Assembly: GCA_014529675.2 (NCBI GenBank)
Contig: CP076040.1
Span: 4,677,501-4,741,500, forward strand
From: Opitutia bacterium ISCC 52
GTDB lineage: Bacteria; Verrucomicrobiota; Verrucomicrobiia; Opitutales; UBA2995
Direction: 5' to 3'
DNA length: 64,000 nucleotides
The translations under genes were made by a program, and so were the position numbers. The notes under the pieces were generated by a model. It saw only the letters and a list, made by a program, of their open reading frames with translations, made no database searches and was not told where the DNA came from. Shown piece after piece: positions 1-64,000 of the stretch. Positions within the stretch are counted from its first letter, which is position 1; each line of letters begins with the position of its first letter.

Positions 1-609
1 AGTGACCTTACTGTTGTCCTTAGCGATCACGAGTGTGTGTGGGAATACCGCTGATTCTCCGCCATGGGCCCAATGGTAGCTGACTAATGGGAGCTCGATT
101 TCCACGTTGGCTGGCACAAACAGAAGGGTTCCATTTCGGTTTAACGCAGTGTGAAGCGCGGCAAACTTTTCGGATCCCAAGGCTGATTCCTGAGCCATGA
201 AAAATTCTTCCAGAATCTCAGGGTGTTTGGAAAACGCCCGTTCCAGCGGTTCAAAAATTACACCTTTGGCGCTGAGTTCCTCCGATAACGCTTCCTCCGC
301 TACCAGGTCATCGTTTCCGAAAATCAATTTACCTGAAGTTTCCTTTACGTTCTGTGAGTTCTCAATGAGCGATTGCCACTCTTCTTCGCTCAAGCTCGGT
401 GCCAGGCGAAAGCCTTCAACGCCGAGTCCTTTCACATTGGCAAAACGCCATGTCTCCATTTTTCGATTGGGAGCAGGCAAGGCCAGGTAATCGGCCCAGC
501 TATTTTGCTTTTGCTTAACCAGCCACTGGGGCAGTTCAGAATGGCGATTCAGGAAATGGTCAAATACCGCTTCTGATAAAAATTCAGAGTCACTTTGTGC
601 TGTGATCAT
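1..609 (-). CDS. sufD: SufD, Fe-S cluster assembly scaffold subunit (partial, N-terminal 203 residues)
   Basis: The minus-strand frame is open from an ATG at 609 to the window edge, beginning MITAQSDSEFLSEAVFDHF. The order of features fits SufD: a helical N-terminal part, a stretch with a KHPEILEEFF-like segment, then LGSEKFAALHTALNRNGTLL and FVPANVEIELPL, the start of the beta-helix shared with SufB. SufD forms the SufBC2D scaffold that builds Fe-S clusters in the cytosol and is linked to iron use during assembly. It lies 33 bp after sufB on the same strand and is the last visible gene of the fur-like/sufC/sufB/sufD operon. The C-terminal half lies outside the window, so the conserved C-terminal residues cannot be checked. 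Confidence 0.88.
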   Translation of the reverse strand, partial: MITAQSDSEFLSEAVFDHFLNRHSELPQWLVKQKQNSWADYLALPAPNRKMETWRFANVKGLGVEGFRLAPSLSEEEWQSLIENSQNVKETSGKLIFGNDDLVAEEALSEELSAKGVIFEPLERAFSKHPEILEEFFMAQESALGSEKFAALHTALNRNGTLLFVPANVEIELPLVSYHWAHGGESAVFPHTLVIAKDNSKVT

Positions 610-642
610 GGATTGCATCGTCTCTATGTTTCAATGGGGTGG

Positions 643-2049
<1,407 letters not shown>

Positions 2050-2071
2050 GGTAAAATATCTTAATTGGGTG

Positions 2072-2824
2072 TTATACGCCTGCTGCGATTTCTTCTTTGA
2101 TCCAGTCGTAACCGCGTTCCTCCACTTCGAGTGCGAGTGATTTATCGCCGCTCTTAACGATGCGGCCGTCCATCATGATGTGGACCTTGTCGGGTACGAT
2201 GTAGTTGAGTAAGCGCTGGTAGTGAGTGATTACCAGAATGCCACGGTCTTCACCTCGCATTTGGTTAACTCCCTCGGCAACCACTTTGAGTGCATCCACG
2301 TCTAGACCCGAATCGGTTTCGTCGAGAATACAGAACTCCGGCTTCAGCATCGCCATTTGCAAGATTTCGCAACGCTTCTTTTCTCCACCCGAGAAGCCTT
2401 CGTTGACCGAGCGGCTGGTAAACTTGCGATCAATTCCGAGGTTTTCCATTTCCGCGTAGAGGGATTTATAATACGCAACCGCATCAATATCTTCTTCCTG
2501 GCGTGAGTTTAAAGCAGCGCGAATAAAGTTGGCGATAGACACACCGGGAATTTCCACAGGATATTGGAAGGCTAGGAAAAGCCCCGCACGAGCCACTTCG
2601 TCAATCTCGAGTTCCAGGATGTCTTCACCATTCATGGTAGCTGAACCTCCGGTGATTTCGTAGTCCTTATGACCGGCCAATGCCTTGGCGAGCGTTGATT
2701 TTCCAGTGCCGTTAGGACCCATAATGGCGTGTACTTCGCCTTTAGGGAGTGAGAGGCTTAATCCATTGAGGATCTGCTTCTCGTGGATGCTAACGTTCAG
2801 GTTTTCAATTTCTAATGCGCTCAT
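2072..2824 (-). CDS. sufC: SufC, ABC-type ATPase of the SUF scaffold
   Basis: This 250-residue protein is a cytosolic ABC ATPase without membrane domains, as expected for SufC. Walker A is GPNGTGKST at residues 36-44. The signature is [11 protein letters not shown], and Walker B continues into [16 protein letters not shown], the standard SufC form. ATP hydrolysis by SufC remodels SufB-SufD during cluster assembly. It is the first suf gene after the Fur-like regulator, with a 25-bp gap, and precedes sufB by 22 bp. Confidence 0.96.
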
Positions 2825-2849
2825 GTTTCAAAAAATGGATAGTAAACTC

Positions 2850-3293
2850 TTAGTTTTGGTGGGCTTCTGTTGTTTGCGGAAGTTTTCCACGGAAATTTAG
2901 TTCAACACTGGATACAGAGGTGGATTCTGGGAGTAGCTCAGTGAGTCGGTTGAAAAACTCGTCTGGAAGATACACGTCCATTACTTTTCCCGTCTTATCG
3001 CAGTAAAAGTGAGCGTGTGGCTTTAGGTTAGGCTCATAGCGGGTTGATTCTCGCTCGAAATTAACCTGCCGGATCAATTCACACTCTAGAAGGGTTTCCA
3101 GGCAATTATATACCGTAGCGAGTGAAATAGTGGGCATTTGCTGCCGACTACGGGCGAAAATTTCATCCGCCGTGGGGTGATCTTTTGCCGTTCCTACCAC
3201 AGAATAGACGACCTCTCGCTGCCGGGTAGAGCGGAGGCCTAGTTTGTCCAATGCTTGGATTAAAGTCTGTTGATTTTCTTCAGGTATTTGCAT
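2850..3293 (-). CDS. Fur/PerR-family transcriptional regulator, promoter-proximal gene of the suf operon
   Basis: The chosen ATG at 3293 gives 147 residues beginning MQIPEENQQ; an in-frame ATG at 3314 adds seven. The protein has a Fur winged-helix domain (GLRSTRQREVVYSVV, HPTADEIF, ISLATVYNCLETL) and the dimerisation core PHAHFYCDKTGKVMDVY with its two metal-ligand histidines. It lacks the paired CXXC motifs that hold the structural zinc in PerR, Zur and many Fur proteins: only the single cysteine of HFYCDK remains at that site. It is followed at 25 bp by sufC, so it probably senses iron, peroxide or cluster demand and controls its own operon. Metal specificity cannot be told from the sequence. 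A 6-5-6 inverted repeat lies about 60 bp upstream. Confidence 0.9.
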   Translation of the reverse strand: MQIPEENQQTLIQALDKLGLRSTRQREVVYSVVGTAKDHPTADEIFARSRQQMPTISLATVYNCLETLLECELIRQVNFERESTRYEPNLKPHAHFYCDKTGKVMDVYLPDEFFNRLTELLPESTSVSSVELNFRGKLPQTTEAHQN

Positions 3294-3350
3294 GATAATG
3301 AGACTAAGTAGCAAAAGCGAATTGGAATTATTCTAAAAAGCAACCCCTAA

Positions 3351-3367
3351 TTGAGAAAAAGTCTCAA
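3351..3367. promoter_or_regulatory. Perfect 6-5-6 inverted repeat, candidate operator of the fur-like/suf operon
   Basis: TTGAGA and TCTCAA are separated by AAAAG. The site lies 58-74 bp upstream of the regulator's start codon, where a promoter and its operator are expected. Binding by the Fur-like protein is inferred only from position; the sequence is not a canonical Fur box. Confidence 0.35.
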
Positions 3368-3393
3368 AAAAGAAAATATCCTTATTCAAGGAT
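3365..3393 (-). terminator. Weak intrinsic-terminator-like hairpin after trxB
   Basis: Read on the minus strand, ATCCTT and AAGGAT pair around a four-base loop (3378-3393) and are followed by a T-rich run. It starts 16 bp past the trxB stop codon. The stem is only 6 bp and A/T-rich, so termination would be weak, and an operator role is also possible. Confidence 0.35.
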
Positions 3394-3408
3394 TATTCAT
3401 GCAGGAAA

Positions 3409-4338
3409 CTACCCCTGTTCAGCCATCCAGCGTTCTGCCTCAATCGCGGCCTGACATCCCATGCCCGCGGCTGTGATCGCCTGTCGGAATACATGGTCAA
3501 CGCAATCCCCTGCCACATACACACCTGGTACGTTGGTTCGGATCTGGCTCCCTGGTTCAGCTAAGAAGTAGCCATTCTCATCCGTCTTCAAGGCATCCGC
3601 AAATGCCTGAGTGTTAGGGATGTGTCCGATTGCGATAAATGCTCCTTTGCAAGGAATGGTCTTTTCCTCACCTGTCTTAAGGTTTTTTACTGAAACACCG
3701 GAAACAGCTCCGTCATCAGCCCCTTCAATCTTAGTTACTCCAGAGTCCCAGCACATCTCGATCTTCTCGTTGGCGAGAGTTCGGTCTGCCATTATCTTGG
3801 AGGCCCTTAACTCGTCTCTGCGATGAATTAAGGTCACTTTCGATGCAAAGCGTGTGAGGAAAAGAGCTTCTTCGCAGGCTGAGTCTCCTCCACCTACTAC
3901 TACTACATCCATATCCCGGTAGAAGGCTCCATCGCAGGTGGCGCATGTGGATACTCCGCCCGTTCCGAAAAGTTTCTTTTCCGAATCGAGGCCTAGCAAA
4001 CGCGGGGAAGCACCCGTTGAAATGATCACGGTCTTCGCTTCATAGGTTTTATCGCCTGCCTTCAGGATTTTAACATCACCGGAAAAATCGACTGAATCGA
4101 TCAGGTTGTTTTCGAAGCGGGTTCCAAAACGGGTGGCTTGTTTCCTTAGGTTATCCATCAGTGAGTAACCATCGATTCCTTCCGGCCAGCCGGGGAAGTT
4201 TTCCACTTCCGAGGTTGTGGTAAGCTGTCCACCTGGCTGGTTACCTTCGATTACCAAAGGGTTCAGGTTTGCTCTGCCAGTGTAAATAGCCGCGGTTAAT
4301 CCGGCGCAGCCGGTTCCAACAATGATGACGTTTTCCAT
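3409..4338 (-). CDS. trxB: Thioredoxin-disulfide reductase
   Basis: At 309 residues this is a normal low-molecular-weight thioredoxin reductase. The FAD dinucleotide motif is GTGCAG at residues 8-13, where the usual proline is cysteine. The redox-active pair lies in CATC at 132-135, the NADPH motif is [13 protein letters not shown], and the C-terminal FAD motif is [11 protein letters not shown]. It reduces thioredoxin with NADPH in the cytosol. It is transcribed towards the suf operon on the same strand, with about 115 bp and a weak hairpin between them, so it is probably a separate unit. Confidence 0.96.
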
Positions 4339-4537
4339 AGTGGTGATAAAAAGCGAAAGGCGCTAATAAGAGGGCTTTGTTCTGGGAGGTCAAAGAATTT
4401 TGCCAACCCTTTTTCAAGCTTCTTTGTTGAGCGCTATGAAATGTGATTGTGGACCCTTAGTCGTTCATCGTTTCTTTGCCTTTCACTTCGCTTCGTCATT
4501 GATCTTTCCAGTTCGTTTGACCAGCGTCCTCGCCTTC

Positions 4538-5353
4538 ATGTCTAAGGAATTTTCAATCATCGACAGTCATTGTCACCTGGACCGGTTTTACCATAAAGGG
4601 AAGCTTCCGGCAGTTATCGACCAGGCTCAGGAAGCTGGCGTGAATCGTATGATAACGGTTGGGACCTCAGATGAAGACTGGCCTTTGTATGCCCAGTTGA
4701 ATCAAGAACACCGTGGCTTAATCGACTATACTGTGGGTCTTCATCCCTGCCATGTGGAAGAGGATTGGGAAAAGCAAGTAGAGCAACTACGTCCCTATTT
4801 TGAAAAAGACAGCTACCGCCCCGTGGCTCTCGGAGAGATTGGATTGGATTACTTTCACTTACCGAAGAAAGACCAAGAGAAGGCGGAGCAATTGAAGGCG
4901 TGGCAGGTCTCGGCTTTACGTTTCCAACTCGAGTTGGTGCGCGAATTCGATTGCCCGGTGGTTATTCATTCCCGTGGTGCTTTTGAAGATTGTATCCAAG
5001 AGTTGGATGCAGCTGCAATAAATTGGAGCAAAGTGGTATTCCATTGCTTCGTTGAAAATGCCGAGGCAATGGCTACGTTGAACGAGCGCGGAGGCCGAGG
5101 GTCTTTCACTGGTATTATTACTTTTAAAAATGCCGATGACGTGAGAGCAGCAGCGTTAGCCCAAGGACTGGATAGGCTCATGGTGGAAACAGATGCTCCT
5201 TACCTGGCACCCGTGCCTCATCGAGGCAAACCCTGTTATCCTGCCTACACCGCGTTCACAGCAAAGTACTGTGCGGACATGTTCGGGGTTAGCGAAATAG
5301 AGATTGCCGATTGCTCTCGTAGCAATACGGAGGAATTTTTCGGATTAGTTTAG
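4538..5353 (+). CDS. tatD: TatD-family metal-dependent hydrolase
   Basis: The frame is open from 4400, but the ATG at 4538 gives 271 residues, the family's usual length, and places the metal-binding DSHCHLD motif at the extreme N-terminus. Upstream residues look like untranslated leader. Other metal or catalytic motifs are ALGEIGLDY, VVIHSRGA, FHCFVENAE and the late MVETDAPYLAP. TatD proteins are TIM-barrel hydrolases with 3'-5' exonuclease activity in the cases studied; the substrate here cannot be read from sequence. The gene ends 5 bp from the convergent HPr gene. Confidence 0.92.
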   Translation: MSKEFSIIDSHCHLDRFYHKGKLPAVIDQAQEAGVNRMITVGTSDEDWPLYAQLNQEHRGLIDYTVGLHPCHVEEDWEKQVEQLRPYFEKDSYRPVALGEIGLDYFHLPKKDQEKAEQLKAWQVSALRFQLELVREFDCPVVIHSRGAFEDCIQELDAAAINWSKVVFHCFVENAEAMATLNERGGRGSFTGIITFKNADDVRAAALAQGLDRLMVETDAPYLAPVPHRGKPCYPAYTAFTAKYCADMFGVSEIEIADCSRSNTEEFFGLV

Positions 5354-5358
5354 CGGCC

Positions 5359-5649
5359 TTAGCCTTCGTTAAACTGGCTCTTGAAGAGCGCATCCATTTC
5401 GTCGAGCAATTGCTCGGCACCTGAACCGTTGGCAATGAACTTCAGCTTGGAGCCTTGTCCAGCAGCCAGCATCATGAGGCCCATAATACTTTTGCCGTTA
5501 ACCAATTCGCCGTCTCTTTCAACATAGACCTCAGCGTCGTATTTGTTGGCTACCCTTACAATCATGGCCGCAGGACGGGCGTGAATACCCATCTTGTTGA
5601 TGACTTCGACCATGCGTTCCTGGCCTTCGTTTTCGGTAGTTTGTTCCAT
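5359..5649 (-). CDS. ptsH: HPr-family phosphocarrier protein
   Basis: The chosen start at 5649 gives 96 residues beginning MEQTTENEGQ; the frame is open further upstream, but there it overlaps the divergent helicase leader. Phospho-acceptor histidine H23 lies in GIHARPAA and the HPr-kinase site serine S54 in NGKSIMGLMML, so both regulatory residues are kept. A short acidic N-terminal extension of about 10 residues precedes the fold. No PTS permease or EI is near. In many non-enteric bacteria such orphan HPr proteins serve regulation (HPr kinase, PTS-Ntr) rather than sugar uptake, so that role is inferred. Confidence 0.92.
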   Translation of the reverse strand: MEQTTENEGQERMVEVINKMGIHARPAAMIVRVANKYDAEVYVERDGELVNGKSIMGLMMLAAGQGSKLKFIANGSGAEQLLDEMDALFKSQFNEG

Positions 5650-5698
5650 GAGGAAGAGATGTGAGCGAACTAAATTTATAGTCCGGTTATAAAGCGAA

Positions 5699-8290
5699 TT
5701 GAGTAAAGATCGAAAGGTTAATGGGTCAAGGGATAATCTTGAGATTTCAAATTCGCCCGGGAAAGATGCACCCCTAATTCGTAGGTTCTCCCTTGAATGG
5801 GAACGTTTACACACCATTATGGATTCACCCTTACGAGCTGACATTCTTATCCCCGACCTCTGGCAACAAGAGGCGGTTCGCCACATGGTGGATGGAAAAG
5901 ATGTCGTCGTTCACGCTCCTACGGGCGCAGGGAAGACTCACATTTTCGAAATGTTTGTTTCTCAGGGAATGCGGAAACAAGCGATCTTTACCGTACCCAC
6001 GCGAGCGCTTGCCAACGACAAATTGATGGAGTGGCGGGAGAGGGGCTGGGATGTAGGAATTTGCACGGGGGATGTCGTAGAGAATCCGGATTCACGAGTT
6101 TTAGTAGCAACCCTGGAAACCCAGAAAGGATTATTTCTCCGCGGAAAGGGACCGGGTTTATTGGTTATCGACGAATATCAGATGCTGGCGGATCCGGTTC
6201 GTGGGGTAAACTACGAGCTGGCGTTGGCGATGGCTCCGGCAGGAACACAGATACTGATAATGAGTGGGAGTGTAGCGAATCCACAGGATCTGGTTAGCTG
6301 GATGCAGCGACTTGGAAGGGATGCTGTATTGCTGAAGCATACAAAACGCTCAGTGCCTCAGGAAGAAGTATTTATTGAGCATTTAAAGATCAAGGTGCCT
6401 GCTCGTATTCGTGGCTACTGGCCTCGTATTGTGACGAAGGCGCTGGCGGCTAATTTGGGCCCACTCCTCATTTTTGCACCGCATCGAAGTGCTGCGGAAG
6501 CCCTCGCTAAGCTTTTATCGCGCGAACTTCCGGTCGATGAATATTTATTATTGAGCCCAGAGCAGCAGCGGATTGCGGGTCGATCGCTTGCCCGTTTGCT
6601 TAAAAACCGAGTTGCTTATCATCATAGTGGCCTGAGTTATCTTCAGCGCGCTGGTGTCATTGAGCCTTTGGCGAAAGCGGGGCAATTAAGAGTAGTGGTG
6701 GCTACTATGGGGCTAGCCGCTGGTATCAACTTTTCGATGCGCTCGGTGGCTGTAGCGGATACGGAATATCGGGTTGGTCACCACATTCATCGGGTGCGAC
6801 CCGACGAATTGTTGCAGATGTTTGGTCGGGCAGGACGGAGAGGGCGTGATTCACGGGGCTATACGCTGGTTGTGCCTGAGAAGCCTCGCGTCCACATGGC
6901 AAGTGCCCTGAAACTGCGAAGGGTAAATCAAGTTGATTGGCCTAGCTTGGTTGGGGTTATGGCTGCGGCCTGTGATCAGGGGAAGGAGCCCTTGGCTGCC
7001 GCCCGGAAACTGACCGAGCGCTTATTTAGTGAACAAATGGTGTCATTGGGTCTGGAACGTTTCATCGCTCGCAAAGAAAAAAACCGGCAGCTCCAACCTC
7101 ATCTAAACGATTCGCGAAAACAACGAACCGTAGAAGAATTCCGTAATGTGGAAGGTGTATGGGAGCGTAAGAAAGCAGCTGTAAAAGCTCCGTTAGGAAA
7201 GGCTTTGCTATATCAAGAGGGTAAATGGATTGCTGCATTATCCGTGGATAAAACCCTTCGAGTTCCAGGGGAGGGGCAAGTGTGTGTTCTCAAGAAAGAT
7301 CCTGACAAGATCTACGGCCGAGAAATCCCACTGGCGACCTGGGTGAAGGACGAAGATAATAAGGACGTTGTTCTGACAAAGTGGTTACTCAAGCGCATGC
7401 GCAAGTTGGATAAGGCTGCGGGAAGAAAGCGACCTGTTTCACGCTTTTGGTATTACGATCCATTTGAACGCATTGTCCTGGCTCGTATTCCAGAAATGAC
7501 CGGTGGCGGAAAACTGGTCGAGGTTTCAGATCGCAATGGCACCCTGTATGGGCGCATCGACTACTCAGAAGCGTTGGTCTATGTGACCAAGGATGCACAG
7601 GATAACTTTTTACTCGGAACCCCCAAGCGGGAACGAGTAGTCGAAGATATCGGTTCCTTTGCGGCTCATGTGCAAGAGCAAGAATCGGGCAACATGGGTG
7701 GCCTTTCCCCAACTCAGGCCTGGTTTCGCTTAGGCCTAATTAATTGGGAAGGGAAACCGACGCGTCGTGGCCGGATCTTCAGCTTTTTCAATTATGGTGA
7801 AGGCCTTGCGATCGCTTCAGCGCTTGAAGAGATGGCCTACGAAGTATCGGAATTAGTATTTGATTTGGCAAATCTCAGGGCCGGGCATCGTTTTGGAGAT
7901 TTTGAGAGTTTCAGTTCGCGCCTGGGGAGCATCTGTCGCGCTACCTATGGCAACGCTACGTTTGAAGGCTATCTGGATAAAGGCATGCCATCGGACTATG
8001 GAGAAGGGGCGGCTGAAGTTTTGGTTCAATACGAAGCTCAGAATGGCGAGTGGTCGGCTAAGGAGGGTGCTCCGCTGGGAGATGTGGAGCGCGTGCGACT
8101 CGAGTGGATAAGCTTACTGCGGCACATTACCATGGCTCCTGATTATGCATGGGATCGATGGCGTGAGCTTCAGTCCGAAGCACAAAAATTATTATTCAGT
8201 CGTGAAGCCAAACAGAGCCTGGTCGAAGTGCCACCTCTTACGCCTGCTCAGCGAATGAAAATGGAACATCGGCTTCGGCTCATGAAATAG
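5699..8290 (+). CDS. Ski2-like DExH-box helicase
   Basis: From the TTG at 5699 the protein has 863 residues; an ATG at 5819 (residue 41) is an equally plausible start. The motor motifs are in order: APTGAGKT (73-80), PTRALAND, DEYQ (158-161) replacing DExH, SGSVAN, VAYHHSGL, VVVATMGLAAGINF and QMFGRAGRRGRD (373-384). The HHSGL and AAGINF forms are typical of the Ski2/Brr2/HelY group rather than RecQ or UvrB. The remaining ~480 residues are not recognised and have no visible zinc or nuclease motif. RNA unwinding or DNA repair are both possible. It is divergent from HPr, with 49 bp between the starts. Confidence 0.88.
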   Translation: MSKDRKVNGSRDNLEISNSPGKDAPLIRRFSLEWERLHTIMDSPLRADILIPDLWQQEAVRHMVDGKDVVVHAPTGAGKTHIFEMFVSQGMRKQAIFTVPTRALANDKLMEWRERGWDVGICTGDVVENPDSRVLVATLETQKGLFLRGKGPGLLVIDEYQMLADPVRGVNYELALAMAPAGTQILIMSGSVANPQDLVSWMQRLGRDAVLLKHTKRSVPQEEVFIEHLKIKVPARIRGYWPRIVTKALAANLGPLLIFAPHRSAAEALAKLLSRELPVDEYLLLSPEQQRIAGRSLARLLKNRVAYHHSGLSYLQRAGVIEPLAKAGQLRVVVATMGLAAGINFSMRSVAVADTEYRVGHHIHRVRPDELLQMFGRAGRRGRDSRGYTLVVPEKPRVHMASALKLRRVNQVDWPSLVGVMAAACDQGKEPLAAARKLTERLFSEQMVSLGLERFIARKEKNRQLQPHLNDSRKQRTVEEFRNVEGVWERKKAAVKAPLGKALLYQEGKWIAALSVDKTLRVPGEGQVCVLKKDPDKIYGREIPLATWVKDEDNKDVVLTKWLLKRMRKLDKAAGRKRPVSRFWYYDPFERIVLARIPEMTGGGKLVEVSDRNGTLYGRIDYSEALVYVTKDAQDNFLLGTPKRERVVEDIGSFAAHVQEQESGNMGGLSPTQAWFRLGLINWEGKPTRRGRIFSFFNYGEGLAIASALEEMAYEVSELVFDLANLRAGHRFGDFESFSSRLGSICRATYGNATFEGYLDKGMPSDYGEGAAEVLVQYEAQNGEWSAKEGAPLGDVERVRLEWISLLRHITMAPDYAWDRWRELQSEAQKLLFSREAKQSLVEVPPLTPAQRMKMEHRLRLMK

Positions 8291-8349
8291 TGCCTCTAAT
8301 GTTGACTTGATGAGTGGGATTTCTTGAACCAATAGTGAACATTTTTCCC

Positions 8350-8892
8350 ATGCCTATTTACGAGTTCTATTGTCCGGATAATCACAAGGTGTATCAGTTT
8401 TTTGCTCGCACTTCTTCCTATGCGGATACGATTCCTACCTGCCCAGATAATCCCGACTTTCGGATGGTGAGAAAGATCTCTGGTTTTGCCATCGCAGGGA
8501 CTGAGAAAAAATCGTCCGCAGAGGGAGGCGAGGAGGGTCCAGATCTCGATGATCCGAAAATGATGGCAGCAATGGCTGAAATGGAACGCTCGGTATCAGG
8601 GATGGATGAAGACAATCCGGATCCCCGGCAGATGGGAAAGCTGATGCGGCAAATGGCCGAAATGACAGGTGAGTCACTCGCCGGCGAATTGGAAGAGATG
8701 GTTCGGAAGCTTGAAGAAGGAGCTGATCCAGAGGGATTGGAAGAACAGTTTGGAGATTTACTGGGGGATGATGAAGAGGGTGATCCAATGGGAGGTATGG
8801 GTGACCTCGAAGGCACTGCATCGGACGAGGGAACCCTTGGAGCTTTTCGGGGACCGCCTCGAAAGGATGAGACGCTTTACGAATTTGAGTAA
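8350..8892 (+). CDS. FmdB-like zinc-ribbon protein with degenerate cysteines and an acidic tail
   Basis: The ATG at 8350 gives 180 residues beginning MPIYEFYCPDN, the hallmark N-terminus of FmdB-family small zinc-ribbon proteins. The family normally has two CxxC knuckles (CxxCG...CPxCG). Here they read CPDNH and CPDNPD, each keeping only the first cysteine, so zinc binding in the standard way is unlikely. After residue ~55 the protein is rich in Asp, Glu, Met and Gly (GDDEEGDPMGGMGDLEG) and probably disordered or helical. Function is unknown. It stands alone between the helicase and the redox fusion gene. Confidence 0.8.
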   Translation: MPIYEFYCPDNHKVYQFFARTSSYADTIPTCPDNPDFRMVRKISGFAIAGTEKKSSAEGGEEGPDLDDPKMMAAMAEMERSVSGMDEDNPDPRQMGKLMRQMAEMTGESLAGELEEMVRKLEEGADPEGLEEQFGDLLGDDEEGDPMGGMGDLEGTASDEGTLGAFRGPPRKDETLYEFE

Positions 8893-8970
8893 GAGATTTC
8901 GGAACTTCTTGTCGACGTCACCGCGGGAATTTGTGTAGCTGTTTAAAGTCCAACTCAGAACAGCGAGCTT

Positions 8971-11304
8971 ATGGTTTCTTTGATTCAGCGATATACAAAT
9001 TGGTTGCACACTAAATGGCCCTCCGGGTTGGTCGAGAAACTACCTGAGACGGATGAGAACGGTAAAACGGCTGTGCCTGGGGTGAGGATCGTTGGTGACC
9101 TGACAGGTATCCCTCTCCTAAAGTTTTCATCGGATTCGGGAGCAAAGGCTGTTCAAGGCATATTGGCTGAAGCAGACTTTCCCAGCCAACGAGGAGAGGA
9201 AGGGGTTCTGGACTTAGCCATCATAGGGGGTGGAGTGAGTGGATACGCGGCAGCCATTGAAGCCAAAAAGTCCGGACTCAATTTCCGGTTGTATGAAGCA
9301 GTCCAGGACTTTTCGACCGTTGCGAATTTTCCCAAGAAGAAACCCATATATACTTACCCGACCGATATGACCCCTGCCGGAGTATTGCAGTTTAAGGCGG
9401 ATGTTAAGGAGGGACTTCTTGCTGAGTTAGAAGCTCAACGCAAAGAGCATGGCGTTGAATCTCAACTTCTCAGAGTAGAGAGAATTGAACGCAAAGATGG
9501 GCGACTTTTGTTACATGCGAACGATAAAGACCCTATACCTGCATTACGGGTTATTGTAGCGATTGGGCAAAGTGGAAACTTTCGGAAGCTCAATGTGCCA
9601 GGAGAAGAACTTGGCAAGGTGAGTAATCGTTTACATGACCCCAAAGAGTTCGCTAACAAGCAGGCCTTGGTGGTTGGGGGAGGGGACTCCGCTTTGGAAA
9701 CTGCAATCGCACTGGTGTGCTGCGGCTCTCATGTAACTTTGAGTTATCGGAAATCAGAGTTCTCCCGACCCAAGCCAGACAATGTTGAAAAGCTGCAGGC
9801 TTTGGAAAAAGATGCCGCACATCCGACAGCCATAAAGACTCCTACTTCAGAGCGAGTAACAACCGCCGCCAATTCGGAAATGCGAGGAGAGAATGACTTG
9901 GGATCTCTTCGTCTATTTATGGGTAGCCAGGTGAAAGCGATCAGCGAGGCGCAGGTCGAATTGGAAACCGCTTCCGGCCAGTCAGAGCACGTTGAGAATG
10001 ACGCCGTTTTTGTTATGACGGGCCGCGAGGCTCCTTTAGATTTTTTCAGACGTTCAGGACTCCCTATCCTTGGTGAATGGCGGCGAAAGACCTGGATAGG
10101 TTTCATCAGTTTCTTCGCCTTTTGTCTGTTTGTATATCATTGGAAAAGCGGTGGTTGGTTGAGTGGTCTATTTTCTGGAAAGGGATGGTTTCCTTTTTTC
10201 CTTCCTAGCGGAGATCCAAAGTCGTTGATCGGTTCGATTATGAACGCCTCTCGGGATCCGGGATTCTATTATTCTTTGGTATATACCACCTGTATTGTTG
10301 TCTTTGGTGCTCAACGTATTCGGCGAAGGAAGACCCCCTACGTGACTCGGCAGACGCTTTCTCTGATGTCTTTCCAAGTCATTCCGTTGTTTCTGCTGCC
10401 TTATATCTTTCTCCCATGGATGGGGCATAATGGTATATTCGATGTCGGATTTGGACAGTGGATTGGCGACTCATTCTTCCCTGATGAAAGCTATTGGCGA
10501 GCCTTTGGACTTATCCTGGCATGGCCTTTATTTATATGGAATGTATTTACGGATCAACCTGTATGGGGGTGGCTGATACTTTCATTGATACAAACCTTTG
10601 TAATCATCCCTTGGATAGTGCGCCGTTGGGGAAAGGGTGCGTATTGCGGATGGGTATGCAGTTGCGGCGCTTTGGCCGAAACTCTTGGAGATACCCATCG
10701 TCACAAAATGCCTCATGGGCCTTTTTGGAACCGGCTAAATATGGTGGGGCAGGTGGTTCTGGCTTTGGTCTTTATTCTCTTTTTTCTGAGAGTCATTGGG
10801 TGGATATTTCCAGGAAGTTTTGCAGGAGCCTTGTATGAGGGATTCCTTTCAAAGTATCCGGTTGTTAACTACAAATACATCGTCGATTTGTGGTTCGCAG
10901 GGATTTTGGGAGTCACTTTCTATTTTCATTTTTCTGGTCGAATCTGGTGTCGGTTTGCCTGCCCCCTTGCGGCGCTCATGCACATCTACGCTAGGTTTAC
11001 CCAATTTCGAATCTTCTCGGATAAGAAGAAATGTATCTCCTGCAACGTTTGCACGTCAGTGTGTCACCAAGGGATCGATGTCATGAACTTTGCGAACAAA
11101 GGTCTTCCGATGGAAGATCCCGAGTGCGTGCGTTGTTCCGCCTGCGTGCAGAGTTGCCCAACGGGTGTGCTAAATTTCGGTCGTTTTGCCCAGGGCGGAG
11201 AAGTAGTCTTTGATACAGTGGCGGCCTCTCAAGTCCAGATTCAGGAGCAGAACTCATTAAATGGCTTTCTCAAAGATATAAAGCGCTTGGACCCCGGAGT
11301 TTAG
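8971..11304 (+). CDS. Membrane redox protein: circularly permuted-looking flavoprotein reductase fused to NapH/CcoG-like polyferredoxin
   Basis: The protein has 777 residues. Residues ~36-60 (VPGVRIVGDLTGIPLLKF) match the segment that usually ends TrxR-like flavoproteins. The FAD motif IIGGGVSGYAAA follows at 84-95, and the NADPH motif [12 protein letters not shown] lies near 232. A membrane region of about six segments starts near 375. It holds CGWVCSCGALAE and CRFACPLAALM, as in NapH and CcoG. Two 4Fe-4S motifs (CISCNVCTSVCHQ and CVRCSACVQSCPTG) close the protein at ~688-735. It probably moves electrons from NAD(P)H across or into the membrane; the acceptor is unknown. It ends 155 bp before a small membrane protein that may be a partner. 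Confidence 0.85.
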   Translation: MVSLIQRYTNWLHTKWPSGLVEKLPETDENGKTAVPGVRIVGDLTGIPLLKFSSDSGAKAVQGILAEADFPSQRGEEGVLDLAIIGGGVSGYAAAIEAKKSGLNFRLYEAVQDFSTVANFPKKKPIYTYPTDMTPAGVLQFKADVKEGLLAELEAQRKEHGVESQLLRVERIERKDGRLLLHANDKDPIPALRVIVAIGQSGNFRKLNVPGEELGKVSNRLHDPKEFANKQALVVGGGDSALETAIALVCCGSHVTLSYRKSEFSRPKPDNVEKLQALEKDAAHPTAIKTPTSERVTTAANSEMRGENDLGSLRLFMGSQVKAISEAQVELETASGQSEHVENDAVFVMTGREAPLDFFRRSGLPILGEWRRKTWIGFISFFAFCLFVYHWKSGGWLSGLFSGKGWFPFFLPSGDPKSLIGSIMNASRDPGFYYSLVYTTCIVVFGAQRIRRRKTPYVTRQTLSLMSFQVIPLFLLPYIFLPWMGHNGIFDVGFGQWIGDSFFPDESYWRAFGLILAWPLFIWNVFTDQPVWGWLILSLIQTFVIIPWIVRRWGKGAYCGWVCSCGALAETLGDTHRHKMPHGPFWNRLNMVGQVVLALVFILFFLRVIGWIFPGSFAGALYEGFLSKYPVVNYKYIVDLWFAGILGVTFYFHFSGRIWCRFACPLAALMHIYARFTQFRIFSDKKKCISCNVCTSVCHQGIDVMNFANKGLPMEDPECVRCSACVQSCPTGVLNFGRFAQGGEVVFDTVAASQVQIQEQNSLNGFLKDIKRLDPGV

Positions 11305-11459
11305 CAAATCGTGAAGATGTATGAAAGAGCATTGGGACTTTGGATTTTGAATTCTTTTATGCCCAATCCTGGAAATTTACCTTAAAAGAGGAGCCTTCTC
11401 TTGACTGCTGCTTTCTCTGCTTATAACAAAGGCTAGATTACCGTCTAACCCTCACACCT

Positions 11460-11759
11460 ATGAAGTCAGCTCTAGAGTCCATACAGTACTGGTTTATGAA
11501 ACACGGTACGTCCGACAACATCACCACTTTTGCAATTATCATAGTGGGAATCATTTTGGTGGTCATGGTATATAGAATACTGAAGTCCTTCCATACATCG
11601 ATGGTCTTTTTCGTTCTTGGATTGTTGGGGATTGGGGTGTTTCTCTACTGGGTGCATAATCGCAACGAACCCGATTTCATGACACCATCTGTAGAAGCTG
11701 TGGCCGGTTTCCTTCCCAAGAAGGACGCCCTTCTTAGGGAGGTAGATACTCCTAAATAG
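11460..11759 (+). CDS. Small two-helix membrane protein, unrecognised
   Basis: This 99-residue protein has two clear hydrophobic segments, at about residues 23-42 (TTFAIIIVGIILVVMVYRI) and 49-65 (MVFFVLGLLGIGVFLYW), followed by a polar tail ending LREVDTPK. No family is recognised. It follows the flavoprotein-ferredoxin gene on the same strand after 155 bp, so a link to that redox complex is possible but unproven. Confidence 0.6.
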   Translation: MKSALESIQYWFMKHGTSDNITTFAIIIVGIILVVMVYRILKSFHTSMVFFVLGLLGIGVFLYWVHNRNEPDFMTPSVEAVAGFLPKKDALLREVDTPK

Positions 11760-11989
11760 TGTCCCTCGAATTAACTCCTTAGAGTTAGCTTGGCACAGTC
11801 CAAGATGTTAGCGCTTGTCCACTTGGAGGTGAATCGAGTGCCATTGGTTACCTATACGATGGATAACCGTGTAGAAGATGACTCGGGGATCATTCTAATA
11901 TGAATGAGCACGAATAGCTAATACCAAGGCCTTACGGGGATGCCTTTTCCTAGAGGAGAGTTGGTACTGCTCGATGTTCTTTCTATAGA

Positions 11990-12012
11990 GCTACTCCGCT
12001 CCTAGAAGTAGC
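11990..12012. repeat. Hairpin in the gap between convergent genes
   Basis: GCTACT and AGTAGC pair around an 11-base loop, and flanking AGAG/CTCT can extend the stem with one bulge. It lies 20 bp beyond the stop of the minus-strand gene ending at 12032 but has no T-run. The rest of 11760-12031 holds only one other small hairpin (11772-11787) and no coding frame that I can support. Confidence 0.4.
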
Positions 12013-12031
12013 CTCTTGATTCAATTGGCTA

Positions 12032-13333
12032 TTAGGAATTCGGGAGACTGAGCTTGTTCGCTCGTTCTTTGCGACCTCCGGTCGTCTTCTTCTGCAGAAC
12101 TGACTTCTTGGGTTCGTCATCCTGCTTTGCAGTATCTTCCGCTTTTGGCTTTATCTCCTTATTCCACGTGCGTTTGCCCACATCATTGAGCCCTGAGTTG
12201 GTGGCATTGCCCCAAGATTGCATAAAGGTACGAGGGTAGACAAGTTTCATGTCTGCTCCAGCGATTTCAAATTCACCGTCAGCGGCGGTTAAATAGTGAC
12301 CAGCAAAGCCTTCTCTAACAGCTGCCAATTGTCCTGGAACTAAGAAGTGGAATTGTGGATAGAATTCGACATTCATGGTTTCCGTAATCTCAAGGAAACG
12401 TTTGTCTTCCCCGGTATTGGAGGATACACGAACAACTTTACTATATCCGTCTGATTCTTCAGGAGCCCGAAATTCTTTTACCAAGACTGGGCGTTCGTAG
12501 CCGCGGATTTTAACAAAGTAAAATACATTTTCGGAAGTCTCATGAGTATAAAGGATCGGAACCACGACTAGACGATGTTGATCGACCCAAATGTCAGTTA
12601 GTACTCCTTCCAGATCCTTTGCGGTAACCGTTCGGATAGACTGGTAGTTTCCGGCAAGAATTCGATTTTGAACAATGCCAATGTGAGTAGGGCTTTCAGT
12701 CATCGTCCCTGGACCAGCTGTTGCCTTTACCTTTTTCCAGCTGCTTGGGGGAACTTGAGTAACCCCAAACGAACGGTAGTTCGATCGAACGTCTTTCAGA
12801 GATTCTTCCAAATGATATTCAAAGGCTGTCCGTACGATGAATTGAGATTCCGGAACTTCGATGGTTTTCCGAAATCCCTTGAATTGATAATCGATATAGA
12901 GACGATCCTTCTCCCTCTTCACTACCTCATAGTATTTATCGGCGAAGAATGGAAGGTGACCTTCTGTAAAGTTTAAATAGGCAGTGTAGGTGACTCCTAC
13001 TCCGCGATACTTTGTTTCAGCGACCTTACGGTCTCCACTATCAAAAGGAAGTAGCACCAGTTTTGGTTTTCCACCCAATTGGAGCATAATTACAAAACCT
13101 TCTTCTGTTTCTACAATGGGTTCAAATTTCTCAGATCGAAACAGGGTCGTTTCATACTCGTGATCCAAAGTATAGATATAGTTGTAGTCCTCCTTAGGCT
13201 TAGCATACGCCTCGATTGCTTGGGCGTTTGCCTCTGAGGTTAGTGAGCCCAGCAGTATCAATCCCACGGTACACCATTTCACGATCCCGGAGGGAAACAT
13301 GCGGTATGATTTGCTACTTCGCTTCGTAGACAT
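12032..13333 (-). CDS. Predicted secreted protein, unrecognised
   Basis: The protein has 433 residues, with a basic N-terminus, a hydrophobic core (TVGLILLGSLTSEANAQA) and a likely signal-peptidase site after ANA or AQA near residue 38. The mature part is mostly beta-type, charged and without cysteine pairs or catalytic motifs that I know. The C-terminal ~50 residues (KPKAEDTAKQDDEPKKSVLQ and onward) are lysine-rich and probably disordered. An in-frame ATG 11 codons downstream would shorten the basic region but keep the signal peptide. A periplasmic or surface location is inferred. Neighbours give no hint of function. Confidence 0.65.
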   Translation of the reverse strand: MSTKRSSKSYRMFPSGIVKWCTVGLILLGSLTSEANAQAIEAYAKPKEDYNYIYTLDHEYETTLFRSEKFEPIVETEEGFVIMLQLGGKPKLVLLPFDSGDRKVAETKYRGVGVTYTAYLNFTEGHLPFFADKYYEVVKREKDRLYIDYQFKGFRKTIEVPESQFIVRTAFEYHLEESLKDVRSNYRSFGVTQVPPSSWKKVKATAGPGTMTESPTHIGIVQNRILAGNYQSIRTVTAKDLEGVLTDIWVDQHRLVVVPILYTHETSENVFYFVKIRGYERPVLVKEFRAPEESDGYSKVVRVSSNTGEDKRFLEITETMNVEFYPQFHFLVPGQLAAVREGFAGHYLTAADGEFEIAGADMKLVYPRTFMQSWGNATNSGLNDVGKRTWNKEIKPKAEDTAKQDDEPKKSVLQKKTTGGRKERANKLSLPNS

Positions 13334-13813
13334 TTTGAGGATATCTTTGTTCAGACAACAAATGGAAATATGGAAGAGTGGATTGGATAAGACACAGAAA
13401 ACGGGGAAATACTGATGTAAAATAATCGATATATGGGATTTTTGGACATGACTTGAGGGTCCGGCATTCGATTTTCACAAATAATTAAAAGAACTCCCTA
13501 ATTGGGGGAGATCGAAACTGCATTTATATGAGATAATTACTCTAACTCTCTGTATGTGACTTGAATGTGATACTATATCTGTAGACTGAAATGTTAGTTA
13601 TTCACTTCTACTGTAATCTATTCTCAAACCTATATTAGTTCCAAAAGATGTATGGAACACGCGGATGGTCAGGGGTTGAGGCTCATTATTAAGGAGTTGC
13701 CATCAGGAAATCGCTTTCTTCTCTTCGCAGCATTACTTGTAAAATTATTTGAGAAGCACGGTTAATACTCGTACTGAACCTGCTTCTGAAATCTAGCTAA
13801 CTAAAATATAATT
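13334..13813. other. AT-rich intergenic region upstream of two divergent genes
   Basis: This 480-bp stretch is markedly AT-rich and has no supportable coding frame. It lies between the starts of the secreted protein (minus) and the HTH protein (plus), so it should hold promoters for both. The one feature I can point to is a hairpin at 13494-13510 with arms CTCCC and GGGAG. The length and AT content would suit nucleoid-protein binding. Confidence 0.5.
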
Positions 13814-14224
13814 ATGCCTAGTAAAAAATTAAAGGAACTTGCTGCTTATAAAGCAAAAATAGCCGCTTTGGAAAAAGAGATAGCAGCAGAACAAACCAAG
13901 AAACTAGCGAATCTTCATAAAGAGGTGGATCTGGAATCTACGGAAGCTCTAATTGCTGCTTTAAAGGGCCTTAAAAAGGCGCCTCGCAAAGTAACCAAGG
14001 GAAGGGCAAAGCGAACACGGATCACGGATGCCATCAAAGCTGAAGTTGGAAAAGCAGTTAAAGCTGGCACTAAAGGGGCCGAGATAGCTCGCCAGTTCGG
14101 TATATCCATACCGTCGATACAGAATATTAAGAATGAACTTGGGCTCGTGAAAAAACGTGGGCAGAAAAAAGTGACCAAGAAAACTACTAAAAAGAAGACC
14201 GCCAGAAAGCGGGCGAAGAAATAA
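13814..14224 (+). CDS. Coiled-coil, helix-turn-helix and lysine-rich-tail DNA-binding protein
   Basis: The 136-residue protein has three parts. Residues 1-60 are a charged, heptad-like helix (KAKIAALEKEIAAEQTKK) suited to dimerisation. Residues ~69-116 form a helix-turn-helix resembling the resolvase/Hin type, with GAEIARQFGISIPSIQNI as the recognition unit. The last 20 residues are almost all Lys, Thr, Arg and Ala, like histone H1 tails. Overall it resembles H-NS/MvaT-type organisation (N-terminal oligomerisation, C-terminal DNA contact) but is not homologous to them by eye. It is probably a nucleoid-associated protein or regulator. It is monocistronic, with a strong terminator 24 bp after the stop. 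Confidence 0.75.
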   Translation: MPSKKLKELAAYKAKIAALEKEIAAEQTKKLANLHKEVDLESTEALIAALKGLKKAPRKVTKGRAKRTRITDAIKAEVGKAVKAGTKGAEIARQFGISIPSIQNIKNELGLVKKRGQKKVTKKTTKKKTARKRAKK

Positions 14225-14247
14225 AATACACTTTAACGTATGACACA

Positions 14248-14276
14248 AGGGGCCGAATCGATCGGCCTCTTTTTTT
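14248..14276 (+). terminator. Rho-independent terminator of the HTH protein gene
   Basis: GGGGCCGA pairs with TCGGCCTC (one G-T pair) around a five-base loop, and a run of seven T follows. It is correctly placed 24 bp after the stop codon at 14224. Confidence 0.88.
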
Positions 14277-14293
14277 GTCTTCAGTAAATGGCT

Positions 14294-16054
14294 TTAGCCT
14301 TCTGCGGGAGGAGGCTGTTCATCCACCACGTCATACTGCATGCGCCAGAAGTGGTGGTATTGTCCTCCACTTTGTATGAGCGAACCGTGAGTGCCTTTTT
14401 CGACAATCTGCCCTTTTTTCAATACTACGATTTGGTCTGCTTTTCGCACGGTCGATAAACGGTGCGCTATGACCAGGACCGTACGGTTATGCATCACATT
14501 ATCCAATGCCTCCTGAATCTTTCTTTCAGTGGCAGTATCTACGCTGGATGTTGCTTCATCGAGAATGACAACACGTGGATTTTTTAAAAGGACGCGAGCT
14601 ATCGTTATTCGTTGTTTCTCTCCCATGCTCAACCGGATGCCCCGTTCCCCGATCATGGTTTCCATCTGCTCTGGCAATTGCTTAACGAACTCCTCGATAT
14701 GAGCGCCGCCTAGGGCCTTCCATAGATCTTCTTCCGATGCGTCTTCTTTTGCGAGTAACAGGTTCTCTCGAATCGTGCCATCAAAGAGAAATGGATCTTG
14801 TGCCACGATACCGATGGATTCTCGAAGAGAGTTAAGATCCAGCTCCCTTGCATCTACGCCATTGATGGCTACTGATCCTCCTGTTACATCGTAGTAGCGC
14901 AGAAGCAAGTTCGCGATGGTCGACTTTCCTGCCCCTGTATGTCCTACCAGCGCAGTTACTTTACCTGTGGGTAGCTCCAAGTTTAAATCATCAATTATAC
15001 TGGATCGCGATTCGTATGAAAATGAAACCTCCTGATAGGAAATACATGCGGGACCTCCTGGAAATTTTTTGGCGTTTGCTGGACTGGTTATTGGCACTTC
15101 GTGATCCAGAATCTCGAATACGCGATCTCCTGATGCCTTTGCTGCACTGAGCAAATTGTTCAGGCCATTTAGTCGCTGAATAGGTTCTAGTAGCAAACCA
15201 CTATAAAGAATGAAAGTCGTGAGCTCACCGATGCTTAGCGTTTCGTTGATGTATTGGGAGCCACCAATCCCCAGAACGGCTATCATGCTCAGACTGCTCA
15301 CAAATCGAGTGCTCGAGCTGTAGTAAGCCCACCGGTACATGGCTTTTAGGCTTTTTGTACGAAGATCTTCCGCTTGGTTGTTGAAGCGTTCTTGCTCCTT
15401 ACCTTGCAAGGCAAAGGAGCTGATCAATCGATGACCTGCAATGTCCTCAACTAAAATACCATTCATGACTCCTGCGCTGGATCTAACTCGTTTCCAATTT
15501 TCCCGGTTCACCTTGAAGTGATTCATTGCGAGGAGAACAAGTAATGGGATTGGTAGAACGACGAAACTAGCAAGGAAGGGATTCGAAATGAAAAGGTAGG
15601 TCGTTATGCCGATCAGCGTAAACAAGGCTGTTAGGCCTCCTTCCGTTCCATCCAGAATGGCCCGTTCTACATTTACTACATCCTCTGTGACGCGCGATGA
15701 GATCTCTCCCGCCTTTCTTTTGTCAAAGAAACTCACTGGTAATTCCATGAGTTTCACGTGCAAGGCAGCACGAATGTCGATCAGGACTTTTTGCTCAATG
15801 ACATTGTTGAGGCGAATACGCAAATAGTTGAGCACATCTCGAAACAGGTAGGCTCCGGTAATAGCTCCTAGTCCTATCCAAATGAGATTAGCCTTTTTAG
15901 GAATGATTACGTCATCAATCACATAGCCCACCAGATAAGGGATGGAGAGTAGAAATGCGGTGCTGCCAAGGGCGAGCAGCATGTTCACAATGAACAGGAA
16001 CCGGTAACGGGTAAAGTAACCCGCTATGCGGAGAATGCTGCTTTTTTCTGCCAT
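14294..16054 (-). CDS. MsbA/LmrA-type ABC exporter half-transporter
   Basis: The 586-residue protein has an N-terminal six-helix exporter domain (roughly residues 1-320) fused to one ATPase. Walker A is GHTGAGKST, the signature is LSMGEKQRITIARVLL, Walker B is VVILDEATSSVD, and the switch histidine lies in VIAHRLS. That is the complete set for a homodimeric exporter. Such proteins move lipids, lipid A precursors, peptides or drugs; the substrate is not evident. It lies downstream of the lipoprotein gene on the same strand with a terminator between, so it probably has its own promoter. Confidence 0.93.
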   Translation of the reverse strand: MAEKSSILRIAGYFTRYRFLFIVNMLLALGSTAFLLSIPYLVGYVIDDVIIPKKANLIWIGLGAITGAYLFRDVLNYLRIRLNNVIEQKVLIDIRAALHVKLMELPVSFFDKRKAGEISSRVTEDVVNVERAILDGTEGGLTALFTLIGITTYLFISNPFLASFVVLPIPLLVLLAMNHFKVNRENWKRVRSSAGVMNGILVEDIAGHRLISSFALQGKEQERFNNQAEDLRTKSLKAMYRWAYYSSSTRFVSSLSMIAVLGIGGSQYINETLSIGELTTFILYSGLLLEPIQRLNGLNNLLSAAKASGDRVFEILDHEVPITSPANAKKFPGGPACISYQEVSFSYESRSSIIDDLNLELPTGKVTALVGHTGAGKSTIANLLLRYYDVTGGSVAINGVDARELDLNSLRESIGIVAQDPFLFDGTIRENLLLAKEDASEEDLWKALGGAHIEEFVKQLPEQMETMIGERGIRLSMGEKQRITIARVLLKNPRVVILDEATSSVDTATERKIQEALDNVMHNRTVLVIAHRLSTVRKADQIVVLKKGQIVEKGTHGSLIQSGGQYHHFWRMQYDVVDEQPPPAEG

Positions 16055-16080
16055 GCGTTGGAAAGTGCGTGGAGTTTAGG

Positions 16081-16112
16081 AAAAACAAAAGCCGCCCTTT
16101 TACAAGGCGGCT
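16081..16112 (-). terminator. Rho-independent terminator of the lipoprotein gene
   Basis: On the minus strand AGCCGCC pairs with GGCGGCT around a nine-base loop, followed by TTTTGTTTTT. It starts 23 bp after the stop of the gene ending at 16136. Confidence 0.88.
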
Positions 16113-16135
16113 TCTGAAATAAAATGAATTCGCTT

Positions 16136-17047
16136 CTAGTTGCTTACCTGAACGGGTACTTCGAGTGAAGAGTATCCAGGAGTCTCAACGTAGAGAACGC
16201 CAATTCCAGGTGTGCCTCCTTCAAGAGGGACATTGATGGATCGGTTTCCCGCAGGAATAATGACTTCAGGCAGAATCACACTGTCAGGGATGTTAGTCGT
16301 GATTTCTACCGGTAGTCCTCCAGCAGGTGCTGCATTAGGAATGGTGAAGATCAAAGTTGCTCGGCCTCCGGAAGCTATGCTCACAGATTTTGGAAGAACT
16401 TGCATCTGGGCTGCATCCACACGGAATGAACCCACCATCATTTCGCCTGATTCTTCCCGAACGGATACGTTATACGCGCTGCCTGCTGGCAAACTTGGAA
16501 CGAAAAAGCTAAGGGCGTTTGGAGAGTGGTATTCAGAATTGGCCAGCTGTCCGCCTACGATCACCTGATCGGAGGGTGAGAAGCCACGTCCTACCAATCC
16601 AATTTTTGAGCCTACTGGCCCGCGGTTGGATTCGAGCGTAACCACATAGCGGTTAACCAGAGTAAACTTGGCCAATCCGTCACGAGGATGAGTGATCGAT
16701 TTCACCTTGGTGGATTTTGCCGTGTAGACTTCGTATTCGATGTCGAAATAGTAAACACCGTTCCGGCGACCGGATGGCATCTTATATTCATACTCCCAAA
16801 TATTGTCTCCAATGGGACTTCGGCTCATCAAACGGGATTCTCCGTCGATCACGACCTTGGGTCTCATCGAATCTTTTACTGCCCCAATATTCTTCTTCTC
16901 ACGGATCTCAACACTCAGGATGTAGATGTTTGAAGGGTTTTCTGGAAATTCAGATGGTGTTAAATTTTTAACCGATTTGCTACAACCAGACAGAATCAGC
17001 AGGGCCGCCAATACGGCCAACACGGAAGCGTTAAATTTCATTTTCAT
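16136..17047 (-). CDS. Lipoprotein with an IPT/TIG-like domain
   Basis: The 303-residue protein begins with a type II signal peptide ending in the lipobox LSGC, so Cys22 should be lipidated after Lgt processing (an lgt gene lies at 60.2 kb). The middle region (VGSKIGLVGRGFSPSDQVIV to PAGSAYNVSV) has the pattern of an IPT/TIG immunoglobulin-like domain. The C-terminal third is another beta-rich segment with regular proline and glycine turns. There are no catalytic motifs. An envelope-anchored adhesive or structural role is inferred. It has its own terminator. Confidence 0.75.
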   Translation of the reverse strand: MKMKFNASVLAVLAALLILSGCSKSVKNLTPSEFPENPSNIYILSVEIREKKNIGAVKDSMRPKVVIDGESRLMSRSPIGDNIWEYEYKMPSGRRNGVYYFDIEYEVYTAKSTKVKSITHPRDGLAKFTLVNRYVVTLESNRGPVGSKIGLVGRGFSPSDQVIVGGQLANSEYHSPNALSFFVPSLPAGSAYNVSVREESGEMMVGSFRVDAAQMQVLPKSVSIASGGRATLIFTIPNAAPAGGLPVEITTNIPDSVILPEVIIPAGNRSINVPLEGGTPGIGVLYVETPGYSSLEVPVQVSN

Positions 17048-17146
17048 AATTAAAGGTTGGTTCTGATAGTGTGATTTTCCCTACACTACAAGAACTTACA
17101 TGGATAAGGAAAGAAATCTTTGGTTCCTTATTTCTTCTATAAATCT

Positions 17147-17476
17147 TTAGTATCTTCGGATTTCAGAATCCACCTGGGTTGACCAGGCATCTATTCCACC
17201 GGCAATGTTGATGGCGTTCTCAAATCCGCGCTGTCTCAGAAAAGCCGTTACTTGCCCGCTTCGCATGCCGTGATGACACAGGATATACAGGGGACAATCC
17301 CTCGGAAGTGCTTCCAATTGGTGTGGAACCTGCCCCATAGGTATGGTGATCGCTCCACGAATACTGCAAAACTCAAGTTCCATCGGCTCTCGAACGTCGA
17401 GCAACTTTCCGGTCTTTTTCAAATCCTCCGCCGCAGTTACGACATCAACTTCTATGGGATAGGTCGATTCTTCCAT
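17147..17476 (-). CDS. Single-domain rhodanese
   Basis: The ATG at 17476 gives 109 residues (MEESTYPIEVDVVT), the usual size of a one-domain rhodanese; a frame open from 17581 adds 35 residues unlikely to be translated. LLDVREPMELEFCSI and GAITIPMGQV are classic rhodanese stretches. The active loop is CHHGMRSG with catalytic Cys67, the CxxGxRS form typical of active sulfurtransferases. It probably carries persulfide sulfur in the cytosol. It is divergent from manC. Confidence 0.92.
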   Translation of the reverse strand: MEESTYPIEVDVVTAAEDLKKTGKLLDVREPMELEFCSIRGAITIPMGQVPHQLEALPRDCPLYILCHHGMRSGQVTAFLRQRGFENAINIAGGIDAWSTQVDSEIRRY

Positions 17477-17606
17477 CTCTGCATGCTTCGAAAGCAGAAT
17501 GGGCTTTGCAACCCGTATCGCCTGATAAAAGCGTGTAATCTTTCTTAAACCTGACCCCAAAAAGCTTTGCCCCCGTTGCATTTGTTTCCATCAATGCCAC
17601 CCAAAC

Positions 17607-18695
17607 ATGAGCAATCGATACATCATCATCATGGCCGGAGGTCGCGGAGAGCGGTTCTGGCCCAAAAGTCGGCTAGCCCGCCCGAAACACCTTCAACCCA
17701 TCGTAGGAGAAACCACGATGTTGGCTCAAACGGTCGAACGAGTTTCCGAACTCGTCCCAGCGGAGAATTTGATCATTATCACTAACGCTGAGCAGCGTGA
17801 CATCATTCTCGAAGATTTGCCGCAGCTGTCCCCGGATCAAGTGATTGGAGAGCCGGTAGGTCGCGATACGGCCGCCGCCGTGGGTCTAGCCACTGTTTTA
17901 GTACAAGCCAAAGATCCCGATGCTTCTTACGCGATTTTGCCTGCGGATCATGTGATCCACGATGGTGAATCCTACCGGATGGTTCTCGAGCGGGCATTCG
18001 TTGCGGCTGAGGATACGGGGGCGCTTGTCACCATCGGCATCAAGCCAACTGAACCAGCAACGGGCTATGGATACATCCATTTTGGCGAAGTCCTGGCAGA
18101 AGCCAACGGAGCTCCGGTATATAAAGTTCAGCAATTTGTGGAAAAACCTGATCTTCCGACAGCCCAGGATTACCTCGATTCTAAAGAATATTTTTGGAAC
18201 GCGGGTATGTTCATCTGGAGAGCCTCCGCAATCGATGCCGAGTTGAAGAAGCAAACACCAGAGCTTTGCGAAGGATTACAGAAAATTGCCTTGGGACTCG
18301 CCTCCGGTCAGTCCGCTGAGTCAGTGATGGAAGAGGTTTACCCTACTTTGAAAAAGATCTCCATCGACTTTGCTGTCATGGAAAATGCGACGAACGTGGC
18401 CATGGTCGAATCAGCCTTTGATTGGGACGATGTAGGGGCCTGGCCTGCCATCGAGCGACATTATCCGAAAGACGCCGACGGCAACGTAGGTAAGGGGACT
18501 ACCATCTTTTCCGAAGCCTCGAACAACATCGTGGTTTCCGAAGGAGGTCATTTGACGGCTGTTATCGGAGCCGAAGACTTCATCATCGTTCACACCAAAG
18601 ATGCCACCTTGGTTTGTCACAAAGACAAAGCTCAGGAAATCAAAGCGGTGGTCAACCAGCTTGGCAAAAGCGACGACTTCAAACACCTTGTATAG
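17607..18695 (+). CDS. manC: Mannose-1-phosphate guanylyltransferase
   Basis: The 362-residue protein has the nucleotidyltransferase signature MAGGRGERFWPKSR followed by RPKHLQ, the form specific to GDP-mannose pyrophosphorylases. ILPADHVI supplies a metal-binding Asp, and FVEKPD, YFWNAGMFIWRA and FDWDDVGAW complete the family set. It makes GDP-mannose from mannose-1-phosphate and GTP in the cytosol. It lacks the C-terminal isomerase domain of bifunctional ManC/AlgA, so another protein must supply phosphomannose isomerase. It starts the plus-strand run that continues with ruvX and truA. Confidence 0.95.
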   Translation: MSNRYIIIMAGGRGERFWPKSRLARPKHLQPIVGETTMLAQTVERVSELVPAENLIIITNAEQRDIILEDLPQLSPDQVIGEPVGRDTAAAVGLATVLVQAKDPDASYAILPADHVIHDGESYRMVLERAFVAAEDTGALVTIGIKPTEPATGYGYIHFGEVLAEANGAPVYKVQQFVEKPDLPTAQDYLDSKEYFWNAGMFIWRASAIDAELKKQTPELCEGLQKIALGLASGQSAESVMEEVYPTLKKISIDFAVMENATNVAMVESAFDWDDVGAWPAIERHYPKDADGNVGKGTTIFSEASNNIVVSEGGHLTAVIGAEDFIIVHTKDATLVCHKDKAQEIKAVVNQLGKSDDFKHLV

Positions 18696-18706
18696 GATCC
18701 GTCTGC

Positions 18707-19150
18707 GTGAATGTTCTGGGTATTGATTACGGCGAGAAGCGCATTGGGTTGAGCTTCGGCGACTCTTTGGGTCTTGCCGTTCCAATTGCCGCTGCCGTCG
18801 AGCCCAGTGTGGAAAAGCGTTTCGAACATATCGGCTCCGTCATCCGGGATCGAAGGATAAAAAAGCTGGTCGTGGGCATGCCCTACAACATGGATGGATC
18901 CTCTGGTTTCAAAGCGAAGGAGGTCGAAGCATTTATGGGTCAGCTCGAAAAACAATTTTTCCTTCCAGTAGAGTCGATCGACGAGCGGCTTACTTCTCAT
19001 CAAGTGGAAGAGGAGCTCAAAAAACAGGGGCGAAAGCTTGATCGGCGCTCAGGTGAGATCGATTCTCGAGCCGCAACGCTCATCCTCCAGGATTACCTCG
19101 ATCGTGATTTGGGGTTGAATCTAGACATCCCCGACCCCGAAGAGCTCTGA
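18707..19150 (+). CDS. ruvX: RuvX/YqgF-family Holliday junction resolvase-like protein
   Basis: The start is the GTG at 18707 (VNVLGIDYGEKRIG), 11 bp after manC. The frame is open upstream but would run back into manC. At 147 residues it has the family size. The RNase H-like motifs are LGIDYGEKRIGLSFGD at the N-terminus, VVGMPYNMDGS in the middle, and DERLTSHQVEEEL followed by DSRAATLILQDYL at the C-terminus, with the expected acidic residues. YqgF proteins process pre-16S rRNA in E. coli and resolve junctions in some species. The stop overlaps the truA start by one base (TGATG), indicating coupling. Confidence 0.93.
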   Translation: MNVLGIDYGEKRIGLSFGDSLGLAVPIAAAVEPSVEKRFEHIGSVIRDRRIKKLVVGMPYNMDGSSGFKAKEVEAFMGQLEKQFFLPVESIDERLTSHQVEEELKKQGRKLDRRSGEIDSRAATLILQDYLDRDLGLNLDIPDPEEL

Positions 19151-19887
19151 TGAGTCGATGGAAGTGTATCTGCTCCTATGATGGAACTGGCTTCACCGGC
19201 TGGCAAACCCAGCCCACTCAAGATGCGGTTCAAGATACACTTGAGAAAGGCTTAAAAAATATTCTGAAAGAAACGATCCGTATTCAAGGGAGTGGCCGTA
19301 CGGATGCAGGGGTCCATGCCCTGGGTCAGGTATTTCATTTTGATGCAACTTGGCGTCACTCCGTCGAGAAGCTGCAGGCCGCCATTCATTCTCGAGTTCC
19401 TGAAACCATCCGGATCGAGTCAGTGGAGGAAGTGGATGACGACTTTCACGCTCGTTATTCTGCAACCGGTAAGCGCTACCATTATCGGATACACCTGGGT
19501 CAGGCGAATCCATTCGATGCACGGTATATGACATCGCTGTTTTGCGAGCTCGACCTCGAGGCTATTCGTTTGGCCGGGCAATCGCTCTTGGGAGAGCATG
19601 ACTTTACCGCCTTTGCAGCCGACAATGGTTCCGATGATGGAGAGAACCCGGTGAAAGACCTTCGTCTTTTCGAGGTGGTTAAAGAGGGCCAGGAGATAAG
19701 ATTCATTTTCGAAGCCAGTGGCTTTATGTATAAAATGGTCCGATCTCTCTCGGGGGCATTGATACGGGTTGGCCGTGGCGTATTGACCCCGAATGACTTT
19801 AAAGAGATCTTGGATTCCCGGGTTCGCACTAAGGATGTAGTTACCGCAGCCCCGCAGGGACTCTTTCTTGAAAAAGTCTATTACTAG
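19150..19887 (+). CDS. truA: tRNA pseudouridine(38-40) synthase
   Basis: The 245-residue protein carries catalytic Asp52 in the canonical GSGRTDAGVHALGQVFHF motif. CSYDGTGFTGWQTQP at the start, GKRYHYRI in the middle and ASGFMYKMVRSLSGALIRVG near the end are TruA-specific. It modifies positions 38-40 of the tRNA anticodon arm. Its ATG overlaps the ruvX stop by one base. Confidence 0.97.
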   Translation: MSRWKCICSYDGTGFTGWQTQPTQDAVQDTLEKGLKNILKETIRIQGSGRTDAGVHALGQVFHFDATWRHSVEKLQAAIHSRVPETIRIESVEEVDDDFHARYSATGKRYHYRIHLGQANPFDARYMTSLFCELDLEAIRLAGQSLLGEHDFTAFAADNGSDDGENPVKDLRLFEVVKEGQEIRFIFEASGFMYKMVRSLSGALIRVGRGVLTPNDFKEILDSRVRTKDVVTAAPQGLFLEKVYY

Positions 19888-19987
19888 AACCTTTCATGCT
19901 TGGGGCTTGAATATTGGCTTTCCTTGTTGCGGAATGGAATTTCCCACTCTTAGGCCGATTGCCTAACTACCATACCGACCCACGAAC

Positions 19988-20977
19988 ATGTCAGGATTTC
20001 AGAGAGACAGCCATCATGTGCTATTCAACCTCGATGAATACCGGTACAGTTTTCGAGGACTAAAAATCCTGTTTTTGGCGTTCGTGGTTTTGCACCTGAT
20101 CGCCGCAGTGCTAGCACCCGCAGCCTACAAGTCCATCTTGTGGTGGTATTCTCATTTCCCTAACGACCTGAACACCTACCTGATTGGGAAACCGTTTCCC
20201 GAGTACTTCGATAGAGCGCGGCTACTGCTCTTGGTTCTATCGATTCCTTGGATGTTCTTCCAAACCCGACTCCTCTCCGCGAGGAAGCTAGGCATTTCTG
20301 CTGATCGTCCCTGGAACTTTTATTTCGGGTGGTTTTACATGGTCGGATTAATATGGGCGGTGGTGGTGCTCGGTGTCCTCATCTCAGTCGATGCCTTGGC
20401 CATTAAGAGCTCTCTTGGGTTTGGAACCTTACTATGGGGACTCATCTCCGCTTTTCTGGCTGCACTTCTCATTGGATTTTTAGAGGAGCTCATTTTTCGC
20501 AGCTTGTTTTTCCGAATGTTCTATACGGCCCTTACTCCCATGGTCAGTGTAGTCCTCTCTTCCATGTTTTTTGCTTACATGCACTTTAAGCAGCCGAGGG
20601 GGTTGTGGGACTATGATACTCTACCCACTGATGTCTCTTGGTGGGATGGGTTCACCGCAGGTTTCTGGGTGTTGTTTGGAATCGTAGTGAACTTCGATCT
20701 GGTACTCTTTCTCAATCTCACTCTTGTGGGCTACACATTGACGGTCGTCTTTATGAAAACCCGTTCTCTTTGGGCGGTGGTGGGATTACATGCCGGTTGG
20801 GTAACTCCGATTTCTCTATTCATGGACATAGCTGTTCGCGATGTAGACAAACACTCCCTGTGGTGGGGAACCTTCCGTTTGGCTGATGGATACTTTACGA
20901 CTATCTGTCTGCTGCTCATCGCGGTTTATTTCTCCAAGTTTTATAAGACTAAAAAACCACGTGGTTTTATCCTTTGA
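19988..20977 (+). CDS. CPBP-family (CAAX/Abi) intramembrane metalloprotease
   Basis: The 329-residue protein is polytopic, with about seven or eight hydrophobic segments. The three CPBP motifs are present: EE at 166-167 followed by R (EELIFRSLFF), FxxxH ending at H199 (FAYMH), and a late HAGW (GLHAGWVTP). These residues form the active site inside the membrane. Known members process CAAX proteins, bacteriocin-immunity partners or membrane anchors; the target here is unknown. The next gene (comF) starts on the base after its stop. Confidence 0.9.
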   Translation: MSGFQRDSHHVLFNLDEYRYSFRGLKILFLAFVVLHLIAAVLAPAAYKSILWWYSHFPNDLNTYLIGKPFPEYFDRARLLLLVLSIPWMFFQTRLLSARKLGISADRPWNFYFGWFYMVGLIWAVVVLGVLISVDALAIKSSLGFGTLLWGLISAFLAALLIGFLEELIFRSLFFRMFYTALTPMVSVVLSSMFFAYMHFKQPRGLWDYDTLPTDVSWWDGFTAGFWVLFGIVVNFDLVLFLNLTLVGYTLTVVFMKTRSLWAVVGLHAGWVTPISLFMDIAVRDVDKHSLWWGTFRLADGYFTTICLLLIAVYFSKFYKTKKPRGFIL

Positions 20978-21715
20978 TTGGCGGTGAAATTCAAGGATGT
21001 CACAGATTCGTTTCTCGACGTGGTTTTTCCGAGAAACTGTGTGATCACCGGAGACCTGGTAGAAGAGGATAGTCCTTATCGCTCTATTTCTAAGTCGGTT
21101 GGGCAAAAACTATTTCATGTTCAGGCGACCCATTGTCGTACCTGTGGTTATCCATACTTTGGTGCTGTAATGGCCAGCGACCGGGCCTGTCCAAAATGCA
21201 AGGAGCTAAAGCCGCTTTATGGCGAAGGCAAAACCACCATCCTCGTGGAAGGCATTGGGCGGGAGTTGATTCACAAGTTCAAATACGAAGAAGCCACGTT
21301 TCTGATTCAGGACTTTTTCTCATTTTTCGAAAACTGTGTTGGGTTGGACCACTATCTTGATGATGCTCATTTGGTTCCGGTACCCCTCCACCCACGAAAA
21401 TTCCGTGAGCGAGGGTTCAATCAGAGTGAGGCTCTTTGCCAGGCCCTGATTCTTCTTCAACCTTCCGCAAAGATGGCAAAAATACTGGAAAGGACCATCG
21501 ATACTCCCAGTCAGACTCTGTTCAGCAGAAAGGAGAGAATGCGCAATCTGAAAAATGCCTTCCGTCTCGCTCCTCATTCTAATTTTGAAGCCTCGAAACG
21601 GTATCTCATTGTAGATGATGTGGTTACGACTGGTTCAACCGTCAATGCATGCACCCGAGCGCTCAGAAAGGGAGGCATTCAGCGTATTGACATTCTGACA
21701 TTGGGACATGGATAA
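20978..21715 (+). CDS. comF: ComF-family phosphoribosyltransferase-like protein
   Basis: The likely start is TTG at 20978, directly after the CPBP stop codon; GTG at 20984 is an alternative. The 245-residue protein has a zinc-knuckle pair, CRTCGY at ~48 and CPKCKEL at ~69. The C-terminal phosphoribosyltransferase fold carries the PRPP loop YLIVDDVVTTGSTVNA and HPRKFRERGFNQSEAL, both standard in ComF. ComF (GntX in E. coli) acts at the membrane in single-strand DNA uptake in competent bacteria. No other competence genes are in the window. Confidence 0.92.
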   Translation: MAVKFKDVTDSFLDVVFPRNCVITGDLVEEDSPYRSISKSVGQKLFHVQATHCRTCGYPYFGAVMASDRACPKCKELKPLYGEGKTTILVEGIGRELIHKFKYEEATFLIQDFFSFFENCVGLDHYLDDAHLVPVPLHPRKFRERGFNQSEALCQALILLQPSAKMAKILERTIDTPSQTLFSRKERMRNLKNAFRLAPHSNFEASKRYLIVDDVVTTGSTVNACTRALRKGGIQRIDILTLGHG

Positions 21716-21724
21716 TTCCCCACT

Positions 21725-22579
21725 ATGCCACTTTTTAGTAAGCCGAAGTACTCAACGGTAACCGTCAAAAAGAGAGATATTCCTCGTGGTTTGTGGACCA
21801 AAGACCCAATTACTGGCGACTTGATCTACAATAAAGAGCTCGAGCAAAACCTACTCGTCGCTCCGAAAAGTGGATATCATTTTCCGATGGATGCTCCGAC
21901 GCGGATGAAATCTCTACTCGATGAAGGCACCTTCGAAGAATGGGATGCTGACCTGACGTCCGTCGATCCGCTTTCCTTTACCGACAGTAAGCCTTACATG
22001 GATCGTCTGGAAACCTATCGTAAGAAAACCAAGCTGACTGACGCGGTAGTGAGTGGTTCAGGAAAGCTACACGATATCCCAGTGGAGGTGTCGGTTATGG
22101 ATTTTCGATTTATCGGAGCGAGTATGGGATCGGTAGTGGGCGAAAAGATCACACGAAGCATCGAGCGCGCCACCGAGCGCGGAGTTCCTTGTATCACCGT
22201 CTGTGCCTCAGGGGGTGCACGCATGCAAGAAGGTATACTCAGTTTGATGCAAATGGCAAAGACCAGCTCAGCCCTCGCCCGCCAAGCTAAAGCCCGGTTG
22301 CCTTATGTGTCCATTTTGACGAATCCAACCTTCGCAGGGGTCATGGCAAGCTTTGCATCTTTAGGTGATCTTATCATCGCAGAGCCCGCAGCACTCATTG
22401 GATTTGCGGGGGCCAGGGTTATTAAAGAAACGACCAAAGAGGAATTACCCAAAGGATTCCAAACGGCAGAGTTTCTGTTGGAGCATGGTTTGATTGATCA
22501 GATTGTTCATCGCCACGAAATGAAGGATCGCTTGAAGTCATTTCTCTCAGCGATGTGGTCGGCGGAACGCTCTGCTTAA
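21725..22579 (+). CDS. accD: Acetyl-CoA carboxylase carboxyltransferase subunit beta, zinc-ribbon cysteines replaced
   Basis: The 284-residue protein has the AccD crotonase core: [65 protein letters not shown] and [13 protein letters not shown]. The N-terminal zinc ribbon, normally two CxxC pairs, keeps the surrounding sequence (GLWTK...[12 protein letters not shown]). At the four cysteine positions it has Asp27, Thr30, Ala46 and Ser49. It should join AccA, AccB and AccC to make malonyl-CoA; those genes are not in the window. The ribbon contacts nucleic acid and tRNA-like ligands in E. coli, so that side role is probably lost. Confidence 0.93.
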
Positions 22580-22619
22580 AGCTCGCCGAGCATCGATTGC
22601 TTCGATTCAGTTTCGTCCC

Positions 22620-23912
22620 GTGAATTTTGAGCAAACCAGGGAGTATCTATTTAGTCTTCGCAACAAAGGCTCGACCTACGGCATTGACCGAATGGCCGAC
22701 TTTATTGAAGCGCTTGGCAGGCCAGATCAAGCTTACCCTATCATCCATATCGCTGGGACCAATGGGAAGGGATCTACGGCGGCCATGCTTGAGCGAATCT
22801 TTCGAGCGGCCGGCTATAAGACAGGATTGTTTACCTCCCCCCACTTGGTATTTCTAGGGGAGCGTATACAGGTCAATCGCGAGCCTTTGACCCCAGAGTT
22901 GATCACTGAGCTTATTGGTGAACTCGATGTGCACGCCAAAGCAGTGGCTCGAAGTAATCCGGAAAATCATCCCACCTTTTTTGAGTTCATGGCAGCCATG
23001 GGCATGGTGCACTTCAAACGAGAACAAGTCGATATTGCCATTTTCGAAACAGGCCTTGGTGGCCGCCTTGATGCCACCAATGTCGTCGATCCTGAGGTCT
23101 CTATTATTACATCGATTGGCTTGGATCACACCAACATCCTGGGAGATACCGTCGAACAAATCGCTGGTGAAAAAGCCGGCATCATCAAGCCGCGTAAACC
23201 GGTCGTCATGGGTCGTGTTCCTGATCAAGGAGCCGATGTGATACTTCAGGTGGCAAAAGAAAACGATTCTCCGGTTATCTCTGTTCAGGAAACTTACGGG
23301 GATGCACTAGAGGCGTATCCCGAGAGCAATTTATTTGGAACTTTCCAGCGATGGAATGCCGCAACAGCGATTACCTGTTGCAGACTTTTGGACACACAGT
23401 TTCCGGGGATTGAAGATGTATCAGAGACTGCACTACAATCGGTGGATTGGCCTGGCCGCTGGCAGCGTCTGGGACTTCCTTGTGGCCGGAATCTAATCCT
23501 CGATGCGACTCACAATCCCGAAGGTTCTTTCTTTCTGGATGAAAACCTTGGAGCGTTGGAAAAAGAGCTGGGTCGAAAACCCTGGATTGTTGCTGGTACC
23601 CTTGGAGAGTTTAGAGCACAGTTTCTCATGCCAGTGGCTGCTCGCCATGCACGAGGTCTGTATCTCTTGGAGACTCAGCAGCCCCGTACAGCCACCTTCG
23701 ACGATTTAAGAAAATGGGTGCCTGAACACTCTGATTTTCCGGTTAAGAATACGGACAAGGAAACTCTGTTTCCTGACCAGCAATCCTGTGCGATCGGGAA
23801 GCCCGGGGACACGATAGTGGTGACCGGCTCTATTTACCTGCTAGGAGAAGTGCTTGAACGCTTGACCGGTCAAGAAGCTGAATCGGGTGCCGCCTTACAA
23901 GATCTGCCTTAA
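22620..23912 (+). CDS. folC: Folylpolyglutamate/dihydrofolate synthase
   Basis: The GTG at 22620 starts a 430-residue protein, the usual FolC length. The P-loop is GTNGKGST at 46-53. [40 protein letters not shown] and [11 protein letters not shown] are the conserved Mur-ligase-type FolC motifs, and LDATHNPEG marks the C-terminal domain. It adds glutamates to folates, and possibly makes dihydrofolate, in the cytosol. Its stop codon overlaps the convergent purA stop by four bases. Confidence 0.95.
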
Positions 23913-25471
23913 ACGCCGGCAGATTGGTTTAGCAGCTTCAGCAATTCTTTGGTCTCCGGAACATCGCGAATGATTTGCTCTGGGTCTGGGCCAACTCCGA
24001 TATAGCGAAGATTAACAAACTCGTCTGTCGATGAATTCTCGTAGGCAACATCACAGGTCGCTTTTACCATACCTGCTACATACAGCTGCGCGTTGGCAGG
24101 TAAGTCATCGAAGTTGCGAACACCAGATATGTCTTCTGGCCAACCCTCGTAGGTTTCGTAAATCGGTTTCAATTCCGTGCGGTAGCTGTCGTCACGAGGA
24201 ACGTGATTCACCCGTTTCCCGTTGGAATTCTCGTAGGCTACGCAGATTTTCAAAGATCCTGACCACTCATTGTTATGACTCAACGCATCGAGCTTATTGA
24301 TCATCAGGTCCTGAAAGCCACCGTAACGAAGGGCATCGCCTTTCTCTACTGCATCATACCAGCCGACCATACGCTGGCGACCCGTTGAAGTTCCAAACTC
24401 CAGCTTTTTCAAGAAGTTGCCAAGATGGTCGTTCTCCTCGAACTGGGTGATGAACAGATGTGTGCCCACTTTAGTATCGTAGGCTTTGGCTACTCCAATC
24501 GTGTGCACCGGCTGAACGGGGATGCCGGCCGAGTTAAAGATCTCTGGAGTGAAGCTGTGGGACGCGGTCACATTGGGAGAGAATCCCTGGCGCTTATCCA
24601 ACCAGTAAGACTGTCCAAATTCGCCAATGATATATTTTTCGTTCTCGAGTGCCTGCAAGATCACTTCGCGAACGTCGGTTACTTGGGCCACCAGTGCTTG
24701 GCCTGCTTCCCAATAAACGTCGGTAAGACGCTCAACATTGATACTGAAAGGAGCATCCCCCTTGAACTGGTCAAAATCAAATTCGTCTTCCGTGAAATCC
24801 CCGCTTTCAATGCTCTCTTGATTGGCTCGTACCTCTGCTTTTGTCAGGGTGTCGAATAGATCGTCCCACTTATCTTCTGGAAGTTGGCAAACGTGCTGGA
24901 TGATTCGCACAGCGCGATCACATTTTTGAGCCAGCTTCTTCTGAAATGCTTCTTTGGTGTCTCGGAAGGAAGCGTAGTAGGTCTGCCACTGACTGGTCTC
25001 ATCTGAGAACGAAGGCGAAATGCCACGGCCGGTTGAACCTCGAGGAGTTTCCTCCAGAATGTTTTCCCGGTAATACTCAATCGCTAGATCCAATAAGCGG
25101 TGCGTAAGATCTGACACCATGCTGCGCTCATCGATGGCGAGACGGTTTATCACATCATACCCACGAGCTTCCAATGGCTTGGCTTCCCAGATAAATTTGC
25201 GTGGATCAGCAACAACACCTGCACCTACAGCCAGATGCGGTACGGTCTTGGCGATCACACCGGCCGGTAGCAGGTTCAGTTTTAATCCCCCTGCTGTATG
25301 ACCCGAGTTGGCACCTCCGTTAACCTTCAGAACGACGGCCACTGGATCGTCTTGTCCAGTCGTTTCCTGTAGTTCCGAAATCGCTTCGTAAATGAGTCTG
25401 CCCTTACCTTCGTCACCGTAACTAATCCCGGTGTCGGCGATAATTCTAGAGGAAAATGGGGGCGTTGCCAT
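23909..25471 (-). CDS. purA: Adenylosuccinate synthetase, long divergent form
   Basis: The ATG at 25471 gives 520 residues; upstream codons to 25525 look untranslated. Key PurA residues are kept: catalytic Asp in SYGDEGKGR, His in [23 protein letters not shown] in place of [21 protein letters not shown] for the IMP/GTP loop, NKLDALS and [14 protein letters not shown]. The enzyme joins IMP and aspartate using GTP. It is ~90 residues longer than E. coli PurA, with an extra acidic segment around residues 190-255 ([16 protein letters not shown]). It lies downstream of guaB on the same strand, with a 460-bp structured gap between them. Confidence 0.88.
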
Positions 25472-25581
25472 GGGCTGTATATACTTCGGTCGTATGAAAC
25501 AAAACGATCTGGGATATCCTTCCACTACCCCCTAGTAAACAATATTCTCCGAACTACTATCAATATAGGGGTTTGACCTAA

Positions 25582-25658
25582 CGTTTGGCTTGGCGGGTCT
25601 AGGTCCATCTCGTTTGGAAAACGGGCTGTGCGATAAGGCTTAGATCCATTGCCAAACG
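25582..25658. repeat. 8-bp inverted repeat in the purA leader
   Basis: CGTTTGGC (25582-25589) and GCCAAACG (25651-25658) are perfect complements, and a small hairpin CGTTT-GGA-AAACG sits inside at 25611-25623. Together they would fold into one stem-loop in the transcript upstream of purA. Confidence 0.45.
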
Positions 25659-25714
25659 GGTGCTTGGTGTTCCCAGCTTCTCATTTCGAACAACTATCCA
25701 TGACTTCCGACGGT

Positions 25715-25933
25715 ATCTGAAGGTCTGGCAGTGTCGGGCTGTCGAGCTTGACGATTGATGGATGAGAGAGCGCACTTGCGTGCGTGACCGAATACAGAAA
25801 GAGGAACACTCGGCATGTCGGCACTGAGGAAGAGGCTAATTCCATTTGCCTCCAGTTAGAAATTGTTCAGAGAGGTCCCATCTAAAATTGAATAAACAAT
25901 TCAAATTAGCCTCTTCCGCCCAGACCTTCAGAT
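25715..25933. repeat. Nested perfect 14-bp inverted repeats between guaB and purA
   Basis: The outer arms ATCTGAAGGTCTGG (25715-25728) and its exact complement (25920-25933) enclose inner arms GGAAGAGGCTAATT (25828-25841) and its exact complement (25904-25917). On the right side the two arms are separated by two bases; on the left by 99 bases holding a CGCAC-TTGC-GTGCG hairpin. A further hairpin AATTG...CAATT lies inside the inner loop. The element ends exactly at the guaB stop codon and reads into the purA leader. It could be a structured RNA, a 3' processing element or a small non-autonomous mobile element. No target-site duplication is visible. Confidence 0.7.
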
Positions 25934-27502
25934 TTAGTTTTCTTTAGGGGTCTTGATCTCTATGACATCATGCGTGGTCGACTCTCTTTGGCCGGCCGGC
26001 GACACACGAATATAGCGGGCACGATTTCTTAAGTCGGGCAAGGTGGGCGCTCCCAGGTAACCCATCCCGGACTGGATGCCTCCGATATATTCAGAAAGCA
26101 CCTTATCTAATGGCCCCGATAGCTCTTTCAAGGCCTCGATCCCTTCAGCCGCCACCTTGCGATCGACTTGCTTCTTGTTATGACCGTAGCGAGCGGCGGA
26201 TCCTGCCTTCATCGCTGCATGACTTCCCATGCCTCGATATTGCTTATAAAGTTGTCCGTTGATCTCGATAATTTCGCCAGGGCTCTCTCGGCAACCTGCA
26301 AGTAGGCTACCTAGCATAACTGCATTGGCCAAGGTGAGTGCTTTTACCATGTCACCTGATTTGGTGATACCGCCATCGGCGATGATGGTGACCCCAAGCT
26401 TGGCTGCCTCGCGGCTGGCGACATGAATAGCAGTTAATTGGGGGATACCGACTCCAGCGACCACCCGAGTCGTGCAAATGGATCCAGGGCCTTGCCCTAC
26501 TTTGATCGCGTTGGCTCCGCAGCCAGCCAGAAATTCGACACCCGCAGCACTGGTTACATTGCCGGCTATGATCGTGAGATCCGGAAAGGCACCGCGGATG
26601 AGTTTGACCAACTGTCCCATACCCAAGGTATGCGCGTGAGCGGAGGAGACAGCGACGACGTCGACGTTCTCATCAACCAGGTTTTGGATGTGTTCCAAAG
26701 TAGCGTCGCGATTGATTTTTCCATCCTTATCGCGAATACCAGTGACCGCGGCTCCACACCTGAGGCGGAAATTAGAGTCACGGCTGGGTTTAAGAATAGA
26801 GCTTTTTTCTGCTGTGATTTGCTCAACGTCACTCAGGGTGAACAATCCCTTGAGTTGGTCATCGTCGTTAATAACCAGGATCTTGTGTATACCGATGTAC
26901 TCATTGAAAAATCGATCAGCAGCGGCAATGGGATCCCCATCGATATTTTTCTCATTCAAGGTAAAAAGATTTTTCCTGGGTGTCATCGCCTTCATGACTT
27001 CAATACTCCGATAGCGTTCGCGAACAACCGAACCTGACAACAGGCCCATGAGCCGACCGCTTTCGTCGACGACAGGGAAGGTGCGGAAGTTGAAGTTCTT
27101 GCGCTCAATAATATCCAACACGTCTCCGATATATTTATCGGGCGATATCGTGACGGGTTCTTGAATCAGGCCATGAATGTGGTGCTTTACCCGAGCGACT
27201 TGCTTTACTTGCCGCTTGTTTTCCATGTTGTAATGGACGATGCCAATCCCGCCGTTGAGTGACATGGCGACGGCCATTTCGGATTCGGTCACGGTATCCA
27301 TGTCGGCCGACAAGATGGGAATCTGAAGGGTCAGATTATCTGAGAGTCGAGTTTCCAGGTTTGCCTCGCTGGGCAGCACTTCCGAGTACCGGGTCGCCAG
27401 AGAAATATCGTCGTAGGTCAGCCCGGTGGGCGCGTTTTGCTGGAAAAACTTTTCTGCGGGAAGGTAGTACTCCGCATCCAGCGGATGTTTCATGTTTTCC
27501 AT
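25934..27502 (-). CDS. guaB: IMP dehydrogenase
   Basis: The 522-residue protein is a normal IMPDH with an inserted pair of CBS domains (about residues 105-225). The catalytic loop is [57 protein letters not shown] and [11 protein letters not shown] are conserved IMPDH stretches, and [11 protein letters not shown] closes the flap region. It oxidises IMP to XMP with NAD+, the committed step to GMP, and CBS domains usually sense adenine or guanine nucleotides. purA follows downstream on the same strand, so both branches from IMP are encoded side by side. Confidence 0.97.
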
Positions 27503-27575
27503 GGTCGTTTCTTTAGACTTAAATTCCGTGTGTCAAACTTTTCGTTTTTATGCCTATAGTGCCCGAAAATCCTGA

Positions 27576-28547
27576 ATGAATTACCATTTCCAATACCTTC
27601 CATACCGGCGTAATTTCTGCCGACCTTTGGCGACTGCGCATGGAGTGTGGCAGCATCGCGAGGGTATTGTACTTCGACTTGAAAGGGATGATGGCGCCTT
27701 TGGCTTTGGCGAAGTTGCGCCTGTTCCCTGGTTTGGTTCTGAAACCTATGAAACCGCTTTGATGTGGTGTGACGAAATTGGGAAACGTCACATCCAGGAC
27801 CCTAGGGATGTGATCGGAGAAAAGATGCCCTGTTTCAATTGGGCTATCCATTCTGCGGTCGATGCCTTGCAATCCGAGCCTGGGCAAGCTTCTTTCCCCG
27901 TCGCGGCCCTGGCTTCTGACTCCGATTCTATTTCAGGAAAGCAGGCCCAAGGGTTTCAAACCTTTAAGCTTAAGATTGGTGCCAGCGATCTGCAAACGGA
28001 TCTGAAAAGCGTGGGAGCAGCGATTGCCGAGCTGGAAGAGGGGCAGCAATTACGGTTGGATGCGAATGGGGGTCTTTCCGAGCGTGACTTCAAAGCCTGG
28101 CTGGAATATCTGGAAGGCCAACCGATAGAGTATTTGGAACAGCCGCTGGGAATAGGGCTCGAAAATCGCATGCTGGAAATTGCGGAGCCGTTTTCCACCA
28201 CGATTGCCTTGGATGAATCGATTGCTGGACTTGATTCACTGCTTCACTGGAAAGACTGGCCCGGGATCTTGGTCGTCAAACCCAGCCTTTTAGGCTGGAT
28301 AGGGGATGAGGCTCTACCTGACCTGGTAGGGTCGTCTGTATTTGAAACTGCCTTCGGATTTGAAGCGGCACTACAATTCTTGGCCCGTCGCCAGATTACG
28401 AATACGGCGATTGGGTTCGATACCAATGTTTTGTTGGAAGCGGACGATTGGTCGATTCATGAATCCGGCCCGATTCTCAAGGCTGGCACAGTAATAAATG
28501 CTCAATTGCAATCACTCTGGGAGGACAAGTATGAGACCCTTTCCTGA
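27576..28547 (+). CDS. menC: o-Succinylbenzoate synthase (enolase superfamily)
   Basis: The 323-residue protein has an enolase-superfamily capping domain and barrel. The catalytic lysine lies in FKLKIG, metal ligands in LRLDANGGLS, YLEQPL and ALDES, and the second lysine in LVVKPSLLG, the OSBS pattern. It dehydrates SHCHC to o-succinylbenzoate in menaquinone synthesis. menE overlaps its last 17 bases, which supports MenC rather than another racemase-type member. Confidence 0.9.
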   Translation: MNYHFQYLPYRRNFCRPLATAHGVWQHREGIVLRLERDDGAFGFGEVAPVPWFGSETYETALMWCDEIGKRHIQDPRDVIGEKMPCFNWAIHSAVDALQSEPGQASFPVAALASDSDSISGKQAQGFQTFKLKIGASDLQTDLKSVGAAIAELEEGQQLRLDANGGLSERDFKAWLEYLEGQPIEYLEQPLGIGLENRMLEIAEPFSTTIALDESIAGLDSLLHWKDWPGILVVKPSLLGWIGDEALPDLVGSSVFETAFGFEAALQFLARRQITNTAIGFDTNVLLEADDWSIHESGPILKAGTVINAQLQSLWEDKYETLS

Positions 28548-29826
28548 ATCATTGGACGCATTGTTGACTCGGCCCTTTCTTACGAGCCCTGATTGGGAGC
28601 GGTTTAGCTCACTGGTCCAAAAGCGCTTCGAAGAGATTGATTCTGGAGAGTCGGTCTTATGTGCGGAAGTCGACTCCACAGATGCGGTGGCCGTGGTTTT
28701 TGCCACTCTGCTCAAAGGGGGAGGAGTGTTCCTGGGAAATCCAGCCTGGCGGCAGCATGAATGGCAGCGGGTAACGGATCAGGCCGGTTTTCACAAAGTA
28801 TTTGGTAAAGCACTGGTGACTGCCGATCCTGCATCGGCCAAACCATTTGAGGATGCCCGCATCATGATACCCTCCGGAGGATCGTCAGGAGTGATTCGGT
28901 TTTGTGTCCATTCTTTGGATACGCTTGAAGCTGCAGTAGAATCCCTTTATAAGCATGAGTTGCAGAGATCTTTGAACGGTTTCATTTCCTTGCCTGTGTA
29001 TCATGTCAGTGGCTTAATGCCCGTTTGGAGGGCTCTCCTGACCGGAGGTGTGGTCCGTTTCGTTGATTGGAAGGCATTGGAAGGCGGACAATTTCCAGTC
29101 CCTATCGCTTCTCCATGCTCGATTTCCCTGGTACCAACTCAGCTGGCTCGGCTCGCCAGGTCGGACGCAGGGCTTTCATTCCTGCACGGTCTCGACAAGA
29201 TCTATATAGGCGGAGCTAAAACTCCTCGCCGTTGGGTGCAGTTCATTCGCGGAGAGAAGTTGCCGGTCGAATTTGTATATGGAGCCACGGAGACGGCGGC
29301 CATGGTCCTTTATGGAACGCGCGGGGATACCGATGAATCGGGGGCCACCTGGGGCCAGGCGCTTCCTGCTGTAAGCGTTTGTTTTTCCGATAAGGAAGAG
29401 CTTATTATTCGATCCGGATCCCTGTTTCGTGGTTATTATCCCGAGGATCAAGCGCATGAAGATTATTATACGGGGGACGTAGGTCGCTGGGTATCCGAAG
29501 GCTTGCTGGAGGTTATGGGACGTAAAGACTTTATCATCAATACCGGCGGAAAAAAGGTGAATCCGGAAGAAGTGGAATCGGTCCTGGCTTCCCTGATTAC
29601 TGGAGCCTCAGCAGTAGCCGGATTGCCAGATATGGAATGGGGTGAAGCCGTGGTCGCGGTGGTTGAAGAAGACCTGAACCAAGCAGAAGTAAGGGAGTTA
29701 ATTAACCAGCTGTCGCGTAAGCTGGCTTCTTACAAGGTGCCCAAGCAAGTCATTACCGGTGTTTCCATTCCACGCTCAGGGATGGGTAAGGTGAATCGTC
29801 GCAGGCTACGTCAGTTTTTGTTGTAA
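28531..29826 (+). CDS. menE: o-Succinylbenzoate-CoA ligase (AMP-forming)
   Basis: The ATG at 28531 is chosen because a clear GGGAGG lies six bases upstream, one of the best ribosome sites in the window; a frame open from 28498 is less likely. The 431-residue protein has the AMP-binding P-loop IPSGGSSGVIRF, the adenylation motif YGATETAAM, YYTGDVGRW and the hinge GRKDFIINTGGKKVNP. The C-terminal lysine is in SGMGKVNRR. It makes OSB-CoA for menaquinone. It is translationally coupled to menC. Confidence 0.9.
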   Translation: MRPFPESLDALLTRPFLTSPDWERFSSLVQKRFEEIDSGESVLCAEVDSTDAVAVVFATLLKGGGVFLGNPAWRQHEWQRVTDQAGFHKVFGKALVTADPASAKPFEDARIMIPSGGSSGVIRFCVHSLDTLEAAVESLYKHELQRSLNGFISLPVYHVSGLMPVWRALLTGGVVRFVDWKALEGGQFPVPIASPCSISLVPTQLARLARSDAGLSFLHGLDKIYIGGAKTPRRWVQFIRGEKLPVEFVYGATETAAMVLYGTRGDTDESGATWGQALPAVSVCFSDKEELIIRSGSLFRGYYPEDQAHEDYYTGDVGRWVSEGLLEVMGRKDFIINTGGKKVNPEEVESVLASLITGASAVAGLPDMEWGEAVVAVVEEDLNQAEVRELINQLSRKLASYKVPKQVITGVSIPRSGMGKVNRRRLRQFLL

Positions 29827-29880
29827 CGCTGACTCTCTTTTTCCGTGCGTTTTTCGGCAACGCCGTGACATAGTTTCGTA

Positions 29881-31608
29881 ATGGATAAGGGAGAAATATC
29901 GGATGTGTTGGGCGAGATCGCGACTCTGCTGGAATTGAAGGGAGAAAACCCGTTTAAGATACGGGCTTACCAGTCTGGTCAGCGGGCATTAGATACCTTG
30001 GAAGAGGATCTAGGGACTTTAGTTGAAGAGGACCGCCTCGGAGATATCAAAGGATTTGGCAAGGCCCTCACTGAAAAGATTGCCACGCTTTACCGGGACG
30101 AGCCATTACCGTTCTACGATGATCTGAAGGCTTCGGTGGAACCGGGGTTGATCGAGATGCTCGATATCCCAGGAATGGGCGCCAAGAAAATCAAGAAGCT
30201 GCATAGTGAGCTGGGCGTGGATTCGATTGAAGGACTGACCAAGGTTTGTGAATCGGGCGAAGTCGCCAAACTGGCTGGCTTTGGTGCCAAGTCGGTGGAG
30301 AAAATTTTGTCGGGTATCAAAAACCGGGAAGCGTATTCCCGTCGTCACTTGTGGTGGAAGGCCAATGAGACCGCTGGGCCCATCCTGGAAGGGCTTCGCG
30401 GACTACCTCAAGTTGAGCGTGCTGAATCGGCAGGTAGCCTTCGTCGAAAAATGGAGACTGTGGGCGACCTGGATTTTATCGCAGCCTCCAATGATCCCGG
30501 GCCTATCATGGATTGGTTCGTTGCATTGCCAGACGTTGCAGAGGTGACTGGCCATGGAAGCACCAAATCCAGCTTGCGCTTTGAAAGTGGTATGCAGGCC
30601 GATTTGCGAGTGGTGCCACCAGAGCAGTTTGTTTTTGCCCTCCACCATTTTACAGGATCGAAAGACCACAATGTCGCTATGCGGAGTCGGGCGCTTTCGA
30701 AAGGTTATAGCTTAAGTGAATGGGGCCTCCGAACCGATGATAAGGAGGAGATCGCAGTGTCTACGATCGAAGACGAATCCGAACTCTTCAAGCTGCTCGA
30801 TTTAAACTACATTACTCCTGAACTGCGGGAAGGGCTGGGAGAGATTGAAGCGGCCGAAGACGGCGAGCTACCCAAGTTGGTTGAAGTGGAAGATCTTCGC
30901 GGCATATTTCACAATCACACGCATGCCTCCGATGGTGAACACTCGATTGAGGAAATGACCCAAGCTGCTCAAGACCGTGGGTGGGATTACCTTGGATTGG
31001 CGGATCACTCAAAAGCGAGCTTCCAAGCTAACGGACTCAACGAGGAGCGGGTAGAAAATCAGATTGAAAAAATTCTTGCGGTGAACACGTCCGGGCAATT
31101 TAGCTGCAAGGTGTTTACGGGGATTGAGTGCGACATCCTGAAAGACGGTTCTCTCGACTTGGCCGATAGCACTTTGGAGAAACTCGATTATGTCGTTGTT
31201 TCGGTTCACTCAAGTTTCACCTTGAGTGAGGATGAGATGACTCAGCGGATCATTCGTGCGATCGAACATTCCTGCACATCCATGCTGGGTCACCTGACAG
31301 GTCGTCTGCTTCTGCGACGTGAACCCTATGAAGTAAACTTCGAGAAGGTGATCGATGCGGCCATTGCGAATGAGGTGATTATTGAAATGAATGCTCACCC
31401 CATGCGTTTGGATATGGACTGGCGTCATTGGCGAAGAGCTGCGGACAAGGGCTTACTCACCAGCGTCAATCCCGATGCTCACAACATGGATGGGTTTAAA
31501 TACGTGGCAGCAGGTATCAATGCCTGTCGAAAGGGATGGTTAACCGCCGAGTCGGTTTTCAATACCTGGTCTTTGGAGAAGGTAGAGGGCTACTTGTCGA
31601 AAAAGTAA
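29881..31608 (+). CDS. polX: PolX-type DNA polymerase/3'-5' exonuclease
   Basis: The 575-residue protein has the bacterial PolX layout. An N-terminal helix-hairpin-helix region ([11 protein letters not shown]-like [12 protein letters not shown] and [13 protein letters not shown]) precedes a family X palm with [20 protein letters not shown] and MQADLRVV carrying the metal aspartates. A PHP domain follows from residue ~340 ([35 protein letters not shown]). It acts in base-excision or gap repair. Its stop lies 4 bp from the convergent kinase/transferase gene. Confidence 0.95.
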
Positions 31609-31612
31609 TCGC

Positions 31613-34600
31613 TTATTTAGCTTCCGACCACGAACAGATCGATTCCAGATATTTGGCTGAACCATCACGGAGCCACCCGTCGAGTTGAGCCTGCGCTTTC
31701 ATTTGCTGTCCACGATTTCGCGGTACGGAAATAAATCCACACTCGGCTCCTTGAAAGGCAGTCATATCGCCCCAAAGTTTTTCGAACTGACTCACTGGGA
31801 AAATATCTTCCTTAGCATGGCCCCACCGTTTCTTCACTTCCTTGATGGTGATGTAAGTGGGCATGCGGTTGGCCACACGGCGGATTTTTTCGGCGACCAC
31901 TTCCTCGTTGTCCAGATCTTCCTGATTGAGATCGAAGAGCTCCAGCAGTCGTGGAATGGAGATCCAAGTAGTCATACTGTTGTAGTAGGAAAGTTTATAC
32001 TCTTCCTCTTCCGATGGCAGACTCAGTCCTTCAACGAGTTGGGGTTTTCCATTGATTCTCGCCAAGCCGCCACCACGGTCTTCGTAACGACGAGTGATCA
32101 CTTCGAACGAAAAGTCTTTGCCTGACTGAATATGGATGCCGAGGAAAGCCGGGTCTACATTAGCGCCCAACGTATCGATGTTGTGCAGCATGAGGTATTT
32201 AAGCTGCGGGCGCTCTTTCAGCATGGCGCTGAGGGTGCCGTTTCTTAAAAGCGTGGGAATTTCGTACCAATGACCAACGGGGTGCAAACATTGAAGCAGC
32301 AAGTTGTCGCGGTAATCATTTCCTTCACCCGATGAGCGTGCCCAGCCGGCTAATGCATCGCGGACGCTTTCTTTCATTTTCTGGGCGCGTTCGTCTAACA
32401 CTTGTTCCGTCACTTCCTCCCATGCAAAACGCAGGTCTCGCTCCATAGGAATCATGCGAAGGCCGATGTACTTACCTTTGGATACATAGAGATTACCCTC
32501 GTAGTCATAGTTGTTTACGCCTTCCAAATAGCTCTGAATGGGTTGGTGGGTCAGGTAACTACTCGTGATGACATGCAGAGGATATTCGCCAAATTCTTGT
32601 CCGATCTTTCTGCTTTTTGCCAAGTGCGTTTCAATGAAGGAGCGGTGTTGTCCGTCAAACTTACAAAATGGGTGTAAGCCTTTTACGACTCCCGCGCCCT
32701 CTGTCCAACGACTGCCGACACCAGCGGCCAGAGAAACCACGGCGACCTCACCATTTCGAATGGCAGTCTCACCTGTGTAGTAGGTCGCTCCATCAACAGC
32801 ACCGGTGCCATCGTAAAGATCCTCCGGTTCCACATCCTCAATGGTAGTGGTGGTGGGAAAACGATTTTGAGCCAGGCCTATCCTGCCCGTCTGTAAGTGT
32901 TGTCGAACGGTTTCGTGTTGAATGGTGTCGAAACCATTTTCCTTAAGCAATTGATCCAAGTTGCCTTTGTTTTCGTCCTTCGATTCGGAGTCGGGGAGCA
33001 ACTGTTTGAAGAATTGTGGAATGGCTTCCTGGAATTGCTGGTTGTCGTCACAATAGCGAGTAAAGGCTTGCAACTCGGCTAGACGATCAGACGCCATATC
33101 TTTAATGTCTTCCTTTACCAGGTTTGGAATGACCTGCTTGTAATAGACAGGAGGGAGAAGGGCGCTTTTTCCTTCCAGGACTTCGCCAAAGGTGCCGTTG
33201 GGATTGATCGTAAATTCATAAACCACGGGATCCATGGCAAAGGGGAGCGACTTATCCAGCTCGCCTTTGGTGGAGAGCATAATCTCGTGGATCTTGGAAA
33301 GTGCTTCTTGCTTGGCTGACGGATCGACGAAGAAACCCATACCGCCTCCAGACATGCCACCGAGCATTACGAATCCCCAGAATTGGTCGCCCAACTCAGC
33401 TTTGATCTTCTGGATCAATTGCTCCGTGTAAAAGGTCGTTGCCCAGGGAATGATAGTTTGGATGGGCTCAAAGAAATTTTGAGTGGTCAGTTTAGCCAGC
33501 TCTTGGATGTCTCCGGACTTCAGGCAGTCGACGATTTTGTCGAAGAGTTCGATGGCGAGCTTGCGCCCTTCCCATTCGTCATTGGAGCGAAGCAAGTACT
33601 TCTCTGTTACCATTTCCAGAATGGGCCCCACGTTCTGAGCCATGCCTCCATGGACCAGAATCAAACTGTCCTGCAACTTCTGAATAGTATCGTCACTAAT
33701 CTTTGTATTCAACAAATGGTGACGTGGTAGTAGGCACCCCCGGCTGATGCCATGCTCTGGATCAACTTCCGAAGCCAGTTCGCCGAAAATGGTTTTAATA
33801 CCTGGCCATACTCCGCCTGAGTCTTGCCATCCTCCGCCCGAGCCGCCCAGCCATTCTCCTAGGATTGCCCGAGCTGCAACGATACGTCGCTCGGTCTCTT
33901 CCAGTGAGCCTTCCATAGAGGTGGTTTGTCCGGTAGCACGCATGCAGGCCGAGATCAGGCAGGCGAGCAAGTTGGTGGAGACCGCCAAGCGCGATCCCTT
34001 GGGAATATCGCGCACGTGGCTTACGAGCTCGAATCCTTTTCCAGGTCCAAGGAGTGATTCGAGCACACTCTCAAGTGATTGCCCTGAACCCTCAATCCCT
34101 GGTGGAACGAGTCCAGCCGCAATGATCGCCGCTTTTACCAGGCCCAAATAGTCCATCCCGAAATTGAATAGATCCTCCAGGCTGGTGACTTCTGCTGAGG
34201 TCTTGAGATCCAGGCTGATCAAACTGATGACCGGTTTGTCGATCACGCGGAAAAAGCACTCGACCGGTGGGAGTGGGGCTTTGTCTCGGCCCCAAACGGC
34301 CAGGTTAACGGAAATATTTAGAACCCGGGCTGCTTCCGGCAGATCCATTCCCAGAAAGAAGATATCGCTCCAACCACTGTGGGTCAGGTCCATCCTTACC
34401 GGGGTGGTCTCATGGATGATGGGGTAGGGATCCGATTCGCCGTCGCGATTCAGTAACTCTTTGCGCACACGCAGAGGGTGGCTACTCGGATGCCCCATGC
34501 GAAACATCCATTGATTGCCTTTCACCGAACGAACACTGCGGCGTACCTGGTTGGCCAAGTATTGTAGCGCCAAATGATAGTAGGCATAGGCCAGCGCGCT

Positions 34601-34939
34601 CGAGAGTGTGTCATTTAAATCATTGGATGCCTGCTCTTCCAGAAGAAGGTCTATGCCCTCCTCAAATCGGCGATTGAGGATGAGCTCATTGGCATCAAAA
34701 GAAAGGAGACCTGTTTGTTTGGGAGTGTAGTGCTTTGGCAGGTGAAAGCGATGAATGGCATATAGAAAGAAAAGCGCTCGAACCTTCTCATAGAGGTTTT
34801 CGCTTTGGCGGCGCAACTCGTCCAAAGCCGCGCATTCGAGCTCAAGCTCATGGAAAGACAGACCATGGATGGCCTCCTCGAGTGGAGTGTCCCGTTCGGT
34901 TTTATCCGTCGAGGTTATCAGTTTTACCAGGCTGCTCAT
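31613..34939 (-). CDS. Fusion of fucokinase-like GHMP sugar kinase and UDPGP-type nucleotidyltransferase
   Basis: The protein has 1108 residues. Residues 1-165 form a helical domain that I do not recognise. Residues ~180-600 are a GHMP kinase of the fucokinase/heptokinase type: VRMDLTHSGWSDIFF (substrate region, 181-195), DIPKGSRLAVSTNLLA (ATP loop, 311-326), GGSGGGWQDSGGVWPGIK (365-382) and GGMSGGGMGFFV (527-538). Residues ~730-1085 are a UDP-sugar pyrophosphorylase domain with SLAAGVGSRWTEGAGVVKGL (736-755) and metal Asp in LHNIDTLGANVDP (918-930). It should phosphorylate a sugar at C1 and then attach a nucleotide, probably UMP. FKP of Bacteroides does similar work with GTP in the opposite domain order. 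It is co-directional with the GalU-like gene 11 bp upstream. Confidence 0.82.
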   Translation of the reverse strand: MSSLVKLITSTDKTERDTPLEEAIHGLSFHELELECAALDELRRQSENLYEKVRALFFLYAIHRFHLPKHYTPKQTGLLSFDANELILNRRFEEGIDLLLEEQASNDLNDTLSSALAYAYYHLALQYLANQVRRSVRSVKGNQWMFRMGHPSSHPLRVRKELLNRDGESDPYPIIHETTPVRMDLTHSGWSDIFFLGMDLPEAARVLNISVNLAVWGRDKAPLPPVECFFRVIDKPVISLISLDLKTSAEVTSLEDLFNFGMDYLGLVKAAIIAAGLVPPGIEGSGQSLESVLESLLGPGKGFELVSHVRDIPKGSRLAVSTNLLACLISACMRATGQTTSMEGSLEETERRIVAARAILGEWLGGSGGGWQDSGGVWPGIKTIFGELASEVDPEHGISRGCLLPRHHLLNTKISDDTIQKLQDSLILVHGGMAQNVGPILEMVTEKYLLRSNDEWEGRKLAIELFDKIVDCLKSGDIQELAKLTTQNFFEPIQTIIPWATTFYTEQLIQKIKAELGDQFWGFVMLGGMSGGGMGFFVDPSAKQEALSKIHEIMLSTKGELDKSLPFAMDPVVYEFTINPNGTFGEVLEGKSALLPPVYYKQVIPNLVKEDIKDMASDRLAELQAFTRYCDDNQQFQEAIPQFFKQLLPDSESKDENKGNLDQLLKENGFDTIQHETVRQHLQTGRIGLAQNRFPTTTTIEDVEPEDLYDGTGAVDGATYYTGETAIRNGEVAVVSLAAGVGSRWTEGAGVVKGLHPFCKFDGQHRSFIETHLAKSRKIGQEFGEYPLHVITSSYLTHQPIQSYLEGVNNYDYEGNLYVSKGKYIGLRMIPMERDLRFAWEEVTEQVLDERAQKMKESVRDALAGWARSSGEGNDYRDNLLLQCLHPVGHWYEIPTLLRNGTLSAMLKERPQLKYLMLHNIDTLGANVDPAFLGIHIQSGKDFSFEVITRRYEDRGGGLARINGKPQLVEGLSLPSEEEEYKLSYYNSMTTWISIPRLLELFDLNQEDLDNEEVVAEKIRRVANRMPTYITIKEVKKRWGHAKEDIFPVSQFEKLWGDMTAFQGAECGFISVPRNRGQQMKAQAQLDGWLRDGSAKYLESICSWSEAK

Positions 34940-34950
34940 ACTTGTTGTGC

Positions 34951-35805
34951 TTAGCCTTCTTGTTGACCGTGGCGAGATTCAGCCAGAAGCTCAACCAACT
35001 GGGTCAGCACTTCTTCGCGGTGACGTCCATCCAGGGCCAAGGCCATCTGGGCAGTCAACATACCGTAGCGGTGTTCCAGGTCGTATCGACGGCCGCGAAT
35101 GACGGATGCCAGGTATTGCTCTTGGTTGGTCAGCTCCTGCAGGGCGTCGGATAGTGAAGGCGTTGCCCTCTTATTCTCTAGCAACTTTTCCAGAATACTG
35201 AGGATGCGAGGTGTGAGAATATGCATGCCGAAAAAGCATAAATAGTGTCCGGTGCGTAGACCAGGGACGTGAAGATCCTGTTCCGCTTGGGTCGGTGTCG
35301 GCTTCTCCAGGATCTTTTCGATCGCGTAGAGGCTTTTGCCTTCATTGGAGAGCGTGCCGCCAACCGCTCCAAAGTCTGTCAGTTTTCCTTCGTGTGTTGG
35401 TTGGACCGCGGAAATGCTGCAATCGAGGTTTTCTGCTGTTTCAACCAATTGACTTGCGCAGCTTGCGGATGCGTCGCTCACATAGAGATGATCACTGACC
35501 ATTAAGAGGAAGGCGCTGCCATCCAGAAAGTCCTTGGCGCAGTGAATCGCATGACCATAGCCACGGGGCTCTTCTTGCACGATAAACGTCAAATTGGCAT
35601 TGCTGACATCCACACACTCTTGAAAGAGATCACGGTCTCCGGGGGCAATGACAATCCCAATGTCCTGAATACCGGCGGAGGTAATCTCTTCAATAAGCAG
35701 GTTGAGGGCTGAGCGGGGAAATCCTTCACGGTCGACCAAGGTCTGGAGTGGTAGGTGTCGTTGATTTCTACCCGCCGCGGTAATCACGGCTTTCTGGATC
35801 TTCAT
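34951..35805 (-). CDS. GalU-like nucleotidyltransferase with altered signature
   Basis: The 284-residue protein has the GalU size and order: an N-terminal nucleotide loop, IVIAPGDRDL, QEEPRGYGHAI, LLMVSDHLYVSD with a metal aspartate, EKILEKPTP and YDLEHRYGMLTAQ near the end. The diagnostic loop is TAAGRNQRHLPLQTLVDREG where GalU has AGLGTR...K. The catalytic lysine position is therefore unclear, and the DREG segment differs from PKEM. UTP-glucose-1-phosphate uridylyltransferase is the closest guess. The gene starts the unit whose second gene is the kinase/transferase fusion. Confidence 0.75.
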   Translation of the reverse strand: MKIQKAVITAAGRNQRHLPLQTLVDREGFPRSALNLLIEEITSAGIQDIGIVIAPGDRDLFQECVDVSNANLTFIVQEEPRGYGHAIHCAKDFLDGSAFLLMVSDHLYVSDASASCASQLVETAENLDCSISAVQPTHEGKLTDFGAVGGTLSNEGKSLYAIEKILEKPTPTQAEQDLHVPGLRTGHYLCFFGMHILTPRILSILEKLLENKRATPSLSDALQELTNQEQYLASVIRGRRYDLEHRYGMLTAQMALALDGRHREEVLTQLVELLAESRHGQQEG

Positions 35806-35851
35806 AGGGCCAAATTTTTGTGCCCTGCTGGTGGTTGAAGCAATCCCTCTT

Positions 35852-35870
35852 TTTGAAATTTCATTTCAAA
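35852..35870. promoter_or_regulatory. Perfect 8-3-8 palindrome upstream of the GalU-like gene
   Basis: TTTGAAAT and ATTTCAAA are separated by TTC and lie 47-65 bp upstream of the GalU-like start codon (35805). Position and symmetry suit an operator for the GalU-like/kinase fusion unit. The regulator is unknown. Confidence 0.4.
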
Positions 35871-36215
35871 CTGAAAACTTTAACAGCGAGTTTACGAGCG
35901 GATACAGGGCGAGGGGCGAAGGTCGGGAGACGAGGGCCTTCCCTTTGATTCGTCTATAAGTTAGCAAGAGTTTAGGGGAATTCCGGAGATGCTGGGTGCT
36001 GGTTTCGTAATGCTTGGGTGTAGAGCAGTTGTGTCTCATACATCACGCCGTAGTCCACCAGGCGAAGGATCGCCCCGCGTCCCATGTCACTCGACCCGTT
36101 CCTGGAGCGACGAAGGGGGTGGTCGATGGTCTTTCATGTAGCCACGGTGGAAACACCGTGGACCCTGCGGTAGCTTGGTAGTTGACAGTTGGCAAAAATG
36201 GTCTACCGTCAAGCT
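35871..36215. other. Repeat-rich intergenic region
   Basis: The stretch begins with a purine-rich block (GGGCGAGGGGCGAAGG near 35908). It then holds a 37-codon frame on the minus strand (35972-36085, MGRGAILRLVDYG...) and a strong hairpin at 36142-36161. A related GA-rich block appears in complement at about 36887-36912, on the other side of the toxin-antitoxin pair. The short frame looks coding by composition but could equally be part of a dispersed repeat. Confidence 0.5.
36142..36161. repeat. REP-like hairpin with GAAA loop
   Basis: CCACGGTG and CACCGTGG pair perfectly around GAAA, preceded by ATGTAG. A close relative with the same ATGTAGC prefix and an 8-bp stem lies at 44027-44046, which suggests a dispersed repeat family. 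Confidence 0.6.
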
Positions 36216-36464
36216 ATGAAAACCACCTTATCCATAAAGGTGACGGAGAATGAGAAGCTTCGACTAAAGCGAGCGGCGACTGCTCGAAATAAAACGCCAT
36301 CGGATTTGATGCGTGAGGCGTTGGAGATGATTCTCAGTGATCCCGATGTCGTTCAGCGTGAATCCTGTTTCGAGTTAGCGGAGGACCTTATCCCTTATGG
36401 AACGAGTGAACTGCCAGCGGATCTTTCAACGAACAAGGATCATTTAAAAGGCTTTGGAGAATGA
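36216..36464 (+). CDS. Ribbon-helix-helix antitoxin of a VapBC-type pair
   Basis: The ATG at 36216 (MKTTLSIKVTENEKLRLK) is preferred over an upstream codon at 36189 because it starts directly on the ribbon strand. The 82-residue protein has a ribbon-helix-helix N-terminus (residues 1-40) for DNA binding and a flexible acidic tail (EDLIPYGTSELPADLSTNKD) suited to covering a toxin's active site. Its stop overlaps the toxin start as ATGA. It probably represses its own operon with the toxin. Confidence 0.8.
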   Translation: MKTTLSIKVTENEKLRLKRAATARNKTPSDLMREALEMILSDPDVVQRESCFELAEDLIPYGTSELPADLSTNKDHLKGFGE

Positions 36465-36877
36465 GCGTTTCTGTTCTGGTTGATACAGGTCCGCTTGTTG
36501 CTCTCTTTAATTCGCAAGATAATCATCATGGTTGGGCTGTTGAAGTATTTAAGGCACTTAGACCACCACTCTATACCTGTGATGCTGTAATGACTGAAGC
36601 GATGTTCTTGCTACGTTCCGATTCCAGGTCGGTATCCTTCCTGACAGGACTTTTGGAGCGAAAGATTTTGAGCTCAGATTTTTCAGTTCAGGAACAAGCC
36701 TCATCTATCAAAAAGCTGATGACCAAGTATGCGGATATACCCATGGATTTTGCTGATGCTTGCCTAGTGAGAATGAGTGAGCTGCGGTCCGATTGCTCTG
36801 TTTGGACGATGGACTCTGATTTCCTAGTCTACCGAAGGAATGGTCGAGCAAGGATCCCGCTAATCCACCCAGGGTAA
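36461..36877 (+). CDS. PIN-domain ribonuclease toxin (VapC-like)
   Basis: The 138-residue protein is a PIN domain. The four acidic residues expected at the active site are visible as D8 (VLVDTGPLVAL), E46 (AVMTEAMFLL), D99 (MDFADACLV) and D118 (TMDSDFLVY), so it looks active. PIN toxins cleave tRNA or rRNA when the antitoxin is degraded. It overlaps the antitoxin by 4 bases. The pair sits in a repeat-rich patch next to rfbA, a typical accessory position. Confidence 0.85.
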   Translation: MSVSVLVDTGPLVALFNSQDNHHGWAVEVFKALRPPLYTCDAVMTEAMFLLRSDSRSVSFLTGLLERKILSSDFSVQEQASSIKKLMTKYADIPMDFADACLVRMSELRSDCSVWTMDSDFLVYRRNGRARIPLIHPG

Positions 36878-36962
36878 GATTCCGCGCCCCTTGCCACTCG
36901 TCCCTCGCCCCGTTCCTCTTCTTCCTTGCCTCTGGAAATAAGAAGCTGCAAGCATCTCACCC

Positions 36963-37835
36963 ATGTCCCAACGCAAAGGTATTATTTTAGCTGGAGGAAG
37001 TGGAACGCGGCTATATCCCCTCACAATTGCAGTCAGCAAGCAGCTCATGCCGGTATACGATAAACCGATGATCTACTATCCACTGTCGGTGCTTATGTTC
37101 GCTGGGATCCGAGAAATTCTGATCATCTCTACTCCGCACGATCTGCCGAATTTTGAGAGACTACTTGGCGATGGTTCCCAATGGGGGCTTTCTTTTTCCT
37201 ATGCCGAACAGCCTTCGCCGGATGGCTTGGCCCAAGCCTTTCATATTGGAGAAGAGTTTTTGGATGGCGCGCCGGCAGCATTGGTCTTGGGAGATAATCT
37301 GTTTTACGGGCATGATTTTGCGCAAACGATGGAGCAGGCGACAGATCGACTGGAGGCGGCTACCATTTTTGGTTACCATGTTGCCAATCCTACAGCCTAT
37401 GGGGTGGTGGAGTTTGATGCGGTAGGTAGGGCCATTTCTTTGGAAGAAAAGCCAGAGCATCCGAAATCCTCCTACGCGGTTCCTGGCATCTATTTCTATC
37501 CGGCGGATGTGTGCGATCTTGCGCGCGACCTGAAGCCTTCAGCCCGTGGCGAGCTCGAAATCACTGACCTCAATCGGCTCTATTTGGAACAGGACAAACT
37601 CTTTGTTGAACGATTGGGACGTGGTACTGCTTGGTTGGATACTGGGACGATGGACTCTCTCCTCGATGCCGGAAACTTTGTTTCCATTATCGAAAAGCGC
37701 CAAGGCCACAAAATTGCCTGTCCTGAAGAGATCAGTTTCAATAATGGGTGGATAGATCGCGAAGAACTTGAGAAAGTCATAACTAATCTTGGAAAGTCCT
37801 CCTACGGCGATTATCTAAAAACATTGATTGTGTGA
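36963..37835 (+). CDS. rfbA: Glucose-1-phosphate thymidylyltransferase
   Basis: The 290-residue protein has the RfbA signature [14 protein letters not shown] followed by [30 protein letters not shown] supplies the metal aspartate, and [31 protein letters not shown] and [15 protein letters not shown] complete the family. It makes dTDP-glucose, the first step to dTDP-rhamnose. rfbB, rfbC and rfbD are not adjacent. A remnant of a second rfbA follows 57 bp downstream. Confidence 0.96.
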
Positions 37836-37841
37836 TCTCGT

Positions 37842-38014
37842 GGTTCCGAGGCCTTTGGCCGACATGACCGACTGCGAAGCAGATCGGACCAATTGCTTTT
37901 GAAAAGGGCTGGATCGACCAGCAACAATTGGCCAAGGTCGTTGAACAACTGGGGAAATCCAGTTATGGAGACTACCTGCGATCTTTTCTAAAGCAATCGA
38001 CGTAGGTTCCGAGG
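37842..38014. repeat. 10-bp direct repeats bounding the rfbA remnant
   Basis: GGTTCCGAGG occurs at 37842-37851, just after the intact rfbA stop, and again at 38005-38014, at the stop of the rfbA remnant. The repeats are 163 bp apart, each followed by a short GCC-rich hairpin-like stretch. The arrangement suggests recombination between two rfbA copies that both ended in this motif. Confidence 0.55.
37892..38005 (+). pseudogene. C-terminal remnant of a second, diverged rfbA
   Basis: The frame reads IAFEKGWIDQQQLAKVVEQ, then [10 protein letters not shown] and a TAG stop. It aligns without gaps to the last ~35 residues of the intact RfbA just upstream ([29 protein letters not shown]). The nucleotides differ at many third positions, so it is a diverged paralogue and not a recent copy. 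There is no start codon and no upstream part of the gene. It is non-functional debris from loss of a second rfbA. Confidence 0.85.
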
Positions 38015-38041
38015 AGCTTTGCCACGGCAAGGCGGGTAGGG

Positions 38042-39391
38042 CTATTGCGTCCTCGCAATGCCAGATTTTCCTAGATGCTCCTTGCTCTTCGCTCGCTCAC
38101 AATAGTTCACCGTGATTGCCAGGAGAGCGAACCAGGTGACAAGAACGGCTGGGTTCTGAAATGGGAAGTCCACCAACGCATGCATCATCGTACTGGCCAG
38201 TCCGGCTAAGAGCATCAACGGAACGGGCTCTTTCCAACGACTCGACTTAAATATCCGCCAGAAAAAATAACCTGGAATAGAAAAGAGTATCAGTGTCCCC
38301 ACTACACCCAATTCAATTAGCCATTCGAGGTAGTCGTTGTGCATGTGCTGCCAGAAGAAGTTGAGCTCGTGGCGTTCCATGAAGGGGTTTCTTACTTCTG
38401 CGCTTTCTGCCTGCATATTTTGAAATTGGCGAAATCCTTGCCGAAAATTTCCCGCACCCCAACCGTATGCGGGTTTAGAGGCAAACATGTCAAATCCACT
38501 TTGGTAGGCGAATTTCCTTTGCTTGAAGGAGAAGTCCTCGGTGATCTCGGAGTTGAGAGTCTTCAGATGCTTAGCCGCCGGGGATCGAAACAAGAAGACA
38601 CCTCCGGCAATGATGATGGTGGTTAGTGTGACTCCTGCCGTCAGCACCCATTTCCTTGAAAGTCTCCACTGTGCCATCCGTTTGATGACCATCACTCCGA
38701 AGGGCAATAGTATGGGAAAACTACATACAAAGCCGAATCGCGATCTGGAAGTAACTACCCCGATTAACAGAACGATGGCACATAGAATGAATAATAAACT
38801 GGGATTGGAACGCTGCTTCTTTGGGGCTCCGGCAAAGTAAATGAAGCAGGCCAAGCTCACTGCCATCGCAAGGTTAAAGAATGCTGCGGCTTGGTTCTTA
38901 TACAGGAGTGTGCCGAAGAATAACCCAAGCCCCTGACCTTTGGCATCAAAGATTCCAAGGATCGTTTGACTATCGAGACTACTTTGAACGGTTCCTATAA
39001 GTGCAATGAGGGTTCCGCTAATCGCAACAAGGATGAGGGTGGTGGTTTGGGTCTTTCTGTCATTTGAATTGATCAGGACTAGCGCGATCGCAGCCGCGGT
39101 AAGAACATGGATAAGAAACCTAAGAGGAGAAGCGTCACTGAATCCTGATGAAATGGAAGAGGGGAGCCAATGGATATAGTCTTCCTGGACGAGGGACCAT
39201 ACTCGTAATCCAGTTTGCCATTGTTGAGTGAAGGCAGGGTTTAACAATTGAATGAGGACGTATCCTGACAAGCAGGCCAAGAGCACCAAAGGAGCTTTTA
39301 CCCTAGATATTCCATTTTGCAGCGAGCAAACAAAGGCCGTAATTGCGATCGATATAGCCGCTAGCTGGAAAGGGAGCCACTGACCACCCAA
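38042..39391 (-). CDS. O-antigen ligase/polymerase-like membrane protein
   Basis: The TTG at 39391 gives 449 residues with about 11 membrane segments. The long periplasmic loop holds MHNDYLEWLIELGVVG, the HNDYL-type motif of WaaL/Wzy and related O-glycosylation ligases. It probably joins or polymerises glycans on the periplasmic side. The N-terminus is doubtful: in-frame codons upstream end at a stop, no ATG is near, and the region overlaps by 89 bases the 3' end of a broken gene (39303-39654). Part of the original N-terminus may have been lost in the same rearrangement. Confidence 0.75.
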   Translation of the reverse strand: MGGQWLPFQLAAISIAITAFVCSLQNGISRVKAPLVLLACLSGYVLIQLLNPAFTQQWQTGLRVWSLVQEDYIHWLPSSISSGFSDASPLRFLIHVLTAAAIALVLINSNDRKTQTTTLILVAISGTLIALIGTVQSSLDSQTILGIFDAKGQGLGLFFGTLLYKNQAAAFFNLAMAVSLACFIYFAGAPKKQRSNPSLLFILCAIVLLIGVVTSRSRFGFVCSFPILLPFGVMVIKRMAQWRLSRKWVLTAGVTLTTIIIAGGVFLFRSPAAKHLKTLNSEITEDFSFKQRKFAYQSGFDMFASKPAYGWGAGNFRQGFRQFQNMQAESAEVRNPFMERHELNFFWQHMHNDYLEWLIELGVVGTLILFSIPGYFFWRIFKSSRWKEPVPLMLLAGLASTMMHALVDFPFQNPAVLVTWFALLAITVNYCERAKSKEHLGKSGIARTQ

Positions 39392-39654
39392 GAGCCAGGG
39401 CCACTTCGACGGTCAGGTCGTCCAGGAATTCTCGATTGGGGGCCGATGGGCTCGGGTTGCCACGTAAGTCGACTTCTATCTCCATTTCGAGCCAGGCATC
39501 TCCACCATAGGGAGAGCGTTCTTGGGAAAAGCGCACATTGTTCACCCGCAGGATGTCGGAGCTTTGAGCAAAGAGCAAAGAGCTGAGAGCCAAGAGTTAA
39601 GACGAGAAGAAGCTGCAACGTTTGTGCGCAATGCTTAGGAAAAGACAGAGTCAT
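39303..39654 (-). pseudogene. Broken gene for a small exported protein (7-bp frameshift and truncated end)
   Basis: The ATG at 39654 opens a signal peptide (MTLSFPKHCAQTLQLLLVL...GSQLFA). The reading frame is then lost at two tandem copies of a 7-bp unit, GCTCTTT on the minus strand. Removing one copy joins LFA directly to QSSDILRVNNVRFSQERSP in the second frame, giving a sensible signal-peptidase site. The continuation (AWLEMEIEVDLRGNPSPSAP to VEVALALGW) looks like a real beta-rich domain. It then runs into the ligase start region and ends early. The family is uncertain; pilus-associated Amuc_1102-like proteins have similar openings, but I cannot confirm that. Confidence 0.65.
39566..39607. 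repeat. Heptanucleotide tandem repeats
   Basis: Read on the plus strand, 7-bp units run GAGCAAA, GAGCAAA, GAGCTGA, GAGCCAA, GAGTTAA, GACGAGA. The first two units are identical and cause the frameshift described for the gene at 39303-39654. A second heptad run lies at 43990-44010. Confidence 0.7.
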
Positions 39655-39764
39655 TTTATGGGTCTATCATTGATATCCTAGATGAAACCCGCAAGCCTTT
39701 CTCTTATAGGTAAACAACGGTCGTATCCAATTAACTACACCTCATTAACCAATAACCCACCTCC

Positions 39765-40262
39765 ATGCTTCCATTTAAAATCAGTGTCCTTGTCTTTGTG
39801 CGAAATGAGGCTGGAGAAATCTTGCTCATCGAGCGAACTAAGGAACCGAATAAGGGTTGTTGGAGCCCTATTGGAGGGAAACTGGAGATGCAGTTAGGAG
39901 AATCGCCTTATGAATGTGCGATCCGCGAGACCGATGAAGAGATAGGACTGCAACTCACTGAACACGATTTGCACCTCTTTTGCATGATTTCTGAAAAGGG
40001 TTATGAAGGAAAAACTCACTGGCTGATGTTCCTCTTCGACTGCCTCAAGCCTATCCACGATCTTCCGTCGGCCATTGATGAAGGTCGGTTCTCTTTTTTC
40101 AAGGAATCGGCGATTGATGACCTCCCGATCCCAGAAACGGACCGGAAACTCCTCTGGGATATCTATAAACAGGGGCGTTCCGGATTCACCGCTCTAAGGG
40201 CCAACTGTTTTGATGGGGTTCCCCAAGACGTGGTGGTTGAGCAGGGAGATGCGGAAGTTTAG
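39765..40262 (+). CDS. Nudix hydrolase
   Basis: The 165-residue protein has a Nudix box at residues ~38-62 ending RETDEEIGL, with the catalytic glutamates present. The first half reads GGKLEMQLGES, two residues longer than the usual GGxxExGE, which may alter loop geometry. MutT-like openings (KISVLVFVRNEAGEILLIERT) precede it. Substrates of this large family are nucleoside diphosphates linked to another group; the specific one cannot be told. A C-terminal tail of ~25 residues is not part of the fold. It is followed by the pdh operon but separated by a likely promoter. Confidence 0.88.
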   Translation: MLPFKISVLVFVRNEAGEILLIERTKEPNKGCWSPIGGKLEMQLGESPYECAIRETDEEIGLQLTEHDLHLFCMISEKGYEGKTHWLMFLFDCLKPIHDLPSAIDEGRFSFFKESAIDDLPIPETDRKLLWDIYKQGRSGFTALRANCFDGVPQDVVVEQGDAEV

Positions 40263-40372
40263 TTAAAGAGGCCTGGATCGCGGACAGGCCGGGGCGTTTT
40301 GATGCCAGAATGGCCAGTTCTTCAAGCTTTTCGGCGGGTTTTAGGGCTAGTACTTTTTCTGTGCGGTATGTG

Positions 40373-40400
40373 TTGAACTTTCCTAAGTAGTTCCTAGAGT
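40373..40400 (+). promoter_or_regulatory. Predicted sigma-70 promoter of the pdh operon
   Basis: TTGAAC (40373-40378) and TAGAGT (40395-40400) are separated by 16 bases and lie 27 bp before the GTG start of pdhA. The match is moderate and is supported mainly by position. Confidence 0.4.
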
Positions 40401-40426
40401 GCCCGCTCCTTTAATTACGGTCTATT

Positions 40427-41539
40427 GTGAGTACAACCAAGAAAACCACCAAAAAGAAGCCTGCTAAAAAGGCGTCCAAGGCGAAAGCTGTGGACGTGAA
40501 TGAGGGGCTGACCAACGAGCAAAGAATCGAGTTTCTACAAACGATGATTCGTATCCGCCGCTTTGAAGAGCGCTCGTTGCGAGCCTATCAGCAGGGTAAA
40601 ATCGGAGGTTTCCTCCACCTCTACATTGGGCAGGAAGCGGTTGCTGTAGGTACCGTATCTGTGATGGGCGAACATGACCATGTCATCACTGCCTATCGTG
40701 ACCACGGTCACGCCCTCGCGGTAGGAATGGGGATGAACGAGTGCTTTGCTGAGCTTCAAGGTAGATACACCGGTTGCTCCAAAGGAAAAGGTGGCTCGAT
40801 GCACTTTTTCGCACCTGACAAGAATTTCTGGGGAGGCCACGGAATTGTGGCTGGCCAAACCCCCCTCGGCGCAGGGATTGCCTACGCACTTAAATACCAA
40901 GGCCTCAAGGGTTCCTGCCTCTGCTTTATGGGAGATGGTGCGGTGAACCAGGGCGCTTATCACGAAGCCCTTAATCTTGCGGGCCTTTGGGATCTGCCGG
41001 TGGTGTATATCATTGAAAACAATGGTTATTCTATGGGCACCAGCCAGGAACGCTCTTCAGCCGGTGAGCTATTGGCCAAACGGGCTGAGGGCTACCACAT
41101 CGCCTGGGATATCTGCGACGGTCACAACCTGGAGGAAGTTCGTCAGAAGACCGCGCAGGCAATCGCCCGTGCGCATGATGAATGCAAACCGACCATTCTT
41201 GAGATCGACACCTACCGTTACCGTGGACACTCGGTCGCTGATCCGGACAAGACCTACCGGACCAAAGAGGAGATCGCTGAGTATCAGCGCACGAAAGACC
41301 CCATCAACCTCTACAAATCTCAATTAATCAAAGAAGGTGTTCTTTCTGAAGAGGAAGCCAAAGAGATTGATAAGGCTGCGCGAGCCGAGGCTGAAGAAGC
41401 CGCTAAATTCGCCGACCAGAGCCCATACCCGCCCGTCGAGGAAATCACCTGCGACGTGTATTGGGAAGTAGACAACCCTGAGCACAAAGTGTCACAAGGG
41501 CGGATCTTCTTTGAGGACCCGCACACGGATGAAGGCTAA
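40427..41539 (+). CDS. pdhA: Pyruvate dehydrogenase E1 component subunit alpha
   Basis: The GTG at 40427 gives 370 residues. The first ~22 are a Lys/Ala-rich extension (TTKKTTKKKPAKKASKAKA) absent from most E1 alpha proteins. The core has YIGQEAVAVG, YRDHGHALAVG, GKGGSMH, GGHGIVAGQTPLGAG, the thiamine diphosphate motif CFMGDGAVNQGAYHEALN, ENNGYSMGTS and YRYRGHSVADP. With E1 beta it decarboxylates pyruvate and passes the acetyl group to E2. It is first in the pdhA-pdhB-pdhC operon. The tail may bind nucleic acid or help complex assembly; that is inference. Confidence 0.95.
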   Translation: MSTTKKTTKKKPAKKASKAKAVDVNEGLTNEQRIEFLQTMIRIRRFEERSLRAYQQGKIGGFLHLYIGQEAVAVGTVSVMGEHDHVITAYRDHGHALAVGMGMNECFAELQGRYTGCSKGKGGSMHFFAPDKNFWGGHGIVAGQTPLGAGIAYALKYQGLKGSCLCFMGDGAVNQGAYHEALNLAGLWDLPVVYIIENNGYSMGTSQERSSAGELLAKRAEGYHIAWDICDGHNLEEVRQKTAQAIARAHDECKPTILEIDTYRYRGHSVADPDKTYRTKEEIAEYQRTKDPINLYKSQLIKEGVLSEEEAKEIDKAARAEAEEAAKFADQSPYPPVEEITCDVYWEVDNPEHKVSQGRIFFEDPHTDEG

Positions 41540-41617
41540 AGGCCTTCGAAAACATAACGCTGAAGCACATATAATATATATACCGCGCGAGTGCGGTAAA
41601 CATTTTCAAATTTAGAC

Positions 41618-42595
41618 ATGCCTGAAATTACATACAGAAAAGCCCTCATGGAGGCTATGGCGGAGGAAATGGAACGGGACGAAAAGGTCATGATCATGGG
41701 TGAAGAAGTAGCCCAGTTCAAAGGTTCCTATAAGGTAACAGAAGGTCTCCTCGAACAATTTGGTGAGAAACGAGTCATCGACACTCCAATCAGTGAAGCC
41801 GGATTTACCGGTTTGGCGATCGGCGCAGCTATGATGGGACTGCGTCCTATTTGTGAGCTGATGTTCTGGAGCTTTTCCTATGTAGCGTTCGACCAGATGT
41901 TTAATAACGCGCCGAATGTGCGTTATATGTCCGGTGGCCTGGCCAATGTTCCGCTCGTTATTCGCGGCCCTGCCAATGGAGGTACTAATGTGGGGGCCAC
42001 TCACTCCCATACGCCCGAAAATTTTGCAGCCAACACTCCTGGCCTCAAAGTCGCTTGCCCAGCGACCGCCTATGACGCCAAGGGATTGCTGAAATCTGCT
42101 ATTCGCGATAATGATCCGGTGTTCTTCATGGAAAACACTATCCTCTACAATGATAAGGGTGAAGTGCCTGAAGAAGAGTATCTGATCCCCCTTGGATCCG
42201 CCGACGTAAAGCATGAAGGCACCGACCTGACGATCGTCGCTCACGGACGCGCTGTTATTACAAGTCTCAAGGCTGCCGAGATCTTGGAAGAGAAACACAA
42301 CATCCATGCTGAAGTGGTCGACTTGCGTTCCATACGCCCGCTCGATGAGGAAACGATCCTCGAATCCGTTCGAAAGACCAATCGCGTGTTGCTGGTAGAA
42401 GAAAATAAGCCCTTCTGTGGCGTGGATGCTCAGATCTCCCACATGATTCAGGAAAAGGCCTTTGATTATCTGGACGGTCCCATCAAGCGACTCTCGGCTG
42501 TCGATGCACCTGCGATCTATTCGCCGCCGCTGGAAAAACTACAATTGCCTTATCCTGAGATCGTTGTGACTGCTGCCCTCGACGCATTAAAATAG
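41618..42595 (+). CDS. pdhB: Pyruvate dehydrogenase E1 component subunit beta
   Basis: The 325-residue protein has the standard E1 beta order: RKALMEAMAEEMERDEKVMIMGE, DTPISEAGFTGLAIGAAMMGLRPI, FWSFSYVAFDQM, RGPANGGTNVGATHS, ENTILYNDKGEVPE and the C-terminal transketolase domain (DLTIVAHGRAV, VDLRSIRPLDEETI, VEENKPFCGVDAQI). The partner subunit is 78 bp upstream, the gap holding a small TACCGC/GCGGTA hairpin. Confidence 0.96.
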   Translation: MPEITYRKALMEAMAEEMERDEKVMIMGEEVAQFKGSYKVTEGLLEQFGEKRVIDTPISEAGFTGLAIGAAMMGLRPICELMFWSFSYVAFDQMFNNAPNVRYMSGGLANVPLVIRGPANGGTNVGATHSHTPENFAANTPGLKVACPATAYDAKGLLKSAIRDNDPVFFMENTILYNDKGEVPEEEYLIPLGSADVKHEGTDLTIVAHGRAVITSLKAAEILEEKHNIHAEVVDLRSIRPLDEETILESVRKTNRVLLVEENKPFCGVDAQISHMIQEKAFDYLDGPIKRLSAVDAPAIYSPPLEKLQLPYPEIVVTAALDALK

Positions 42596-42677
42596 CCACC
42601 TGAAGCTCGACACCTCGACTTTGTGAGAACTTCAGCTAACCATTTTAAACAGAAATAGAACTTTAGATTTTATACCT

Positions 42678-43970
42678 ATGGCCACCGTAATTGATATGCC
42701 CAAGTTGAGCGACACCATGAGTGTGGGAACACTCGTGAACTGGCTCAAAAATGAAGGAGATCTCATTGAACCTGGAGATCTCATCGCCGAGGTAGAAACC
42801 GACAAGGCCACCATGGAATTGGAGGCGTTTGACGAAGGTATCTTGTTGAAGCAAGTAGCCGCTGCCGGTGACCAGATTCCCATCGGGGGTGCTGTTGCCG
42901 TGATTGGCGAGAAGGATGAAACGGTCGATTTGGATGCCCTGGGTGTCGGAGCGGCCGCTCCTGTTGAAGAAGCTCCTGCCGAAGAAGTGGCAGCGCCAGC
43001 TGAAAGCAAACCTGAGGCGAAGGCTGCTCCAGAAGTAAAGGCATCCATTTCTAGCAATGGCCGTGTCAAAGCCTCTCCCTTGGCTCGCAAATTAGCCGAG
43101 AAGATGGGCATCGATCTTGGCTCCATTCAAGGAACTGGCCCCGGAGGTCGTATTGTTAAAGCCGATGTGGAGTCCGCTACTGGATCATCCACTGCTTCTT
43201 CTGGAACCACTTCAAGTATTGCACCGATCAGCATCCCAGTCTCTAGCACGGGGTCTGCCATTGCGGAAGACGCAAAACTTCCACTCAACAACATCCGTAC
43301 GATTATTGCTCAGCGCTTGCTGGAGTCAAAAACACAGGTGCCTCATTTCTATTTGGAGACTGAGGTCGATGTCGCTCCACTCATGCAGCTGCGGAAAGAT
43401 TTGAACGAGCACCTGGGTCAATTGCCACCTGAGCAAGGAGGCATCAAACTGACCGTAACCGACTTTATTCTGAAAGCGACTTCCGAAGCACTTCATCGTG
43501 TTCCACAAGTGAATGCTTCATGGGGAGGCGACCATATTCAGCAACATGGTGCCGTTCATATGGGCGTAGCCGTAGCCGTTGATGACGGTCTGGTTGTTCC
43601 GGTTATCAAAGACTCTCATGCCAAAGGGGTGCGCCAAATCAGTGCTGAGTTGAAAGAGCTGGCCGGTAAAGCCAAGTCGAAGAAACTCTCTCCCAATGAA
43701 ATGAGCGGAAGCACCTTCACGGTCTCCTCTTTGGGGATGTTCCCTATCAATGGTTTCTTCGGAATCATCAACCAGCCAAACGCCGGTATCCTATCCGTGG
43801 GTACCGCAGTGAAGCAGCCGGTTGTCGATGCCAATGACAACATTGTGGTCGGCCATCGCATGACCATAGGAGCGAGTTTTGATCACCGTGTTGTGGACGG
43901 AGCTGTAGGAGCGATGTTCCTCAAAGCGCTCAAGGAAATCCTCGAGACGCCCGCTTTGATTCTGCTTTGA
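42678..43970 (+). CDS. pdhC: Pyruvate dehydrogenase E2, dihydrolipoamide acetyltransferase
   Basis: The 430-residue protein has one lipoyl domain with Lys43 in VETDKATMELEAFD, an Ala/Pro/Glu-rich linker (~95-125), a peripheral-subunit-binding domain (VKASPLARKLAEKMGIDL then GTGPGGRIVKADVE), a Ser/Thr linker, and the catalytic domain. The active-site HRVVDG follows GASFD near residue 401. It transfers acetyl to CoA and forms the complex core. No E3 (lpd) gene follows. Confidence 0.96.
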   Translation: MATVIDMPKLSDTMSVGTLVNWLKNEGDLIEPGDLIAEVETDKATMELEAFDEGILLKQVAAAGDQIPIGGAVAVIGEKDETVDLDALGVGAAAPVEEAPAEEVAAPAESKPEAKAAPEVKASISSNGRVKASPLARKLAEKMGIDLGSIQGTGPGGRIVKADVESATGSSTASSGTTSSIAPISIPVSSTGSAIAEDAKLPLNNIRTIIAQRLLESKTQVPHFYLETEVDVAPLMQLRKDLNEHLGQLPPEQGGIKLTVTDFILKATSEALHRVPQVNASWGGDHIQQHGAVHMGVAVAVDDGLVVPVIKDSHAKGVRQISAELKELAGKAKSKKLSPNEMSGSTFTVSSLGMFPINGFFGIINQPNAGILSVGTAVKQPVVDANDNIVVGHRMTIGASFDHRVVDGAVGAMFLKALKEILETPALILL

Positions 43971-43989
43971 TTCCAAAGCAGGATAGCCA

Positions 43990-44010
43990 AGAGCAGAGAG
44001 CTTAGAGTAG
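43990..44010. repeat. Three heptanucleotide repeats
   Basis: AGAGCAG, AGAGCTT and AGAGTAG follow each other in a 7-bp period 20 bp after the pdhC stop. They share the GAGCNNA theme with the array at 39566-39607. Confidence 0.5.
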
Positions 44011-44019
44011 CTATTTAAA

Positions 44020-44098
44020 GATGTAGCGACGGTGGTTACACCGTCGATGTTCGCAATCTACGGGCTTCTTTCCACGGCCTCTCGACCGGGGCTACATC
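44020..44098. repeat. REP-like palindromic element between convergent genes
   Basis: GATGTAGC at 44020-44027 is complementary to GCTACATC at 44091-44098. Just inside the left arm, CGACGGTG and CACCGTCG (44027-44046) form a perfect 8-bp hairpin with loop GTTA. It resembles the hairpin at 36142-36161. The rest of 43971-44165 holds another small stem (GGAGCG/CGCTCC, 44124-44145) and no gene. Confidence 0.6.
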
Positions 44099-44165
44099 CA
44101 TACAGGGACGATAGGAGGATGCAGGAGCGAATTTCTCTCCGCTCCAGGCTCTATGCTCTTTGCTA

Positions 44166-46130
44166 CTACGCCTCCGCCCTCACCGCTGCGTCGGCAAGGA
44201 TGGCTTCCTTCATCGATTCGATGGTGGATATGGTTAGGGCCTTCTTATCTTCGAGTTCGGCAGGATCGGTAACTTCTTCGTGACCGAAGAGGTAGAACTT
44301 GATCTTTGGTTCTGTGCCTGAACCACGGACGGCGTATTTATAGCCATTCGCTAAGGTAAGAAAGTAGAAGTCCTGCTTCGGGATGGTTTTCCCATCCGCA
44401 TCGGTGAACACATCGACTCCAAAGTCCTTCATCTCGGTGACGGCAATACCTCCAATTTCTTTGGGAGTATCGGAGCGGTAGGATTCGAGAATGTTCTTGA
44501 TCTTCTGAGCTCCGGCCGCGCCTTCATAGTAGACGTTCCCCAGTGTTTCGAAGAAGTACCCATACTTAGAATACAGGGTGTTGAGGTATTCGAGGAACGT
44601 CTTGCCTTCGCTTTTCAGGTAAGAAGCAATCTCAACAAACATGACCACGGCGGCGTTGCCATCCTTATCGCGAACGGCGTCACTTCCCAGGTAGCCATAG
44701 CTTTCTTCTCCGCCAAACACGTAGAAGGTCGAATGTTGCTGAAGGAGGTCGGCGCGCGTCAGATAGTCGGTATTGTCGTAGTCGATTTGGTAACCGTGCT
44801 TCTCCTTGAGTTGGGATTGAAGCTGTTGTTCGTAGTCGGCGATTTTTTCACCGATCCATTTAAATCCGGTTAAGGTGTTGATGACCTTGAGCCCATGAGC
44901 TTCTCCGATGGTATCCTGAAGGGGCGTGGTCACAAAGGTCTTAACGAGTGCCGCTCTGTCTGTTCCGCCCGGGGGAAGAATGCCGCGTTCTTTCATTTGG
45001 ACTATGCGATACTCCGCCATGACGGAGCCTATCTGGTTCCCCGTGAGTAGCTGCATTTTGCCTTCACTATCACGAACGGCAACGCCCATGCGGTCACAGT
45101 CGGGATCGGTGGCGATGACTACATCGGCCCCGGTTGCTTCCGCCCTTTCAATAGACATGGCAAGCGCCTCCGCGTTTTCTGGATTGGGGGATTTAACAGA
45201 GGCAAAATTAGGATCAAAGTCGTTTTGCGCTTCCACAACGTCGACTGCGATACCGAGTCGCTGCAGGACAGGAATCGAAGCGATACCTCCTGTTCCATGA
45301 ATAGGGCTGAATACCACCTTAACGTCGCTCTTTTCAAATAACTCTTTGTCGAGGGCTACATCCATAACGGAGTCGTAGTAAGCCTCATCAATGGAAGCGG
45401 GTAGGGTGATTACCTTTTCCATATCGAGCTCCAAGTGCTGCGCGGTTTCTGGCAGATTGACCAGACCGACTTGCTCCACGATTCCAGATGCGTGTGGCTC
45501 TACGACTTGTGCACCGTCTGTAAAGTAGGCCTTGAAGCCATTGTCATGCGGTGGGTTGTGGCTGGCAGTAATCACGATGCCTGCAGTAGCGCCCAGTTTA
45601 CGAACGCTGAAGCTAAGGTGTGGTGTTGAACGTGGACCGTCGAAAATCATGGCGATTCCGCCCAGGCGAGTCCAGGTAGAGGCAGCCAGCTCACAGAAGT
45701 ATCGGGAAAAGTGTCGAACGTCGTGAGCGATCACCAATTTTGGGGTATCGAAAATCTCATTACTATCCAGGTAATGCTTGTTGTAGTTGTAGAGGCCAAT
45801 GGTCGCCCGGATGACGTTGAAGTCATTCAATACATTTGAGCCAATGGCTGGGTGTTCGGGTGTCCCTTGCGAAGAAAGCGTTCCCGTTTCACCAGCAGCT
45901 GTCACCTTGCCAATCGTACGACCTCGTATTCCACCGGTGCCGAACTCTATGTTTTTATAAAAACGGTCGTTCAGTTCTTCCCACGCTTCTTTCGAGATCA
46001 ATTCCTCAATGCTCTGAAGTGCCCAATCGGGAAGGAAGTTTCCTTCTACCCAAAGGGTGACGTTGTCGGCGGTCGATTGCAGGACGTTGCCAGCGTCTGC
46101 TGCAGCTTGGATGGATTCTGTAAGGCTCAT
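44166..46130 (-). CDS. Phosphoglucomutase/phosphomannomutase-family protein
   Basis: The 654-residue protein has the four alpha-D-phosphohexomutase domains. The phosphoserine S190 lies in ITASHNPPHDNG, the metal loop in TDPDCDRMGV (D342, D344, D346), sugar-binding GGEESYGYLG near 530, and the phosphate-binding RGSGTEPKIKFY near the C-terminus. An N-terminal ~60 residues before EFGTGGIRGRTIG are helical and additional, as in the yeast Pgm3/PGM2-type group. It interconverts hexose 1- and 6-phosphates. It is transcribed after the UDP-sugar pyrophosphorylase gene with 10 bp between them. Confidence 0.92.
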   Translation of the reverse strand: MSLTESIQAAADAGNVLQSTADNVTLWVEGNFLPDWALQSIEELISKEAWEELNDRFYKNIEFGTGGIRGRTIGKVTAAGETGTLSSQGTPEHPAIGSNVLNDFNVIRATIGLYNYNKHYLDSNEIFDTPKLVIAHDVRHFSRYFCELAASTWTRLGGIAMIFDGPRSTPHLSFSVRKLGATAGIVITASHNPPHDNGFKAYFTDGAQVVEPHASGIVEQVGLVNLPETAQHLELDMEKVITLPASIDEAYYDSVMDVALDKELFEKSDVKVVFSPIHGTGGIASIPVLQRLGIAVDVVEAQNDFDPNFASVKSPNPENAEALAMSIERAEATGADVVIATDPDCDRMGVAVRDSEGKMQLLTGNQIGSVMAEYRIVQMKERGILPPGGTDRAALVKTFVTTPLQDTIGEAHGLKVINTLTGFKWIGEKIADYEQQLQSQLKEKHGYQIDYDNTDYLTRADLLQQHSTFYVFGGEESYGYLGSDAVRDKDGNAAVVMFVEIASYLKSEGKTFLEYLNTLYSKYGYFFETLGNVYYEGAAGAQKIKNILESYRSDTPKEIGGIAVTEMKDFGVDVFTDADGKTIPKQDFYFLTLANGYKYAVRGSGTEPKIKFYLFGHEEVTDPAELEDKKALTISTIESMKEAILADAAVRAEA

Positions 46131-46140
46131 GGTGTAAAGT

Positions 46141-47565
46141 TTATAGGTCTATTGATCCTGTAAGATCTGGTTTGTTTGCCAATTGGCTCCAACTGTTTGC
46201 AAATGAGTTTTCATCGTATCCAAAAAGTGGGCTCACCTCGATGGGGTTGAGTGGAACTCCCATATCATCGGTTGCGACGGTTGCCCCTGCGTTTTTCAAC
46301 CAAGATGCAAATTCTTTCATCTGGTCATCGCGACAGGTCTTGGGTGAGTCGAGGCCCTCGGCATTTTTAACGGGACTGAAATCAGACTCGCGCTGGGTCT
46401 CGATGGTAACCGTATGGTCGGAAAAGGGGAGGGCATCAAATACGAACATTTCAAATTTGATACCGTTTGGTTCGGTCGGGCTCACCGTATTTGCATCAGA
46501 GTCAATCGTTGGAATCTTTTTATTGGCCCGGTGGCAGGGGAGGCTCGGTGCGGATGCGTCACCTCCACTCATTTGAATGATGAAGTCGCGGGAGAGCACG
46601 TGAATAGCGATGCTGCCCGAAAGGAACTTCAATTGCCCGGATTCATCCGTAGCGTGCATCAGGTCTTCCGGAAGGTCTGAGTATTCGATGACCAAGGTCT
46701 TGTCGCCCTGGGTGCAGAATACGCCCACTTTTTCCTCTGCATAGGCTTTGGGAATCATCTTACTGGACATGCCTGCCTGATGTTGCAGATGGAATCCGAT
46801 GAAGGCGGGGTCAATGACTTTGACAAGGGGATTGTCCACTTGGAAGTAGCTCAACACCTCGATGTTGTTTTCCTCCATCACCTTGGTCGCGCCACTTCGC
46901 ACGAGTGCCCGTAGAGATCCGCCGTGGCCATCTGGACTCATGGCGATCGAGCTTTTACTGGAAAGAAGAATCTTACCACTGGTATCAATGGCCGGCATGC
47001 GACCCTGGCGGAAAAAATGCACCTGCTCAGCCTTCAGCCCGAAATGCTGATTCGATTCAAAGAAATCCACGGTATCCTGATGATTGACGTGGCTGGTCAT
47101 GATGAACCAGGGAATGGTGGTTTCGTAGGTATTTTCGGCCCCACGAATTTTTTCGGCAAAAACCTGAAACAGGCTCTTTTGATGGATCGGGGTGACGGGG
47201 TAGAGCCCTTTCGGTTTGTCGTAGCCCAATCGGGTTCCCTGGCCTCCAGCCACCACAAAGGCGGCTACGGATCCCTTGCGGAGGGCTGCTTCGCCGGCTT
47301 GGCGTGCTTCATCCCAGCTCGATGCGTCTCCCCCTTGTGAGGGATGTGCAATATAGGGCGCAGGTTTCAATCCAGAGAAATCCTGGTGTTCGGCCGCCGC
47401 GCCAGCGACCAGTGTGCGGTGCAGGGTCGCGAGTTCCTGTAGATCAATTTCTGCCGCTTCGGCTAGGAGCGATTCCTGCTCCTCCGTAGAGAGTGTGTCT
47501 AAAAACTGAAATACGTGGCCTTGGCCAGCATTCGTAAATTGTTCGATGAGAGGAGATTGTCTCAT
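46141..47565 (-). CDS. UAP1-like UDP-N-acetylhexosamine/UDP-sugar pyrophosphorylase
   Basis: The 474-residue protein has the type I UDPGP signature VVAGGQGTRLGYDKPKGLYPV near residues 104-124. It also has FIMTSHVNHQDT, FFRQGRMPAID, SPDGHGGSLRAL and FQVDNPLVKVIDP, all typical of UAP1/AGX-type enzymes. FEMFVFDALPF near the C-terminus is a UAP1 feature, which favours UDP-GlcNAc over UDP-glucose. With GlmS (57 kb) and a mutase it could complete a route from fructose-6-P to UDP-GlcNAc, though GlmU would be expected elsewhere. It overlaps the FtsB-like gene by four bases. Confidence 0.88.
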   Translation of the reverse strand: MRQSPLIEQFTNAGQGHVFQFLDTLSTEEQESLLAEAAEIDLQELATLHRTLVAGAAAEHQDFSGLKPAPYIAHPSQGGDASSWDEARQAGEAALRKGSVAAFVVAGGQGTRLGYDKPKGLYPVTPIHQKSLFQVFAEKIRGAENTYETTIPWFIMTSHVNHQDTVDFFESNQHFGLKAEQVHFFRQGRMPAIDTSGKILLSSKSSIAMSPDGHGGSLRALVRSGATKVMEENNIEVLSYFQVDNPLVKVIDPAFIGFHLQHQAGMSSKMIPKAYAEEKVGVFCTQGDKTLVIEYSDLPEDLMHATDESGQLKFLSGSIAIHVLSRDFIIQMSGGDASAPSLPCHRANKKIPTIDSDANTVSPTEPNGIKFEMFVFDALPFSDHTVTIETQRESDFSPVKNAEGLDSPKTCRDDQMKEFASWLKNAGATVATDDMGVPLNPIEVSPLFGYDENSFANSWSQLANKPDLTGSIDL

Positions 47566-47876
47566 GGTGTAGGTGTGTTTTCCTCCGGATCATTGGGGAA
47601 ACGGTAAATCCATTCTTCCGGCCTGGTGTAGCCGAGGCGTTCGCGAACAACACGTTCGAGAAAGACCGGATCTGTCAGCAATTTGTCGAGGTATTCCTCC
47701 TTGGCCGTCAAATCCTGTTCGATCTGCTTTATTTTAACCGCGTACTCCGAGTCTCTGGTCTTTAGGTAGGCCAGCTGATTGCGGGTTTTGTACAGCTCAA
47801 TAGCCATAATAACCAGCACCAGAGAGCACATTACTAATAGGCAGGTCAGTAGCGTTGTTAAAACGAACTGTTTCAT
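47562..47876 (-). CDS. FtsB/DivIC-like septum formation initiator
   Basis: The 104-residue protein has one N-terminal membrane segment (TTLLTCLLVMCSLVLVIMAI), a coiled coil (~30-65) and a conserved short motif DPVFLERVVRERLGYTRPEEWIYRF, as in FtsB/DivIC (E..AR..LGM..P.E). It would sit in the inner membrane as part of the divisome FtsQBL complex. It is the first gene of the unit that continues with the pyrophosphorylase and the mutase, with an ATGA overlap. Confidence 0.85.
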   Translation of the reverse strand: MKQFVLTTLLTCLLVMCSLVLVIMAIELYKTRNQLAYLKTRDSEYAVKIKQIEQDLTAKEEYLDKLLTDPVFLERVVRERLGYTRPEEWIYRFPNDPEENTPTP

Positions 47877-48137
47877 TCAATTAAAAGGATGGGCTACACT
47901 AGGGAGGGTCTAGAAATCCACTCAAGTCGAATATGAGAGATCTTTTCACCTAATTAGCCAATTTCCCGATTCTAGGTGATTTTACTGATACGCGTTCAAA
48001 TTTCTGTCAAAAGCGGTTAAATCGCCTTTCTTCCGTGCTGGGCCAACCTGTTCTCTGGCTCACTGGGAGCGTGACTTTCATTCATCCTTACTAACTCAAC
48101 TCTGAGGATCGTCATATAGAACCCAACAAAGCGACTC

Positions 48138-48562
48138 ATGTATCAGGACTACTTTGGCTTTCACGAAATGCCTTTTAACATCACCCCTGACCCAAAATTT
48201 TTGTATCTGAGTCAGTTCCACAACGAAGCCCTCCAACACCTCAAGTACGGCATCGAGGAGAAAAAGGGCTTCATCGTGCTGACTGGCGAAGTAGGTTGCG
48301 GGAAAACGACCTTGTGCCGACGTCTGCTCAATGAGCTGGACTCCGAGCATTATGAAACGGCTCTGATTCTTAACCCTCGTGTGACCGAGACCCAATTGCT
48401 CCGGTCAATTCTCACGGAACTCGGTGTGGAAAATCCACCTCGTGGTAAGAATGAGCTGATTGATGCCATTTACGACCTGACTCTCCGACGCCATCAAGCG
48501 GGTAAAGACTTTGTGATGATCATCGATGAATCTCAGAATTTGTCTTTTGAAGTGCTCGAGCA
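48138..48562 (+). pseudogene. Truncated ExeA/GspA-like AAA ATPase (5' fragment)
   Basis: The frame starts MYQDYFGFHEMPFNITPDPK, the classic opening of ExeA/GspA-type ATPases. It continues with Walker A GEVGCGKTT and Walker B VMIIDESQNLSFEVLEQ. At that point family members continue IRLLSNLET; here the frame becomes VGAGAVG and stops at 48587. Only ~142 of the usual ~270 or more residues remain, so arginine finger and sensor regions are missing. The cut lies in TGCTCGAGCA (48553-48562), where an oppositely oriented gene fragment begins. Confidence 0.85.
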
Positions 48563-48761
48563 AGTCGGTGCCGGAGCGGTCGGGTAGGTTGATGTCTAGT
48601 AACATCAGGTTGACATGATTACGCTTCAAGAAGCGAAATGCAGCGTCTGCGGTGTAAGCCACCTGACAAACCATGCCAGCAGTTTCCAGTTGAGTGCTTG
48701 TGAGAGAAGCGAGGTCTTTTTGGTCTTCAACGACCAAAATCAGTGGTTTTCGGTCAGCCAT
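48553..48761 (-). pseudogene. Truncated response-regulator receiver domain (5' fragment)
   Basis: The minus-strand frame starts at 48761 with MADRKPLILVVEDQKDLASL, a standard receiver opening with its acidic pair. Phosphoacceptor Asp lies in NLMLLDINLPDRSGTDLLE. The conserved Thr/Ser and Lys positions that complete a receiver are lost, because after DLLEH the frame enters the antisense strand of the AAA ATPase and continues as non-receiver residues to 48405. An effector domain, if any, is also gone. Confidence 0.85.
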
Positions 48762-48873
48762 AATAGGATTAGTTGAAAGGATTTAGTTGAGTGCCCTCGC
48801 ATCGATAAAATCGAGTTTGAGAACCAAGTTGAGATAATAAGGATTGTGGTAATCTGGGTCAATAAGGGGCCTT

Positions 48874-48887
48874 TTTACAATTGTAAA
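48874..48887. promoter_or_regulatory. 14-bp perfect palindrome upstream of the response regulator
   Basis: TTTACAATTGTAAA is fully self-complementary and lies 113-126 bp upstream of the response-regulator start (minus) and about 175 bp upstream of hisG (plus). It is a plausible dimer binding site. Confidence 0.4.
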
Positions 48888-48911
48888 TGTAAGTTTCAGT
48901 TTAAAATGAAA

Positions 48912-48942
48912 CGATTTTACTTCGATTTTACTTCGATTTTAC
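48912..48942. promoter_or_regulatory. Three 11-bp-spaced direct repeats
   Basis: CGATTTTACTT is repeated at 48912 and 48923, and a third copy (CGATTTTAC) begins at 48934. An 11-bp spacing puts the copies on one face of the helix, the arrangement used by OmpR/PhoB-type regulators. They lie in the gap between the response-regulator fragment and hisG. Confidence 0.5.
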
Positions 48943-49059
48943 GCCCATTCTTAGCCGTATTTAGTTATTTTTAGCTCTGAGATGAGGCTCTTACTGGCCG
49001 GATTGACGTTTTTTTGTTGAGACCGGGAAGGGGGAATCCAATGTGCTGGGAATCGATTT

Positions 49060-49938
49060 ATGAAAACGCCATTGCTTATGCTCGGCTTGCCTAAGGGCAG
49101 CCTAGAAGAATCCACCATGAAGCTGTTTGCTAAAGCTGGATTTAAAATCACCAAGAGTTCTCGTTCGTATCGTCCTGCGATCAACGACGACGAGCTAGAC
49201 GGTCGCTTCGTCCGCGCTCAGGAGATCAGCCGCTATGTCGAGCATGGTTATTTTGACTGTGGGCTCACCGGTTACGACTGGGTGGTGGAAAACAATGCGG
49301 ATGTGGTGGAGGTATGCGATCTGGTTTACAGTCGAGCGTCCCGCAAGAAGTCTCGCTGGGTCTTAGCAGTTCCTGAAGATTCGCCAGTGCAAAAGGCAGA
49401 TGATCTGGAAGGCAAGTATGTCGCAACGGAAGTGGTCAACATTGTCGAAAAGTATTTCGCTGAAAAGGGTGTGAAAGCCAATGTCGAGTTTTCCTGGGGT
49501 GCAACTGAGGTGAAAGTGCCAGATCTGGTAGACGCCATTGTCGACCTGACAGAAACGGGTAGTTCTCTTCGTGCTAATAAACTACGCATCGTTGATACCC
49601 TCCTGGAAACTAACACCAAGCTTATCGCGAACAAAGCCAGCTGGGAAAACCCTGAGAAGCGCAAAAAGATCGAGCAGATCAGCCTCTTGCTCCAGGCCGC
49701 TCTTGAAGCAGATGACAAAGTGGGACTGAAGTTGAATATTCGTCGGACGAATCTTGATGAGATTTTGGAGAAGCTCCCTTCTTTGCGTAATCCAACTATA
49801 TCCAATTTGGGTGACGAGCGTTGGGTCGCTGTTGAAACGATCATCGAAGAATCGGTGGTTCGCGAAATTATCCCCGCCTTGAAAGATCTGGGAGCGGAAG
49901 GCATCATCGAATACCCACTCAACAAAGTCGTTTACTAA
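49060..49938 (+). CDS. hisG: ATP phosphoribosyltransferase, long form
   Basis: The 292-residue protein is the HisG(L) form with a C-terminal ACT-like regulatory domain (~215-292), so it should not need His[43 protein letters not shown] and the PRPP loop [15 protein letters not shown] are conserved. It starts histidine synthesis and is normally inhibited by histidine through the C-terminal domain. No other his genes are near, so it is a stand-alone his gene. Confidence 0.96.
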
Positions 49939-50041
49939 GCGTTTCGGAGATGAAGGTGACGGATGTGCTAGTGCAGAACCGGCCATTCATTCGCAACCGT
50001 CGTATCGACTGCCATGTGGTCCTCAGCGAGTGAGAGATTAA

Positions 50042-51094
50042 ATGAAATCCTCGCAAAACTTGGGCTATCGACTACCAGCTGAATTGGAGCCTCAGGAAGC
50101 CGTTTGGTTGTCTTGGCCCTCTAATCCTGCGAGCTGGCCTCATTGCTGGGATGCGATTCACCCTAAGTTCGCAGAAATCGCCTTGGTGCTTTCCAGGTCC
50201 CAAAGTGTTTATATCAACCTGGTATCTGAACTTCAGAGTGAGGCTGAAAGCATTTTGGGAAAGGTTGGGGCGGACCTGGGTTTGGCGAGAGGAGACATTC
50301 AGTTTTTTGATCATCCGGTGAATCATGTGTGGGTGCGTGATTACGGACCTATCTATTTAAGAGGGGAAGAGGATGGAGCCGTTGCACTCACGAATTGGAA
50401 TTTCAATGGTTGGGGTGAGAAATATCCGTTCGAGCTTGATAATCAGGTTCCAGCATTAGTCGCAAGACAGACGGATCTGCCCTGCTTTGAACAGAGCCTG
50501 ATTCTTGAAGGCGGCTCGATAGAAACCAACGGGCAGGGCGACTTGCTCGTCACAACCAACTGCCTTCTGAATCCCAATCGGAATCCTGACTGTTCGCGCG
50601 ATGAGATTGAAACGCAGCTCAAGTCTGGGCTGGGAGTAGATAAAGTTCACTGGCTCGATGGATGTATTGAAGGTGACGATACAGATGGGCACATCGATAA
50701 TCTGGTTAGATTCTTCAAGCCAATTGGGGTGCTGGTTGCTTCGGGTTCTAGTCGGGACGACCCCAATTTTGACGCATTGGTCAGATTGGAGCAACAATGC
50801 CGTGAGCTAACGTTTTCCAATGGAGATCCTGTAGAAGTAAGGCTGGTTCCTCTCCCCGAATCACGTTTCCAGGGTGAGCGCCGATTACCGATGAGCTACG
50901 TAAACTTCTTTGTGGCAAACCAAGTGGTGATCATGCCGTCCTATGGGCAGGTAGCTTCGGATGCCCACGCACATAATATTGTGTCGGATGCATTTCCTGA
51001 CCGGGAGGGCGTCTCGATTGATTGCCAGGAAGTCATTCAGGATGGTGGAGCTTTGCATTGCCTGACCCAGCAAGTCCCTCAGACTCAACAATAG
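50042..51094 (+). CDS. aguA: Agmatine deiminase-family protein
   Basis: The 350-residue protein has the agmatine/peptidyl-arginine deiminase pattern: VWLSWPSNPASWP, HVWVRDYGPIY, NFNGWG, LEGGSIETNG, LNPNRNPDCSR, WLDGCIEGDDTDGHIDNLVRFF and a catalytic Cys near the C-terminus in GGALHCLTQQVPQ. It converts agmatine to N-carbamoylputrescine, a step to putrescine and spermidine. The partner amidase (aguB) is not in the window. The stop is followed at once by the ATG of the next gene. Confidence 0.92.
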   Translation: MKSSQNLGYRLPAELEPQEAVWLSWPSNPASWPHCWDAIHPKFAEIALVLSRSQSVYINLVSELQSEAESILGKVGADLGLARGDIQFFDHPVNHVWVRDYGPIYLRGEEDGAVALTNWNFNGWGEKYPFELDNQVPALVARQTDLPCFEQSLILEGGSIETNGQGDLLVTTNCLLNPNRNPDCSRDEIETQLKSGLGVDKVHWLDGCIEGDDTDGHIDNLVRFFKPIGVLVASGSSRDDPNFDALVRLEQQCRELTFSNGDPVEVRLVPLPESRFQGERRLPMSYVNFFVANQVVIMPSYGQVASDAHAHNIVSDAFPDREGVSIDCQEVIQDGGALHCLTQQVPQTQQ

Positions 51095-53062
51095 ATGTCT
51101 CGAGCCAGCAGTAAAAAATCCAAACCATCCTTGAATGATCGGTGGAGGTATGGATTTGAAATCGGGTTGATTGGATTGCTTGTGGGTCTCTTTTTTAACC
51201 TCCTGGCTTGGCCTTTTGTACCTGTGGACCAAGGCTTAGACGGGAGTTGGCAGGCCGTTCTGACATACGCTCAACAGCAAGGCCTCCATTTTGGGGCCGA
51301 TATTATTTTTACCTACGGGCCTCTGGGAAACCTGTCTTCGTTTTCATACTCCGGGTACAACCATGCGGGTAAGTTCGCATTCGAAATCTTCATGCGATTT
51401 GCCGTGGTCGTTTTTCTATACCGGTTTTTGTTTAACTTGAGGCCGTATGTGAAACTGGGATGTCTATTCCTATACCTCTTCATTCTTCAGTTTCTGCCGG
51501 ATGTGTATGAGACCTATTTCTTTTTCGGGATGCTTTCCTGGGCTGCGGCGCTTATGTTGGAGCGACCCCGAAAGAACCGGAAGCCATTAGCTTTATTATC
51601 GGTGGGGGTGGCCTACCTGGTCATTGCTTCTTTGATCAAATTTACCTTGCTGGTTGCGGGTATATTTTGCCTCGCGCTAGTGTTTGCTTACTTATGGGCT
51701 CAAGCCAGACGGGTGGAAGCCATCGGAGCCTTGGGCGGCTATGGGCTTGGTATTCTGGCCTTGTGGTCGCTACTGGGGCAACGGTTTGGAGATATCCTGG
51801 CTTACCTCTATGGTTCCTATCAAGTAGCAAAAGGGTATGCCATGAGTATGCAGGTCCCCATGGAAGAAGGTGCTTTGAAGTACTTTTTACTTCTTCTTCT
51901 CAGTTCCGCTGCAATCGTTGCCGTTGTACTAAAAGAACACTTACGTGGGAAAAGAAAGCATAACCGCTTCAAGCAGGCTTGGGCACCTCTGGTTCTTTTA
52001 TATGGGGGATTCATTTTTATGGTATGGAAGCAGGGGGTCGTTCGGTCGGATGGACATATCTGGCAATTTATCTGTTATGTCCCATTGGCTGCCTGGTTTT
52101 TATTCCCTGTGGTAAAAAAGCAAAGTTCTCAAGTGATGTTTGGTGCGTTGTTGGTCGTTCAGTTTCTTCTTATGCTTACCGCGATGACGGCTTTTTATCC
52201 CGGGTTTCTTTTTGAAGTTCCAGGACGGGCGTGGACCCATACGGCCAGTGGGCTAAAGGGGTTTCTCAATCCGAGCGGTTCCATGAATGAGCTGAAGGAA
52301 GGTTTGGAGCAGAAGGGGGTCGCTCTAAGAAACCAGTATAGCTTGCTAAATAGAATCAACGATCAATCTGTGGATGTGGTGGGAGATTATCAGGGCTTGG
52401 CTATCCTAACAGGACTTCGATATCTGCCTCGACCCGTCTTTCAAAACTATGTGGCCAACAATGCCTACCTTCAGGATTTAAATGCGCGCTATTGGGAAGC
52501 TGGAAATACTCCGGATCAAGTCATCCAAAGCCTCGGAGGAATTGACGGAACTATGCCCACACAGTCCGATAGCCAAACACTCCTTCACCTGTTATCTCAT
52601 TATCAACACCAAGAGACGAGTGGTATCTATGTGTTACTTTCAAAGCGGGATTCCCCAGAGCCCGTAACATTTGGGAGTTCGGAAGTCGTGTCTCTGGAGC
52701 TTGGGAAATCCCTTCAGCTTTCGACGAATGCTTCACCCATTCAATTGGCCAGGTTTGATATATCGTTAAATATCCTCGGTAGGCTGCGTGCGTTTTTCTA
52801 TAAGCCACCCATATTACACCTGAAGACAGAATTGAGTGACGGAAGCTCCTTCCAGCACAGGATCAACCCAGTGACCGTAAAGCGTGATTTTCTTTTTGCT
52901 CCTTCCCTAAAGAGTGCCGATCACTTGTGGAAGATTCGTTCGGGTGCGCGACCTCCGCATATCACGAGTCTGACAGTTGAATCTGAGTCTGGAGAAAGCC
53001 GTTATTTCAAAGGAAACGCTTCCATCACTCTCACACCTGTTTCCTGGTCGAATATTCATTGA
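51095..53062 (+). CDS. Large polytopic membrane protein, possibly GT-C-like
   Basis: The 655-residue protein starts on the base after the agmatine deiminase stop. It has about 10-11 hydrophobic segments in the first ~410 residues and a soluble C-terminal part of ~240 residues. The first outward loop contains VDQGLDGSWQAVLTYAQQQG then HFGADIIFTYGPLG; acidic residues in this place are typical of GT-C glycosyltransferases using polyprenyl-phosphate sugars. I cannot name the family with certainty. It may glycosylate an envelope or pilus component. The soluble tail has no motif known to me. Confidence 0.6.
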   Translation: MSRASSKKSKPSLNDRWRYGFEIGLIGLLVGLFFNLLAWPFVPVDQGLDGSWQAVLTYAQQQGLHFGADIIFTYGPLGNLSSFSYSGYNHAGKFAFEIFMRFAVVVFLYRFLFNLRPYVKLGCLFLYLFILQFLPDVYETYFFFGMLSWAAALMLERPRKNRKPLALLSVGVAYLVIASLIKFTLLVAGIFCLALVFAYLWAQARRVEAIGALGGYGLGILALWSLLGQRFGDILAYLYGSYQVAKGYAMSMQVPMEEGALKYFLLLLLSSAAIVAVVLKEHLRGKRKHNRFKQAWAPLVLLYGGFIFMVWKQGVVRSDGHIWQFICYVPLAAWFLFPVVKKQSSQVMFGALLVVQFLLMLTAMTAFYPGFLFEVPGRAWTHTASGLKGFLNPSGSMNELKEGLEQKGVALRNQYSLLNRINDQSVDVVGDYQGLAILTGLRYLPRPVFQNYVANNAYLQDLNARYWEAGNTPDQVIQSLGGIDGTMPTQSDSQTLLHLLSHYQHQETSGIYVLLSKRDSPEPVTFGSSEVVSLELGKSLQLSTNASPIQLARFDISLNILGRLRAFFYKPPILHLKTELSDGSSFQHRINPVTVKRDFLFAPSLKSADHLWKIRSGARPPHITSLTVESESGESRYFKGNASITLTPVSWSNIH

Positions 53063-53133
53063 AAGGTCAAAGCTCCAGAGACTTGAATCAGGCGCCGAAT
53101 GAGTGGTTTTTACACCCTCCAGAAATCCCAATA

Positions 53134-53155
53134 AAATCCTTGAATTCAAGGATTT
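53134..53155. promoter_or_regulatory. 22-bp perfect palindrome in the rpsA leader
   Basis: The half-site AAATCCTTGAA is followed directly by its exact complement. It lies 88-109 bp before the rpsA start and 72 bp after the upstream stop. S1 controls its own translation in E. coli, so an RNA hairpin here could be regulatory; a DNA operator is also possible. Confidence 0.45.
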
Positions 53156-53242
53156 GAGTGCCATTCTGGTGCTCTTTTCGTCCCAAACCGCCCTCTCGCG
53201 TGCGTTGGGCTTGAACCATAAATCGTTAACAATCAACCAAGT

Positions 53243-54952
<1,710 letters not shown>

Positions 54953-54970
54953 ACGTCCGCTTTTTATTTC

Positions 54971-55010
54971 CAAGAAAGGCACTCCATTAACGGAGTGCCT
55001 TTCTTGTTTT
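54971..55010 (+). terminator. Strong Rho-independent terminator of rpsA
   Basis: A perfect 15-bp stem (arms 54971-54985 and 54992-55006, core AAAGGCACTCC) with a six-base loop is followed by TTTTT. It lies 18 bp after the rpsA stop and separates it from the convergent rpoD. Confidence 0.95.
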
Positions 55011-55035
55011 TAAAGTTTTGTATTGAGGCAGAGTC

Positions 55036-56085
55036 TTATGCGTTCAATTGCGCCTCTTCCTGCTCTTTACGTTTCTCATCAAAAAAGTCTTTCAGGATAC
55101 GCATGCGCGTTCGTTGCCGATTCTCTTCACGCACCTCTTCAGCAGTTCGCTGTGTTTCTTTGTCGGTCATCAGATTCCTCATCTTCTTGATGGCCATATT
55201 CTGGAGCTGGCGCACACGCTCGCGGGTAATATCGAAAATACTGCCGACTTCCTCCAACGTTTTGGGTGCATCTCCATCGAGACCAAACCGTAGGCGGATA
55301 ATCTTCTCCTCACGCTCCTCCAATTGATGGAGCATGTCTGAAATGTCACTGGTGTATGATTTCTCTTTCAGATTTTCAAATGGGCTTAGTGCCTTCTCAT
55401 CACCAATAAGATCAACAAACGAGGTTCCATCAGCTTCACCGACGGGAGCATCTAGTGATGCAGGGCGAACACTCACGCTTTTCAAATGTGCGACTTTGTT
55501 AACGGGGATCCCCAGCACAATGCTGACCTCTTCGTCGGTTGGCTCGCGCTCAAGCTCATCGGTCAATTGAGAAATTACGCGCCGCATCTTGGCAATTTTG
55601 TCTACAAGATGAACGGGTAGGCGAATCGCCTTACTCTGGTTGGCGAGTGCTCGTTTGATTGACTGCTTAATCCACCAAGCAGCGTAGGTGCTTAGTTTGG
55701 CGCCTCGATCTGGATCAAAGCGTTCAACCGCTTTTATCAGGCCGATATTTCCTTCGCTAATCAGATCGTTAATAGGCAGCCCGTAGTTGGAATAATCATT
55801 GGCGATCTTCACAACCAGACGAAGGTTTGCCCGGATCATCATATCTCTCGCCTGCTTATCACCTTTGGCGATACGTTTGGCCAACTTCACTTCCTGCTCT
55901 GGCGTGAGCAGGTCGATTTGACCAATCTCCTGTAGATAAAGCTTTATCCCGGATCTTTCTTCGGTCGTCGGTTCAACGGTGTTAGAAGTAGAATCGGGCA
56001 CTTCTCTAGTGGGACTCACCGCCTGAATGTTCGGGGCGGGTGTATTTTCAAAAGAATCTTCTTCGTTGTCTTTATTCTGGGGCAT
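55036..56085 (-). CDS. rpoD: Primary-type sigma-70 factor
   Basis: The ATG at 56085 (MPQNKDNEEDSF) gives 349 residues; upstream codons to 56244 overlap glmS and look untranslated. Region 1.2 is GIKLYLQEIGQIDLLTPEQE, region 2 is NLRLVVKIANDYSNYGLPI through DLISEGNIGLIKAVERFD and KLSTYAAWWIKQSIKRALA, and region 4.2 is TLEEVGSIFDITRERVRQLQ. These match RpoD/SigA, but the long region 1.1 and the non-conserved insertion are missing. It could be the housekeeping factor or an RpoS/HrdB-type relative. It is 29 bp after glmS and probably co-transcribed. Confidence 0.93.
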   Translation of the reverse strand: MPQNKDNEEDSFENTPAPNIQAVSPTREVPDSTSNTVEPTTEERSGIKLYLQEIGQIDLLTPEQEVKLAKRIAKGDKQARDMMIRANLRLVVKIANDYSNYGLPINDLISEGNIGLIKAVERFDPDRGAKLSTYAAWWIKQSIKRALANQSKAIRLPVHLVDKIAKMRRVISQLTDELEREPTDEEVSIVLGIPVNKVAHLKSVSVRPASLDAPVGEADGTSFVDLIGDEKALSPFENLKEKSYTSDISDMLHQLEEREEKIIRLRFGLDGDAPKTLEEVGSIFDITRERVRQLQNMAIKKMRNLMTDKETQRTAEEVREENRQRTRMRILKDFFDEKRKEQEEAQLNA

Positions 56086-56114
56086 AGGTGGATGGAGAAA
56101 TAATGAGTAGGATG

Positions 56115-57965
56115 TTATTCCACCGTTACAGATTTTGCAAGATTCCTGGGTTTGTCCACATCGCATCCACGTTCGACGGCAATATGATAGCTCAATAATT
56201 GGACAGGGATGGATGCTAAAATGGGTGCCGCAACAGGGTGGCAATCGGGAATCACCATTTCGTCATCCGCCAGACCTTCAGGCATGGTGCAACTCTCAGA
56301 ACGAACGACGATGAGCTGGCCCTTACGTGCTTTCACCTCCTGCATGTTGGAAATGACTTTGGACAGGGTATCGGGTTCAGTTGCGATAAACAAAGAGGGG
56401 CAATCTTCACTGATCAGCGCGATGGGCCCATGCTTCATCTCGGCTGCTGGATAACCTTCAGCGTGGATGTAAGAAATCTCCTTGAGTTTAAGAGCTCCTT
56501 CCAGAGCGATGGGAAACATGCTTAGGCGACCGAGGAAGAGGAAATCCTGTTTATGCACATATTTTTTGGCAATGTCATGTATGTCTTCGCTCAGCTGAAC
56601 AATCTTTTCTACCAGGCTTGGGATTTGCTTCAATCCTTCGACCATTTCGACGCCGTCGTTGAAGCTCATGTCGCGTAGTCGGCCGAGGTAAAGGGCGAGC
56701 ATGGAACCGATCATCAACTGTGATGTAAATGCTTTGGTGGATGCGACCCCTACTTCTGGCCCGGCGTGTTGGTAGATGCCTCCATCTGACTCGCGTGCGA
56801 TAGTAGAGCCAACGCCGTTGGTGATTGCCAAGGTGGTATATCCCTTTCGCTTGGATTCACGCAAAGCGGCCAGGGTGTCGATCGTTTCACCAGACTGGCT
56901 GACCACCATGACCAAGGTATTTTTATCGAGAGGTGCGTTTCGATAACGAAACTCGGAAGCGTATTCTACCTCTACGGGGATGCGTGCGTATTTTTCGATG
57001 AGGAACTCGAGGGTCAAGCAGGCATGCCAAGCCGTTCCGCATGCACAGAGTAGTATGCGGTCGATTTGTCGGAGATCTTGCGGCGTGATGTTCAAACCAC
57101 CAAATTTGGCGGTGCTACCATCCTGAGAGAATCGTCCACGCATCGCATTCTCCAGCGCAGTCGGTTGTTCAAAAATTTCCTTGAGCATGTAGTGCTCAAA
57201 ATCTCCGAGGTCACCCTCCGATACATCCCAATCGACGGTGTTGATGACGGGCTTAATATCTTCAGAATCCAGGGTGGTAATAGAAAACTTGTTACCTTCG
57301 ATGTGCACCATTTCTCCGTCGTTCATATATACTACATCGGGAGTCCGACTGACGAGGGCAGCCACGTCACTGGCGAGTAGAATCTCTTCTCGACCAACTC
57401 CTAGAATGAGTGGTGAACCATGACGTGCTCCAACCATCTCATTGGGGCAGTCGGCGCAAAGAGCGGCGAGTCCATAAGTACCTTCTACGTGAAGCAGAGC
57501 TTTTCGGACACTCGTGGCAAAACGACTTCCTTCTTCTGTTTCGGCCTCTTTTGCGTAGTGGTAAGCTATAAGGTTACAGAGTACCTCCGTGTCCGTTTCG
57601 GATGAAAAACTAAACCCTTTCGAACTGAGAAAATTCTTCAAGGTATTGTAGTTCTCAATCACCCCGTTGTGAACGAGCGTGATTTTGCCATCGGAGCTTA
57701 GGTGGGGGTGAGCATTTTCTTCTGTCACCTCGCCGTGAGTTGCCCAGCGAGTATGGCAAATGCCCAGGGGGGATTCGACCGGTGATTGGTTAATCGCACC
57801 GATCAGCTCTTTCACTCTACCCACGCGTTTTGTGACAGCGAGGTTACCGTCTTGTAAAACGGCTAGACCTGAGGAGTCATAGCCTCGGTATTCGAGACGT
57901 TTTAATCCTTCGAGGAGGATGCCGGCTGCGTTTTGATTACCTAAATATCCCACAATCCCGCACAT
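56115..57965 (-). CDS. glmS: Glutamine-fructose-6-phosphate aminotransferase (isomerizing)
   Basis: The 616-residue protein starts MCGIVGYLGN, giving the N-terminal nucleophile Cys after Met removal. The glutaminase domain has LEYRGYDSSG, CHTRWATHG and VHNGVIENY. Two SIS domains follow, with CGTAWHACL, VVSQSGETIDTLAAL, TNGVGSTIARESD and EGALKLKEISYIHAEGY, and the C-terminal KPRNLAKSVTVE is the standard ending. It makes glucosamine-6-phosphate, the entry to peptidoglycan and LPS amino sugars. No glmS ribozyme-like structure was recognised upstream. Confidence 0.97.
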   Translation of the reverse strand: MCGIVGYLGNQNAAGILLEGLKRLEYRGYDSSGLAVLQDGNLAVTKRVGRVKELIGAINQSPVESPLGICHTRWATHGEVTEENAHPHLSSDGKITLVHNGVIENYNTLKNFLSSKGFSFSSETDTEVLCNLIAYHYAKEAETEEGSRFATSVRKALLHVEGTYGLAALCADCPNEMVGARHGSPLILGVGREEILLASDVAALVSRTPDVVYMNDGEMVHIEGNKFSITTLDSEDIKPVINTVDWDVSEGDLGDFEHYMLKEIFEQPTALENAMRGRFSQDGSTAKFGGLNITPQDLRQIDRILLCACGTAWHACLTLEFLIEKYARIPVEVEYASEFRYRNAPLDKNTLVMVVSQSGETIDTLAALRESKRKGYTTLAITNGVGSTIARESDGGIYQHAGPEVGVASTKAFTSQLMIGSMLALYLGRLRDMSFNDGVEMVEGLKQIPSLVEKIVQLSEDIHDIAKKYVHKQDFLFLGRLSMFPIALEGALKLKEISYIHAEGYPAAEMKHGPIALISEDCPSLFIATEPDTLSKVISNMQEVKARKGQLIVVRSESCTMPEGLADDEMVIPDCHPVAAPILASIPVQLLSYHIAVERGCDVDKPRNLAKSVTVE

Positions 57966-57974
57966 TTTTTAATT

Positions 57975-58016
57975 GTCCTGATTTTGACTCTGAGGAAGAT
58001 AGTGAGTCAGAAGGAC
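57975..58016. promoter_or_regulatory. Interrupted dyad in the glmS-glgC divergent promoter region
   Basis: TGACTC (57985-57990) and GAGTCA (58004-58009) are inverted around 13 bases, and outer arms GTCCT (57975) and AGGAC (58012) extend the symmetry. The site sits centrally in the 72-bp gap between the two divergent start codons, so one regulator could serve both genes. Confidence 0.4.
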
Positions 58017-58037
58017 TAGCCTTTAACAAACCAAATT

Positions 58038-59318
58038 ATGACCCCAAAAGTACTCGCAGTAATCATGGGTGGCGGACGCGGAACGCGACTCTATCCACTT
58101 ACAAAAGAACGGTGTAAACCGGCTGTTCCCTTAGCTGGAAAATATCGCTTGGTGGATATCCCAATCAGCAATTGCCTCAATTCCGGTCTCAATAGGATCT
58201 ACGTCTTGACCCAGTTTAATACGGCTTCCTTGCATCGTCATATTTCTGAGTCTTACAAATTCGATCCTTTTGGTGGAGGTTTTGTGGATATTCTTGCTGC
58301 TCAACAAACCGAATCAGGCAATGACTGGTATCAGGGTACGGCGGATGCAGTGCGCCAGAACTTGGTCCACTTTGACGACTTTGATTTCGATTACCTCTTA
58401 ATTCTTTCCGGTGACCAACTTTACCGCATGGAGTTTGAAAAATTAATCGCTGAGCACATTGAATCGGGTTCGGAAGTGACCATCGCTGCGAAAGCAATGC
58501 CTACGAGCCAGGTCGAGGGATTAGGTCTGATGCGAGTTGAGAACGATCAAACCATCACGGAGTTTGTCGAAAAACCAACGGATCCTGAGGTTATTGATGG
58601 ATTGGCAATCAGTGAATCCCTGCAGTCCAAAGTGGACGGTGCTGGTGATGAAAAGCACTGTTTGGCATCCATGGGGATCTACCTATTTAGTCGCGAGCTG
58701 CTGTATAAGTCTCTCGACAACGATATGGATGATTTTGGCAAAGAGATCATCCCCGGTCTTTTGGGGAAATCTAAACTCAGGAGTTACATCTTTGACGGAT
58801 ACTGGGAAGATATCGGAACTGTGGGAGCGTTCTTTGAATCAAACCTATCGTTGGCGAGTGACCTTCCTCCTTTCAATTTCTTTGAGGCTAACTTCCCAGT
58901 TTACACACATGCTCGTTACTTACCGGCGTCCAAGGTCAATCGTTGCACGATCGATCATGCCATTGTTGCAGACGGTTGTATCATCCATGACGCAGAATTG
59001 AAAAACTGCTCCATTGGGGTGCGTTCTATTATCCTTGAAGGAACTGAAATGGAAAATGTCGTTATGATGGGTGGTGACTATTTCGAAACTCCAGAGGAGA
59101 TAGAGGAAAACAAAGCTAAAGGGATTCCTCCACTTGGAGTGGGTTCCAATTGCACTATCAAAAATGCCATTATTGATAAAAGCGCACGCATTGGAAACAA
59201 TGTGTCTCTGTCTCCTGAAGGGAAGGCGGATGAGACAGCAGGAAATGGTTATTATGTGCGAGATGGAGTAATAACGGTTCTAAAAGGTGCAATTATTCCA
59301 GATGGGACTATAGTGTAG
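58038..59318 (+). CDS. glgC: Glucose-1-phosphate adenylyltransferase
   Basis: The 426-residue protein has the GlgC signature [39 protein letters not shown], written here as positions ~9-48. YQGTADAVRQNL, LSGDQLYRME, FVEKPTDPE, ASMGIYLF and DGYWEDIGTV are family motifs. The C-terminal ~130 residues form a left-handed beta-helix for allosteric control. The activator-site layout ([17 protein letters not shown]) is of the plant/cyanobacterial type, suggesting 3-phosphoglycerate-like or fructose-6-P activation, which is inference. It makes ADP-glucose for glycogen. It is divergent from glmS. Confidence 0.95.
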   Translation: MTPKVLAVIMGGGRGTRLYPLTKERCKPAVPLAGKYRLVDIPISNCLNSGLNRIYVLTQFNTASLHRHISESYKFDPFGGGFVDILAAQQTESGNDWYQGTADAVRQNLVHFDDFDFDYLLILSGDQLYRMEFEKLIAEHIESGSEVTIAAKAMPTSQVEGLGLMRVENDQTITEFVEKPTDPEVIDGLAISESLQSKVDGAGDEKHCLASMGIYLFSRELLYKSLDNDMDDFGKEIIPGLLGKSKLRSYIFDGYWEDIGTVGAFFESNLSLASDLPPFNFFEANFPVYTHARYLPASKVNRCTIDHAIVADGCIIHDAELKNCSIGVRSIILEGTEMENVVMMGGDYFETPEEIEENKAKGIPPLGVGSNCTIKNAIIDKSARIGNNVSLSPEGKADETAGNGYYVRDGVITVLKGAIIPDGTIV

Positions 59319-59319
59319 T

Positions 59320-60167
59320 ATGACAAAAATTCTTCTTTGTTCCGATGGCTCAGCTCACAGTCAAATTTGCTGCCAATATGGATCATGGATTTCGACCCAA
59401 TTGGAGGACGCTGAGCTCGACATCCTCTACGTGAGTGACCTTAGGCAGTACGAAGTTCCATTGATGGCGGACTTGGGCGGAAGCTTGGGTGTGCAGCCTT
59501 ATCAGGCCTCATAACCCAATTGGAAGAAATCGAGGAGACCAAAGCGAATGCCCTGCTTGGAGCGGCAATGACGATCTTCACTGAGGCTGGCCAAGAGGAT
59601 CGAGTTAAGACTCACCATACAACGGGTTTGCTCGTGGATAGCCTGCGCGAGTTTGAGAGACCCTACGATTTAATCTTGCTTGGAAAGCGCGGTCTCAATT
59701 CAGAGTACGCACCGGAGCACATCGGCTCGACTGTTGAGCGAGTTGTTCGAGCTAGTCACAAGCCTTGTTTGGTCACTTCTCGGGAGTTTCATCCCGTCTC
59801 CAAAGTAGCCCTGGCCTATGATGGAGGGGAGAGCTGCTCAAGGGCGCTAGAGTACGTGAAGAGCTCTGGATTATCTAAGAACTTGGAGGTCCACATCATT
59901 ACTGTCCCCGATGAAAAAGGGGAAGATTTTGCCCTCAAGCACTTAAGGGAAGCTTAGGATATGCTTTTGGAAGTCGGGATAAAGCCGGTTTGCCAGATGC
60001 TACCCGGATTAACCGAAGACGCTATTTCCAGCTATGTCGTGGAGAGTGACATCTCTATGATACTCATGGGAGCTTATGGACACAGCCGAATCAGGCAGTT
60101 GCTCATTGGTAGTACGACTACTGAAATGAACCGTAGGTGTCACATTCCTTTGATGCTGTTCCGGTGA
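59320..60167 (+). pseudogene. Tandem universal stress protein gene with frameshift and nonsense mutation
   Basis: Three reading segments together encode a two-domain Usp of ~280 residues. The first starts MTKILLCSDGSAHSQ at 59320 and runs to QPYQ, where one base is missing near 59505; adding a G restores GLITQLEEIEETKANALL in the next frame. The second runs through LILLGKRGLNSEYAPEHIGSTVERVV and a second domain start (KVALAYDGGESCSRAL) to a TAG at 59955. Translation in the same frame resumes with DMLLEVGIKP and ends SMILMGAYGHSRIRQLLIGSTTTEM. Both ATP-type G-x-x-G motifs are recognisable. It follows glgC by one base, so it was probably part of the same operon. Confidence 0.88.
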
Positions 60168-60995
60168 TTAGGGCGTGTGGGTTGCCGCACGTTTGCGTGC
60201 GAGCACGATAAATACAATCCCAACCAACAGCATCACCACAGAGTAAAACACGCCTCTACTTAATCCGAGGATGAGATCTGCGTCTGGTTCACGGAATTGC
60301 TCTCCGAAGATGCGTAAGATGGCGTAGAGAGTAAAGAATTCACCGCTAAGCTGCCCAGGTGCAAGCGTCGTGACTTTTGATTTCCAAAATCTCCACTGAA
60401 GAAAAACCAGTACAACCAGCCCTTCCAATAGGGCTTCATATAATTGGCTTGGGTGACGAGGGATACCGTAAGGAACTGCCTCCGGAAAAACCACTGCCCA
60501 CTTTACGAGCGATTCAGTTCCCCAGAGCTCGCCGTTTATGAAGTTCGCGATTCGTCCAAATAAAACTCCAGCTGGCCCTAAGGTGACGATGATGTCTGCT
60601 ACCTTCCAAAAGGCCTGCTTGTAATGAAATGCTAGGTAAGCAACCGCGGCTGTCAGGCCAACAATGCCTCCGTGGCTGGCCATGCCTCCCTTCCAGACGT
60701 AGAAAAATTGGATGGGGGAACGGAGCAAGGTTTCGAGATCGTAAAGAAGCATGTAGCCCAATCGCCCACCTGCCATAACACCTAAGATGAGGATCAAAAG
60801 AACGTTCTGCTGTTGGTCTTTATTGAAAGGGGACTTCTGTTTCTTGAAGTAGATCGACAGCAGCCATGCTGCTGTCACAAACCCCAGAACATAGGCGAAG
60901 CCGTACCAACGGATACCCGTGTTTTCTGAAAACTGGATGATAAATGGGCTCAGATCGTGAAGCCAATAATCCTTACCTTCGTAACTAACAGTCAT
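60168..60995 (-). CDS. lgt: Prolipoprotein diacylglyceryl transferase
   Basis: The 275-residue protein has about seven membrane segments. The Lgt signature GRIANFINGELWGTES is complete, and GGMASHGGIVG supplies the essential histidine region. RHPSQLYEALLEGL is the third conserved block. It attaches diacylglycerol to the lipobox cysteine of lipoproteins in the inner membrane; the IPT/TIG lipoprotein at 16.1-17.0 kb would be a client. It follows the CorC/CNNM gene by 9 bp. Confidence 0.97.
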   Translation of the reverse strand: MTVSYEGKDYWLHDLSPFIIQFSENTGIRWYGFAYVLGFVTAAWLLSIYFKKQKSPFNKDQQQNVLLILILGVMAGGRLGYMLLYDLETLLRSPIQFFYVWKGGMASHGGIVGLTAAVAYLAFHYKQAFWKVADIIVTLGPAGVLFGRIANFINGELWGTESLVKWAVVFPEAVPYGIPRHPSQLYEALLEGLVVLVFLQWRFWKSKVTTLAPGQLSGEFFTLYAILRIFGEQFREPDADLILGLSRGVFYSVVMLLVGIVFIVLARKRAATHTP

Positions 60996-61004
60996 GCGGG
61001 ATAA

Positions 61005-62090
61005 TCAGGAGGTCGTCTCCGTAGAGTCGGAGGAAGGTTTAGTCTTTAAACAGTTTTGATCATTCATCCGCTTTTGAGCTTCCTTGGCTCTGGCGAGCTC
61101 ACGCATGTCCACCGCTACATCGTCTTTTTCAAAAATCTCCCGACCGAGTATGTGTTCGATGATGTCCTCCATCGTTACAACACCGGTCACAGATCCAAAT
61201 TCATCCACCACAATGGCCATCTGTTGTTGTTTGGCGAGGAAGCTCTGAAGTGTGTCGGCACCGTTCGCTGTCTCCGGAACAAAGAGTGCGGTTTCCAGGA
61301 TCTCCGTTAGCTTGGTATCGTGACCGTCATCGGCCATTATCTTGAGGAGATCTCGACGCCGAACAAAGCCCACGACGTTATCGATAGTCTCATTATAAAC
61401 GGGGATTCGAGCAAAGGGGATGTTGTTCGTCTCTTTGAATACCTCACCAATGGTTTGGTTGTCTTCGAGTGCAAAGACCACAGTCCTTGGGGTCATGATA
61501 TCGTCGATGGCCACGTCATCTAAAGTGAGCGCATTGGCGATAAAACTCGCCTCAGTACTCCGCAGCTTACCTTCCTTGGCTCCTTTCTCCGCCAGTAATT
61601 TGATTTCTTCCTCAGCTTCTTCGCTGGAAGTTTCCTGTTCTTTAACCAGCAGGCGGACAAAGCCGCGGGTAAAATAGGTAACCGGTTTCATCGTCCAGCG
61701 GATCAACCACAATGGGTAAACTGCAGCCGGCTGAATATAGACCCGGTAGGCCATACCCACATTCTTGGGAATGATTTCCGAGAATATCAGAATCAGGAAG
61801 GTCATCACTCCTGCAACGGCTCCTGCGGAAATAGATTGAAGGACCTCTGCAGCTAGCGTTCCGACCATGGATGCGCCTGCCGTGTTCGCGATGGTGTTCA
61901 GCGTTAAGATAGCCGAAAGGGTATCGTCGATTTCCCCTATGATTGCCCTGAAAATCTTACCTCTCTTACTGGACTTCTTCTGCATGGCCTCGACCTCGGC
62001 CGAGGTGGTGCAGAGGACCATGGCTTCGAGAACAGAGCAGAATGCAGAGATCCCGATGGTTAGTAATACTGCTACAACTAAAGCTGTCAT
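61005..62090 (-). CDS. CNNM/CorC-type membrane protein with CBS pair
   Basis: The 361-residue protein has an N-terminal DUF21/CNNM membrane domain with about four segments (LTLNTIANTAGASMVGTLAA, IFSEIIPKNVGMAYR). A pair of CBS domains follows (DIMTPRTVVFALEDNQTIGEVF, VVDEFGSVTGVVTMEDIIEHILG) and a short polar tail. It lacks the C-terminal CorC/HlyC transporter-associated domain found in many members. Relatives transport Mg2+ or Co2+; the hemolysin label is historical. It probably leads the unit with lgt. Confidence 0.9.
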   Translation of the reverse strand: MTALVVAVLLTIGISAFCSVLEAMVLCTTSAEVEAMQKKSSKRGKIFRAIIGEIDDTLSAILTLNTIANTAGASMVGTLAAEVLQSISAGAVAGVMTFLILIFSEIIPKNVGMAYRVYIQPAAVYPLWLIRWTMKPVTYFTRGFVRLLVKEQETSSEEAEEEIKLLAEKGAKEGKLRSTEASFIANALTLDDVAIDDIMTPRTVVFALEDNQTIGEVFKETNNIPFARIPVYNETIDNVVGFVRRRDLLKIMADDGHDTKLTEILETALFVPETANGADTLQSFLAKQQQMAIVVDEFGSVTGVVTMEDIIEHILGREIFEKDDVAVDMRELARAKEAQKRMNDQNCLKTKPSSDSTETTS

Positions 62091-62462
62091 GTCAGAGGAG
62101 ACCCATTCTTCGAGCTTGTCGGAATTGAGTTGGGAACTCGCATTGGGGAATGCATTCTGTGTGGCTCGATCCTATTACCGAGGAGGCTTCCCGGGAAAGG
62201 GTCGTCGGAATCAGATTCTATGTGAAGGGTCTTCGCTTCGGGAATGTCCATTTGTTTCATTTCCCGATTCTGGATGTGATCAGGCGAAGGATTGGCCAGT
62301 TGTAGGCAAAAACTTTTCTCATTAGTTAAACCACAGTAGGGAAGTGATCGTGATTTTCAAGAGTAGCTTTGCGTCGGATGGTTGAGCTCGTACGAAATTT
62401 ATTGAGCTCATGCCAACTTCGTCCTTTTGACTTTTGGTTTTGCTGCTTAAGGTGCGCCTTTT
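62091..62462. other. Intergenic region between divergent corC-like and gcvT genes
   Basis: The stretch holds promoters for both directions and no supportable gene. GAGCTC occurs at 62386 and again at 62404, and a GGGAA/TTCCC stem lies near 62239-62266. I looked for a glycine riboswitch ahead of gcvT and saw neither its conserved GCCGAAGG-like core nor a tandem aptamer arrangement. Confidence 0.5.
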
Positions 62463-63563
62463 ATGACCGACGAAGCCTTACAAAAGACCTCCCTTCACGC
62501 GTTCCATGTAGATCAAGGAGCTCGCATGGTTCCCTTCGGTGGCTGGGACATGCCCGTTCAATACAGTGGTATTCTTGCCGAGCACCTTGCGGTGCGCAAT
62601 GAAGCGGGACTCTTTGATGTCAGTCACATGGGTGAAGCGACGGTCAACGGTCCTCAAGCTCGAGACTACCTGGATCACTTGGTCACGAACGATGTTAGCA
62701 AGATGACTCCGGGACGTGTTCTCTATACACCCATGTGCTATGAGTCTGGCACGGTGGTTGATGATCTCCTCATCTATTGTAAGTCAGACACAGACTTCCT
62801 ACTCTGCATCAACGCGGGAAATACAGAGAAGGACATCGCATGGATGTTGGAACAATCGGCACCTTTCGATTGTGAGGTGAAGAACGTTTCTGCCGACTTT
62901 TGCCAGTTAGCTATCCAGGGTCCTAAGGCTGAAGCTGTTTTGCAGACGCTGGTTGAGACGGACCTCTCTGAAATCAAATACTACCATTTTGAAGAAGGGT
63001 CTATTTGTGGCGGGCCAGCTATTTTGAGCCGCACCGGTTACACCGGTGAAGCTGGATTCGAAGTCTATGCGGCGTGGGATCACGGTTCAGTTATTGCTCA
63101 AGCAATACTCGATGCAGGTGAGTCTATGGGGCTGGTGCCTGTCGGATTGGGTGCCAGGGATAGTCTAAGGTTAGAAGCTGGATTTCCTCTCTATGGTCAC
63201 GAGATCAGTGACACCGCCACTCCGTATGAAGGGGGAATTGGATGGACTGTAAAATTGAAGAAATCTTCTGACTTTATCGGTAAGGATGCACTGGCAAAAC
63301 AGAATGCTGATGGCATTCCCCGTCGTACCATTTTCTTTGTATTGAACGATCGGCGCATCGCTCGAGCTGGGGCCCAAGTATATGCTGGAGACGAATGGGT
63401 GGGTGAAGTTGTTTCAGGAACCAAATCGCCCGTTATCGATCAACCAATTGGTTCTGCCTTAATTAAATCCGATTTTGTCTCGTCAGAGAATTTGGAAGTC
63501 GATTTAAGAGGAACACGTTATGGCTTAACTGCTGTGAAAACTCCTATCCACAAAAACATCTAA
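62463..63563 (+). CDS. gcvT: Glycine cleavage system T protein (aminomethyltransferase)
   Basis: The 366-residue protein begins LHAFHVDQGARMVPFGGWDMPVQY, the GcvT hallmark. LAVRNEAGLFDVSHMGEATV, LTNDVSKMTPGR-like LVTNDVSKMTPGRVLYTPM, SRTGYTGEAGFEVY, GLGARDSLRLEAGFPLYGHEI and GTKSPVIDQPIGSALI are conserved. It moves the methylene group from H protein to tetrahydrofolate. gcvH follows 20 bp downstream, and gcvP is expected beyond the window. Confidence 0.96.
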   Translation: MTDEALQKTSLHAFHVDQGARMVPFGGWDMPVQYSGILAEHLAVRNEAGLFDVSHMGEATVNGPQARDYLDHLVTNDVSKMTPGRVLYTPMCYESGTVVDDLLIYCKSDTDFLLCINAGNTEKDIAWMLEQSAPFDCEVKNVSADFCQLAIQGPKAEAVLQTLVETDLSEIKYYHFEEGSICGGPAILSRTGYTGEAGFEVYAAWDHGSVIAQAILDAGESMGLVPVGLGARDSLRLEAGFPLYGHEISDTATPYEGGIGWTVKLKKSSDFIGKDALAKQNADGIPRRTIFFVLNDRRIARAGAQVYAGDEWVGEVVSGTKSPVIDQPIGSALIKSDFVSSENLEVDLRGTRYGLTAVKTPIHKNI

Positions 63564-63583
63564 AACATCCGCCTTCACACTCC

Positions 63584-63970
63584 ATGAGCAATATCCCTGC
63601 TGACCTGAAATACTCCAAAGATCATGAATGGGTAAAACTTCTCGACGATGACGCAATTCTAGTGGGCATCACCGACTATGCCCAAACCAGCCTGGGTGAT
63701 GTGACCTTTGTTGAACTTCCCGAGGAGGGAGACAGCTTTTCCAAAGGCGAAAGTTTCAGTGTAGTTGAGTCGGTAAAAGCCGCTTCTGACATTTACCTCC
63801 CCGTGGACGGCGAAGTGCTGGAAGTGAATTCTCCATTGGAGGACTCTCCTGAGCTGATCAACCAGGATCCATATGGTGATGGCTGGTTGGCAAAGTTCAA
63901 GGTGACCGATGCGTCGGGCCTGGCGGAGCTATTGAGTGCTGAAGATTACACTCCGCTGACGGCAGAGTAG
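63584..63970 (+). CDS. gcvH: Glycine cleavage system H protein
   Basis: The 128-residue protein has the lipoyl-type fold and lipoylation lysine K65 in SVVESVKAASDIYLPVDGEV. DHEWVKLLDDDAILVGITDYAQ and SLGDVTFVELPEEGD are standard H-protein stretches. It shuttles the aminomethyl group between P, T and L proteins. It ends 30 bp before the window edge. Confidence 0.97.
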   Translation: MSNIPADLKYSKDHEWVKLLDDDAILVGITDYAQTSLGDVTFVELPEEGDSFSKGESFSVVESVKAASDIYLPVDGEVLEVNSPLEDSPELINQDPYGDGWLAKFKVTDASGLAELLSAEDYTPLTAE

Positions 63971-64000
63971 GGAAAGTGTTACTGGCCGAAGAGGGCTTGT

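Follow-up and report, generated by a model that had tools for sequence, protein, structure and literature searches.

The closest described relatives of the flavoprotein core examined here, in both sequence and fold, are the YpdA/Bdr bacillithiol disulfide reductases (TIGR04018; PDB 7a76, 7a7b, and 7apr). These are soluble proteins with an FAD-NADPH-FAD domain order and a C-terminal GD segment. Low-Mr thioredoxin reductases (TrxRs) and TrxR-type ferredoxin-NADP reductases share the two-dinucleotide-domain fold. NapH/MauN proteins (TIGR02163) combine transmembrane (TM) helices bearing C-x3-C motifs with two C-terminal [4Fe-4S] motifs. In GltD-type proteins, which are soluble and not permuted, ferredoxin, FAD, and NADPH parts share a single chain, so that a TrxR-like flavoprotein is coupled with two [4Fe-4S] clusters. 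To our knowledge, a natural circular permutation of the pyridine-nucleotide-reductase fold that is conserved across many phyla has not been reported. No earlier description was found in the literature searched, which did not extend to most subscription papers (PMC4432964 was unrelated), and no family for the permuted protein was found in Pfam or NCBIfam.

The window analyzed is a stretch of 64,000 nucleotides from Opitutia bacterium ISCC 52. On its forward strand, an intact open reading frame at positions 8971 to 11304, with an ATG start, encodes 777 residues that comprise a permuted flavoprotein, a six-TM NapH-like part, and two [4Fe-4S] motifs. The 4.8-Mb single-contig genome has just one copy of the gene, and the next-best match in it is an ordinary TrxB (3409 to 4338). 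A frameshift or a misjoining of genes was ruled out by the single open frame, which is identical in a 95%-identical relative. A 99-aa small membrane protein with no clear family in Pfam or NCBIfam is encoded downstream of the gene (window positions 11460 to 11759), and the nearest Opitutales relatives (L003, L004, and L008) also have an ORF of this size on the downstream side. The Rfam search gave no match.

Compared with the described systems, the protein shares the YpdA/Bdr fold of the FAD and NADPH domains (Z of 19.5 against 7a7b), but its GD segment is found only at the N terminus, and Fe-S and membrane modules are fused at the cut. It scored 111.8 bits with the YpdA profile, against a curated cutoff of 339.9, and the FAD-NADPH-FAD order with a C-terminal GD segment is absent, so that it is not a member of YpdA/Bdr. 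Residues ~22 to 68 are homologous to the C-terminal GD segment of low-Mr TrxRs; in contrast to the TrxR and ferredoxin-NADP reductase proteins, the domain order differs, the chain is membrane bound, and it carries its own ferredoxin. The sequence-only reading had described a NapH-like membrane part with two clusters, and a NapH match of 56.1 bits was obtained on residues 537 to 736. This score is below the curated cutoff of 213, which argues against membership in NapH/MauN, although the chain does share with NapH/MauN its two C-terminal [4Fe-4S] motifs after the TM helices. Of the two C-x3-CP motifs of NapH/MauN, only the second (CxxxCP, residues 660 to 665) is found here, the first being replaced by CGWVCSCG, and the chain, unlike NapH/MauN, contains its own NAD(P)H dehydrogenase. 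The protein also matched PRK12771 weakly, and it resembles the GltD arrangement in placing two clusters and a TrxR-like flavoprotein on one chain, whereas GltD is neither permuted nor membrane bound.

Evidence for the circular permutation

The chain begins with a conserved helix (residues 2 to 15, positions 8974 to 9015), the start of a Y..WLHT.WPAG.VEKLP stretch. The displaced GD segment (residues 22 to 68, positions 9034 to 9174) follows, with a strand at residues 38 to 40, GD at 42 and 43, and a helix at 50 to 66; residues 35 to 52 read VPGVRIVGDLTGIPLLKF. The FAD-binding beta-alpha-beta unit with its GGGVSG motif (residues 80 to 110, positions 9208 to 9300) contains the first GxGxxG as IIGGGVSG at residues 84 to 91. 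Next is the NAD(P)H-binding domain (residues ~225 to 348, positions 9643 to 10014), with GGGDSA at residues 236 to 241 and SYRKSEFSR, which holds NADPH-type arginines, at 258 to 266.

Sequence comparison identifies the flavoprotein as a genuine circular permutant of the YpdA/TrxR type, with residues ~22 to 68 homologous to the strand-GD-helix end of TrxR and YpdA. The Pfam Pyr_redox_2 match covered residues 81 to 366 and ended at profile position 251 of 291; because the last 40 profile positions are missing from the match, the GD end is absent on the C-terminal side. When residues 22 to 69 were placed behind residues 70 to 372 in silico, the Pyr_redox_2 score rose from 85.4 to 100.7 bits and the match reached profile position 281, while a control with the same segment shuffled scored 84.6 bits. 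The YpdA score likewise rose from 111.8 to 121.4 bits. Re-permutation of a divergent relative (L091) raised Pyr_redox_2 from 67.0 to 88.2 bits and YpdA from 109.1 to 134.1 bits, with the latter match now reaching position 314 of 316.

Two reciprocal profiles gave the same result. A profile that was built from the permuted family and limited to the N-terminal segment matched the C-terminal GD segment in all 13 canonical TrxR ORFs and matched N-terminally of the FAD motif in all 170 family ORFs; it found the segment at both ends in none of these 13 and 170 ORFs. Conversely, when a profile of the canonical TrxR C terminus was run against 163 family ORFs, its best match fell within the N-terminal segment in 126 of them; once that segment had been shuffled, this was so in 0 of 163. 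Because re-permutation with its shuffled control, the segment profile, and the reciprocal profile all agree, chance is excluded as the source of the resemblance.

The AlphaFold2 (AF2) models were consistent with this assignment. The full-length model had a pLDDT of 87.5 and a pTM of 0.79, and the flavoprotein module alone (residues 1 to 372) had values of 87.0 and 0.76. In the module alone, with the membrane part removed, the GD strand and helix kept a pLDDT of 91 to 95 and strand 38 to 40 was hydrogen bonded, and since they stay confident without the membrane part, the segment is modeled as packing within the flavoprotein. Residues 1 to 20 fell to a pLDDT of 54 to 65 under the same conditions, and because of this loss of confidence the N-terminal helix is predicted to pack probably on the membrane part. 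The match of model residues 76 to 372 to canonical YpdA/TrxR chains broke off at about residue 270 of about 320, leaving the last ~50 residues of the canonical chains unmatched at the C-terminal side of the model. The alignment of 7a7b with model residues 77 to 370 covered 257 residues at an rmsd of 15.3, which is attributed to a differing angle between the two domains. Foldseek/VIA structure alignments follow the sequence order, and they therefore show just the missing C-terminal end rather than the place of the segment.

These results bear out the sequence-only reading, which had placed the GD segment ahead of the FAD motif and proposed a permuted reductase: residues ~22 to 68 precede the motif at 84 to 91, residues 30 to 66 fold confidently with the flavoprotein alone, and no second GD motif was found behind the NADPH domain by the Pfam match, re-permutation, or the segment profile. 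A chance motif or extra domain at the N terminus, joined with simple loss of the C-terminal end, could appeal to the shortness of the motif but is very improbable given the specific homology in both directions, the conservation in 170 ORFs, the negative shuffled controls, and the folding of the segment with the flavoprotein alone in AF2.

Conserved residues and membrane topology

Conservation was read over 79 members. In the GD segment, P25, G37, G42, G46, P48, and L49 are invariant and D43 is nearly so, and the FAD and NAD(P)H glycine motifs are conserved. The NADPH domain contains no redox-active CxxC and no invariant cysteine in the 79 members, and membership in the thioredoxin reductases was rejected on the lack of the CxxC. 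The cofactor is likely NADPH, because SYRK occupies the place of the HRRxxxR of TrxR. In the divergent branch of proteins with this domain order (type I, below; L091 from G001, L025:1018-3369, L114, and L134), the 2'-phosphate site has no SYR motif, for example VTIDKELIFPKKRN, and these proteins perhaps prefer NADH.

The membrane part (positions 10084 to 10935) has six TM helices, predicted at about residues 372 to 392, 430 to 453, 462 to 484, 532 to 553, 591 to 612, and 634 to 652. They were taken from the helices of the AF2 model; hydropathy alone missed TM1 and TM2. From the modeled TM helices and the distribution of Lys and Arg, the flavoprotein and ferredoxin are both predicted on the positive, cytosolic side. 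CGWVCSCG (residues 559 to 566, positions 10645 to 10668) has C559, C563, and C565 on the cytosolic membrane face. CRFACP (residues 660 to 665, positions 10948 to 10965) contains C660, C664, and an invariant P665, forming a C-x3-CP motif as in NapH-type proteins. The ferredoxin part has two motifs of the CX2CX2CX3C type, CISCNVCTSVC (residues 688 to 698, positions 11032 to 11064) and CVRCSACVQSC (residues 719 to 729, positions 11125 to 11157). All five membrane-face cysteines and all eight cluster cysteines are invariant in the 79 members. No heme b is expected, because the TM part has no conserved histidine pair, and no heme or quinone site was identified within the six-TM part.

Architectures and distribution of the permuted family

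The sequence-only reading had called for a search for the same architecture in other genomes, and it was found widely. The permutation is family-wide and occurs in at least five architectures, in which the Fe-S modules are always at the same cut. Type I (GD-FAD-NADPH-six TM-2[4Fe-4S]) includes the gene at 8971 to 11304 and a divergent branch (L025, L091, L115, and L134). Type II, of about 440 to 530 aa, has the order TM-2[4Fe-4S]-GD-FAD-NADPH and is found on an Emticicia plasmid (WP_015031197) and in Myxococcota. In type III (L125 and L127), a multi-TM part precedes a type II arrangement; Pfam names no family for this part, which by eye is like a separate 281-aa Emticicia protein and a b-type cytochrome. 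Type IV (L131, L135, and L137) has four CxxCH motifs and a TM helix ahead of a type II arrangement. Type V (L185:3993-7505, L186:2003-5257, and L187:2869-6108; about 1,080 to 1,170 aa) has an FHA-like start, a TM stretch, approximately eight CxxCH motifs, a second TM stretch, 2[4Fe-4S], and GD-FAD-NADPH, the FHA label and TM count being read from the sequence rather than taken from a tool. In ten representatives scanned, the Pyr_redox_2 match ended at profile position 249 to 259 of 291. The N-terminal stretches of L017 and L022, which were considered as bigger fusions, were read as frame extensions of GC-rich DNA.

In nearly all type II and III proteins, the second Fe-S motif of the N-terminal ferredoxin has His for the second Cys (C-x2-H-x2-C-x3-C, e.g., CVGHGACFHACP; L102, L116, L119, L120, L125 to L130, L132, L136, and L138 to L143), and the first motif often has Ser, Thr, or Gly at the second-Cys position. 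From these motifs, a His-ligated cluster is possible in type II and III proteins.

Of the 157 relatives detected in a search of GTDB genomes, the 80 best ones, which were full length or nearly so, were retained. The best 80 came from Verrucomicrobiota, Planctomycetota, Acidobacteria, Gemmatimonadetes, Latescibacterota, Myxococcales, Caldithrix, Dadabacteria, and Omnitrophota records, and one relative lies on a chromid-sized plasmid of Pseudoalteromonas. Only 16 of 289 Verrucomicrobiota genomes carry the gene, a patchy distribution that suggests transfer or loss. Permuted proteins were also detected with a junction profile (A2) made of the GD segment and the FAD motif. It found them in 44 of 141 genomes in the phylum of a Myxococcales MAG, 31 of 119 in that of a Planctomycetaceae MAG, 24 of 149 in that of an Acidobacteria MAG, 32 of 64 in that of a Gemmatimonadetes MAG, and 7 of 145 Verrucomicrobiota genomes, that is, in about 5% to 50% of the sampled genomes across five phyla. 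In the tree, the permuted proteins were separated from canonical TrxRs at 100/100, with types II to IV nested inside a type I grade. With TrxRs as the only canonical outgroup, a single origin of the permutation is not contradicted, nor is it proven.

Proposed electron transfer and gene neighborhoods

The protein is probably an integral-membrane flavo-iron-sulfur oxidoreductase with a permuted YpdA/TrxR core, which would pass electrons from NAD(P)H through FAD and two [4Fe-4S] clusters to a membrane acceptor. In the permuted module, a short linker (residues 66 to 80) joins the old termini, the new ends lie at the second NADPH-to-FAD crossover, and the Fe-S/membrane module is attached at this opening. 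Assuming that the cofactors are bound, NAD(P)H would reduce FAD by hydride transfer, FAD would hand single electrons to the two cytosolic clusters, and these would in turn reduce an acceptor, most likely a quinone, at the six-helix NapH-like part.

A putative transmembrane NAD(P)H electron conduit, as suggested by the sequence-only reading, is the best-supported function of the permuted family, because the heme-bearing sister forms share the permuted core. The sister proteins that carry this core behind a multi-TM part, behind four CxxCH motifs, or behind eight such motifs flanked by TM stretches all strengthen the suggestion. Since the hemes of type V are placed between two TM stretches with the flavin and Fe-S motifs on the other side, passage of NAD(P)H electrons across the membrane is the simplest reading. 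On the basis of homology, type I is expected to deliver electrons from NAD(P)H via two clusters to the six-TM part, and quinone is the most economical guess for its acceptor.

The main rival to quinone is a thiol-type transmembrane reductase, in which C559, C563, C565, C660, and C664 would relay electrons across the membrane to repair enzymes of the periplasm, for instance methionine sulfoxide reductases. The invariance of these five cysteines is in its favor, as are the Msr neighbors: L016 and L020 have an MsrA-matching protein with a hydrophobic N terminus immediately upstream, as well as neighbors with PMSR and SelR domains, and in L115 an MsrA adjoins a divergent relative. However, Msr neighbors occur at only three of about 80 loci, the cysteines could equally bind a cluster, and the flavoprotein has no conserved CxxC; we regard such a relay as unlikely. 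A little less likely still is a reversed chain acting as a reverse-electron-transfer enzyme, in which a quinol or periplasmic donor would reduce the Fe-S clusters and FAD would reduce NAD(P)+. In its favor, the membrane part is most closely related to NapH-type proteins, which take electrons from quinol (NapGH), but reduction of NAD(P)+ from quinol is uphill without energy input, and no ion-pumping subunits or partners are conserved beside the gene.

Returning to the conduit, we lean toward regarding these proteins as a large, unnamed superfamily whose permutation provides a standard site for grafting, presumably beside the flavin, where swappable membrane modules could be added to make single-chain transmembrane conduits. 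The NapH-like, multi-TM, and multiheme modules could link the cytosolic NAD(P)H pool to periplasmic or membrane acceptors. A structural reason is suggested, as the cut makes the crossover between the domains available for fusion. The family is a known fold and a known module set in a new arrangement with an unusual evolutionary logic. Proteins that now carry just the annotation "NAD(P)-binding domain-containing protein" thereby gain a likely role, and single chains of this kind may be a recurrent means by which Planctomycetota, Myxococcota, Acidobacteriota, Verrucomicrobiota, and Gemmatimonadota connect NAD(P)H with multiheme cytochromes or the membrane.

As further support for the conduit, cytochromes with 23 to 40 CxxCH motifs are encoded beside some type II genes, together with CcsA in Emticicia. 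The Emticicia plasmid pEMTOL02 (L102:3692-16276) carries an electron-transfer cluster of CcsA, a multi-TM protein, the permuted flavoprotein, and cytochromes with 23 and 40 CxxCH motifs, with beta-barrel and Rieske genes nearby. The neighbors of type I genes are mixed, with glycosyltransferases accounting for 16 of the 63 scanned, together with DUF547, glutamate dehydrogenase, DUF3179, and MsrA/B; no single conserved partner was found among them, and none names an acceptor. In several Planctomycetota loci (L016, L020, L025, L042, L046, and L049), the type I gene is followed by a same-strand glutamate dehydrogenase gene, which may hint at NAD(P)H supply.
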